Assembly: GCA_002868905.1 (NCBI GenBank)
Contig: PKUA01000061.1
Coordinates: 1 to 41,612 of the forward strand
DNA: 41,612 bases
Direction: 5' to 3'
Source: Desulfuromonas sp.
GTDB lineage: Bacteria > Desulfobacterota > Desulfuromonadia > Desulfuromonadales > Geothermobacteraceae
Under the pieces are notes generated by a model. That model ran no database searches. It saw nothing but the letters and a program-made list of their open reading frames with translations, and was not told where the DNA came from. Positions 1 through 41,612 of the stretch are shown here, in pieces; the first letter of the stretch is position 1, and every line of letters starts with the position of its first letter. Position numbers and translations under genes: made by a program.

Positions 1-42
1 AGAACAGACCACAATTGAATTTATGCAAAAACTTGGTATTCA

Positions 43-1869
43 TCAGTTACCTCCGATATTGAGCCAGCTCAGGAACCAGGGGAGCCAGTAGTTCTTCGGA
101 CGCTCAAGACGAATCAACTCCCAGCCGCCCTCATCTAAAAGGTTTCGTGGATTCGCAGTCCCGACATACATGATTTCGGGTCCGGCGCTGAGCATGGTGC
201 GGAAACCATAATTCTGTTCATTACCGGCACCGCTAAAACTTTCGGCAATTGCGCCATCCGCAGTGCCTTCAAACCGCCACAGATCGGCACCGGGGTTATT
301 GATCGGCACGGTTCCCCCATTTGCCGTTAGAAATTCCAACAGGGCGTCAGTATCCAAGCCGCCACCGCCTCCGCCGCCACTACCATCACCCCCCAGATCA
401 CCTGGCGGTAATAAATCCAATGTCCCGACAAACAGGTAATCTCCGACGACCTGCATGGTCCAGGTATAGGTGTTCGTCAGGGCATCAAACCCGGACGAAC
501 CAAACAGGGGGTTCATACCGGTGTATGTATTGGAAAAGGTCTGGGATTCTCCATTATAGACAGGCAAGATCGATTCGCCATAGAGCAGTTCGGCCCGACC
601 GAATTGGTTCTCGAAGTTCCTGCCGCGGAAGATTGACAGGGCGCGGTGGGAATTCAAGAAAAACTCCTCCTGATCCATCTGGTCCGGATAACCGTACTGA
701 TCCATCAGGATAAAAGAACTTGCCCCGGCCACATGCATGGTTCCCCAGTAGAGGTAACCCTGGTAGTAGGCCAAGGCTCCACCACCATAGGTTTTGGCAA
801 CCACCGGATCAGGTTCATAGTCGCCGGCATCCCAAACCTTTTTCCAGGCACCTGGCGTGGCATGCGAATTGGTCAACCCGCCAGGCGGAATGATCGGACT
901 GATAAAAATCCCGGCAAGGGCGGAAAAATCTCCCGGCGGCCAGGTCGAAACCGCTATCCGGTTGTTCCCGTAGACGGAGATGTTCGCGACACTGCCATCC
1001 GTCCACCCGACCTCTTCGAAATGAAACGGGTCGGCGAGACTGCCGGTCCATTTCAGAATCCGACCCTCTTTCGGGAAATCGACGGCAAACTGACTGATCA
1101 GCTCTCCGTAGCCAACTCCGACATAAAGGTTGCCGTTCACGGCCAACCACTTGCGCACGTTGGTATATTGGGGCAAGTTTGCGGAACCGAGATAAGCGCC
1201 AGTGAGCGAATTAAAAGCGAACAGGTTAATCCCACCTTCAATGGATGGCCCACCCATGAAGACGATATTGTCGATCGCCCCGACGGAACGAATTCCGAGG
1301 GTATTGTTCGGATGCGGTGCAGGCGATGGCGGGACTACCACGATCGGTAAGGGAGCGCCGGTCGAGAGTTCCACGCTCCCCTCTGGAACCTCCAATTCTT
1401 GGAGGGTGCCGAACAGCAGGTCGTAGCGATAGAGTGTCGGTGGGCGCCAGTCACCGATCTGCTCCGGAACCCCTAGCGCATCGACGATCCAGCTCTCGCC
1501 GTACTCGCAAACCGAGTCCTCATTTTCATCAGGAGTTCCTTCACCAAAATACCCGCCGCCGACCAAGCAGTTGACGTTTGCGCCAATCCCGAACCAGAGG
1601 GACCCGTTGGCCTGGGCCAACCCCCAAACGTACGCTTCGTTGGTCTTTTCGATCCCGTCCGGCAGACAGCCTCCACCGATCGGCCCGTTACGTTCGTCGC
1701 CGATGCCATAATAGCACTCGTCCGGCTGCGCCTTGGCCAGGACCTGGCGGTCCTCCATCACCGAGATGGCGATGCCGTTGAGACCAAACTCGAAGGTGAA
1801 CGCTGAAGCGAGACCGGGGAGAACCAAAAACGTTAAAAGCGCGAAAAAAACCAGCCATCTTTTCATCAT
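43..1869 (-). CDS. secreted protein of unknown family, possible beta-propeller
   Basis: Family not recognised. The protein (about 608 aa) begins with a clear Sec signal peptide: a lysine-arginine n-region, a hydrophobic stretch and an ASA cleavage site near residue 23. Evenly spaced aromatic and glycine motifs of the types NGSLWFG, GNLYVGV, GYLYWGT and GDYLFVGT suggest a repeated beta-sheet or propeller fold outside the cytoplasm. An unusual glycine-rich run lies at about residues 493-504. Several cysteines near the N-terminus could form disulfides. The start at 1869 is chosen because AGGAGG lies five bases upstream; the frame stays open to 1950 but without a ribosome site. The end of the next lipoprotein gene (1947) is only 77 bases upstream on the same strand, so the two may be co-transcribed. 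No catalytic motif was seen. Confidence 0.75.
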   Translation of the reverse strand: MMKRWLVFFALLTFLVLPGLASAFTFEFGLNGIAISVMEDRQVLAKAQPDECYYGIGDERNGPIGGGCLPDGIEKTNEAYVWGLAQANGSLWFGIGANVNCLVGGGYFGEGTPDENEDSVCEYGESWIVDALGVPEQIGDWRPPTLYRYDLLFGTLQELEVPEGSVELSTGAPLPIVVVPPSPAPHPNNTLGIRSVGAIDNIVFMGGPSIEGGINLFAFNSLTGAYLGSANLPQYTNVRKWLAVNGNLYVGVGYGELISQFAVDFPKEGRILKWTGSLADPFHFEEVGWTDGSVANISVYGNNRIAVSTWPPGDFSALAGIFISPIIPPGGLTNSHATPGAWKKVWDAGDYEPDPVVAKTYGGGALAYYQGYLYWGTMHVAGASSFILMDQYGYPDQMDQEEFFLNSHRALSIFRGRNFENQFGRAELLYGESILPVYNGESQTFSNTYTGMNPLFGSSGFDALTNTYTWTMQVVGDYLFVGTLDLLPPGDLGGDGSGGGGGGGLDTDALLEFLTANGGTVPINNPGADLWRFEGTADGAIAESFSGAGNEQNYGFRTMLSAGPEIMYVGTANPRNLLDEGGWELIRLERPKNYWLPWFLSWLNIGGN

Positions 1870-1946
1870 CTTTTCCTCCTGAACAACATAGACAACTCCT
1901 TTTTCAACTACTCGTGACCTGAGTAAAGGACCAATGGTTTTAAACC

Positions 1947-4853
1947 TCATTGCGGTGCGATGCTCAACAAATAAGCGGTATTCGCACCGCCGGTGTCGTA
2001 GGCATTGACGGAGACCACGTAGACGCTTCCGGCCGACAGGCTGACAGTGATCACCTCGATCGGGGCGTCGTAGGGCGCGTCGGCCAGGCTCTGGTACTCG
2101 GCAGCGGGATCGACTGCAAAGAGGTAGAGATCGAGGTCGCGGTTGCCGAATTCGCTGATCGTCACCTGGTAGGTCCCCGAGGTCGGCGCGACAAAACTAA
2201 AAGAATCGTCGACGTCACTGCCGCTGTTGACCGCGCCGGCGATCGTCGCCGGGACGGTAATGGTCTGGGCGTTGCTGAAATCGTTGCTGTTGGCAACCCC
2301 GTTCGGCTCGGTATCCGGCTGCAAAGTTCCGGTGATGGCGAGGACAGATGTGCTGGCCGGATCACTCAGGTATTCGCCATCGTCAACGGTCAATTCGACT
2401 TCGTAAGTTCCGGCGATATCCGGGGTGATCACCGCAGAACTGCCGTCACCGACCGGAGATACGGAGACAAAACTGCGGAACGGAGCCGTGACCAGTTCCC
2501 ACTGGTAACCCAACAGGTCACCGTTTGGATCGCTGCTTGCGGAACCGTCAAAGTTCGCCGGGCTGCCGACCTGGACGGTGGCGGGCGAAGAGAGAGAAGC
2601 GACAGGCGGTTCGTTCGGCGGCTCCTGGGTGGCGATGCAAGCCTCATCACTTAAATCCGAGAGGTTGCCCGCCTCATCGAAGGCGGCGACTTGATAACAA
2701 TAACTTGTCCCCGGTGAAAGCTCCGTATCGGACAATGCTGTATTGTCTGTCGAGGCGAGGTAGACGGAATCCCGGTAGACCTTGTAACCCGTAACCCCTA
2801 CATTGTCGCTGACCGGATCCCAGGCGAGGTCGATTTCGGTCTGCGACACCGCCGTCAGGTCGGGCGCACCCGGCTGATCCGGGTTGGTGGTGTCAGGAGC
2901 GAAGGTCGTCGCGCAGACCGCGCCGCTCTGGTCGGACTCGTTCTGGGCCGCGTCAAGCGCACTGACGGCGTAACAGTACTCGGTGTCGGCAGCGAGGCGA
3001 CTGTCCTGGAAGGTCAGTGTCGGAGCCGTATCAAGGAAAGATCCGTCGCGGTAGATTTTGTAGAGCGTGACACTGCGGTTGTCACTCGACGGGTTCCAGT
3101 TCAAACTGATGGCGGTCTCTGAAACCGCCTCCACCTGCAGATTGCCCGGAGTCGACGGGGCGCTGGTGTCCGGCGGTGGCGGCGTCGGACGGCGACCGGT
3201 CGTCTGGCAGATCGGGCCTGCAAGACCGGAACTGTTTTCCGCTGCGTCAAAGGCGCTGACCTGGTAACAATACTCAGTCAGCGGCGCAGGCAAGGTATCG
3301 AGGAAAAAGGAATCTTCCGTCGTCGCCAGGGCTTCACCATCTCTCAACAGGGCATATCCACCAACCCCGACATTATCCTCGGCCGGTGCCCACTCAATGC
3401 GGATGGAATTCCAGGCGGGACGATCGATCGACAATTCTGTCGGCATCGTCGGCGGTTCCTCGTCAACGTCACTCGTCGTTTCGGCACAAACCGTCGCGGT
3501 CGAAGCGGATAAGTTTCCTGCCGCATCAAAAGCAGCCACCGTAAAACAATACTCCGTCAGCGGCTCAAGGTTAGCGATGTTCTCTTCCGTTGTGCCGGTG
3601 TCGACATAAAAGGCACCGTCCATAACGACCCGGTATCCGGTCACGCCGACATTATCGGTCGCTCCGCTCCAGGAAACTCCCATGGCCGTCCCACCAAGGG
3701 GCAAAGCCTGCAGACCTGTCGGCACCGTCGGTGATTCCTCGTCAGCTTCGACCGGTGTTTCGTCGTTGTAGCTGTCAACCAGACCGTTGAAATTATAATC
3801 GATGCTCCCGGCCGAGAGGATATCGGCCTGCCGCAGGCCGTTGACCCGCCGGTAACGGAAAGAGCTGCAGCGGTCATCTGCGGCCGAAAGGGGGTTCCCT
3901 CCCTCCGGGCCGGCGCGAAAATCGATCGATACGGCAAATTCGGCACCTGGGACACCGCTTTCACCGAACTTCTCCAGGAATGGCAAGCCGCGCAGAAACG
4001 ACTCGAGCTCCACAGGGGTGAGGTCGTTTGCCGAGGTCAGCGGCAAAGCGGCTCCGTTACTTCTCGCCGCGACATCCCATTCACAGTCGACACCCGAGCA
4101 ACCGGCATTGCGGCTCGCCACGACTTCGAGGAGGTGAGATGCGACCGTTTCGAACGCATCAGCTCCAGCTGCCCGCTGCAACAAACCGGTCGCATACCTG
4201 AACGCGATCGGGCCGGGGACCGACAGGATATCCTGCAGGGTCTCGCAGCCGGCCCGCTGGGAGGCGACATCCTCCAGGGGACGGTTCAGCCTGACGTGGG
4301 CCGCCAGGGTGGAATCATTCTCCATCCGGTAAAGGTCGACCTGGAGGATGTTATCGGTCTCAACCAGGGCATAGTCTGAAAAGTGATCGAGTTCGGCGGT
4401 GAGCGTGTTGTCGAGCGGGTTGACGGACTGGACAGGGATCTGCTGCCAGGTGTCCTGTGTCGAATCGAGATAAAACAGCTTGAGTCGGGACTCATCACCG
4501 ACCGCAGAAGGATCGTAAGGGAGGGTCAGAGTCACGGGTTTGTCGAATGTCTGTCCATGCGGCGCAAGGTCCAACCAGACATTGTAGCTTTGCAAATCAA
4601 ACGGTTGGGGGGCATCGGTCACTTCAACCACGAAACGTGTATCGGACTCGACCGCTCCCGGCGGAACCGTTACCGTGATCTGCTCGTTCGTACCCGGGAG
4701 ACCTTCGAATAGGACCGTTCCTCCCGCAATCCCGATAAGGTCTTCATCGGTTCCGGCAGGAGAATCATTCGATTGGCCATCCCCACCTCCGCCACCTCCA
4801 CAGGCTGACAGAACAAGAATAAGGATTAAATAACTCAGGTATCTGATTAACAT
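1947..4853 (-). CDS. multidomain lipoprotein: ZU5-like, four Fn3, PKD, PPC
   Basis: A large (about 968 aa) surface or periplasmic lipoprotein. The signal peptide ends in the lipobox LSAC followed by six glycines. Domains in order (approximate residues): ZU5-like beta domain 40-165 (GGTVLFEG... VPPGA, ending HFSDYALV); an unassigned cysteine-containing region 170-370; four fibronectin type III domains 375-745, each with the pattern SDNVGVTGY and a closing YCYxVxAFDAAGN; a PKD/REJ-like domain (SSDPNGDLLGYQWEL) about 750-840; and a C-terminal pre-peptidase-like (PPC) domain starting at DTEPNG. Such proteins act in adhesion, polymer binding or matrix interaction; no enzymatic domain is visible, so this one is probably structural or binding. 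The ATG at 4853 gives a compact signal peptide; a TTG at 4874 in the same frame lacks a ribosome site. Confidence 0.85.
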   Translation of the reverse strand: MLIRYLSYLILILVLSACGGGGGGDGQSNDSPAGTDEDLIGIAGGTVLFEGLPGTNEQITVTVPPGAVESDTRFVVEVTDAPQPFDLQSYNVWLDLAPHGQTFDKPVTLTLPYDPSAVGDESRLKLFYLDSTQDTWQQIPVQSVNPLDNTLTAELDHFSDYALVETDNILQVDLYRMENDSTLAAHVRLNRPLEDVASQRAGCETLQDILSVPGPIAFRYATGLLQRAAGADAFETVASHLLEVVASRNAGCSGVDCEWDVAARSNGAALPLTSANDLTPVELESFLRGLPFLEKFGESGVPGAEFAVSIDFRAGPEGGNPLSAADDRCSSFRYRRVNGLRQADILSAGSIDYNFNGLVDSYNDETPVEADEESPTVPTGLQALPLGGTAMGVSWSGATDNVGVTGYRVVMDGAFYVDTGTTEENIANLEPLTEYCFTVAAFDAAGNLSASTATVCAETTSDVDEEPPTMPTELSIDRPAWNSIRIEWAPAEDNVGVGGYALLRDGEALATTEDSFFLDTLPAPLTEYCYQVSAFDAAENSSGLAGPICQTTGRRPTPPPPDTSAPSTPGNLQVEAVSETAISLNWNPSSDNRSVTLYKIYRDGSFLDTAPTLTFQDSRLAADTEYCYAVSALDAAQNESDQSGAVCATTFAPDTTNPDQPGAPDLTAVSQTEIDLAWDPVSDNVGVTGYKVYRDSVYLASTDNTALSDTELSPGTSYCYQVAAFDEAGNLSDLSDEACIATQEPPNEPPVASLSSPATVQVGSPANFDGSASSDPNGDLLGYQWELVTAPFRSFVSVSPVGDGSSAVITPDIAGTYEVELTVDDGEYLSDPASTSVLAITGTLQPDTEPNGVANSNDFSNAQTITVPATIAGAVNSGSDVDDSFSFVAPTSGTYQVTISEFGNRDLDLYLFAVDPAAEYQSLADAPYDAPIEVITVSLSAGSVYVVSVNAYDTGGANTAYLLSIAPQ

Positions 4854-4952
4854 CCTTCTACAAACCCACCCCAACCAGGAAATATTGATAGTTGACTTAA
4901 TCGAAATCGAAACGGTAAACGCCTCCCAAGGTTCGGCCGAGAAACAACTCGC

Positions 4953-6050
4953 CTAGAATTTAACCCTGATATGGCCGATCCCGAAACCGCTGGCGGCGCC
5001 ATAGAGGAAAACCTCCTGCCCCGAATCAAAATCCAACTTGCTCTGTTCCATCAAGCCATGCAGCACGAGGGGGATTGAGGTACTCGCGGTATTGCCAAGA
5101 ATATCAGCGGTAATCGGAATCATCGATGCGTCGAAATCGAGCGCGGAACAGATGTCTTCGATGAATTTACGTGAAATCTGATGGGGCACGAGGTGAGCCA
5201 GCGAGTCGAGCATCATCGCTTCCCCATACAATTCCCGGCGCATCGTCTTATATTCCTTGAAATAGTTGACCGATTCGCGTTTGGCCACCTTGGCCAGCTC
5301 CGGCATATCCAGATAGAACCAGCCATGAATGGTCCCATCCGGTTTTTGACGCCAATCGGTCGTCTCCGGGACGTGGCACATCTCCCAGTGCTGACCGAGG
5401 CTGAGCAGATTGATCTCCTGGATGCCGATGTTCCCCTCGGCGGGCTCAAGAATCATCGCCGCTCCCGCGTCACCGAGGGTCAAACCACCCATCTTATAGG
5501 AGAGCTCGTCGACGTGGTTAATCTGGCGATTGCAGACATAACTGCCGATCTCTCCGGAGACAATCAGTACCCGATGTGCCGCCCCGGTTGCGATCATGCT
5601 GTTGCCGACATTGATAGCCTGCAGGAAGCTGTTGCACGCATTGGTGACATCGAAGGCGTTGCCGATCTTCATGCCGAGCTTATGCTGGACGATATTCGCC
5701 GTGGCCGGCTCCAGGGTGTCCATGTCGGTACTTGCGAAGATCAGCGTGTCGATCGCATCGATCAAATGACCGGCCCGGTCCAGCACTTTCCTGGCCGCGG
5801 CGACCGCAAGATCGGAGGGAGACAGACCCGGTTCCGCATAAGCCCTCGACTGGCACTTCGTCGCACGATAAATTAGTTTTGCCAATTTGCGCTTGAGACG
5901 CGGGGGCGCGTCGAGCATATCGACCAACATATCGTTGTCGACAACGCGGGACGGTATTTCGACATCCAAGGCGGCGATACGCGCGACCGGCTCCTGGTAG
6001 TATTGCATCTTGTTCAGATAGTGATAACTGGTCAGAGAAGACGTTTTCAT
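4953..6050 (-). CDS. 3-oxoacyl-ACP synthase III family condensing enzyme (FabH-like)
   Basis: A thiolase-fold condensing enzyme of the KAS III/FabH superfamily (about 365 aa). It would join an acyl-CoA or acyl-ACP starter to a malonyl-ACP or second acyl group in the cytoplasm. The catalytic triad is visible: Cys139 in TNACNSF, His290 in VPHQISRKF and Asn320 in LGNTAST. The glycine-rich C-terminus (GAASGFGIGHI) also fits. It lies divergent from a sulfotransferase and near a dehydrogenase and an export operon, so a role in a special lipid or secondary metabolite is more likely than housekeeping FabH, but this is inference. The ATG at 6050 is chosen because GGAG lies about 10 bases upstream; the frame continues upstream to 6128 without a ribosome site, and the ATG at 6008 has none either. 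FabH, OleA-like and ketide-starter enzymes cannot be told apart here. Confidence 0.88.
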   Translation of the reverse strand: MKTSSLTSYHYLNKMQYYQEPVARIAALDVEIPSRVVDNDMLVDMLDAPPRLKRKLAKLIYRATKCQSRAYAEPGLSPSDLAVAAARKVLDRAGHLIDAIDTLIFASTDMDTLEPATANIVQHKLGMKIGNAFDVTNACNSFLQAINVGNSMIATGAAHRVLIVSGEIGSYVCNRQINHVDELSYKMGGLTLGDAGAAMILEPAEGNIGIQEINLLSLGQHWEMCHVPETTDWRQKPDGTIHGWFYLDMPELAKVAKRESVNYFKEYKTMRRELYGEAMMLDSLAHLVPHQISRKFIEDICSALDFDASMIPITADILGNTASTSIPLVLHGLMEQSKLDFDSGQEVFLYGAASGFGIGHIRVKF

Positions 6051-6204
6051 TAAATTAAAGCTCCGACATTCAATAGGAAATTCGCAACACACTATCATAA
6101 ATCGGTTGCGTTTACCTAGACAAATCAAACCGTTTTTGTCATTGAATCTGAGTCAACCCTCTGTCATGATGCCTACGTTCCAGACTTACAAATAGAGGAT
6201 CCAA

Positions 6205-7305
6205 ATGAACGCAGACACAAGTATAGCAAAACCACATTACACCAATTTTTTAGCCCGCCTGTTATTGAAAAACCAGTTCGAGAACCAGTGGATCATTCCG
6301 GAGCCACCGGCCCCGTTGGTCAACCGGATGCTGCGGGTTATCGAAACATATTGGCTGCGGGTCGATACGTCGGACATCCGGGTTGACCGGCCGATTTTCA
6401 TTCTCTCCCTCCCCCGCTGCGGCTCGTCCATGCTGCAGGATATTATCTGCACCCTCCCCCAGGTTTGCTACACCACCAACATCATGCACACCTTTCGCGA
6501 TTGCTTCTGCGCCGCCGAATACCTGCGGAAAAAATTCGGTTTCAACGTCAGGGGCGAACGGTTTTTAAAGGACAGCATCGAGGTAGACGGCGGCAGCCCG
6601 GCAGACTCGGTCGGCACCTGGGCTGAGTGGTTCAAGCAGGACCCGTTTGAGACTGATTTTTCCAGAACGTCGGAGATCCGACTGAACGACGAGGACAAGG
6701 AGAATATCCGGGAGGGGATCAAACGGGTCATCTGGTCCTTTGGTAAAGAGGCAACTCGGTTCGAATGCAAGACCCCGGCACTTCTGCCTCATGCCCGGCT
6801 GCTGCAGGAAATCTTTCCCGACGCGAAATTTATCCACCTGGTGCGCGACGCCAGGGCAAGCGCCAACTCCCTGCTCAAGCTGCATCGCCTCACCAACGAG
6901 CAACTGATCGCAATACGGAAACGGAAAGGGGTACCGGCTCCGGAAGCCCCCTTTGTCCCCTACCCGCGCTTGCCGAAACTGCAATCACTCCTTGACTCAT
7001 ACGGTCCCGACGACATCCGGACAACAGCCCACCTCTGGAACGAGGGCGTCGATTTCATCCGGCAGACCAGGTCCGCCCTGACGAACTTTCACGAAGTTCG
7101 CTACGAGGATATCCTGGCCGATCCGGACAAGGAAATTTTCAAATTGATCGATTTTTGCGAACTTCCCCGCCCGGGGACAGACAATAAAAAATTCCGGGAT
7201 AAAATCGGCGGGGTCGGGGTGGTGCATCACAAGAACCGCTACGGAGACTTTTCGGTGATCGAAGAGATCTGCCGGGACAACATGCAGCGTTTCGGCTACC
7301 TCTGA
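6205..7305 (+). CDS. PAPS-dependent sulfotransferase family protein
   Basis: A 366-aa member of the sulfotransferase superfamily (Sulfotransfer_1/3 type), which moves a sulfuryl group from PAPS to a hydroxyl or amine. The 5'-phosphosulfate-binding loop is LPRCGSSML at residues 69-77. The 3'-phosphate-binding segment is FIHLVRDARASANSLL at about 209-224, with the expected Arg and Ser. YEDILADPDKE and a late basic segment also match the family. No signal peptide is present, so it is cytoplasmic. GAGG lies six bases before the ATG. It is divergent from the KAS III gene across 154 bp, and its 3' end overlaps the 3' end of the opposing dehydrogenase by 10 bp. The acceptor is unknown; the neighbourhood suggests a lipid or other envelope molecule. 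Confidence 0.85.
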   Translation: MNADTSIAKPHYTNFLARLLLKNQFENQWIIPEPPAPLVNRMLRVIETYWLRVDTSDIRVDRPIFILSLPRCGSSMLQDIICTLPQVCYTTNIMHTFRDCFCAAEYLRKKFGFNVRGERFLKDSIEVDGGSPADSVGTWAEWFKQDPFETDFSRTSEIRLNDEDKENIREGIKRVIWSFGKEATRFECKTPALLPHARLLQEIFPDAKFIHLVRDARASANSLLKLHRLTNEQLIAIRKRKGVPAPEAPFVPYPRLPKLQSLLDSYGPDDIRTTAHLWNEGVDFIRQTRSALTNFHEVRYEDILADPDKEIFKLIDFCELPRPGTDNKKFRDKIGGVGVVHHKNRYGDFSVIEEICRDNMQRFGYL

Positions 7306-8078
7306 TCGTGAGGATAGAGCTGATCGAGATCAGCAAGCCTGATCGGGTAACGTTTCATCACCAGGTCAACCAGGCCGGGCATGATGCGCAGGCTCCAGCG
7401 TAACAACCGCACGAGACCGATGCAGATCTCGAAATGATTCCTTTCCATTCCTGCCACGATGGCCCTGGCGACCTTCTCCGGCGACATTTTCTGCACGTCG
7501 ACCTGCTCGACCAGCATTGTCTCCACCATTGGGGGAAGCACTTCGAAAACCCGGACCCCGCTCCCCTCCAGCTGTTGTCGCAGGACCTTGCTGAACGCCC
7601 GCAGGCCATGCTTCGCCGCCTAGTATCCCGGAACGGCCGGACTCGGGCACAGAGCGAAACCGGACGTCATGTTCACAATGGCCGCTTCGGGATGGCTGGC
7701 GAGGGCAGGCAGAAGACATTTAATCAGGCGGGCCGGGGCGACCAGGTTGGTCTGCAATTCGCGTTCGAACTTCTCCACCGCATCACGATCCCTGGCAAAG
7801 CAGTAGGCGTCACCGGTTGCAGCGTTGTTGACCAGGATGGAGACACCCTTTTCCGGATCAGCGAACCGCTCTTCGAGAACCGCCAACCCTTCAGGGGTGG
7901 TAATGTCACAGGCGATGGTTCCGATCTCGGGCGACGATTTCGCCACCAGATCCAGCTTGTTTTGATCCCTGCCACAAACCGTGACCCGGTTGTCCCGCCG
8001 GGCAAACTCCCTGGCGAGCGCCAGACCGATTCCGGACGCCCCACCGGTGATCAGGACTTGGTGACCGCTCAGTCTCAT
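7296..8078 (-). pseudogene. short-chain dehydrogenase interrupted by an in-frame amber codon
   Basis: A classical SDR oxidoreductase of 260 codons interrupted by one TAG at 7620-7622. Before the stop: the Rossmann motif TGGASGIG (residues 11-18), NNAA (84-87), the active-site Ser in VNMTSG (Ser139) and the catalytic Tyr152 in AVPGY. The TAG is codon 153, and the frame continues without a shift as AAKHGLRAFSKVLRQQ, giving the catalytic Lys156. The stop therefore sits exactly at the first x of YxxxK, where relatives usually have Ser, one base away (TCG to TAG). As written, the 152-aa product lacks the catalytic lysine and substrate loop. The gene is last in the ABC/LolA/barrel operon, four bases after the barrel gene. 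It is most simply a recent nonsense mutation or a sequencing error. Confidence 0.85.
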
Positions 8079-8082
8079 CGAT

Positions 8083-9264
8083 TCAGAAAATCAGCTCAAA
8101 GCCACACAACGCACGGTACTCCAGGAGACCACCGAACTCGCTGTCGTCGTCCCCGGTGAAATAGGTGCCGTTGGCAAAAAGTTGCAAGTGGGAACCGAGG
8201 TTGTATTCGCCTGCGGCCAGAATCGCCATCGAGGAATCGTCCACACCGTAGGTCAAGCGAAGCAGCGCGTTCCATTTGCCGAGCAGGTCCTGGTTGAAAT
8301 ACTGCAGCAGCAGGTAATTTTTGCGCAGAAAGGCCTCGCGATTGTCCTCCGATTGCAGGGTGAAAAAGGCTTCGACCAAATCACCGTCCCGGGTCCCGCT
8401 GTCGTTGTAGAAATATTCCAACGCCAGGATCGCGCCTTCCAGAAACGTGTAGGAACCGCCGACCAGGACTTCAAAATCCTTTTCCGCGACACTCCCCTCG
8501 CCGTAGGCGAGAAACGACTCGCCGAAGTTCCAGCTGACATATGCCCCCAGGCGCGGATCGGCCGACTCCTGCTTGGCCAGGTTGAGACTGATCTGGCCGT
8601 CGGTCAGGGTGTAGTCGACCTTCATGGCATAGGTCTTGTGAAAGTCGGCGAACAGCTCCTTCTCGCCGTCATCGGTGTTGACCATCAAGGACAGAGACCA
8701 GGCCATGTTGGGTGACCAGATCAGGCGACCGTAATCGGCACCCGGAACCTCGGTCTTGGGACGATCGCTGCCGTTGGCCGAGAAAAAGGGGTTGGACGCG
8801 GAGAGGAGATAGGCGGGTCCCCACTGCAGATCCTCGCGACCGTAGGAGAGGAACAGCCCCTCCAGCGGTTGGACGCGAGCCAGCCATTCCTGGATGAAAT
8901 AATCCGAATTGGTATCGTCTTCGCCCTCATTCCTGCCATCCTCCCATTTTTCCCAGGTGTAGACCGCACGCGGTTTCACTTGCAATTCCATGCGATCGTA
9001 AATGATGGCAAGGTCGGGGCGCAGTTCGGCCTGAAGGGTGTACTTGCTGGTATTGAGCAGGTTACGTGAATCGAGACCATCGGCATTCAATTCCCTGATC
9101 TGGGCGAAGTTCAGGTTACGGAACGACCACCTGACATGATCTGAAAACCAGGAACTCCCCTGGTCGGCATCCAGACCGAATGCAGCCGTCCCTCCCCCGG
9201 CCAACGCGAGAAGAAAGAAAGAGCAGAGGCCCATTCGGGCCATGAATTTCAATATACGGGGCAT
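8083..9264 (-). CDS. outer-membrane beta-barrel protein, porin-like
   Basis: A 393-aa exported protein: a Sec signal peptide (hydrophobic run LCSFFLLALAGGG, cleavage near TAAFG), then a sequence dense in alternating aromatic/polar strands and acidic turns (for example FFTLQSEDNREAF and TYFTGDDDSEFGG). It ends in Phe (ELIF), the usual C-terminal signature for barrel assembly. The segment LQWGPAYLLSASNPFF loosely recalls porin or capsule-associated barrels, but I cannot assign a family. GGAG is seven bases before the ATG. It lies 17 bp after the LolA-like gene and 4 bp before the dehydrogenase in one operon, so it may be the outer-membrane exit or receptor for whatever the ABC/LolA-like pair handles. 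That role is inference. Confidence 0.75.
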   Translation of the reverse strand: MPRILKFMARMGLCSFFLLALAGGGTAAFGLDADQGSSWFSDHVRWSFRNLNFAQIRELNADGLDSRNLLNTSKYTLQAELRPDLAIIYDRMELQVKPRAVYTWEKWEDGRNEGEDDTNSDYFIQEWLARVQPLEGLFLSYGREDLQWGPAYLLSASNPFFSANGSDRPKTEVPGADYGRLIWSPNMAWSLSLMVNTDDGEKELFADFHKTYAMKVDYTLTDGQISLNLAKQESADPRLGAYVSWNFGESFLAYGEGSVAEKDFEVLVGGSYTFLEGAILALEYFYNDSGTRDGDLVEAFFTLQSEDNREAFLRKNYLLLQYFNQDLLGKWNALLRLTYGVDDSSMAILAAGEYNLGSHLQLFANGTYFTGDDDSEFGGLLEYRALCGFELIF

Positions 9265-9281
9265 AACAGTTCTCCAGATGT

Positions 9282-10031
9282 CTATTTCCTAAGCAGGTTC
9301 AGGTTGAAAATATGAGAGGGGATATCCTCCACCACCGGGTCGGAGAAGGTCAGGGTCGTCATATTGTCGGACATGAGCTCGTCCTTGATCACCATCCTTG
9401 AGATAAAGGGACTGACTCCGTCCGCCGCATTGATTTCGTTCAGATATTCCATCTCGGCAGACTTCAGCAGTTTCTCTCCCGACGACGAATAAAATTCGGC
9501 GCGCAACCCTACGGAACGGGAAACATCGACCCAGTATTTGATCCGCTGGTAAGTTGCGTGCCGGGTCTTCGCTTCGAGATCGAAAATGTAGCAAGGGCGC
9601 CCTTGCAAGGTCCCTTCCTCGGTCGACAGGACATTGTAATCCTTCGCGTAGTTGGTCGAAGCGATATCGCCGTTGGCAGCCAGGCCGAGAAGCTTCTGTC
9701 GCTTGGAGACCGGTACGGGTTTGCTCAGGTCGGGTTTGTAAAACCACATATTCCCTGTCACCAGGATGAGTTTGTGACCCTTGCGCTGAGCCGGCTTGAG
9801 GGTCTCCGCCACCACGTCGAACCCCCTGGAGCGAACCAGGATGGAACGGTTGTTGGTCTCCCCCCGCTCTTTTGCCAGGACGGAGACCGTCCAGGTCACT
9901 CCCGCAAGATTGCCACGGGCCTGGTCACACTTTTCCAGAATTGCATAATAGTCGACCGTTGCAGCCATCGAAAAAGTCGAGGTGAATAGAACGACAGAGA
10001 GCAGCAGGCAAAGACCGGTCAAAATTCTCAT
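9282..10031 (-). CDS. periplasmic outer-membrane lipoprotein-sorting (LolA-like) protein
   Basis: A 249-aa exported protein with a strong signal peptide (MRILTGLCLLLSVVLF, cleavage after SMAA). The body resembles the LolA-like family often annotated as outer membrane lipoprotein-sorting protein: NMWFYKPDLSKPVPVSKRQKL, a GRPCYIFDLEAK strand, YWVDVSRSVGLRAEFYSSSGEKL and the closing IPSHIFNLNLL. These proteins form an open half-barrel that carries lipid-linked cargo through the periplasm. GGAG is six bases before the ATG. It sits between an FtsX/MacB-type permease and an outer-membrane barrel, as expected for an envelope lipid or lipoprotein route. The cargo is unknown, and it is not the housekeeping LolA by context. 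Confidence 0.8.
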   Translation of the reverse strand: MRILTGLCLLLSVVLFTSTFSMAATVDYYAILEKCDQARGNLAGVTWTVSVLAKERGETNNRSILVRSRGFDVVAETLKPAQRKGHKLILVTGNMWFYKPDLSKPVPVSKRQKLLGLAANGDIASTNYAKDYNVLSTEEGTLQGRPCYIFDLEAKTRHATYQRIKYWVDVSRSVGLRAEFYSSSGEKLLKSAEMEYLNEINAADGVSPFISRMVIKDELMSDNMTTLTFSDPVVEDIPSHIFNLNLLRK

Positions 10032-10061
10032 AGCAATCTCCGGATTGATGGTGTCATTAAA

Positions 10062-11312
10062 TCAGGTGTGCCCCAAGGCATCAATGATATTCATTCTCGC
10101 TGCCCGGCGGGCCGGCACCAGGGCCGCTGTCGAGGCGAGTATCATCAGGCAGCAGAGGCTGGCGACAAACAACCAGGGGACCAGATGAATTTCGAGTGGG
10201 ACTTCCTTGGGAATATTCGGCGGTGTCCAGGTCGGCTGTGACCAGGTGACGTAAGCCCAGCAGGCGAAAGTAACCATGGCGCCAAGGATCGAGCCGAACA
10301 ATGCCAGAAGCCCGGCCTCTGTGGCAAACATGGCGATGACATCGTGGCGCTTGCAACCGAGGGATCGTAACGTTCCGATCTCCCGGGTCCTCTCCAGCAC
10401 CGCCATGCCGACAGTATTGACGATGCTTAAAAAGACGATAATCAGGACAATGGCAAAAACAAAGGAGAAGATGACATCGAACATGTTCTTGATGCGCAAA
10501 TAAGACGGCCGCAATTCGTCCCAGGGGTGAATTTCAACGCTTAAGCCCGCTTGCTGCAGATCCCTGGCCAGTTCGGCCATGACCCGGTCCTTATCATCAG
10601 GATCGGACAGGAGAACATTGATCCGGTCGGCACTTTGAGTCTCATACAAATCCTGGGCGAAACTGAGCGGTACCGCCATCAACATATCATCGAGAATATC
10701 CATCGGGGCATCGAGAACCTGCACGACGTTCGCGTCGAGGGCGTTCATAAAACCATCGACCGTGGCCGCCATGACGATCGCATTGCTGTCGAGACCGAGG
10801 CCGAGTTTCTCTCCCAGGCCGGTCGTCATGCCGACGCCACCCTCGTCCCCGGAGCTGAGCTCTGCACCTCGAAACATTTTCAGCTTGCCGATAAAGCCGT
10901 GGCCGTGACTCCTGATCAACTGGGCATCTTCAGGCACCCTCCCCTCGGCAATCATGATCGAGGAACTGTTACCGTTGCTGACAAGCCCGTTGATATTGAG
11001 TTGCGGAGTCGCCACCACGATTCTTGCGTCTTCGTCACATCTTTTTATGATGGTGCGAAGCGTCGAGGCGTCGAGCAGGTAGCTGGTCGGATCGAGCGCC
11101 CCCTCTTTAAGGTACCCCTGTTTGAAGATCGACATGTGGCCGTTGCCATAGGCATAGACGTAGGAGTCTTCGAGGCCTCGAAAGACGTAGTGGGTAAAAC
11201 CACCCAGCAGGTTGACGGCTGCGAAGCCGAATGAAATCGCGGCGATGGTAAACAACGATCGCCGCCGATTTTTCCAGAGGTTCCTGAAACCGAGCTTGAT
11301 CCACATCTTCAT
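10062..11312 (-). CDS. ABC transporter permease, FtsX/MacB/LolC type
   Basis: A 416-aa inner-membrane permease with the FtsX/MacB topology: an N-terminal membrane helix (about residues 18-40, RRSLFTIAAISFGFAA), a periplasmic domain of about 230 residues, then three C-terminal helices (about 270-300, 325-350 and 375-400). LERTREIGTLRSLGCKRHDV is the classic FtsX-domain coupling segment. This class does mechanotransmission, pulling lipids or lipoproteins out of the membrane or driving a periplasmic partner, rather than forming a channel. Its start is one base after the TGA of the ATPase gene, so the two are translationally coupled. The next gene, LolA-like, is 30 bp downstream. Confidence 0.9.
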   Translation of the reverse strand: MKMWIKLGFRNLWKNRRRSLFTIAAISFGFAAVNLLGGFTHYVFRGLEDSYVYAYGNGHMSIFKQGYLKEGALDPTSYLLDASTLRTIIKRCDEDARIVVATPQLNINGLVSNGNSSSIMIAEGRVPEDAQLIRSHGHGFIGKLKMFRGAELSSGDEGGVGMTTGLGEKLGLGLDSNAIVMAATVDGFMNALDANVVQVLDAPMDILDDMLMAVPLSFAQDLYETQSADRINVLLSDPDDKDRVMAELARDLQQAGLSVEIHPWDELRPSYLRIKNMFDVIFSFVFAIVLIIVFLSIVNTVGMAVLERTREIGTLRSLGCKRHDVIAMFATEAGLLALFGSILGAMVTFACWAYVTWSQPTWTPPNIPKEVPLEIHLVPWLFVASLCCLMILASTAALVPARRAARMNIIDALGHT

Positions 11313-11313
11313 G

Positions 11314-12048
11314 TCAGGGAGCTTCCGAACTGTTTGAAAAGGGCGCGACCGTCACATCATCGGTAATTTGGCCATCGCGAAGATGGATACGCCTGTCGAC
11401 CTTGTCCAACAGGCGGTCGTCATGGGTCGAGAAAACAAAGGTGGTACCGACCGAACGATTGAAATGACGCATCAGGGTTACGATCTTTTCGGCGTTCTCC
11501 GAATCCAGGTTGGCGGTCGGCTCATCCGCCACCACGAGGGGCGGCTTGGTCATCAAAGCCCTGGCGATGGCGACCCGCTGCTGCTGCCCGCCCGAAAGCT
11601 TGTCCGGCAATCGGTTGGCTTCCGCGGCCAGGCCGAGTTCGTCAAGGAGTGTCAACGCCTCCTGACGAGCCCGGGAGGTTTCCGCACCACGTAACGTTAA
11701 TGGCAGGAGGACGTTCTCCAGGGCGGTCAGCACCCCGATCAGGTTGAAATTCTGGAAAATAAAGCCGACCGAACGGTTTCGATGTGAAGACTGTTGCGCA
11801 TCCGGAAGTTTTGCCAGCTCTTCCCCGTTGATCTGAACGGCCCCGGATGTCGGCAGGTCGATTCCGCCGATCAGGTTACAGAGGGTCGACTTGCCCGAAC
11901 CCGAGGGGCCCCAGACAGAGACGAACTCCCCGCTGGCAATCGCCAGATCAACATTTTTCAGGGCGGCAACTTCGACATCACCCTTCCCGTAGGAGCGGGT
12001 CACATCACGAAACCAAACGAGAGGTGGTTGTTTATCACTCATCATCAT
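11314..12048 (-). CDS. ABC transporter ATP-binding protein, LolD/MacB type
   Basis: A 244-aa nucleotide-binding subunit with all the ABC motifs: Walker [10 protein letters not shown] (47-55), Q-loop FQNFNL, signature LSGGQQQR, Walker [14 protein letters not shown] and the switch His in FSTHD. The TANLDS variant is typical of the LolD/MacB/FtsE branch, which pairs with FtsX-type permeases like the one directly downstream. Three consecutive ATG codons (12048, 12045, 12042) make the exact start uncertain; none has a good ribosome site. It is the first gene of a five-gene minus-strand operon, so a promoter is expected between it and 12187. Confidence 0.92.
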
Positions 12049-12186
12049 TACACAGAAAAGGGAGGAAACAGCTTAATCTTGCGGTGAATAAATAACATCC
12101 TTTCCTGCCATTTCATAGCGGAATCGCATCGCAGCTCCACCGCAATCATGAACTCCCCGGTGGAACAAAGCGATCGTACAGAGGTG

Positions 12187-12720
12187 TTATTTCCGGTCAA
12201 AAAATGGACTCTTGCCGGTCACCGACAATGGCAGCCCGAGAGCGATCTGGACCTCGGGACCGAGTAAGCCGAGTTCCAGCACCGCCTTTCCCGCGGTGAA
12301 CATGATCCTGTTGTCGAGGCGCAAGTCGGACGCTCGCGCGGCTGCGGAGCTGACAGCGATACCGAGGTCGATGGTGTTGAAACTGCAGGTGCCGCCGGCA
12401 GCCTCCATCGCCTCGCAATCGGCAAAGCCGCAAAAACCGCAGCAGGGGAGCAACAGCGGTTCCTTGCGGGAACCGAACAGCAACAGAACCGGCGAAGCAT
12501 CGACATTGCCGGCGTCCCGCTCGAAGAATGGCATCTGTTCACGCTGTGCGATCAGGCGCATTCGATCCGTAATCAGGCGTTTCTCTTCACCGTTGACAAT
12601 GGCGGTGGCCAAGAGGTCCTTCCCTTTACCCTTCGGGGCCGTTCGGGCCGCCATGCAAATCAGCTCTGCAGCGCGTTCCAATGCACCCGTCTCTTGTTCC
12701 GGACAGACAATAAATGACAT
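12187..12720 (-). CDS. DUF2148 ferredoxin-like domain protein
   Basis: A 177-aa cytoplasmic protein matching the DUF2148 family (COG4739, described as containing a ferredoxin domain). It opens with a helical segment common to the family (ERAAELICMAARTAPKGKGKDLL). A cysteine cluster lies at CCGFCGFADCEAMEAAGGTC, followed by a domain with the conserved DLGIAVSSAA. The cysteines could bind an Fe-S cluster. The function is unknown; the family is common in anaerobes. GAGGAGG directly upstream supports the ATG at 12720. It is probably co-transcribed with the hypothetical gene 60 bp upstream. Confidence 0.85.
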   Translation of the reverse strand: MSFIVCPEQETGALERAAELICMAARTAPKGKGKDLLATAIVNGEEKRLITDRMRLIAQREQMPFFERDAGNVDASPVLLLFGSRKEPLLLPCCGFCGFADCEAMEAAGGTCSFNTIDLGIAVSSAAARASDLRLDNRIMFTAGKAVLELGLLGPEVQIALGLPLSVTGKSPFFDRK

Positions 12721-12780
12721 GATTCCTCCTCGCGGACAACCATCCGTTAATAGACCTGGAATTGATTCAGCCGTCTTAAT

Positions 12781-13341
12781 TTATCTGAGCAATTTTTGAA
12801 TTTCAACAGCCTCTGCTGGCCCGACCTCCAACCAGAGTCTCTTCAGCGGCAGTTGACGTACAGGACCGAATGCCTGTTGCAAAAGCGAGATGAACTCGCC
12901 AAGGTCAATAACCTTGGCCGTTCGACCCAGCGGTGGCATGACCAGAGACGAGATCTCGTGCCGAAAGACGATATCGATCAGGTTGTTTAACGCCGCCGCC
13001 ACCCAGAGCGGCCGACACGGAGGGTCCTGATCGAAATCGTTGGTGATCGCCAGCAGGCGTAACGGTGAACCCTGACATACGAGAATACTCCCGGGTTGCT
13101 GTGGCTGGACCTGCATGGCGTTGGTCATGGTTCGGATGACATGTTCCCGTGCTTCGGGCACCTCCGGTTGCCGCTTCATCACCAGATAGGTGTCCTGCTC
13201 CTCGACGGCTGCCATACACGGCTCGGCCAGCCATTCCAATGGTCCTGCCTGTATTTCAACGGCCCCGATTCGCGAAATTCGACTTCGTCCTCCGGTGAGG
13301 ACCCTCAGCAAGGGTCTTTTTCTGTCAGACGTGTTCGCCAT
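12781..13341 (-). CDS. hypothetical protein with a degenerate macrodomain-like region
   Basis: A 186-aa protein of no certain family. From about residue 85 the order ILVCQGSPLRLLAITNDFDQDPPC, then a helix, then ISSLVMPPLGRTAKVIDLGEF and a final helix resembles the end of macrodomain (ADP-ribose-binding) proteins, where IPPLGCGLGGLxW and a preceding Asn/Phe strand are usual. Here the glycines of the nucleotide-binding loop are mostly replaced, so binding of ADP-ribose is doubtful. No signal peptide or membrane segment is present. The start at 13341 is the only early ATG; GGAG lies rather far (about 15 bases) upstream. It is divergent from the DUF2279 gene and upstream of the DUF2148 gene. Confidence 0.65.
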   Translation of the reverse strand: MANTSDRKRPLLRVLTGGRSRISRIGAVEIQAGPLEWLAEPCMAAVEEQDTYLVMKRQPEVPEAREHVIRTMTNAMQVQPQQPGSILVCQGSPLRLLAITNDFDQDPPCRPLWVAAALNNLIDIVFRHEISSLVMPPLGRTAKVIDLGEFISLLQQAFGPVRQLPLKRLWLEVGPAEAVEIQKLLR

Positions 13342-13505
13342 AACTGCTCAGGCAACTCCCTTTCGTCGAAAAGACATTAGTGCTTTATCCAAGCCTTGCC
13401 TTAATTTTTGCACACCCCGCCCCCATCAGGCAAAAAGTTTCCATTGTTTGCAACCGGTCACCGGGCACAGCTTGCGACTTCCACCCTGAATGGCATACTA
13501 GGAAA

Positions 13506-14366
13506 ATGAAATCATCCCGTTCCAAGAAGGGAATTCACGTGGTGATGCGTTGTCTGCTGATTCCGCTGGCCTTGATTTTTCTATTGCCGGTGTCGGGGTT
13601 TAGTTACGAAAACGTGAATGAAGTCGAAGGACTCTCGCGATCAACCAAGACGACCCTGCTCAATGCCGGTGTCGCCAGCGGCATCGTCGTCTGGGGCATC
13701 GCCAACTGGGACTATTTCGCCTGCAGTCCTCACACCGACAACGAGGGGTGGTTCGGATCCAACACCAAAGAGGGAGGCGCCGACAAATTCGGCCACATGT
13801 ATTCGGGTCATCTGCTGACCGGCAGCTTCACCGCCATTTACCGCCATTGGGGATACGAAGAGAAGGTCGCAAGCCGCTACGGACTTTTATCTTCCATCGG
13901 CATGACCACCATCATGGAAGTCGGCGACGCCTTCAGCGAGGATTACGGCTTCAGCTATGAAGACATGATCATGAACCTGCTCGGGGCGGGCATCGGCTAC
14001 ATGCTTGAAACCCGTCCTGAAATCAGCAAAAAACTCGATTTCCGCTGGGAATACTGGCCAAGTCTGGGAGATTTCCAGGGGGACATCCTGACCGATTACG
14101 AACATTCCAGGTACCTCTTCGCCATCAAGGGAGAAGGTTTCGATTTTCTGCAGGGGACCCTGGGAGAATACATCGAACTCCACGTCGGTTTTTATGCCAG
14201 GGAAAGAGACAGCTCACGGGATGAAAACCGCCGCACCAACCGCTACCTCTATAGCGGCGTCGGCATCAACCTCGGTAGACTTCTGCGACCGCTCTGGGAG
14301 ACCCGCCTGTTCGAATTCTGGCAACCGGCTTACACCTATATCCCCATCCGCAAAGGCCTTGACTGA
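13506..14366 (+). CDS. DUF2279 (YfiM-like) envelope protein
   Basis: About 286 aa. The protein resembles the DUF2279/YfiM family of small envelope proteins: DKFGHMYSGHLLTGSFTAIYRHWG, MEVGDAFSEDYGFSYEDMIMNLLGAGIGYMLE, and a membrane-associated N-terminus (MRCLLIPLALIFLLPVSGFS). The conserved His and Asp/Glu residues of those segments are intact. It continues with a beta-rich C-terminal part and ends in a basic tail. The biological role of the family is not known. The start at 13506 follows AGGA at four bases; ATG 13545 would give a cleaner signal peptide and is a real alternative. Open sequence upstream to 13380 has no ribosome site. Confidence 0.75.
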   Translation: MKSSRSKKGIHVVMRCLLIPLALIFLLPVSGFSYENVNEVEGLSRSTKTTLLNAGVASGIVVWGIANWDYFACSPHTDNEGWFGSNTKEGGADKFGHMYSGHLLTGSFTAIYRHWGYEEKVASRYGLLSSIGMTTIMEVGDAFSEDYGFSYEDMIMNLLGAGIGYMLETRPEISKKLDFRWEYWPSLGDFQGDILTDYEHSRYLFAIKGEGFDFLQGTLGEYIELHVGFYARERDSSRDENRRTNRYLYSGVGINLGRLLRPLWETRLFEFWQPAYTYIPIRKGLD

Positions 14367-14482
14367 GGCCGACCCGGCATTGCTTTCCGATCACCAATAA
14401 TGATACAAGGTGCCGGACATGAACGGACCGGCCACGACTGAACGGCCTCTGAGTCATCACACCAATTTTGAAGGAGATACAC

Positions 14483-14989
14483 ATGAGCAATCCAACGGTC
14501 ACCCTCGAAACCAGCCACGGCAGCATCGTGCTGGAACTCGATGCGGACAAGGCCCCGAAAACCGTGGCCAACTTTCTGTCGTACGCCCGCGACGGTTTCT
14601 TCGATGGCACTATTTTCCATCGTGTCATCAGCAATTTCATGATCCAGGGTGGAGGCTTCACCCCTGACATGGAGCAGAAAAAAGCGAAGCGCCCCATCCG
14701 CAACGAAGCCGACAACGGGCTCAAGAACCAACGGGGCACGGTTGCCATGGCCCGCACCAACGACCCGCACAGCGCCTCCAGCCAATTCTTCATCAACGTG
14801 GTTGACAACGATTTTCTCGACCACGTCGCGAAGACCCCGATGGGATACGGCTACTGCGTGTTCGGTCAAGTGGTCGAGGGGATGGATGCGGTCGATGCCA
14901 TCCGCCAGGTCGCAACCGGAGATTCCGGGCACCACCAGGACGTGCCGAAAGAAGCGGTCGTGATCGAGAGCGCCACGGTCCAGGAATAA
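14483..14989 (+). CDS. ppiB: peptidyl-prolyl cis-trans isomerase, cyclophilin (PpiB type)
   Basis: A 168-aa cyclophilin that interconverts cis and trans X-Pro bonds during protein folding. Catalytic and binding residues are in place: [13 protein letters not shown] (Arg and Phe of the active site), [18 protein letters not shown] (Gln and Phe) and [13 protein letters not shown]. It aligns closely along its full length with the cytoplasmic E. coli PpiB, including the closing [16 protein letters not shown]. It has no signal peptide, so it is cytoplasmic. AAGGAG ends six bases before the ATG at 14483, which fixes the start. A strong hairpin follows the stop codon by seven bases. Confidence 0.95.
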
Positions 14990-14996
14990 GCAATAT

Positions 14997-15036
14997 GGCG
15001 GGCCGAAGGACGCAATGCCTTCGGCCCGCCTTCTTC
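14997..15036 (+). terminator. intrinsic terminator after ppiB
   Basis: A perfect 13-bp stem (GGCGGGCCGAAGG at 14997-15009 with CCTTCGGCCCGCC at 15018-15030) with an eight-base loop, followed by the short pyrimidine run TTCTTC. It begins seven bases after the ppiB stop. The T-tract is weak, but the stem is very stable. Confidence 0.8.
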
Positions 15037-15295
15037 AAGGCCAGCAGCAACATCTCAACACCAGCGGCCTGCCAACCACCAATCGCCTCGCTTGATCGTC
15101 GTTAATCCGGCGGTATAAAATCTTCTATTCCAGTCTGCTACGCCCCAAAAGCAACCAAACGTTGTCAAACAGGAAAGTCTTCCCCCTGATTTAATGAAAA
15201 TCTCCGCGAATATGGCATGCTTAAACCAAAGCAACCGAGAGGAACCCGGCAATCGTTCAAATCGGTATATTACCACCTCCGTGAAAGGTTAACCG
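15037..15295. other. intergenic region before the PilZ gene
   Basis: No open frame with a ribosome site and no recognisable RNA was found here. A TGGCAT at about 15211 recalls the -24 element of sigma-54 promoters but has no matching GC at -12. The promoter of the PilZ gene must lie here, but I cannot place it. Confidence 0.4.
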
Positions 15296-15652
15296 ATGCC
15301 CGAGAAGAGAAATATCGAGAGATGTAAACGTCGACTGCAGGTACGATTCGAAGGTGATGATCGGTCCCATGTCGGGTTTACCGACGACGTTTCCAAGGAC
15401 GGAATCTTTATTCGTACCACCAAGGTCTACAAGCCCGGCACCATTCTTTCGGTTCGCATCACGACAAAGGACGGGAGCGAAACAGCCTTCAAGGGCCAGG
15501 TCAGGTGGGCGAAAAAGGTCCCTCCTTCGATGCAGCACCGCCTCAAGGGAGGAATGGGGATTTACGTGAAATCGATGCTGGAAGGAGGCGAGCTGTTTCA
15601 ATCATTCTGCCCGATCGATCCATGTCTCGACTGTGACGACATCCCGGAATGA
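15296..15652 (+). CDS. PilZ domain protein, probable c-di-GMP receptor
   Basis: A 118-aa single-domain PilZ protein. Both halves of the c-di-GMP-binding signature are present: an arginine motif RCKRR (residues 9-13) and DVSKDGIFI (about 31-39), fitting D/NxSxxG. The order of beta strands after it (GTILSVRITTKDG, AFKGQVRWAKK, GMGIYV) matches the domain. PilZ proteins of this size act as adaptors that change the activity of a partner on binding c-di-GMP. AAAGG is about six bases before the ATG. A short tail with PCLDCDD adds two or three cysteines, which is unusual for the domain. The partner is unknown. Confidence 0.88.
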   Translation: MPEKRNIERCKRRLQVRFEGDDRSHVGFTDDVSKDGIFIRTTKVYKPGTILSVRITTKDGSETAFKGQVRWAKKVPPSMQHRLKGGMGIYVKSMLEGGELFQSFCPIDPCLDCDDIPE

Positions 15653-15820
15653 TTTTCATCCATGAGCAGTGCGGCAGGCTTGAATATTTCCTCATGCGAA
15701 CTCCCGGCCACCCCGGTGGCAGAAATATTCTTTGCATTCGACCAGGCAAACGAACGAAAATGAACCCTCACTGCCGCCAACGGAAAACAACGAACCACTG
15801 ACCCGACGACAGAACGTCTG

Positions 15821-16990
15821 ATGCAAAAAACAAACTATCCATTCTCCGCCATCCTCGGCCAGGATGACATGAAGACAGCCCTGTTGCTGTGCGCCGTTGA
15901 TCCTGCCATCGGCGGTGTACTGATCCGGGGGGACAAGGGGACCGGGAAAACCACGGCAGTCAGGGGCCTCACCAGCCTGTTACCCGACCTGAGCGTGGTC
16001 GAAGGTTGCCCGTATAACTGTCCTCCGGACCAGCCGGATGTCATGCACGATGGCTGTCGGCAAAAATTTGAGCGTGGCGAGGAGTTGAAAACCACTCGCC
16101 GTCCAACGCCGCTGGTCGATTTGCCCCTGGCCGCTTCCGAGGACCGTGTTGTCGGCACCCTGAACCTCGAATCGGCTCTGCGCGATGGCGAGCGGCGCTT
16201 CGAACCGGGCCTTCTCGCCACCGCGAACCGGGGTATTCTTTACGTCGATGAAGTCAACCTGCTCGGGGACCATCTCATCGACCTGTTGCTCGATGTCGCC
16301 GCTTCGGGGGTCAATGTGGTGGAGAGGGAATCGTTGCAGGTGCGTCACCCCGCCCGCTTTCTGCTGATCGGCACCATGAACCCTGAGGAAGGGGAGCTGC
16401 GACCTCAATTCCTCGATCGCTTCGGCCTGTGTGTTTCGGTCGAAGGGGTCAACGATCTTCAGCAGCGGAGCGAAATCATCCGTCGCCACCTCAGTTTCGA
16501 AACATCCCCGGTCCAATTCGGCCATGCCTGGGCGGAGAGCCAGGTCATGCTGAGTCGCCAGCTGCTCGAGTCGACGGATCGACTCCCCCACGTTCAGGTC
16601 CCTGAAGACATCCTGGAACGGGCCGCCCTGATCTCCCTGCGTGCCAAGACCGCCGGTCATCGTGCCGACCTGACCATGATCCGGGCCGCACGGGCACTCT
16701 GTGCCCTGCTCGACCGACCGGTCGTAGGTTCGGAAGAACTGCTGGAGGCCGCCCGCTTCGTCCTGCCGCATCGCATGGGGGATGCGACGTTCGTGGCGCC
16801 GAGCGAATTGGGCCCTCGTCTGCAGGAGCTGCTGAAAGAGCAGGTCGTGACCTCCTCTTCCGAAAAATCCGAGCCAGGTCTGGAAGATTTCGGTTTCCTC
16901 GCCGACAACATGCAGGTCCCGGGTGCAACCGCCGCCGGAGGCAACATGTTGTTCGATTTTCTTAAAAAAAAAGTCGGGCGCAGGTTATAG
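15821..16990 (+). CDS. AAA+ chelatase subunit (ChlI/BchI-like), zero-frame product
   Basis: A 389-aa AAA+ ATPase of the Mg-chelatase/cobaltochelatase I-subunit type. Walker A is GDKGTGKT (37-44), Walker B ILYVDE (139-144), sensor 1 LLIGTMNPEEGELRP and the arginine-containing LDRFGL follow. A cysteine-bearing insert GCPYNCPPD at about 62-70 is typical of this branch. The I subunit drives insertion of Mg2+ or Co2+ into a tetrapyrrole with a VWA partner. In the cobaltochelatase-like family I recall (about 630-670 aa), AAA+ and VWA parts are one chain; here the zero frame stops at 16988-16990, just after a run of nine A, while the VWA part continues in the -1 frame. The zero-frame protein would be a complete I-like subunit; a frameshifted one would be about 667 aa. 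A pyrimidine-rich sequence precedes the ATG, so initiation looks weak. Confidence 0.88.
   Translation: MQKTNYPFSAILGQDDMKTALLLCAVDPAIGGVLIRGDKGTGKTTAVRGLTSLLPDLSVVEGCPYNCPPDQPDVMHDGCRQKFERGEELKTTRRPTPLVDLPLAASEDRVVGTLNLESALRDGERRFEPGLLATANRGILYVDEVNLLGDHLIDLLLDVAASGVNVVERESLQVRHPARFLLIGTMNPEEGELRPQFLDRFGLCVSVEGVNDLQQRSEIIRRHLSFETSPVQFGHAWAESQVMLSRQLLESTDRLPHVQVPEDILERAALISLRAKTAGHRADLTMIRAARALCALLDRPVVGSEELLEAARFVLPHRMGDATFVAPSELGPRLQELLKEQVVTSSSEKSEPGLEDFGFLADNMQVPGATAAGGNMLFDFLKKKVGRRL
16964..16972 (+). promoter_or_regulatory. A9 slippery run, probable frameshift or slippage site
   Basis: Nine consecutive A occupy three lysine codons (16964-16972) of the ChlI-like frame, 15 bases before its stop codon. 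A -1 shift here enters the frame that leads without a stop into the VWA protein; upstream of the run that frame is closed by TAA at 16963. GGAGG at 16937-16941 lies 22 bases upstream. A 7-bp stem (GGCAGAG 16992-16998 with CTCTGCC 17015-17021) lies 19 bases downstream. Both are plausible stimulators but not at textbook distance. A9 also permits transcriptional slippage. Confidence 0.6.
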
Positions 16991-17004
16991 AGGCAGAGTC
17001 GAAC

Positions 17005-17823
17005 TTGCATCCGCCTCTGCCGGATCAACCGCTGAACAGGAATCGACAGGTCGGGGGACGACGGCAGAAACCGAAGACCGAACAGGGACGCGGCCGCTGG
17101 ATCAGGTCTGTTCCGCTCGGCCGCAGCGAACGTCCCACCGATCTTGATCTGCGAAGTTCACTGCTGGCTCATGCCGCTCACCGGGACCGCTCCGCCCCTC
17201 CGGGGCCCCTGAAAGCTGCAAGCCTCCGAAAAAAAATCCGGGCGCTGCCGCAGAGACAGTCGGTGCTGCTGCTGGTGGACGCATCCGACTCGATGGGGGA
17301 TGAGTCCACGGTTCGGATGCGGGTCGCCAAAGGGGTCGCGCTCGCCCTGCTCGATCGTGCCTACGTCAACCGTTTTCGGGTCGGCATGATCGTCTTCCGC
17401 GAACGCGATGCGGATCGCGTCCTCGCGCCCACCAACAGCGTCGAACTCGCTCGCACCAAGCTGCGCAGGCTCGGTATCGGCGGAGCGACGCCGTTGGCAG
17501 CCGGAATCGAGCTCGCCATCAAAACTCTCAAACAGGAGCGGATCAAGCACCCCGGCAGTGATCCGCTCCTGGTCATCCTCTCGGATGGCGAAGCGAATGT
17601 ACCGTTAACCCCGGGAGAGGATGTCCTTGCCGAGGTGATCGCTTTCGGGCGACTATTGCGACAGGAAGGAATCTCTTCGCTGATGATCAATACCGGCTCG
17701 TCCAGCCAGGGATCAACCCTGTTGCGCCGCTTGACGAAGGCGGCTGGGGGTGACTACAGTCAGATGAACGGCCTGACGCCGGGCGCGATCCTCGACCTCG
17801 TCAATGACCGGCCTGACACCTGA
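17005..17823 (+). CDS. VWA-domain chelatase part (ChlD-like), -1 frame relative to the AAA+ part
   Basis: A 272-aa open frame from a TTG start; without the TTG the frame is open from 16966. It holds a basic, Pro/Arg-rich linker (GGRRQKPKTEQGRGRWIRS), then a von Willebrand A domain with an intact MIDAS site: DASDS at 92-96, Thr162 in GGATPLAAG and Asp194 in LSDGEAN. Basic linker plus VWA is what follows the AAA+ domain in single-chain cobaltochelatase-like proteins, so this is best read as the C-terminal half of a 667-aa product made by frameshifting at A9. Separate initiation at TTG, with AGAGG about 11 bases upstream and coupling to the preceding stop, is possible. The domain binds the I-type ring and the porphyrin-binding subunit. 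No CobN/ChlH is in the window. Confidence 0.85.
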   Translation: MHPPLPDQPLNRNRQVGGRRQKPKTEQGRGRWIRSVPLGRSERPTDLDLRSSLLAHAAHRDRSAPPGPLKAASLRKKIRALPQRQSVLLLVDASDSMGDESTVRMRVAKGVALALLDRAYVNRFRVGMIVFRERDADRVLAPTNSVELARTKLRRLGIGGATPLAAGIELAIKTLKQERIKHPGSDPLLVILSDGEANVPLTPGEDVLAEVIAFGRLLRQEGISSLMINTGSSSQGSTLLRRLTKAAGGDYSQMNGLTPGAILDLVNDRPDT

Positions 17824-17841
17824 CCGCCGGAAGGAGATCTG

Positions 17842-18150
17842 ATGCCACGTTGTAAAACCAGCCGCCAGGTTCATGTACCGGCGACGCCGGACAATTGGGA
17901 AGAGTTATGCCACGGCTGTGGCGAGTGCTGCTTTGAAAAGGTCATCAGTCCCGGCGGTCGCCTCGTCACCACCAAGATCTCCTGCCGCTATCTCGACGTC
18001 GTCAGCAGACAATGCAACGTCTATCCGAAGCGTTTCGACACCGAACCGACCTGCCTGAAATTGACACCCGAACTGGTGTCCGGCGCGACCTGGTTGCCCG
18101 AGTCCTGCGGCTACGTCAAATGGCTGGAGGAACAGGCAAATCACTTATGA
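17842..18150 (+). CDS. YkgJ/UPF0260-type cysteine cluster protein
   Basis: A 102-aa cytoplasmic protein with a family-typical cysteine set: CHGCGECC at residues 23-30, then Cys48 in KISCRYLD, Cys58 in RQCNVYPKR and later single cysteines including ESCGYVKW. These resemble the CxGCGxCC proteins (YcgN/YkgJ, Zn/Fe-chelating family), which bind a metal or Fe-S cluster; their function is unsettled. AAGGAG seven bases before the ATG gives a strong start. It lies 18 bp after the VWA gene and is likely in the same operon, which ends at the terminator near 18300. Confidence 0.85.
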   Translation: MPRCKTSRQVHVPATPDNWEELCHGCGECCFEKVISPGGRLVTTKISCRYLDVVSRQCNVYPKRFDTEPTCLKLTPELVSGATWLPESCGYVKWLEEQANHL

Positions 18151-18295
18151 ATAGCCACATCTCCGGCCAGCGTCAGCCGCTATGTTTCACCGGCCTGCCT
18201 TAAGCAGCGAATCTATAGGTGAAAATCCCGAAAAATCGACTTCCGGATATTTTTGGCAACCCTCTTGCAATTTAAACAGTCTGCCATAGACAACT

Positions 18296-18338
18296 TGGCC
18301 TCGGAGCTTCCCCTCCTTTGCTCCGGGGCCACTTTTTT
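18296..18338 (+). terminator. intrinsic terminator after the chelatase operon
   Basis: A 12-bp stem (TGGCCTCGGAGC at 18296-18307 with GCTCCGGGGCCA at 18320-18331, one G-U pair) with a 12-base loop, followed by C and six T (18333-18338). It lies about 145 bases after the YkgJ-type gene and about 65 bases before the transporter gene, separating the two transcription units. Confidence 0.9.
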
Positions 18339-18404
18339 CTCCAACCAGTCAATCGCGACTGAATTTCTGTAAAAATTCCGGCCCGCTCTGCTATAGTCCC
18401 TCCC

Positions 18405-19706
18405 ATGAAGAGCACGTCGCCAACAACGACAGCATCACCGGACAACCACAGGTTCTGGCGGCCCTGGTGTCTTTACGACTGGGCGAACTCCGCCTTCGCG
18501 ACGGTGATTCTTTCAGCCCTGTTCCCGGTCTACTTCGCTGCCCTCGTACCGGAGGGGGGCCTCACGATTCCGGGTTTGGGCAAACCGATTCCCGCCGCGT
18601 CGCTCTGGGGATATACCGTTGCCGGCTCCCTGCTCGTCATCGCCCTGTTCGCACCGCACGTCGGCGCCTGGGCCGACCGCCGCGGATGGCAGAAACGGTT
18701 GTTCATCCTGCTGACTTGCAGCGGCGCCATCTGCACCCTCGGTCTCGGACTTCCTTTCAGTGCGACGTTAGGTCCGGCGATGCTGCTGTTCATGGCCGGC
18801 AATTTCTCCTTCGCCGGCGCCAACGTGTTTTACAATGCCTACCTTCCCGTGCTGGCCAAGCCGGAAGAGTTCGATCTGCTCTCCTCACGCGGCTTCGCCC
18901 TCGGCTACATCGGCGGCGGGGTGATGCTGGCCATCGCCTTCGGGCTGATCCTCGGGTTGCCGCGCAGCGGTCTGGCAACGATCGGCGAGGCAACCCGCTT
19001 CGGCTTTCTTCTGACCGGTATCTGGTGGTTTTCCTTTGCCCTGCCGGCCATGCGTCACCTGCCCGCTATCGCACCGCAGAACGTTCCGGCCCGGAATTAC
19101 TCGGCCGTTTTCAGGGAACTCCTCCGCTATCCGGACCTGTTTCGCTTCCTGATCGCCTTTCTCTGTTTCAACGACGGGGTGCAGACGGTGATCGCCGTAG
19201 CTGCCGTGTTCGCAAAAACCGAGCTCAACCTCGACCAGGGGAGTATCCTCGGTTGCTTCCTGCTGATCCAGTTCCTCTCCTGGCCCGGCACCCTCGCCTT
19301 CAACCGGGTGACCGGAAAGCTCGGGCAGAAAAAGGCCCTGATCATCGGCATTTCAATGTTCACCGGGATCACCGTTTATGCTTATTTCATGCACCATGCC
19401 TGGCAGTTCTGGTTACTCGGGATTTGTGTGGCCTTGATTCTCGGTGGTTGCCAGGCGATCAGCCGCTCCCTGTTTGCCCAATTCGTTCCACCGGCGCGCC
19501 AGAGCGAATTCTTCGGCTTCTACGCCATCAGCAACAAGTTCGCCTCGATTGGTGGTCCGATCCTTTTCGCCCTGGTCGGTCACCTGACCGGCTCCACACG
19601 ACTCGCCACCCTCGCCCTGGCGAGCCTGTTCATCATCGGCATGCTGATCCTGGCCGGTGTCGACGTTCAGCGCGGGCGTCAGGCCGCACTTGCCCCTCCG
19701 TCCTGA
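18405..19706 (+). CDS. MFS transporter, Atg22/UMF1-like
   Basis: A 433-aa inner-membrane protein with about 12 predicted helices. The opening LYDWANSAFATVILSALFPVYF is the hallmark of the Atg22/UMF1-like MFS group. Other conserved pieces are ADRRGWQKR (loop 2-3, the MFS A-motif equivalent), GNFSFAGANVFYNAYLP, SRGFALGYIGGG and GGCQAISRSLFAQFVPPARQSEFFGFY. Bacterial members are uncharacterised; the yeast relative exports amino acids from the vacuole. The ATG at 18405 has a pyrimidine-rich upstream sequence rather than a ribosome site, so initiation may be weak or leaderless. The gene converges on the small DUF1559-motif gene, 24 bp away. Confidence 0.9.
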   Translation: MKSTSPTTTASPDNHRFWRPWCLYDWANSAFATVILSALFPVYFAALVPEGGLTIPGLGKPIPAASLWGYTVAGSLLVIALFAPHVGAWADRRGWQKRLFILLTCSGAICTLGLGLPFSATLGPAMLLFMAGNFSFAGANVFYNAYLPVLAKPEEFDLLSSRGFALGYIGGGVMLAIAFGLILGLPRSGLATIGEATRFGFLLTGIWWFSFALPAMRHLPAIAPQNVPARNYSAVFRELLRYPDLFRFLIAFLCFNDGVQTVIAVAAVFAKTELNLDQGSILGCFLLIQFLSWPGTLAFNRVTGKLGQKKALIIGISMFTGITVYAYFMHHAWQFWLLGICVALILGGCQAISRSLFAQFVPPARQSEFFGFYAISNKFASIGGPILFALVGHLTGSTRLATLALASLFIIGMLILAGVDVQRGRQAALAPPS

Positions 19707-19730
19707 ATCAGAGTTCCTTGATGACCGTGG

Positions 19731-20231
19731 CTACTTCTCCCCCTTTTCCACTTTCCACTCATAGTCCACGTTCCCGCCCTTCTTGCCGTCCTTACCATAC
19801 TTTGTCGCGGGTTCCGGGTTGGCCGCAGTCCCGATCTGGTGGAGGTTATTGCTCGATTCTGATTTGGCTGCTGCCTCTCGAACCTTTTGCACGGCAGGAA
19901 GCAGCAATCCGGCCTCTTCACCCGTATCGCCACCTTGAACCCTGCCCGGTGATGACGGAGTAGGCGGGACTGCCGTACCCATCTGCTTCAGGTTGTTACT
20001 CGACTGGGATTTTGCCGCAGCCTCACGAACCTTTTGGACAGCCGGGAGCAACAATGCGGCTTCCTCTTCGGTCTCACCACTCTTGACCTTCTGGCTGCTG
20101 GGCGGTTCAGTCTCACGATCGGTCGACTCGCCTTTGATGTCGCCGATTTTCATATACCCCGACGCATACACCCCACCGGCGGCCAGAAGTATGATCAAAA
20201 GCGTTATCAAACTGACATTGTGTGATTTCAT
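19731..20231 (-). CDS. small anchored protein with two DUF1559-like LLLPAVQKVREAA motifs
   Basis: A 166-aa protein. An N-terminal hydrophobic segment (LITLLIILLAAGGVYASG, residues 8-25) is a membrane anchor or signal peptide. Two repeats follow, at residues 51-87 and 101-136, each containing EEA-LLLPAVQKVREAAAKS, then SSNNL, Q-G-TA. This string is nearly identical to the segment that follows the prepilin helix in planctomycete DUF1559 proteins (LLLPAVQxxREAARR...NNLKQIGLA). Here it is separated from any prepilin cleavage site and duplicated, and the rest of DUF1559 is absent. The tail (KYGKDGKKGGNVDYEWKVEKGEK) is very polar. AGAGGA seven bases upstream sets the ATG at 20231. A -10 TATAAT lies at 20287-20292. 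No function can be named. Confidence 0.75.
   Translation of the reverse strand: MKSHNVSLITLLIILLAAGGVYASGYMKIGDIKGESTDRETEPPSSQKVKSGETEEEAALLLPAVQKVREAAAKSQSSNNLKQMGTAVPPTPSSPGRVQGGDTGEEAGLLLPAVQKVREAAAKSESSNNLHQIGTAANPEPATKYGKDGKKGGNVDYEWKVEKGEK
19824..19931 (-). repeat. second copy of the internal 36-residue repeat
   Basis: Encodes residues 101-136 of the small anchored protein (GDTGEEAG to QIGTA). It matches the first copy at most amino-acid positions, but many codons differ by synonymous changes, so the duplication is old and has been kept at the protein level. Confidence 0.8.
19971..20081 (-). repeat. first copy of the internal 37-residue repeat
   Basis: Encodes residues 51-87 (SGETEEEA to QMGTA) of the small anchored protein, with the core LLLPAVQKVREAAAKS identical to the second copy. 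The two copies are separated by a 13-residue Pro/Ser/Gly linker. Confidence 0.8.
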
Positions 20232-20624
20232 GGCGTTATCCTCTAAAAAACAGCTTGGTGATGGAACTTTGTGGTCCATAACTCTCATTATACGCCCATC
20301 CAGCAAAAGGCGATCAAAAGCGTCTCATTTTTCCATTTTCCAGGTATCCCGAACCAGAAAACGGCTCGACTGGGTTGGTTAGAAAGGTTGACAATGACAA
20401 CGTCGAGCGATTACGTTTCTATTCCATAGTGATTGCACTTCCAGGACCGATTGACCGGTTTCCCAGAACGCATGGCTGGCTCACAACCTGTCAGGGCAGG
20501 AATACCCGGTCTGCCTGGTCTGCCCAGATGAAACATCGCAACAGAATTCAATGGCTGGAACACTAGATTCGGCCCCTCTACGCGTCCCGGAACAACGGGA
20601 CGGGGCCTTTGTCGGGAGGAACCA
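20232..20624. other. divergent intergenic region with stem-loops upstream of the LRR lipoprotein
   Basis: Holds the leaders of two divergent genes. On the minus strand TATAAT at 20287-20292 is a good -10 box for the small anchored protein; the best -35 (TTGATC, 20312-20317) has a long 19-base spacer. On the plus strand several stems precede the LRR lipoprotein, the clearest being CGTCCCG (20583-20589) with CGGGACG (20596-20602) just ahead of the ribosome site GGAGG (20615-20619). I looked for a c-di-GMP (GEMM) aptamer and did not find its conserved blocks. Confidence 0.45.
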
Positions 20625-22421
20625 ATGGTAAGATTCTTTATTTCCCTGTTTCTACTCATCACCTTGCTCGGCTGCAGTGGCGGTGGCAACAACGACGACA
20701 ACGGTAACGACGCAAACAATAACGATCAGGGCAACGACACCGTCCAGGTCGACGTCGACAACGATGGCATGTCCCTGGCCCAGGGGGACTGCAACGACGA
20801 GAACGACAGCATTTACCCCGGTGCGACCGAGATCTGCAGCGACGGCATCGACCAGGACTGCGACGGCGAAGACCTGGAATGCCCACCCGACCCGGACGAC
20901 GTCGACGATGACCAAGACGGCGTCACCGAAAACCAGGGAGACTGCGATGATACCGACGCATCCATCCACCCCGGTGCGACGGAGATCTGTGGCGACACGA
21001 TCGACCAGGACTGCAACGGTACCGACCTGGAATGTCCACTCGACCCGAACGGCATTGATGATGATCTAGATGGTATGACCGAAAATCAGGGGGACTGCGA
21101 CGACACCGACGCATCCATCCACCCCGGCGCGGCGGAGATCTGCGGCGACACGATTGACCAGGACTGCGACCAGTTCGACACCGAATGTGAGTCCGACACC
21201 AACGAGATCGACGACGACGGAGACGGCATCACCGAAAACCAGGGGGACTGCGACGACACCGACATCTCCATCTACCCTGGCGCGGACGAGGTCTGCGAAG
21301 ACGAAATCGACCAGGATTGCGACGGCGAAGACCAGGACTGCGACGACCCGGTCATCCCGGTTGACGGTGACGGTGACGGCATCGCCAGGGTTCACGGCGA
21401 CTGCAACGACCAGGACAACTCGATCTTCCCGGGTGCACCGGAGACCTGCGGGGACGGCATCGACCAGGACTGCAACGGCTCCGACCAGGCCTGCCCCGAC
21501 GACGTCGATAACGACGGGGACGGCATCACCGAAAACCAGGGTGACTGCGACGACACCGACTCCACCATCTATCCCGGCGCTGAAGAGATCTGCGAGGACA
21601 CGATTGACCAGGACTGCGACCTGGCCGATATCGAGTGCCCCGTTGATCCGAACGACGTCGACGATGACCTGGACGGCATCACCGAAAACCAGGGTGACTG
21701 CGACGACACCGACTCCACCATCTATCCGGGTGCGGACGAAATCTGCGAAGACAGCATCGACCAGGACTGCGACGGGAATGACGAGGACTGCCCCTCGACC
21801 GCTGACCTCTTCGTTGATCAGAACCTGGCCGACTGCGTCATCGCAGCCCAGGCGACGACCCCCAACGGCCTGCTGAGCGAAATCACCAGTCTCAGCTGCG
21901 TCAACAAAGGGATTTCAAACTTGAGCGGCCTCGAGAACCTGGACCTGATCTCCCTCGACCTGAGCATTAACAACATCAGCAGCCTGGCCAGCATGGTGAG
22001 CCAGACCAACCTGCAATCACTGAACCTCGCAGAGAACAACATTTCCAGTCCGCACGTCTCTTACCTGCAGGGGCTGACCCAGATGGTCGAACTCGATCTC
22101 TCCTACAACCCCATGACCAACGGTGGCGGACAGTACCTGTTGCCGATGTCGAACCTGACCACCCTGGCGGTCAACGGCATCGTCATGGCCGATTTTCTCA
22201 GCGTCGGCATGGACCCAGGCGACATCTCGCAGATCCAGAATCTTTCCACCCTGGAGATCGAAAACTGCAGCGTCATCACCTTGGACATCCTGGAAGATGT
22301 CAGTTCATTGACGACGCTATACGCCGCCGACAACTGCATCTCCGACTGGACACCAGTCGATCACGTCCCGAATGTCTACGGGCAAGGTTCCCAGGGAAAT
22401 CTCTTGGATTGTCTTTTCTAA
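20625..22421 (+). CDS. lipoprotein with seven MopE-like metal-binding repeats and an LRR domain
   Basis: A 598-aa lipoprotein: signal peptide with lipobox LLGC (Cys17), then an Asn/Asp-rich spacer. Seven repeats (about residues 43-390) have the pattern DxDxDGxxxxxGDCxDxxxxIxPGAxExCxDxIDQDC, matching the putative metal-binding MopE-type repeat. The Asp-rich loops look like calcium-binding loops, and the paired Cys probably form disulfides. The C-terminal third (about 395-598) is leucine-rich-repeat-like, with units such as LISLDLSINNISSL, LQSLNLAENNISS and MVELDLSYNPM, a fold used for protein binding. It is likely an outer-membrane or surface protein. GGAGG is five to six bases before the ATG. 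It resembles the CAP lipoprotein at 23.5-26 kb in its repeats. Confidence 0.88.
   Translation: MVRFFISLFLLITLLGCSGGGNNDDNGNDANNNDQGNDTVQVDVDNDGMSLAQGDCNDENDSIYPGATEICSDGIDQDCDGEDLECPPDPDDVDDDQDGVTENQGDCDDTDASIHPGATEICGDTIDQDCNGTDLECPLDPNGIDDDLDGMTENQGDCDDTDASIHPGAAEICGDTIDQDCDQFDTECESDTNEIDDDGDGITENQGDCDDTDISIYPGADEVCEDEIDQDCDGEDQDCDDPVIPVDGDGDGIARVHGDCNDQDNSIFPGAPETCGDGIDQDCNGSDQACPDDVDNDGDGITENQGDCDDTDSTIYPGAEEICEDTIDQDCDLADIECPVDPNDVDDDLDGITENQGDCDDTDSTIYPGADEICEDSIDQDCDGNDEDCPSTADLFVDQNLADCVIAAQATTPNGLLSEITSLSCVNKGISNLSGLENLDLISLDLSINNISSLASMVSQTNLQSLNLAENNISSPHVSYLQGLTQMVELDLSYNPMTNGGGQYLLPMSNLTTLAVNGIVMADFLSVGMDPGDISQIQNLSTLEIENCSVITLDILEDVSSLTTLYAADNCISDWTPVDHVPNVYGQGSQGNLLDCLF
20751..21794 (+). 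repeat. seven tandem MopE-like repeats (LRR lipoprotein)
   Basis: DNA encoding seven units of roughly 45-55 residues. Each contains GDCxDxxxxIxPGAxExC and IDQDC. Some neighbouring units are nearly identical in DNA (for example the segments beginning near 21519 and 21681), pointing to recent duplication or gene conversion. Confidence 0.85.
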
Positions 22422-22434
22422 GGAAGATCGATAA

Positions 22435-22465
22435 AGGGGACTGGCTCCAAATGTGCCTTTCCCCT
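22435..22465 (+). repeat. REP-like hairpin between the LRR lipoprotein and yefM
   Basis: AGGGGA (22435-22440) pairs with TCCCCT (22460-22465), and inside them GGC pairs with GCC, giving a stem with a two-by-two internal loop around GGGGACTGGCTCC. GGGGACTGGCTCC-type hairpins resemble the repetitive extragenic palindromes I recall from related genomes. It could also slow transcription after the lipoprotein gene, but there is no T-tract. Confidence 0.35.
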
Positions 22466-22560
22466 GAGTTCAACGGGTGCGTCAGGATCAGGCTCCTGAG
22501 TCGTCATTTAAGGTTTGTCAGGACCGAGGTCTTGAGACAAGTATTTGTGTGGTTTTCATA

Positions 22561-22609
22561 TTGACATGGACCCCAATACAGCGTACGCTTTATCGTACGC
22601 TGTATTGGG
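22561..22609 (+). promoter_or_regulatory. yefM-yoeB promoter overlapping a perfect palindromic operator
   Basis: TTGACA at 22561-22566 is a consensus -35; 17 bases later TACGCT at 22584-22589 can serve as -10. The -10 lies within a perfect inverted repeat: CCCAATACAGCGTACG (22572-22587), six-base spacer, CGTACGCTGTATTGGG (22594-22609). Each arm contains CGTACG. This fits autorepression by the antitoxin or the toxin-antitoxin complex, as in other YefM/YoeB systems. The ribosome site GGAGG (22608-22612) overlaps the end of the right arm. Confidence 0.85.
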
Positions 22610-22619
22610 AGGTGTAGAT

Positions 22620-22862
22620 ATGACAACAATTACTGCAACAGAAGCAAGAAAAAACCTTTATAAGCTGCTTGACGAAGTTTCTGAATCACATGAGCCAATT
22701 CAGATTACGGGTAAGCGCAACACAGCTGTTTTGATTTCTGAAGATGACTGGAGAGCTGTTCAAGAGACTCTTTATCTTCACTCTGTCCCTGGTATGACAG
22801 ATTCCATCCGCGAGGGCATGAAGACAACTGTTGAGGAATGCGACGAGGATCTTGACTGGTGA
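22620..22862 (+). CDS. yefM: YefM/Phd family antitoxin
   Basis: An 80-aa antitoxin of a type II system. The N-terminal MTTITATEARKNLYKLLDEVSESHEPIQITGKRNTAVLIS is a textbook YefM/Phd DNA-binding and dimerisation domain; the acidic C-terminus (TTVEECDEDLDW) is the part expected to wrap the toxin. GGAGG seven bases upstream fixes the ATG at 22620. Its stop overlaps the toxin GTG start by three bases, so the two are translationally coupled. Upstream is a perfect palindrome, the likely operator. Codon use is more AT-rich than the neighbours, which suggests horizontal acquisition. Confidence 0.92.
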   Translation: MTTITATEARKNLYKLLDEVSESHEPIQITGKRNTAVLISEDDWRAVQETLYLHSVPGMTDSIREGMKTTVEECDEDLDW

Positions 22863-23122
22863 CTTGGCGGATCGTTTATACCAAGCAGGCTCAAAAGGAT
22901 GCTAAAAAAATATCATCAGCAGGACTTAAGCCAAAGGCTCAAAAACAGTTAGGCCTTCTTTCAGAGAACCCTTTTCAGAGTCCCCCACCATACGAGAAGT
23001 TGGTAGGTGATTTGGCCGGGGCTTACTCGCGCCGGATCAATATCAAACATCGACTTGTTTACCAGGCGCTAGAAGACACCAGAACAGTTAAGGTGCTCAG
23101 GATGTGGACGCATTATGAATAG
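22859..23122 (+). CDS. yoeB: YoeB/Txe family mRNA-interferase toxin
   Basis: An 87-aa toxin of the YoeB/Txe (RelE-fold) group, a ribosome-dependent mRNA endonuclease. The family landmarks are present: PPYEKLVGDLAGAYSRRI (Glu and Arg-Arg region), KHRLVYQA, and the C-terminal catalytic THY in MWTHYE. It starts with GTG at 22859 within the overlap GTGA with the antitoxin stop. It is intact, so presumably functional. The rest of the sequence to 23487 has no gene. Confidence 0.92.
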   Translation: MTWRIVYTKQAQKDAKKISSAGLKPKAQKQLGLLSENPFQSPPPYEKLVGDLAGAYSRRINIKHRLVYQALEDTRTVKVLRMWTHYE

Positions 23123-23364
23123 ATTGATGAAAACTTCGGATAGCAAATAGTGTCTCAGTTGCACGGATCTGACACTCAAGCCCCAAACATGACATCCATA
23201 CCTTCCACCACTGTCCCAAATATACAAAATTCCTGGACACCCCGCATCTGACACACGACTGACCGGATTTCCCACAAGTCATTCCAGCGACAATTCCTAA
23301 ATTTCCTAAGGACATCTAATACGCCATTTCTTTTCTGTCACCCCCGTCCCGGCTGAAATGGCCC
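23123..23364. other. gene-free stretch after yoeB
   Basis: No open frame with a ribosome site and no recognisable element was found. With the hairpin and trailer up to 23486 this makes 364 bases without a gene between the plus-strand toxin and the end of the minus-strand CAP lipoprotein. Confidence 0.5.
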
Positions 23365-23411
23365 ACAACAGAAAAGGGACCGGCAATGAAAACCGATCCC
23401 TTCTCTGTTGT
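23365..23411 (-). terminator. long hairpin downstream of the CAP lipoprotein
   Basis: Nineteen-base arms (23365-23383 and 23393-23411) with a nine-base loop. On the plus strand there are two A-C type mismatches. On the minus strand both become G-U pairs, so the RNA of the CAP gene can pair along the whole arm. That asymmetry suggests selection for the minus-strand transcript. It starts about 75 bases after the stop at 23487. There is no clear T-tract beyond the stem. Confidence 0.55.
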
Positions 23412-23486
23412 CTCTTACGGCCGGGCATTTTTAACTCAACCCGGTTGTTTTCGGTGGGCAATCGCCCTGGCAAGCTACCTTTGGTG

Positions 23487-26039
23487 TCAGTTCCCGCAGG
23501 CGAACATCGTCCAGTAGCGCCCTTCGGAATGATACCCGGCCTGCTCCATCAACAGTTCGGAGACGCCAACATGGGTCATGCTCGCATTCAGCATATTGGC
23601 GTTATGCCCGGGAGAAGTCTGCCAGCCGTCGAACATCATCTCCGGCGTCCACTGACCGAGGCCGACGTTTTCCACCGCAGAGAAATATCCGAGATTGAAA
23701 CACTGCTGAGCACGATCATCAAACCCGGCATGAGCCCAGTCACCATCATGGTTGGCGACCGAATCAAAGGATGACTTCAGATACTGGTTGTGCTCCAAAG
23801 CCATGCCATGCAGGTTCTGGTCGTATGCAAGCGTCCCAAGACCGTTGCCCACCCGGTAATCGTTGATCAAACCGCGCAAGGTCACCTCGAAGGCGCTCTC
23901 GCCGGAGGAACAGGCGAGATCCCCGCCGCTGCAGTCCTGGTCGATACCGTCGCCGCAGACGTCCACCGCACCCGGGAAGATGCTTGCATTGGTATCGTTG
24001 CAATCGCCCGCGACATCATCGAGCTCAAAATCCTCGAAGTAATCGGCCGAAGGCCGATCGACGGCGTTGATTGTCGTGCCGTCCGAATAGCCATCCCGGT
24101 CGTCATCCCGGTACCACGTTACCTCTTCCTCCACCGGGCAAGCCAGATCACCACCGACGCAATCCTGGTCGATGCCGTCGCCGCAGACCTCTTCGGCGTT
24201 CGGGTGAATGGCGGAGTTACCGTCGTTACAGTCGCCCGACGTCGCCAGCAGCTCTCCCGCCAGGTAATAGGAGGGGGCCGGTGACTCCACGGCAGATACC
24301 GACTCACCGTCGGAATAACCGTCACCGTCAAAATCCTGATACCAGTTGAACACCGGGCAGGAGAGATCGACCCCGCTGCAGTCCTGGTCGATACCGTCGC
24401 CACAGATCTCTTCGGCACCCGGATGGATGGCAGCGTCGCCATCGTCACAATCGGTCGTCGTCCCCAGCAGGTCTCCCGCCAGGTAATAGTTGCCACCCGG
24501 CCGGTTCACTGCGGTCACGGATTCGCCATCGGAGTAGCTGTCTCCGTCGTAATCCTGGTACCATACCTGCTCTTCCGGTTCAGGGCAGGTCAGGTCAGAG
24601 CCGCTGCAGTCCTGGTCGATGCCGTCGCCACAGACCTCCACGCTACCAGGGTGAATCGCCTGGTTCCCGTCGTTGCAATCGCCCTCAACCGCGGTCAACT
24701 CCCCGGGACTGAAGTAACTGGCCCCGGGACGATCGACCGAGGTCTCGAACTCCCCAGCGGCATACCCGTCGCCATCGCCGTCGTAGAACCACTCGCTCGG
24801 ACAAGCGAGGTCGGCCCCGCTGCAATCCTGGTCGATACCGTCGCCGCAGGTTTCGGTCGCGCCCGGATACACCGTAACCCGGTTATCGTTACAATCTCCG
24901 GTGACCGCTTCAAGTTCTTCCACCAGGAAATAGGCGGAGCCCGGCCGGTCGACAGCGTTGACGCTGCGTCCGTCGCCGTACCCGTCCCGGTCGTTGTCGA
25001 TGTACCAGGTCGACTGATCTTCAAGCGGGCAATCCAGGTCAGACCCGTTGCAATCCTGATCGATCTGGTCGCCACAAACTTCCTCGGCGCCGGGATAGAT
25101 CAACTCGCTGCTGTCGTTACAATCAAGGGTCTGGGAAATCAGCTCGTCGGCACTGGCGTAAAGTGATGAAGGACGATCGGTCGCAAGAATGCTGGTGCCT
25201 GACGTATAACCGTCCCGGTCCCTGTCGCGGAACCACTGAACGGAGCAGGCAGAATCCTCACCGCTGCAATCCTGATCGATACCGTCGCCGCAAACATCTT
25301 CGGCACCGGGATGGATGGATGCATCATCGTTATTGCAGTCGCCGTCTTCGACGGCATAACCATCACCGTCCGCATCATCCGGGTCGATGGTGCGACGCAG
25401 GTGTCCCCTCGCTTCTTCCGTGGTGCGGAGAGTGCGCGGACCACCGGCAAGGACACCGGCCTGATTCAGCTCTGACAGCATGCCGTTCACGGCTGCGCTG
25501 CCGGCAAAAGCCGTCGGTGTCTTGGTGAAATCGAAACTATACTTTTCCGCGATCAGGATGGTTTGCGCGTCCAGGGAGATGCCGTTTTCAGGATTCCCAT
25601 CCTGGTCCAGGGTTTGTAACAGGCGGGCGAGGTTGGTGACATCATTGTCGTTGATCCGACTGTACGGACCCATCAGGTCGAGCGGCGTGACCACGGCCTG
25701 TCCCCGGACATCGCCGATCCTTTGAGTCCCGAGGAAAAAGGTGACCCACTCGCCCGAGTCATAGACAAAACTCCCGTCGGCGCCGGTCACACCGGACTGG
25801 GTCGAGGTCTCATAGGTCAACCCCGCAACCGGGCTGTCGACGAAAACACCCTGCAACAGGTTGCTTTGGGACGGTTGCTCAGTGCTGTCAGAGGATGAAC
25901 CGACGTTATCTTCACCACTGTCTCCACTGTCACCACTTCCGCCGCCGCAACCGGCCAACAGCAACAGAATCAGGGCAAGGCCGATGATCAATAAAGCGTA
26001 AAGCTCATTCCACTGTTTTTGAGAGGCCCTATCGCTCAT
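23487..26039 (-). CDS. lipoprotein with seven MopE-like repeats and a C-terminal CAP domain
   Basis: About 850 aa. Signal peptide with lipobox LLAGC followed by Gly/Ser/Asp. A beta-rich N-terminal part (about 50-215) includes TYETSTQSGVTGADGSFVYDSGEWVTFFLG, a pattern seen in many secreted bacterial proteins. Seven MopE-like repeats (about 219-710) each hold DxDxDGYxxG, GDCND, IHPGAEEVCGDGIDQDC and a Trp-Tyr-rich link (WYQDFDGDGYSDG). The C-terminal 130 residues are a CAP/SCP-PR1 domain: INDYRVGNGLGTL, ALEHNQYL, ANHDGDWAH, SAVENVGLG and SPGHNANMLN. CAP domains are extracellular and bind lipids or small ligands; the bacterial role is unclear. The start at 26039 has AAAGGAG seven bases upstream; ATG 26069 is an alternative. 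Confidence 0.88.
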   Translation of the reverse strand: MSDRASQKQWNELYALLIIGLALILLLLAGCGGGSGDSGDSGEDNVGSSSDSTEQPSQSNLLQGVFVDSPVAGLTYETSTQSGVTGADGSFVYDSGEWVTFFLGTQRIGDVRGQAVVTPLDLMGPYSRINDNDVTNLARLLQTLDQDGNPENGISLDAQTILIAEKYSFDFTKTPTAFAGSAAVNGMLSELNQAGVLAGGPRTLRTTEEARGHLRRTIDPDDADGDGYAVEDGDCNNDDASIHPGAEDVCGDGIDQDCSGEDSACSVQWFRDRDRDGYTSGTSILATDRPSSLYASADELISQTLDCNDSSELIYPGAEEVCGDQIDQDCNGSDLDCPLEDQSTWYIDNDRDGYGDGRSVNAVDRPGSAYFLVEELEAVTGDCNDNRVTVYPGATETCGDGIDQDCSGADLACPSEWFYDGDGDGYAAGEFETSVDRPGASYFSPGELTAVEGDCNDGNQAIHPGSVEVCGDGIDQDCSGSDLTCPEPEEQVWYQDYDGDSYSDGESVTAVNRPGGNYYLAGDLLGTTTDCDDGDAAIHPGAEEICGDGIDQDCSGVDLSCPVFNWYQDFDGDGYSDGESVSAVESPAPSYYLAGELLATSGDCNDGNSAIHPNAEEVCGDGIDQDCVGGDLACPVEEEVTWYRDDDRDGYSDGTTINAVDRPSADYFEDFELDDVAGDCNDTNASIFPGAVDVCGDGIDQDCSGGDLACSSGESAFEVTLRGLINDYRVGNGLGTLAYDQNLHGMALEHNQYLKSSFDSVANHDGDWAHAGFDDRAQQCFNLGYFSAVENVGLGQWTPEMMFDGWQTSPGHNANMLNASMTHVGVSELLMEQAGYHSEGRYWTMFACGN
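23910..25385 (-). repeat. seven MopE-like repeats (CAP lipoprotein)
   Basis: 492 codons of tandem units of about 70 residues, each ending CGDGIDQDC (one unit reads CGDQIDQDC). They are longer than the units of the LRR lipoprotein because each carries an extra GxSVxAVDRPxxxYF segment between the Asp loop and the GDCND motif. Confidence 0.85.
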
Positions 26040-26378
26040 CCCGCTTCTCCTTTTCCGCCGCTGTGACATTTATTGTCACCTGATATTCCCACCACCAAGA
26101 TTGCTAGACAGTCCGCTAAAAACCTTATAATTCGCTTATTTTACAGAACTAATCCTTCATGTTACCCCATGCGCTTAAATGATGTTGACTAATAAAAGAG
26201 CAATTTTTTTGCCAAAAAAGGTGAAGCCATCTATCGGGTGACGATTTACGCAGCGGCGGTTGTCGGATTCAGGGGGATTGGACAGGTTGGAACAGCTTGC
26301 AGTCAGGCAGGGGATCGAGCGTTCGGGAAAGAATGTCAGAGGGGAAAAAGAGCCGATATCAATTGTAATTACGATGTG
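26040..26378. other. intergenic region between mtaB and the CAP lipoprotein
   Basis: Holds the leader of the CAP lipoprotein (about 150 bases from the likely sigma-54 promoter to the start codon) and the untranslated end of the mtaB operon. No small gene, known riboswitch or convincing terminator was found. A short palindrome TGTGTAACACA at about 26375-26385 straddles the end of mtaB. Confidence 0.4.
26199..26214 (-). promoter_or_regulatory. possible sigma-54 promoter for the CAP lipoprotein
   Basis: Read on the minus strand, TGGCAAAAAAATTGCT matches the sigma-54 consensus TGGCA, then six bases, then TTGCW, with the GG (-24) and GC (-12) at the correct spacing. It lies 160 bases before the start at 26039. 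No enhancer-binding site was identified, and the match is within an A/T run, so chance cannot be ruled out. Confidence 0.5.
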
Positions 26379-27725
26379 TTACACAAGGGTTCCACGCAAG
26401 CCACCAGGCGTCCATGACTCGAGCCGGACCCAGGTTCGCCTCCCCCGCAACGCCTCGCTGCCGGGGAAAACAACGGTTAAATAATTTCGGGACATGCCGC
26501 GATAAAGACCTTCCTCGTTAGCCCCTTCGACCACGACTTCCACCACCTGCCCGGCAAATCGCTCAGAGAACTGGCGATTTTTGTCCTCGCCGGTGATGCG
26601 CAATTCTGCGGCGCGCTGCTTGATCAGGTCACCGGGCAGCTGGTCGGGCATGGCCGCGGCTGCGGTTCCAGGACGGCGGCTGAACGGAAAGACATGGAGG
26701 TGGGAGATGGGCAACTCCTCGAGCAACCTCCTGGTTTGCTGGTGCTCGGCATCGCTCTCCCCCGGGAACCCGGCGATCACGTCCAGGCCGATGGCGGCAT
26801 CCGGCATCAGCCGGTGAATGCGATCAACCAGGGCATGGAAATCGGCGACCCGGTAATGGCGGTTCATACGCTGCAGGACGGTGTCGGAACCGGACTGCAG
26901 CGGAATGTGCAGGTGGGGGCAGATGCGATCCGACTCGGTCATCAGCGTGAGCAGGTCGTCAGAAATCTCCGTGGGTTCCAGCGAACCGAATCGCAGGCGG
27001 GGGACGTCAGTCTCTGAACAAAGCCGCTGCACCAGTTCGAGCACGTTGGTTGGGGGGTGTAAATCAAGGCCGTAGATGCCGAGGTGAATCCCGGTCAGGA
27101 CAATCTCCGGATGCCCCGCGGCGTGCAGTGACTTGACCTGGTCCACTACCTGTTGCGGGACCACCGAGCGACTGGTGCCGCGAGCAAACGGAATAATACA
27201 GTAGGAACAGAACGAGTCGCACCCGTTCTGAACCTGCACGAACGCCCTGCTCCGCTCGGCGAAACTGGAGACCTGCAACGGCACTGCCTGGCGGCGTTGC
27301 CGGATATCGCCGATCTCGACCAGCTGTTCTTCGCGCTCCTCGCTCAGGTAGCGCAGCAGGTCCTGCTTCTCTTCGTTGCCGATAACCAGGGCCACGCCGG
27401 GAATCTTGCGCAGGGCGTCGGCATCGACCTGGGCGTAGCAACCGGTAACAATCACCCGACTGTCAAAATTGATCCGACGCGCGCGGCGGATCAGGTTGCG
27501 GGACTGACTGTCGGTGGCGGCCGTCACGGTACACGTATTCACGATGACCAGGTCGGCCCCCTCTTCGAACGGTACGACCCGGTATCCGGCCTCGCGCAGT
27601 TGGTCCTCGATGGCCGCCGACTCGAACTGGTTGGTCTTGCAGCCGAGAGTCGCGATGGCGACCGTTTTTGCCGCTGGCCGATCCGGAACGACCTCAGATA
27701 TCCCGGTTTGTCTCTGCTCGGTCAT
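26379..27725 (-). CDS. mtaB: tRNA (t6A37)-C2 methylthiotransferase MtaB
   Basis: A 448-aa radical-SAM methylthiotransferase that turns t6A37 into ms2t6A37 in tRNAs reading ANN codons. Three N-terminal cysteines bind the auxiliary cluster (ATLGCKTNQFE, VNTCTVTA, VTGCYAQ). The radical-SAM motif is CDSFCSYC. HIPLQSGSDTVLQRMNRHY and GLDVIAGFPGE follow, with a C-terminal TRAM domain (FAGQVVEVVVEGANEEGLYRG). CKTNQ near the N-terminus is typical of MtaB rather than MiaB/RimO. The ATG at 27725 is chosen for GGAGG eight bases upstream; open sequence continues to 27839 without a site. It is the last gene of the cysE-isc-mnmA run and needs the Fe-S clusters made by its neighbours. Confidence 0.95.
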   Translation of the reverse strand: MTEQRQTGISEVVPDRPAAKTVAIATLGCKTNQFESAAIEDQLREAGYRVVPFEEGADLVIVNTCTVTAATDSQSRNLIRRARRINFDSRVIVTGCYAQVDADALRKIPGVALVIGNEEKQDLLRYLSEEREEQLVEIGDIRQRRQAVPLQVSSFAERSRAFVQVQNGCDSFCSYCIIPFARGTSRSVVPQQVVDQVKSLHAAGHPEIVLTGIHLGIYGLDLHPPTNVLELVQRLCSETDVPRLRFGSLEPTEISDDLLTLMTESDRICPHLHIPLQSGSDTVLQRMNRHYRVADFHALVDRIHRLMPDAAIGLDVIAGFPGESDAEHQQTRRLLEELPISHLHVFPFSRRPGTAAAAMPDQLPGDLIKQRAAELRITGEDKNRQFSERFAGQVVEVVVEGANEEGLYRGMSRNYLTVVFPGSEALRGRRTWVRLESWTPGGLRGTLV

Positions 27726-27819
27726 CGCTAAAACCTCCGCCTGCTTTGCGACAAAAAAGGACATGGCATTTCCCCGCAGCAGGCAGGTAAACAGGCCGGC
27801 CCACTTCGAAAATCGAACA

Positions 27820-28905
27820 TCACTTGATCCACCCTCCACCGATCACCTCGTCCCCACTGTAGAACACGGCGGCCTGGCCGGGTGTCACACCGGTCTGCGG
27901 TTGATGGAACCCGACTTCCCATTCCCCCTCAGGAAGCGGCCTGACCCATGCAGGCTGCTCGTGGTGACGATAACGGATGCGGCAGGAGGTTTCAATCTCT
28001 TGTTCGGGGGCCGGGATCAGCCAGTTGACCCGATGGAGATGAAACGTGCTGGCAGAGAGGTACTGTTTTTCACCAACGATGACGCGACGCTGCCCTGCAT
28101 CGATGCTAACGACGTAGAGCGGTTCCGGCCAACTGATACCGAGCCCACGCCGTTGACCGACAGTGTACCGATAAAACCCTTTGTGTTTCCCCAGAACCTC
28201 CCCGCCGACGTGAACGATCTCCCCGTCGCACTGGCCGGCCCCCCGCTCCTCCTCCAGAAAGCGGACATAGTCGCCGTCAGGCACGAAGCAGATATCCTGA
28301 CTCTCTTCCTTCTGGGCGACCTTCAAACCGAGGCGTTCGGCATGTCCCCGGACCTCGTCTTTGGTCATGCCACCCAGGGGGAACTGGACTCTGGCAAGCT
28401 GGTCCTGGGTCATGGTGAACAGGAAATAGCTCTGATCCTTGGATGGGTCCAGACCCTTCCGCAGCCGATATCGCCCCTCCCCCGTCTCGATGCGGGCATA
28501 GTGCCCCGTCACCAGGGCGTCCGCCTGAAGTTCGCGGGCCTTGTGCAACAGGCGCTCGAACTTGAGCACCTGGTTGCACAGGACGCAGGGATTCGGTGTC
28601 TGCCCGGAGAAGTAAGCATCACAGAACTGGTCGATCACCGCCTGCTGAAAGGCTTGTTCAAAATTAATGACGTAGAAAGGAATCCCCAACGTCTCGGCAA
28701 CCCGGCGGGCATCGTAGACGTCGTCGAGCGAACAACAGGTGCCGAACGTCTCACCATCCGGGGCTTCGAACTTGCTGTAGTCCCAGATCTGCATGGTCAT
28801 ACCGATCACCTCGTGCCCCTGCTCCTTGAGCAGCGCCGCGGCAACCGACGAATCGACGCCGCCGCTCATGGCGACGACATAACGTTTTTTCTGAGGTGGG
28901 GACAT
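27820..28905 (-). CDS. mnmA: tRNA 2-thiouridine(34) synthase MnmA
   Basis: A 361-aa enzyme that thiolates U34 of Lys, Glu and Gln tRNAs using ATP and sulfur passed from IscS. The PP-loop is [12 protein letters not shown] (residues 13-24). The catalytic cysteine is in [12 protein letters not shown] and the second in [34 protein letters not shown] and [12 protein letters not shown] are family signatures. AAAGG precedes the ATG. It lies 67 bp after iscU and upstream of mtaB, so tRNA thiolation is coupled with its sulfur source. It is intact and of normal length. Confidence 0.96.
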
Positions 28906-28972
28906 GGAACCTTTTCAGGAAAGACGGGGCGATGCCGGGGAGAAAATCATCCCCGGCATCGGTAGCGGTTGA

Positions 28973-29341
28973 TCAGGAATGTTTATCCCGGTAATCCTTG
29001 ATCGCCTCGTGCAAGGCGTCGGCCGCCAGGTTGGAGCAGTGCATCTTCTGCGCCGGCAGTCCGTCCAGCGCCTCGGCGACCGCCTGGTTACTCAGCTCCA
29101 ACGCCTCGTCAATCGTCTTGCCGATCGCCATTTCTGTCACCATGGACGAGGTGGCGATGGCGGCGCCGCAACCGAAGGTCTTGAACTTCACATCGGTGAT
29201 GATGTTGTCTTCGACTTTGAGAAAAATCTTCATGATGTCGCCGCAGGAGGCGTTGCCGACTTCACCGACACCATCAGCTTTGTCGATCTCACCCACATTA
29301 CGCGGGTTGGTGAAATGATCCATCACTTTATCGGTATACAT
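28973..29341 (-). CDS. iscU: Fe-S cluster scaffold protein IscU
   Basis: A 122-aa scaffold on which IscS-derived sulfur and iron are assembled into clusters before transfer to apoproteins. The three ligand cysteines are in NASCGD (Cys33, with the following Asp that aids release), FGCGAAIA and KMHCSNLAADAL. The length is normal. GGAG nine bases upstream supports the ATG. It lies 34 bp after iscS in the same operon. hscA, hscB and fdx are not in this operon, as is common in this group of bacteria. Confidence 0.95.
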   Translation of the reverse strand: MYTDKVMDHFTNPRNVGEIDKADGVGEVGNASCGDIMKIFLKVEDNIITDVKFKTFGCGAAIATSSMVTEMAIGKTIDEALELSNQAVAEALDGLPAQKMHCSNLAADALHEAIKDYRDKHS

Positions 29342-29375
29342 GGTCTGGTTCTCCTTGGTTCAGCATCGGCAGAAA

Positions 29376-30590
29376 CTATATCCGCCGGATGGTTTCGCAG
29401 GTTTGACACCCTTCGGCCGTCCGGCCGCAATTGTAAAGCGGACTCATTTCGCGAAGTCGTTGAACCGTCGCCGGCAGGACTTCGAGAACTTTGTCGATAT
29501 CCTCCTCGGTCGTCTCGCGGCCGAGGCTGAAACGGGTGCTGGAATGGGCCAACGTCACCTCGACGCACATCGCTCCCATCACATGGGACGGTTCCAGCGA
29601 ACCGGATGTGCAGGCCGACCCGGAAGACGCGGCGATGCCGAACATGTCGAGATTGAGCAGCAGCGATTCCCCCTCAATGTAGGCAAAGCTGAGGTTCAGG
29701 CTGTTGGGCAGGCGCTGATCGCGGTCCGGGGTCCCGTTGAGCTTGATCTCGGGGACCTGGGAGATGATTCCGTCCTCCAGTTTATCACGCAGGCTCCGCA
29801 CCCGCCGGTAGTACTCTTTTTGTTCGGCTGCGGCGATTTCGCATGCCTTGCCGAGCCCGACGATGCCGGCCACGTTGTGAGTCCCGGCCCGCCGGTTTCT
29901 CTCCTGGTGTCCGCCTTGCAGCAGCGGCGTCATCCGGGTTCCACGACGGATATAGATCGCGCCTACCCCTTTCGGGGCGCCAATCTTGTGCCCGGAGATG
30001 ACCAGAAGATCGACATTCGCTTCCTGGACGTCAACCGGGATCTTGCCGACCGACTGGACCGCGTCGGAATGAAAACGGATCTTGTTTTTCTTGGCAATCT
30101 TGCCGATTTCGGCGATGGGGAAGATGTTGCCGGTCTCGTTGTTGGCCCACATCACGGAAATCAGGATGGTCTGCGGCGTAATCGCCTTTTCCAGATCAGC
30201 CAGGTCGAGTTGGCCATCCTTGTCGACCGGCAGATAAGTCACATCGTAACCGTTTTTCTGCAGGTATTGGCAAACCTCGAGAACGGCCGGATGCTCGACG
30301 GCCGTGGTGATAATATGGTTCCCCTTCTCCTTGAGGGCATCGGCGGTCCCCTTGATCGCCATATTGTCCCCCTCGCTGCCGCATGAGATGAAGACCACCT
30401 CGGCCGGGGAACAGTTGATCAGCTTCGCCACCTTATCTCGCGCCTCTTCGACGGCGTTGGCGACCTCTCGGCCGGCCCAGTGCACACTGGAGGGGTTTCC
30501 GATCTTTCCCTGGTAATAGGGGAGCCACCCTTCCAGGACCTCGGGAAGGACAGGTGTGGTTGCGTTATTGTCAAGATAGATTCGATTCAC
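29376..30590 (-). CDS. iscS: cysteine desulfurase IscS/NifS
   Basis: A 404-aa PLP enzyme that removes sulfur from cysteine as a persulfide. YLDNNATTPV at the N-terminus, the PLP lysine in VISGHKIGAPKGVGAIY and the catalytic cysteine in SGSACTSGSLEPSHVM are all present. GTG at 30590 is the start because GGAGG lies eight bases upstream; TTG at 30605 is in frame but is part of that ribosome site. The C-terminus carries an extra cysteine-rich tail (YNCGRTAEGCQTC), which standard E. coli IscS lacks and which may bind metal or mediate sulfur transfer. It could be called NifS on sequence; context favours a housekeeping role. Confidence 0.95.
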   Translation of the reverse strand: MNRIYLDNNATTPVLPEVLEGWLPYYQGKIGNPSSVHWAGREVANAVEEARDKVAKLINCSPAEVVFISCGSEGDNMAIKGTADALKEKGNHIITTAVEHPAVLEVCQYLQKNGYDVTYLPVDKDGQLDLADLEKAITPQTILISVMWANNETGNIFPIAEIGKIAKKNKIRFHSDAVQSVGKIPVDVQEANVDLLVISGHKIGAPKGVGAIYIRRGTRMTPLLQGGHQERNRRAGTHNVAGIVGLGKACEIAAAEQKEYYRRVRSLRDKLEDGIISQVPEIKLNGTPDRDQRLPNSLNLSFAYIEGESLLLNLDMFGIAASSGSACTSGSLEPSHVMGAMCVEVTLAHSSTRFSLGRETTEEDIDKVLEVLPATVQRLREMSPLYNCGRTAEGCQTCETIRRI

Positions 30591-30653
30591 CGTTACCGCC
30601 TCCAAACAAATACATTATGTAGGTTGAACAACTCTGAATTAACCGGATGCAAG

Positions 30654-31076
30654 CTACTGTTTCCGGTTAACGTCTGCATCTCGGGTCAGGTCTTCCAGGG
30701 TCATGGAAGCAAGAAATTGCCTGATACGCTCACTCAACCCCTGCCACACGCTGTGAGTCAGGCAATTGTCGTCGCAGCGGCACTTACCATCGCGGTCCAT
30801 GCAGGAAACCGGAACGAGGGTCTCCTCGACACTGTCGATGATTTCATCGACACGGATGTCGCCGGCGGCTCTCGCCAGACGGTATCCGCCGCCCGGTCCA
30901 CGCACGCTCTGCACCATGCCGCCCCGGCGCAACTTGACGAACAACTGCTCCAGGTAGGGTGCCGAGATCTCCTCGCGTGCCGATATATCTTTGATCGGGA
31001 CCGGTCCATCATCACTGTAGAGGTGCAGGCTCACCATCGCCCGCACGGCATATTGTGCCTTGGTCGAAAGTCGCAT
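30654..31076 (-). CDS. iscR: Rrf2-family Fe-S regulator IscR
   Basis: A 140-aa Rrf2 transcription factor with an N-terminal winged helix (MRLSTKAQYAVRAMVSL, SAPYLEQLFVKLRRGGMVQSVRGPGGGYRLAR). The cluster-binding segment has cysteines in VSCMDRDGKCRCDDNCLTH, one more than the three of E. coli IscR. In its holo form IscR typically represses its own operon. AAAGG precedes the ATG. It lies 10 bp after cysE and upstream of iscS. The promoter upstream of cysE would have to be its target for autoregulation. Confidence 0.93.
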   Translation of the reverse strand: MRLSTKAQYAVRAMVSLHLYSDDGPVPIKDISAREEISAPYLEQLFVKLRRGGMVQSVRGPGGGYRLARAAGDIRVDEIIDSVEETLVPVSCMDRDGKCRCDDNCLTHSVWQGLSERIRQFLASMTLEDLTRDADVNRKQ

Positions 31077-31086
31077 ATTGACCTTT

Positions 31087-31782
31087 TCAGGAGTTACCGG
31101 CCTTGGCCGGGGGCTCTATTTCGGCTTTCAGCCGATGCTGTTCGTCGGTTAGATCCTTCACCTTCTGCTCAAGAGCGCGAATCTGGTCGAACAAGCAGGA
31201 GATTGCTTTTGCTTCGGGATCCGGCAGTTGACCGTGTTCGAGATCAACTTTGCTCTCGACCTTTTTCCCCTCGGTGATAACCATCCGTCCCGGAACACCG
31301 ACCACCGTCGAGTTCTTCGGCACCTCCTTGACGACAACCGAGTTGGAGCCGACCTTGCTGCCGTCACCAACCGTAAACGGTCCGAGTACCTTGGCCCCGG
31401 AACCGATAATCACATCGTTCCCGAGGGTCGGATGGCGCTTCTCTTTGGCCCAGCTGGTCCCGCCGAGGGTTACCTGGTGATAGAGGGTGCAATTCTCGCC
31501 GATCTCCGCCGTCTCTCCGATGACCACCCCCATACCGTGATCGATGAAAAACCCCTTGCCAATTTTGGCTCCCGGGTGGATTTCAATTCCGGTGAAGAAA
31601 CGGCCAAGATGGGAAATAAACCGACCGGCCAGAAAAAATTCGTTGCGCCAGAACCAGTGAGCAAGACGATAAAACATGATGGCGTGGAAACCTGGATAGC
31701 AGAGGATGATTTCCAGAGCACTTCGAACCGCCGGGTCACGCTCGAAAACGACGCGGAGATCTTCACGCAGGGTTGAAAACAC
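31087..31782 (-). CDS. cysE: serine O-acetyltransferase
   Basis: A 231-aa enzyme that makes O-acetylserine from serine and acetyl-CoA, the first step of cysteine synthesis. The left-handed beta-helix hexapeptide region is visible ([41 protein letters not shown]), with the catalytic DH and the active-site HP of [15 protein letters not shown] helical C-terminal extension ([21 protein letters not shown]) could be a coiled coil. GTG at 31782 is chosen because GGAGG lies five bases upstream; TTG 31794 is part of that site. It leads the operon, supplying cysteine to IscS. Confidence 0.93.
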
Positions 31783-31835
31783 GACAGCCTCCAATCAATA
31801 GTTAGAGAAACGACCTGAACCTCAAAACCATGTAA

Positions 31836-31864
31836 CGGATAACATACCTGAGCAAAACTGTCAA
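31836..31864 (-). promoter_or_regulatory. probable sigma-70 promoter of the cysE-isc operon
   Basis: On the minus strand TTGACA at 31859-31864 is a perfect -35, followed after 17 bases by TATCCG (31836-31841) as -10. The start codon of cysE is about 55 bases downstream. An IscR binding site would be expected here, but I could not define one with confidence. Confidence 0.65.
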
Positions 31865-31928
31865 TTATTTTACCAGGAAGATCTTCAGTTTACACCGAGA
31901 CTGAGGAGGTATGTCTATATTCCAGGGA

Positions 31929-33437
31929 TTACAGGAACATACGGTAGGCGGGGTTTTCCGTCTCTTCCATGTACCGGTAGCCGAGCTTTTCCAGGAACCG
32001 CCGGAACTTGACCTGTTCCCCTTCGGGGATCTCAAGACCGATGAGGACACGACCGAAGTCCCCCCCTTGAAGGCGATAATGGAACAGGGAGATATTCCAG
32101 CTCTCGCCCATGGCGGCGAGAAAATTCCCCAGGGCCCCCGGACGCTCCGGAAACCAGAACCTGAAAAGAACCTCGCTCGTAACGGCTTCCGAACGACCGC
32201 CAACCATGTAGCGGACGTGTGTCTTGGCCAGTTCGTTGTCGGTGAGATCGACATTATCGAAACCCGCCTCTGTCAGCTGGCGACTGAAGATCAAACGTTC
32301 GGTATCATCGCCGATGGAGATGCCGACGAAAATCTGGGCGCGCTCCCGATCGGCCAACCGGTAATTGAATTCGGTGATGTTCCGCTCTCCGACCATGTCG
32401 GAACAGAATTCGCGCAACGCTCCCGGACGCTCCGGGATGGTGACCGCAAACAGCGCCTCCCGGCGTTCGCCGATCTGGGTCCGTTCGGCCACGTAGCGGA
32501 GTCGCTCGAAATTCATATTCGCCCCGGAGTTGACGGCAACCAGGGTCTGATCCTGCACGTTCCGCTCGCGGACATATTTTTTCAAACCGGCCAACGCCAG
32601 CGCTCCGGCCGGCTCTACGATGGAGCGGGTCGCTTCGAAGACCCCCTTGATACCGCTACAGAGTTCGTCGATATCGACCTTGACAATCTCATCGACACAA
32701 TCGCGACAGATACGATAGGTTAATTTCCCGACCTCCCGCACGGCCACGCCATCGGCAAAAATCCCAACCGAGTCCAGGCGTACACGTCGCCCCGCCTCCA
32801 GGGAGCGGGCCATGGCATCGCTGTCGGAAGGCTCGACCCCGATCACCTTGATCTCTGGCCGCAGCGCCTTGATATAGGCAGCCATTCCGGCCAGGAGTCC
32901 ACCGCCGCCGACTGGAATGAAGACGGCATGAATCGGTCCGGGGTTCTGCCGCAACACCTCATCGGCGACCGTCCCCTGACCGGCAATGACCAGTTCGTCG
33001 TCAAAGGGATGGATGAAGTTCATTCCGGTCTGTTCCACCAGCTCGGCACACCGCTCCGCCGCTTCGGAATAGTTATCGCCATGCAGTTCGACGATGGCGC
33101 CGAACCGCTTCACGGCTTCGATTTTGATCGACGGCGTGGTGACCGGCATGACTATGGTGGCAGGGATGTTGAGTTTATGGGCCGAAAAAGCCACCCCCTG
33201 GGCGTGATTGCCGGCCGAGGCCGTAATCACGCCGCATTGACGTTCTTCGCTGCTCAAATGGGCGATGCGGTTGTAGGCGCCACGAAGTTTGAACGAGAAA
33301 ACCGGCTGTAAATCTTCACGCTTGAGCAGAATCCGATTCTGCAGCAGGTGCGACAAGACCGGGGCCTCATCGAGCGGGGTTTCGACCGCCGCCTCGTAAA
33401 CCCGGGAGGTCAGTATTTGTCTCAACAGTTTTTGCAT
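31929..33437 (-). CDS. ilvA: threonine ammonia-lyase, biosynthetic
   Basis: A 502-aa PLP enzyme that turns threonine into 2-oxobutanoate for isoleucine synthesis. The PLP lysine is in VFSFKLRGAYN, the phosphate loop is PVGGGGLLAGMA, and the serine-rich SAGNHAQGVAFSA binds substrate. Two ACT-like regulatory domains follow: FAVTIPERPGALREFC (about 330-400) and FRFWFPERPGALGNFL (about 420-500). These mark the isoleucine-inhibited biosynthetic form rather than the catabolic one. AAGGG lies ahead of the ATG. It is a separate transcription unit from the cysE operon, whose promoter lies just downstream of its stop. Confidence 0.95.
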   Translation of the reverse strand: MQKLLRQILTSRVYEAAVETPLDEAPVLSHLLQNRILLKREDLQPVFSFKLRGAYNRIAHLSSEERQCGVITASAGNHAQGVAFSAHKLNIPATIVMPVTTPSIKIEAVKRFGAIVELHGDNYSEAAERCAELVEQTGMNFIHPFDDELVIAGQGTVADEVLRQNPGPIHAVFIPVGGGGLLAGMAAYIKALRPEIKVIGVEPSDSDAMARSLEAGRRVRLDSVGIFADGVAVREVGKLTYRICRDCVDEIVKVDIDELCSGIKGVFEATRSIVEPAGALALAGLKKYVRERNVQDQTLVAVNSGANMNFERLRYVAERTQIGERREALFAVTIPERPGALREFCSDMVGERNITEFNYRLADRERAQIFVGISIGDDTERLIFSRQLTEAGFDNVDLTDNELAKTHVRYMVGGRSEAVTSEVLFRFWFPERPGALGNFLAAMGESWNISLFHYRLQGGDFGRVLIGLEIPEGEQVKFRRFLEKLGYRYMEETENPAYRMFL

Positions 33438-33575
33438 GGCAAACCCTTACTTTGTCTTCCCCTGCCTAACGTGCGTGTCGGGGCAATCATTATCAGGCGA
33501 CGGGATTCTGAACGTTGGCAGAAAATCGGCTTCCGGTCAAGGTGGGAAAAGCGGAAAATGGTCGGCGGTTAGTCC

Positions 33576-33604
33576 TTTCAAATTGTATACAGTTGCACTA
33601 TAAT
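33576..33604 (+). promoter_or_regulatory. sigma-70 promoter of the fumarase gene
   Basis: TTTCAA (33576-33581) and a perfect TATAAT (33599-33604) are separated by 17 bases. The likely transcription start is about 60 bases before the start codon at 33670. Confidence 0.75.
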
Positions 33605-33669
33605 GCGTGTCGGTCCAAGCTCTTACCGTTTGAATGAACTATCAACATAGCAAACAAGGAGAGATGAGC

Positions 33670-35292
33670 ATGCCCGAATTCCATTACCAGAATCCTTACC
33701 CTGTCAGCGAAGACAAAACCAGCTATTACAAAATCGAAGGGTCCGAGAAGTTCGTCAGCGTCACCAACTTCGACGGTCAAGACGTTCTCAAGATCGACCC
33801 CGAGGCCTTGACCGTTCTGGCGAACAACGCCATGAAGGACGTCTCCTTCCTGCTGCGCAAAGAGCATAACGAGCAGGTTGGCAAGATCCTGGCCGACCCC
33901 GAGGCCTCTCGCAACGATAAAGGGGTCGCGATGGCCTTCCTGCGCAACGCCATGGTCGCCGCCCAGTTCGAGCTGCCGACCTGCCAGGACACCGGCACCG
34001 CCACCATCGTCGCCAAGAAGGGTCAGAAGGTCTGGACCGGCGTCAACGATGCTGAATTTATTTCCAAGGGTGTTTATAAAACGTATACCGAGGAAAACCT
34101 GCGCTATTCCCAGACCGTGGCCCTCGACATGTACAAAGAGAAAAACACCGGCACCAACCTGCCGGCGCAGATCGATCTTTACGCCACCGATGGCGATGCC
34201 TACAAATTCCTCTTCATGGCCAAGGGTGGCGGCTCCGCCAACAAGACCATGCTCTTCCAGGAAACCAAGGCGCTGCTCACCCCGGACAAGCTGTTTGAAT
34301 TTCTGGTCGCCAAGATGAAGACCCTCGGCACCGCGGCCTGCCCCCCCTACCATCTCGCCTTCGTCATCGGCGGCACCTCTGCCGATGCGGTGATGAAGAC
34401 CGTCAAGCTCGCCACCGCCAAGGAACTCGACGGTTTGCCGACCACCGGCAACGACCACGGTCAGGCTTTCCGTGATATCGAGATGGAAGAAAAACTGCAG
34501 AAGGCGGCCCAGGAGCTCGGTATCGGCGCCCAGTTCGGCGGCAAGTACTTCACCCACGACATTCGCGTCATTCGCCTGCCGCGCCACGGCGCTTCCTGCC
34601 CGCTCGGGATGGCCGTTTCCTGCTCGGCAGACCGCAACATCAAGGCCAAGATCACCAAAGACGGCCTGTTCATTGAAGAGATGGACCGCGATCCGGGTCG
34701 GTTGCTGCCGGAACAGTACCGCATGGCCAAGCACGAGCATGGCACCAAAGTCGACCTGGACCAGCCGATGGAAAACATCCTGGCCCAACTGACCAAGCTC
34801 AAGTGCGGTGACGCCCTGTTGCTCAACGGCACTATCGTCGTTGGCCGCGACATCGCCCACTCCAAGTTCAAGGAGATCCTCGACTCTGGCAAGCCGCTGC
34901 CCGATTACTTGAAAAAACATCCGATTTACTACGCCGGCCCGGCCAAAACCCCCGAAGGCCGTCCCTCCGGCTCATTCGGCCCGACCACGGCGGGACGCAT
35001 GGACAGCTACGTCGGCCTGCTGCAGGAGAATGGCGGATCGATGGTGATGATCGCCAAAGGGAACCGCTCACAGCAAGTCACTGATGCCTGCAAAAACAAC
35101 GGCGGCTTCTACCTCGGCTCCATTGGCGGCCCTGCCGCCCTGCTCGCCGACGAGAACATCAAGAAGGTCGAGTGTATCGACTTCCCCGAGCTCGGCATGG
35201 AGGCGGTCTGGAAGATTGAAGTCGAAAATTTCCCCGCTTATATCCTCGTCGATGACAAAGGGAATGACTTCTTCAAACAACTCGGACTGTAA
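33670..35292 (+). CDS. fumA: fumarate hydratase, class I ([4Fe-4S])
   Basis: A 540-aa oxygen-sensitive hydratase that interconverts fumarate and malate in the citric-acid cycle. It aligns along its whole length with E. coli FumA/FumB. Cluster ligands are expected at [25 protein letters not shown] and nearby; [16 protein letters not shown] and [12 protein letters not shown] form the C-terminal active-site half. Start: ATG 33670 has AAGGAG eight bases upstream; ATG 33664 is only two bases from it and is less likely. It is monocistronic, with its own promoter and a strong terminator. Use of a class I fumarase fits an anaerobe. Confidence 0.96.
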
Positions 35293-35315
35293 TCCGAACA
35301 AAACAGCAAAAGCCC

Positions 35316-35351
35316 AACAAGAAAGCCCCGCAATCGCGGGGCTTTCTTGTT
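35316..35351. terminator. bidirectional terminator between fumA and the macrodomain gene
   Basis: A perfect 16-bp stem (35316-35331 with 35336-35351) and a four-base loop AATC. GC-rich at the loop end (GCCCCGC) and ending in TTTCTTGTTT on the plus strand and A/T on the other, it can stop transcription of fumA from the left and of the macrodomain gene from the right; both stops lie within 25 bases. Confidence 0.92.
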
Positions 35352-35370
35352 TCCATCATCGGCAACCGGT

Positions 35371-35889
35371 TCAATCCTCCCGCAGCGCCTGCACAACCTC
35401 TTGATAAACAGCCTGGTCGTCTTCACTGAAACAACAAAAGACAACCTGCTGCGGCAATGAATGCTGCATCAGGAAATCCAGCACCGTCCCAACGGCGATA
35501 CGGGTGGCACGGTCGAGAGGAAACCGGTACACCCCCGTGCTGATCGAAGGGAACGCAACCGTTGCATACTTCTGATCGCAAGCGATCTGTAAAGAATTTC
35601 GATAGCAAGACGCAAGCAGCCCCTCCTCTCCGCGACCGCCGCCGTGCCAGACCGGTCCGACGGTGTGGATCACGGCTTTGGCCGGCAAATCATATCCGGC
35701 CGTCAATTTTGCCTCCCCGGTTGCGCAGCCGCCAAGATTTTTACATTCCTCCAGCAAACCTGGACCCGCCGCACGGTGAATCGCACCATCAACTCCTCCA
35801 CCTCCGAGCAACGATGTATTGGCGGCGTTGACGATGGCGTCGACTTTAAGGGTTGTGATATCAGCAAGTTGAACAATCGTCCGTGTCAT
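35371..35889 (-). CDS. macrodomain O-acetyl-ADP-ribose deacetylase (YmdB-like)
   Basis: A 172-aa single macrodomain that binds ADP-ribose and probably removes acetyl from O-acetyl-ADP-ribose or ADP-ribose from proteins. The nucleotide-binding and catalytic segments are typical of YmdB/Macro[42 protein letters not shown] and [12 protein letters not shown]. The ATG at 35889 has AAGGAAGG just upstream; the frame extends to 35925 without a better site. It has no signal peptide. It ends at the shared terminator; no partner ADP-ribosyltransferase is adjacent. Confidence 0.92.
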
Positions 35890-35936
35890 GAATCCTTCCT
35901 TTCGAAAGTTTTCCCCCGCAACCATTCTATTCTGAA

Positions 35937-35965
35937 TTGATTTGAAACGACTTTTGATTTATGAT
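35937..35965 (+). promoter_or_regulatory. sigma-70 promoter of the kinase-roadblock operon
   Basis: TTGATT (35937-35942), a 17-base spacer and TATGAT (35960-35965). The transcription start should be near 35972, about 70 bases before the kinase ATG. It is divergent from the macrodomain gene. Confidence 0.7.
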
Positions 35966-36039
35966 GAATCCGACTCTATTCATTTTTGAATTTTTTGCAT
36001 CATCTGAACCGGGCCTCCGCGCTTTTCCCGCAATCATAT

Positions 36040-37197
36040 ATGAGTTTCACGTCCATTGACCATGTTTCTAATAACGAACCTATGTTTTACGAAACGACAT
36101 CCAACCCGATGAAACTGTCAAAGACATCCCTCCTTTCCCGCCGGCATGGTCCGCACTGCGCCAAAGGATTCGAAGGCGAGCACGGTGGCTGGTCCTATGA
36201 GGGAATCCTGAACAATATCGACATCGGCATCCTGATTCTCGACCTGGAAGGAAATAAGGTCGTGTTCCGCAACCAGGCCTCCCATGACATTCTACGGGAT
36301 GGCGACATCCCGCTCAACTTTGATGAGATCGTCGACATGTTCGGCATCCAAAAACCTCAAGCCGAAAACTCCGGTCAGCCAGGAGAACCTCACACCATCC
36401 AGCTAAAACAGCGACTACTGGATGTCTCGATCTCACCAGCGACGGAACGCCATGTCAGCCTCCTGATTCGCGACATCACCGAGCAGGCACGACTGGAATC
36501 GATCGCCCAGGCTATCAACTCGATGGACAACCTCGGCTTCATCTTCTCAGGTATCCGGCATGAAATCGGAAATCCTCTCAATTCCCTCAAAATGACCATC
36601 ACCGTACTGAAAAACAACTTGGGCAGGTTTCCCAAGGCAAACATCGAAGCCTACATCAACCGTACCCTGGCCGAAGTCTCCCGCATGGAATACCTTCTGA
36701 GGTCCTTAAAAAGTTTCAGCATGTTTGAAAAAGCTGACTGCCAACGGCTGGACATCACAAATTTCCTGGAAAAATTCGAATCACTGGTCAGCCGCGACCT
36801 TCTCCGCAACGACATCGTGCTCACGTTGCGCATCGACCACCAGACCCCACCGGTCCAGGCCGACCCTCGCGGACTTCATCAGGTCCTTCTCAACCTGGTG
36901 GCCAATGCAGCCGATGCCCTGACAGGCTGCCCCGAACCTTATATTTTGATCCATGTACGGCAACGGGACAACCTGGTATGGCTTTATATTGAAGACAACG
37001 GATGCGGCATGGACCAGGAACAACAGAAACTGCTGTTTCAACCCTTTTGCACCTCCAAACCTGACGGGAACGGACTCGGCCTGGTAATCACCAGAAAACT
37101 TCTCGCCCTCATGAACGGAAGCATCGATATAACCAGCGTCCAGGGGCGGGGAACCTGTGTGGCGATATCCCTGCCGATCTTTGGATCAGAGTCATAG
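36040..37197 (+). CDS. PAS-containing sensor histidine kinase
   Basis: About 385 aa. A PAS-like input domain (from WSYEGILNNIDIGILILDLEG to SLLIRDITEQARLE) leads into a HisKA helix with the phosphorylated His in SGIRHEIGNPLNSLK, then an HATPase domain with N-box LLNLVANAADAL, G1 DNGCGM, F-box QPFCTS and G2 NGLGLVITRKLL. No membrane helix is seen, so it is a cytoplasmic kinase. The start is uncertain: ATG 36040 has no clear ribosome site, and TTG 35986, ATG 36082 and ATG 36109 are possible; the domains are unaffected. It is followed 11 bp later by its likely partner regulator and by roadblock and sensor genes in one operon. Confidence 0.88.
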   Translation: MSFTSIDHVSNNEPMFYETTSNPMKLSKTSLLSRRHGPHCAKGFEGEHGGWSYEGILNNIDIGILILDLEGNKVVFRNQASHDILRDGDIPLNFDEIVDMFGIQKPQAENSGQPGEPHTIQLKQRLLDVSISPATERHVSLLIRDITEQARLESIAQAINSMDNLGFIFSGIRHEIGNPLNSLKMTITVLKNNLGRFPKANIEAYINRTLAEVSRMEYLLRSLKSFSMFEKADCQRLDITNFLEKFESLVSRDLLRNDIVLTLRIDHQTPPVQADPRGLHQVLLNLVANAADALTGCPEPYILIHVRQRDNLVWLYIEDNGCGMDQEQQKLLFQPFCTSKPDGNGLGLVITRKLLALMNGSIDITSVQGRGTCVAISLPIFGSES

Positions 37198-37208
37198 AGA
37201 AAGCACTC

Positions 37209-38279
37209 ATGCCGAATCAGTCAATACTTATCGTCGATGATGAACTCTCCTTCTTGCTGAGCCTCAAAGACGGCCTTGCTGCACACAAACCCGACCTGAA
37301 AATTCTGACGGCGGGAGACGGCCAGGACGCTATCCAGGTCATGGATGACCATCATATCGATTTACTGGTGACCGACTTGAAACTACCGATCATGGACGGT
37401 TTTCAATTGCTGGCCCATGTCACCCGGAAATATCCGGACCTTCCGGTCATCGTTATGACGGCGTTCGGCACCCCTGAGATCGAGTCGCGCCTTGCAAAAA
37501 TTTCCAGGTTGCACTACCTGGAAAAGCCCCTCGATTTCGATCAACTGGCAAACACCATTGAAGAGACCCTCTCTGACGCAAAGCGCAGCATCATTCGCGG
37601 CATCACCCTCGCTACGTTTTTACAACTGGTTCACCTTGAGCAGAAAAATTGCACCCTCAAGGTCCGCTCCGCAGGAAAAACAGGCTACCTCTTTATCGAC
37701 CGCGGATCCCTGATCGATGCTGAAACCGGAACCCTTGCGGGCGAGGCCGCGGCAACCGAGATCGTCGCCTGGGACAACACCGAAATCGAGATGGACAACG
37801 TCTGCCGCCGCAAAAGCCGGGTCATTGAATCGAGCATGGAATTCCTTGTCATGGAAGCATTCCGGCTGAAAGATGAAGCGGCTGCCATCAATCAGCCCGT
37901 GGAATCTGAACCACAGCAGGGACAAAAATCTCAGCCCAAACCCCGCCCGGACCAGGAACATTCCGCCTATGCGAATCGGCTGCCGGAAAGGCTCAACAGG
38001 TCGTTACTTGTCGAGGAATTTGCCATATTCGACCGACTCAACTTCCTGATACACCAAAGTTCCAAACCGTGCAGCCTCTCGGCCGTCGACCCAAGCTGGC
38101 ATCAGGACATCACTCCGGAGATTGCCGAAAACTTCGGCTTCGGCCGCCAAAACTACGCCCTCGTGCAAATCGGTAGTGCGCGACGCGTTTTGTTTGTCAG
38201 TCATCATGAATATACAGCTGTCCTTGCTCTCCGACAGGGAGTCAAGATCAGACAGGTTCTTGCCGAACTCGGCTCTTAA
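37209..38279 (+). CDS. response regulator: REC, DUF4388 and extra C-terminal domain
   Basis: A 356-aa regulator. The REC domain has the acidic pair ILIVDDE, phospho-acceptor Asp56 in LLVTDLKLP, the conserved Thr in VIVMTAFG and Lys in LEKPLD. From about residue 130 is a DUF4388 (PATAN-like) domain: GITLATFLQLVHLEQKNCTLKVR...GYLFIDRGSLIDAETG. After a Gln/Pro-rich linker, about residues 265-356 form another alpha/beta segment ending VLALRQGVKIRQVLAEL, possibly roadblock-like but too diverged to call. There is no DNA-binding domain, so its output is through protein contacts. It probably receives phosphate from the kinase just upstream. Confidence 0.9.
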   Translation: MPNQSILIVDDELSFLLSLKDGLAAHKPDLKILTAGDGQDAIQVMDDHHIDLLVTDLKLPIMDGFQLLAHVTRKYPDLPVIVMTAFGTPEIESRLAKISRLHYLEKPLDFDQLANTIEETLSDAKRSIIRGITLATFLQLVHLEQKNCTLKVRSAGKTGYLFIDRGSLIDAETGTLAGEAAATEIVAWDNTEIEMDNVCRRKSRVIESSMEFLVMEAFRLKDEAAAINQPVESEPQQGQKSQPKPRPDQEHSAYANRLPERLNRSLLVEEFAIFDRLNFLIHQSSKPCSLSAVDPSWHQDITPEIAENFGFGRQNYALVQIGSARRVLFVSHHEYTAVLALRQGVKIRQVLAELGS

Positions 38280-38308
38280 TCCGCTCAAAAGTCAAAGAGG
38301 TGAGTTAA

Positions 38309-38968
38309 ATGCAACAGTTGTCGAAAGATTTAAAAGGGATTCCAGGAGTCATCGGGTTGACGGTTTATCACCCAGATCATGGCGCCGAATTTATTGACCT
38401 GCCAGCCCTGTTTCATTCTGAGCGTATCGACTCCGTTGGCAAGTTGCTCGACAAAGCCCTCGCAGCAGGCCGACTCAATTTCCCGGGTATGAGCGAACTG
38501 ATGTTGAGCTATGAAGAAGCTGCCATCGTCTGTCGTCCCATGCACAACGAACGACTTCTTTCTGTATTCTGCGACCCGGGCATCAACCTGAATCTGCTGA
38601 TCATGTCGATGAACCTCGCCCTGCAGAGTCAACAGAAACAGGCAACCTCCCAAACAACAACAGCGAACGAGCCCAATAGCAGCGCTTCCGAAAAAACGGC
38701 TCCAGCCCAGATTGATATCGATGCCATCATGACTGGAGGACCGCTGGCCAAAGAATTCAAAACCATGGTCTCCCTGCTGACCAAGGTCATCGGACCAATG
38801 GCGAAAATTATCTTCGATGACGCGTTCCAGACCTGGGCGACGAGCGGCGCAACCGACAGAACAAACCTGCGTCGCCTCGTCGACCTCGTCGGTGATGAGC
38901 TCGACGACGCTGAAAAAGCTGAACAATACCGTGACATGGTTCGCTCAGCCCTGAGCGGGGTGGAATAA
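38309..38968 (+). CDS. roadblock/LC7-like protein with C-terminal helical domain
   Basis: A 219-aa cytoplasmic protein. The N-terminal 110 residues follow the roadblock/LC7 pattern: a helix (LSKDLKGI), strand VIGLTVYH, strand AEFIDLP, a long helix (IDSVGKLLDKALAA), strands MLSYEEAAIVCRP and RLLSVFCDP, and a last helix. Roadblock proteins bind small Ras-like GTPases (MglB on MglA). After a low-complexity Gln/Thr/Asn linker (about 110-140), the C-terminus contains VIGPMAKIIFDDAF and a short helical bundle, resembling a segment I recall from the tails of bacterial Ser/Thr kinases. AGAGG is before the ATG. The stop is one base from the next start. Confidence 0.75.
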   Translation: MQQLSKDLKGIPGVIGLTVYHPDHGAEFIDLPALFHSERIDSVGKLLDKALAAGRLNFPGMSELMLSYEEAAIVCRPMHNERLLSVFCDPGINLNLLIMSMNLALQSQQKQATSQTTTANEPNSSASEKTAPAQIDIDAIMTGGPLAKEFKTMVSLLTKVIGPMAKIIFDDAFQTWATSGATDRTNLRRLVDLVGDELDDAEKAEQYRDMVRSALSGVE

Positions 38969-38969
38969 A

Positions 38970-39338
38970 ATGGACGATCGTCACATGAAGGCGAGCGAGC
39001 GATTCGCCAACAGACTGAACACAATCAAGGGTGTCAAACATTTCGTCCTGGCCCGCAATGATGGACAGCTGGTCACCCACAATCTGACAGAACCGGACAA
39101 CCTGTCTTCCATGACTACGCTGTGCGGGATTTATGCAACCCATATCAAGGAGACACTCGGGTTCGGAACCTTCGAGCATATGGTTCTGTTTCGCGCCAAC
39201 GAGGAACACGTGGTTCTGTTCCCACTCGACCGTTACTTCCTTGGGATTGTTCACCATTCGGGAGCCGATCAGCCAGCATTGATCGAAAGAATCACCCGGT
39301 TCCTCCAATCCTTGTTGTTAAAAAGAAATTCAGCCTAG
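38970..39338 (+). CDS. small roadblock/LC7 domain protein
   Basis: A 122-aa single-domain protein with the roadblock order: helix ERFANRLNTIKG, strands KHFVLARNDGQLVTHN, a helix with TLCGIYATHIKETLG, strands EHMVLFRANEEHVVLFPL and RYFLGIVHH, and a final helix. It starts one base after the preceding roadblock gene stop, so the pair are translationally coupled and may form a heterodimer. No GTPase gene is in the window, so a partner would be elsewhere. ATG 38985 is a possible later start. Confidence 0.8.
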   Translation: MDDRHMKASERFANRLNTIKGVKHFVLARNDGQLVTHNLTEPDNLSSMTTLCGIYATHIKETLGFGTFEHMVLFRANEEHVVLFPLDRYFLGIVHHSGADQPALIERITRFLQSLLLKRNSA

Positions 39339-39350
39339 GGGATCAGTTTG

Positions 39351-39956
39351 ATGATCAAACGAAGCCATCTTTGCGGATTTGTGTTAGGCCTCATGTTTCT
39401 GAGTACCCCAATCCTGGATTCTTGCTGCCGGGCGGAAAAACTGTCCGGCCTCGACCAACGGATCAACAACCTCACCAAAGACTGCGTCGCGGACATCATT
39501 GATCAATTCGACCTGTTACTGACGTCCGGACGTTTGACTATGTCGCATCTATTCGACACTTTTTACATCCCGATACCCAATACGAGTCCGCAGAAATTCC
39601 ACACCCAATATGACCGATTGACCGATGGAATATTGCAACCGATTCTCGACCGCTGCCTTGAACAGGACAAGCGGCTGGTTTTCGTCGTCGCCGTCGACCG
39701 TAACGGTTATCTGCCGACCCATAATTCAAAGTACTCCCAACCCCTGACCGGTGACGGAGACCACGACACAAAGTGGAATCGCACCAAGCGTATTTTTAAC
39801 GACCGAACCGGTCTTGCCGCGGCCAGAAACAAGGAGCCGTATCTGCTCCAGCACTACAGTCGCGACACCGGGGAGGTCATGACCGATTTATCTGTCCCGA
39901 TTTTCATAAAAGGTCAACATTGGGGCGCTCTGCGCGCTGGATATCAGAAAGAATAA
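39351..39956 (+). CDS. exported sensor-domain protein related to the downstream HAMP protein
   Basis: A 201-aa exported protein with an N-terminal hydrophobic signal (LCGFVLGLMFLSTPIL) and no later membrane helix. Its body matches the extracytoplasmic domain of some methyl-accepting chemotaxis proteins: FYIPIPNTSPQKFHTQYD, VVAVDRNGYLPTHN, NRTKRIFNDRTGLAAARN and HYSRDTGEVMTDLSVPIFIKGQHWGALRAGY. It aligns with the next gene product but lacks its membrane anchor and HAMP domain, so it is a free or lipid-associated periplasmic version. ATG 39351 has AGGGGA eight bases upstream. A cysteine pair near residue 25 raises the chance of lipidation, but no clean lipobox is seen. Confidence 0.82.
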   Translation: MIKRSHLCGFVLGLMFLSTPILDSCCRAEKLSGLDQRINNLTKDCVADIIDQFDLLLTSGRLTMSHLFDTFYIPIPNTSPQKFHTQYDRLTDGILQPILDRCLEQDKRLVFVVAVDRNGYLPTHNSKYSQPLTGDGDHDTKWNRTKRIFNDRTGLAAARNKEPYLLQHYSRDTGEVMTDLSVPIFIKGQHWGALRAGYQKE

Positions 39957-40012
39957 TCTCGTCTTGCTTCCTTGCCCGACAAGGTAAATTCAATCTCTGG
40001 AGGATCTGATAC

Positions 40013-40903
40013 ATGTTTGGAAAAGTCGGTATTAAAGTTGCCATTATGGTGAATGTCGTGCTTGCAATCGTGGTAGCTGCAGGTTCGTACTACATTATTG
40101 CCCAGCAAAGCAGAAGTCTTGAAGATCAACTCCTCGAAAGAGGGAGCATTGAATCGATCGTCGGCGCCAAGCAGGTGGGAAAACTGATCGAGGAGGCTAT
40201 CGACAACGGGGTTTTTTCTGTCAAGGACGCTTTTGATACCGAGTATGTCCCGATCCCCGGGTTTGAACCGGCCAAGTACCATACCAGGTACGATTTTTAC
40301 CTGGACAAGGCGATCCTCTCCCTGGAGGACGAGTTCCTGAAGGACGATAGCGTGGTTTTCGCTGTTGCCGTCGACACAAACGGGTATCTTCCAACTCACA
40401 ACACCCGATACCAGCAACCGATAACAGGCGACCAACAGAAGGACCTTGTCGGCAACAGAACAAAGAGAATATTCAACGATCCCGTCGGCATCAAGGCAGC
40501 TCGAAACCGAGAGGAAGCCTTCCTCCAGACGTACCATCGAGACACCGGGGAAGTGATGTGGGACATCTCAACTCCGATTTTTGTCAAAGGGAAACATTGG
40601 GGAGGCTTCCGTATCGGCTTTTCTCTCGAAAAAACCAGAATGGCCCAGGCAAAACTCAAGGTCACCCTGCTGGTCACCATGATCGTTATCCTGGCAATAT
40701 CCATTCTCGCCGTTTTCCTGGTCGTGGACAGGGCATTGAAACCCCTGGGCAACTTCACCCGAATCGCGTCAGATCTTGCTGACGGCAAAGTCGATCAAAA
40801 GATTGAAGCAACCAGCAACGACGAAATCGGTCGTTTGGCAGATGTGCTTGAACGGCTCCGGATTAGTCTCAAGGTCGCCATGGATCGTCTGAGCAAGCGG
40901 TAA
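40013..40903 (+). CDS. membrane sensor ending in a HAMP domain
   Basis: A 296-aa membrane protein. Helix 1 (about 7-29) and helix 2 (about 215-240, LLVTMIVILAISILAVFLV) enclose a periplasmic domain with YVPIPGFEPAKYHTRYD, AVAVDTNGYLPTHN, NRTKRIFNDPVGIKAARN and YHRDTGEVMWDISTPIFVKGKHWGGFRIGF, as in some chemoreceptors. A HAMP domain follows (KPLGNFTRIASDLADGKVDQKIE, NDEIGRLADVLERLR), and the protein stops there with no methyl-accepting or kinase part. Such a protein must signal through a partner. GGAGG is nine bases before the ATG. It is the last gene of the operon; there is no CXXCH haem motif. Confidence 0.88.
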   Translation: MFGKVGIKVAIMVNVVLAIVVAAGSYYIIAQQSRSLEDQLLERGSIESIVGAKQVGKLIEEAIDNGVFSVKDAFDTEYVPIPGFEPAKYHTRYDFYLDKAILSLEDEFLKDDSVVFAVAVDTNGYLPTHNTRYQQPITGDQQKDLVGNRTKRIFNDPVGIKAARNREEAFLQTYHRDTGEVMWDISTPIFVKGKHWGGFRIGFSLEKTRMAQAKLKVTLLVTMIVILAISILAVFLVVDRALKPLGNFTRIASDLADGKVDQKIEATSNDEIGRLADVLERLRISLKVAMDRLSKR

Positions 40904-41130
40904 AGAATGATCGGCCATACTCTCTCCGTCTACCACTGCGGCATGTCTTTAATCCTCGGTGTTGCAGTGGCAGACGGGAACCTTGACCAGCAATTTATAT
41001 TTACATCTACTGTTTTTTTAATTATTTTTTGCGATATTCTTTATTATGTTGATACAAATTTCTTATTAAATCACGTAATTTCATGATCTTATACGTTTTT
41101 TTTAGAAATTTCTTTTGGGTGCAACTTTAA
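40904..41130. other. gene-free AT-rich region with a long stem-loop
   Basis: With the promoter and leader of the next gene this makes about 300 bases without a gene. At 40926-40939 and 40964-40977 lie 14-base arms (CCGTCTACCACTGC and GCAGTGGCAGACGG) that pair with a single A-C mismatch around a 24-base loop. It probably marks the 3' end of the sensor operon, although no T-tract follows. From about 41000 the sequence becomes strongly AT-rich (long T runs), unlike the rest of the window. Confidence 0.45.
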
Positions 41131-41160
41131 TTGACTTTTTGTCGTTTATGTCGATACAAT
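41131..41160 (+). promoter_or_regulatory. sigma-70 promoter of the two-CW gene
   Basis: TTGACT (41131-41136), 18-base spacer, TACAAT (41155-41160), in an AT-rich stretch that would also act as an UP-type element. The ATG is 49 bases downstream. Confidence 0.7.
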
Positions 41161-41208
41161 GTCGTATACGCTTCAACCCTGTCACCAATTTCGTGAAGGA
41201 GCCAAGCC

Positions 41209-41580
41209 ATGTCCAAGATCAACTGTTGGGAATTCAGCAAGTGCGGACGGGAATCAGGCGGAAGAAACGTTGAGGAACTCGGGCCATGCCCGGCAGCAAC
41301 CCTGCATGAGTTGGAGGGTGTCAACGGCGGGAAAAATGGTGGCAGGTCCTGCTGGGCTCTGACCTCGACCCTGTGCCACGGCAAAATACAAGGGAGCATG
41401 GCGGATAAATTAACGCAATGCCTTGAATGCGAATTCAGACAACAGGTTGTTCTGGAAGAAAAGCTCGATTTCAAAAGCTCAAAGTACATTTTGAGCATTC
41501 TTCAAAGCAACGGCCTCTTTCACCACGCCAGCCTGAAGTGCCAGGCCCCTACTTCGGTTCGCCAAGCCCCCGGGCCTTAA
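41209..41580 (+). CDS. two-CW domain protein
   Basis: A 123-aa cytoplasmic protein. Two Cys-Trp elements are visible: CWEFSKCGRESGG at residues 6-18 and CWALTSTLCHG at about 48-58, followed by CLECEFRQQV. This matches small proteins annotated as two-CW domain proteins in deltaproteobacteria; the cysteines suggest metal or Fe-S binding. Similar modules occur at the start of signalling proteins, but this one stands alone. The function is unknown. AAGGAG seven bases before the ATG gives a strong start, and it has its own promoter. Confidence 0.8.
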   Translation: MSKINCWEFSKCGRESGGRNVEELGPCPAATLHELEGVNGGKNGGRSCWALTSTLCHGKIQGSMADKLTQCLECEFRQQVVLEEKLDFKSSKYILSILQSNGLFHHASLKCQAPTSVRQAPGP

Positions 41581-41612
41581 GCAATTCGCCCAGCGTTCCA
41601 AGCGAGGCTCCT

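Follow-up and report, generated by a model that had tools for sequence, protein, structure and literature searches.

The window analysed here, a stretch of 41,612 nucleotides of Desulfuromonas sp. DNA, contains what is, with a probability that we put at about 0.82, a single recoded gene of the chlD type, which would give a short and a long product by slippage on a run of nine A residues (A9), the two probably forming a mixed AAA+/VWA ring that would serve a client outside the usual three-part chelatase. Under standard decoding, translation would end at 16990 and release a ChlI-like AAA+ ATPase of 389 residues; in a fraction of events a −1 slip on the A9—or the gain of one A in the mRNA—would give a protein of 667 residues, in which the same intact AAA+ module continues into a linker and a VWA domain whose MIDAS motif is complete. 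The production of both proteins is predicted from the sequence. Their assembly into a mixed AAA+ ring is suggested by precedent, since ChlI/ChlD and CobS/CobT form rings of this kind.

The window was reread, its open reading frames listed and both frames translated, and the coordinates, the frames, the A9 and the residue counts (384 + 283 = 667) of a preliminary description of this DNA proved right to the base (Table 1). At the junction the zero frame reads CTT AAA AAA AAA GTC GGG CGC AGG TTA TAG, with the stop codon (16988–16990) five sense codons past the run. The −1 frame is closed by a TAA at 16963–16965 and is open from 16966 until the stop ending at 17823; the residues after the slip begin SRAQV, and the 667-residue product has no internal stop.

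Table 1. Features of the putative recoded gene and its surroundings, in coordinates of the window.
Feature	Position	Strand	Basis
Zero-frame ORF, ChlI-like AAA+ (short product, 389 aa)	15821..16990	+	ORF list, translation, profile matches
Putative recoded gene of the fs-chlD type, predicted to give 667 aa (384 + 283) by a −1 slip	15821..17823	+	translation, TIGR02442
Tail PGATAAGGNMLFDFL just ahead of the run; pattern PGxxA(A/S)...(L/I/V)F	16919..16963	+	alignment
GGAGG, 22 bases ahead of the run	16937..16941	+	sequence
A9 putative slip site, codon-aligned AAA AAA AAA, including the heptamer A AAA AAA	16964..16972	+	sequence, relatives' junctions
−1 frame: VWA domain (MIDAS motif DxSxS..T..D) behind a basic linker	16966..17823	+	translation, profile matches
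7-bp stem, GGCAGAG (16992–16998) with CTCTGCC (17015–17021), starting 19 bases past the run	16992..17021	+	sequence

The short product carries a Walker A motif (GDKGTGKT), a Walker B motif (ILYVDE) and a sensor/arginine region, and ends in the tail PGATAAGGNMLFDFLKKK. Its AAA+ half matches positions 1–323 of TIGR02442, together with TIGR02030 (ChlI), Pfam Mg_chelatase and the AAA lid, and the closest solved chains are BchI/ChlI (1g8p, 8osf, 6l8d); the VWA half matches positions 401–640 of TIGR02442 plus VWA domains. The joined product spans positions 1–640 of the 641 of this model ('putative cobaltochelatase') at 628.3 bits, which is below the model's curated cut-off of 779.45. As in fs-chlD genes, the AAA+ and VWA halves lie in different frames, I before D, and joined they have the length of a chlD product. 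The residues of Walker A, Walker B, the sensor/arginine region and MIDAS are retained in the 19 rows compared, with the exception that the contigs of genomes G042 and G061 end within the VWA half.

The gene is present in 19 of the 118 genomes searched (E-value up to 1e-30), the window's own included, and is split in 17 of them. In all 17 split genes a run of nine A or more lies in register with the codons, and the VWA half follows at −1. The junction was read directly in 16 of these genomes, always as AAA AAA AAA, either as A9 or, following CTA, as A10; the gene of the 17th, G092, spans two contigs, the second of which starts upstream of the junction and has the same arrangement. Whether close relatives keep the run and the shift, a check proposed in the preliminary description, is thus answered in the affirmative, and a slippery A/T-rich site at the frame change, as in fs-chlD genes, is conserved in all of the split-gene genomes of the order (Desulfuromonadales). 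Identity to the window's protein among the 18 other rows of its clade is 43–51%. Lysine codons in the run are AAA in 48 of 48 cases in the 16 genomes (G092 is not counted), against 118 AAA and 122 AAG elsewhere in the same genes, a bias with a naive log10 P of −18.0 that is not corrected for relatedness; the codon preceding the run varies (CTT, CTC, CTG, CTA or TTT). The constancy of AAA throughout the run next to a variable preceding codon suggests that selection acts on the nucleotides of the run as well as on the protein. Throughout the clade, the −1 frame can be aligned from the first residues past the slip. The A9 is the sole run of at least nine identical bases in the window. A second A-run (A8) lies at 17229–17236, in the −1 frame ahead of the VWA domain (CGA AAA AAA ATC); among the other rows compared, two runs of at least seven in the stretch scanned are present in G042 only.

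Conservation across the split genes and precedent in the literature both favour the claim that one gene gives an I-like and a D-like product through a −1 slip on the A-run. Programmed chlD frameshifting with a short I-like and a long D-like product, which the preliminary description had taken as established, is in print (PMC9227772; PMC3711429); fs-chlD genes are already established, and the window's gene adds a member. According to Antonov et al. 2013 (PMC3711429), three cassettes of Mg-chelatase frameshift genes gave 63, 40 and 10% shift in E. coli with 11, 9 and 7 A, the 40% belonging to the 9-A cassette of the fs-chlD type.

As for the route, ribosomal and transcriptional slippage are rated about equally likely. 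The run holds A AAA AAA, which is sufficient for a −1 ribosomal slip, and nine A falls in the range of known RNA polymerase slippage; to a reading in which the polymerase, not the ribosome, slips and a mixture of 9-A and 10-A mRNAs encodes the two proteins we give somewhat less than an even chance. It is favoured by the retention of at least nine A in every split gene of the order, although seven would suffice for the heptamer A AAA AAR, and by the failure of any downstream structure to recur (below). The nine A may, however, equal the heptamer plus a kept lysine codon, and a split Herpetosiphon homologue has A7 only. The 7-A cassette, too, still shifts at 10%, and the two routes are not separated for this gene (PMC3711429, in the part available).

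Two nearby elements had been put forward as possible stimulators, and neither is conserved. The GGAGG is rejected because its 22-base distance exceeds the spacing of the upstream stimulator in dnaX, roughly 10–14 bases, and because none of the other rows compared has it at the matching place (G061, G103 and the Spirochaetales row have GGGAG or GGGGAG); it is probably a mere consequence of Gly-Gly coding. The stem is rejected as well, being present in the window and not recurring in relatives. Folding of the 60 bases past the run is weaker than the average over the gene in 13 of the 16 order genomes, and z falls below −2 in one of 16 at 60 bases (G079) and in one of 16 at 40 bases (G039); the window itself has −1.6 at 60 bases and, outside the order, Dfust1 has −3.2. 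By fold stability, a measure that does not extend to pseudoknots, no recurring downstream RNA structure was found in the 16 order genomes. A downstream stimulatory structure is 'usually' present in fs-chlD genes and is not a necessary feature of them (PMC9227772).

Split genes with A-runs also occur outside the order. Among the best 80 of 585 loci, taken from a wider homologue scan, they are found in a Spirochaetales MAG (L032, A9), in two Desulfofustis MAGs (L035 and L051, A10 in another register) and at four Chloroflexi-type loci (L066 with A7; L071, L080 and L086 with A9). A survey of the phylum gave matches in at least 140 of 394 genomes, with at most three candidates scored per genome. 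L022 is the G061 contig and L043 the G039 contig, as equal lengths (3444 and 120041 bases) and identical junctions show, and each was counted once; L041, L083 and L087, first scored as −1, +1 and interrupted, each have a frame that runs unbroken for 560 aa or more and were counted as unsplit, and a separate ChlI lies near all three. About ten loci with no VWA half near the best match were judged solely by the unbroken-frame search.

In a quick tree the window groups with 15 relatives from its order, the Spirochaetales row and both Desulfofustis rows in a clade made up entirely of split genes (19 rows, SH-aLRT 100), and the Chloroflexi-type split genes fall outside it, among unsplit genes. The tree has 102 rows, G092 being absent and 17 of the 96 unsplit rows, all Streptomyces by title, omitted; apart from G061 and G042, split rows were reduced to their N-terminal 330 and C-terminal 260 residues. 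Its midpoint root is no more than a drawing aid, and inner placements are uncertain owing to several long branches. The tail pattern of Table 1 matches all 19 rows of the split clade, none of the 96 unsplit homologues and none of the four Chloroflexi-type split genes, although it was written post hoc from the alignment and a looser form matches one unsplit homologue (L054).

Uninterrupted relatives without an A-run had been named as evidence that would speak against recoding. Such genes do exist: 96 homologues are unsplit and 90 of these, including that of G040 in the window's own order, have no A9 in the linker; none of those in the quick tree, however, lies inside the window's clade. The remaining six have A-runs of at least nine in the linker stretch, so the run by itself does not split a gene. 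Unsplit L040, L044, L038, L154, L152 and L157 have A8–A10 in the linker (codons about 342–360) with a −1 stop 1–8 codons later, an arrangement that would mirror the polarity as in dnaX, with the long product in frame and the short one made by slippage. Among the 11 of 96 unsplit genes with at least A8 in the tested part of the linker, the −1 stop is not significantly nearer than in other places (p 0.18). In Chloroflexi, split genes and unsplit genes with such A-runs intermix on the quick tree.

The assignment of the two products as cobaltochelatase subunits is doubtful, because no CobN/ChlH large subunit was found. PF02514 (CobN/ChlH), the criterion by which a three-subunit chelatase (CobNST or ChlIDH) was recognised, has no match in the window's own genome, which is rated 99.98% complete, and a search of this genome with TIGR02442 gave four weak matches of 27–31 bits but no second ChlI/ChlD. 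The CobN survey covered 25 genomes, namely the 17 with the split gene, G040 and G110 from the same order, and six members of the order that lack the gene. One of the 17 split-gene genomes, G076, has a match, to the first 87 CobN positions at the end of a 4755-base contig, and the other 16 have none. This start of a CobN (L120, L173; end of contig C45) is either real or contamination, and G076 may well have a CobN. The search was positive in five of 14 control genomes and in G040 and G110, both of which have a whole CobN and a separate ChlI. These two carry another type of the gene, with 45–48% identity: G040 has an unbroken ChlD frame of 691 aa, a separate ChlI and CobN side by side, and on the contig of G110, the end of which cuts ChlD, only the VWA end is present. 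The six genomes without the gene also lack CobN; as a rule, therefore, the order has no CobN, and only G040 and G110 provide the contrast. PF02514 is likewise absent from the three other genomes of the clade (L032, L035 and L051), for which completeness is not given. There is a small residual chance that a CobN was overlooked by the HMM or left unassembled.

The window's genome encodes CbiX, which is an alternative candidate for cobalt insertion. A survey of CbiK and CbiX gave a mixed picture, and since seven of the 17 split-gene genomes (G057, G076, G083, G088, G092, G096 and G103) have neither, there is no clean tie to B12. A classical cobaltochelatase for B12 synthesis, in which the two products would be the small and medium subunits and the large one has escaped recognition, consequently seems unlikely to us, given the pattern of PF02514 absence (the window's genome, 16 of 17 split-gene genomes of the order and all three others of the clade), the CbiX and the score of the joined product below the TIGR02442 cut-off. 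In its favour, the closest family model is nevertheless that of a putative cobaltochelatase, whole CobN is present in two of the four genomes with Chloroflexi-type split genes and its start in G076, and in the published stage 8 an fs-chlD gene supplies both subunits of the Co-chelatase (PMC9227772).

Judging by the missing CobN/ChlH, cobalt insertion within the usual three-part chelatase is most likely not the task of the ring, which would act on another client in the manner of a MoxR/VWA-like remodelling machine. The pair of products is best regarded as a ChlI/ChlD-like AAA+/VWA machine that lacks the usual large subunit. We propose more tentatively, at not far below even odds, that the clade as a whole—16 genomes of the order, the two Desulfofustis and the Spirochaetales—has an AAA+/VWA machine recoded at an A-run and independent of CobN/ChlH, with the PGxxAAG...LF tail and a client of its own, which would make it a relative of the Mg- and Co-chelatase motors and not a usual chelatase.

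Gene neighbours, considered as a clue to function where a cluster occurs in at least three genomes, offered nothing common across families. The widest cluster besides the gene itself is that of a membrane protein, presumably a chloride channel, in six genomes that all belong to family f12; the few three-genome matches across families sit at differing distances. Several contigs are short, and neighbours are therefore partly unseen. Within the window, a small YcgN-like cysteine-cluster protein (17842–18150) starts 18 bases past the VWA stop and is possibly co-transcribed; it is in no neighbour cluster common to at least three genomes. Further on, a 598-aa protein is encoded at positions 20625–22421; it has leucine-rich repeats and, in seven stretches, the MopE copper-binding motif.

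An explanation that dispenses with recoding, in which there are two genes and the VWA protein is begun by re-initiation at TTG 17005, is very improbable. That codon is at +11 past the run and 14 bases beyond the stop, with GAGG upstream, and a start codon within 20 codons occurs also in G041 (GTG, +12) and G083 (ATG, +18). In the remaining 13 of the 16 order genomes, however, there is no ATG, GTG or TTG in the first 20 codons past the run, and the alignment of the residues straight after it in the −1 frame and the synonymous retention of its AAA codons also argue against re-initiation. A conserved start codon dedicated to the VWA protein, which the preliminary description had listed as potential counter-evidence, is thus lacking among these 16 genomes. 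A pseudogene or a homopolymer assembly error, conceivable in that homopolymers are prone to error and one window alone cannot exclude it, can be set aside, as the same state recurs in 17 of 17 split-gene genomes of the order and catalytic motifs are retained on both sides of the junction; a lone sequencing error as the cause of the split is excluded by the relatives, at the level of sequence comparison.

The gene is a probable example of deeply conserved homopolymer recoding in a lineage that goes unmentioned in the main texts of PMC9227772 and PMC3711429; we found no paper that joins magnesium chelatase, frameshifting and Desulfuromonas, and claim no first description. Genomes of 'stage 1', without CobN/ChlH, include those of Spirochaeta thermophila and Brevefilum fermentans, and the function of their ChlI/ChlD is given as unknown (PMC9227772). 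This published open question, the role of ChlI/ChlD pairs that lack a large subunit, becomes testable in anaerobes of the order, which holds recoded I/D genes without CobN beside separate ChlI and ChlD genes with CobN. Gene callers may report such genes as two, or as one broken gene. Genes of the fs-chlD type are reportedly also dealt with by Antonov (2020, Mol Biol Evol).

Like the published fs-chlD genes (PMC9227772; PMC3711429), the window's gene is one chlD-type gene with a −1 shift at an A-run between AAA+ and VWA, and has a short I-like and a long D-like product, here predicted. Unlike them, it belongs to another lineage, the Desulfuromonadales, has a clade-specific PGxxAAG...LF tail and resides in a genome with a CbiX chelatase; nor does it share a recurring downstream structure, which is usual for the fs-chlD genes of PMC9227772. 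The genome resembles 'stage 1' of Kuznetsov, Milenkin and Antonov 2022 (PMC9227772). Domain order and catalytic motifs are those of Mg-chelatase ChlI/ChlD and of the single-chain TIGR02442 proteins, which, unlike the window's gene, are read in one unbroken frame or from separate genes. A further parallel is dnaX-type recoding, where an A-run likewise yields two products with a common N-terminal AAA+ module. There the long product comes from the standard frame and slippage leads to the short one, whereas here the polarity is reversed: the standard frame encodes the short product, and the slip would give the long one.
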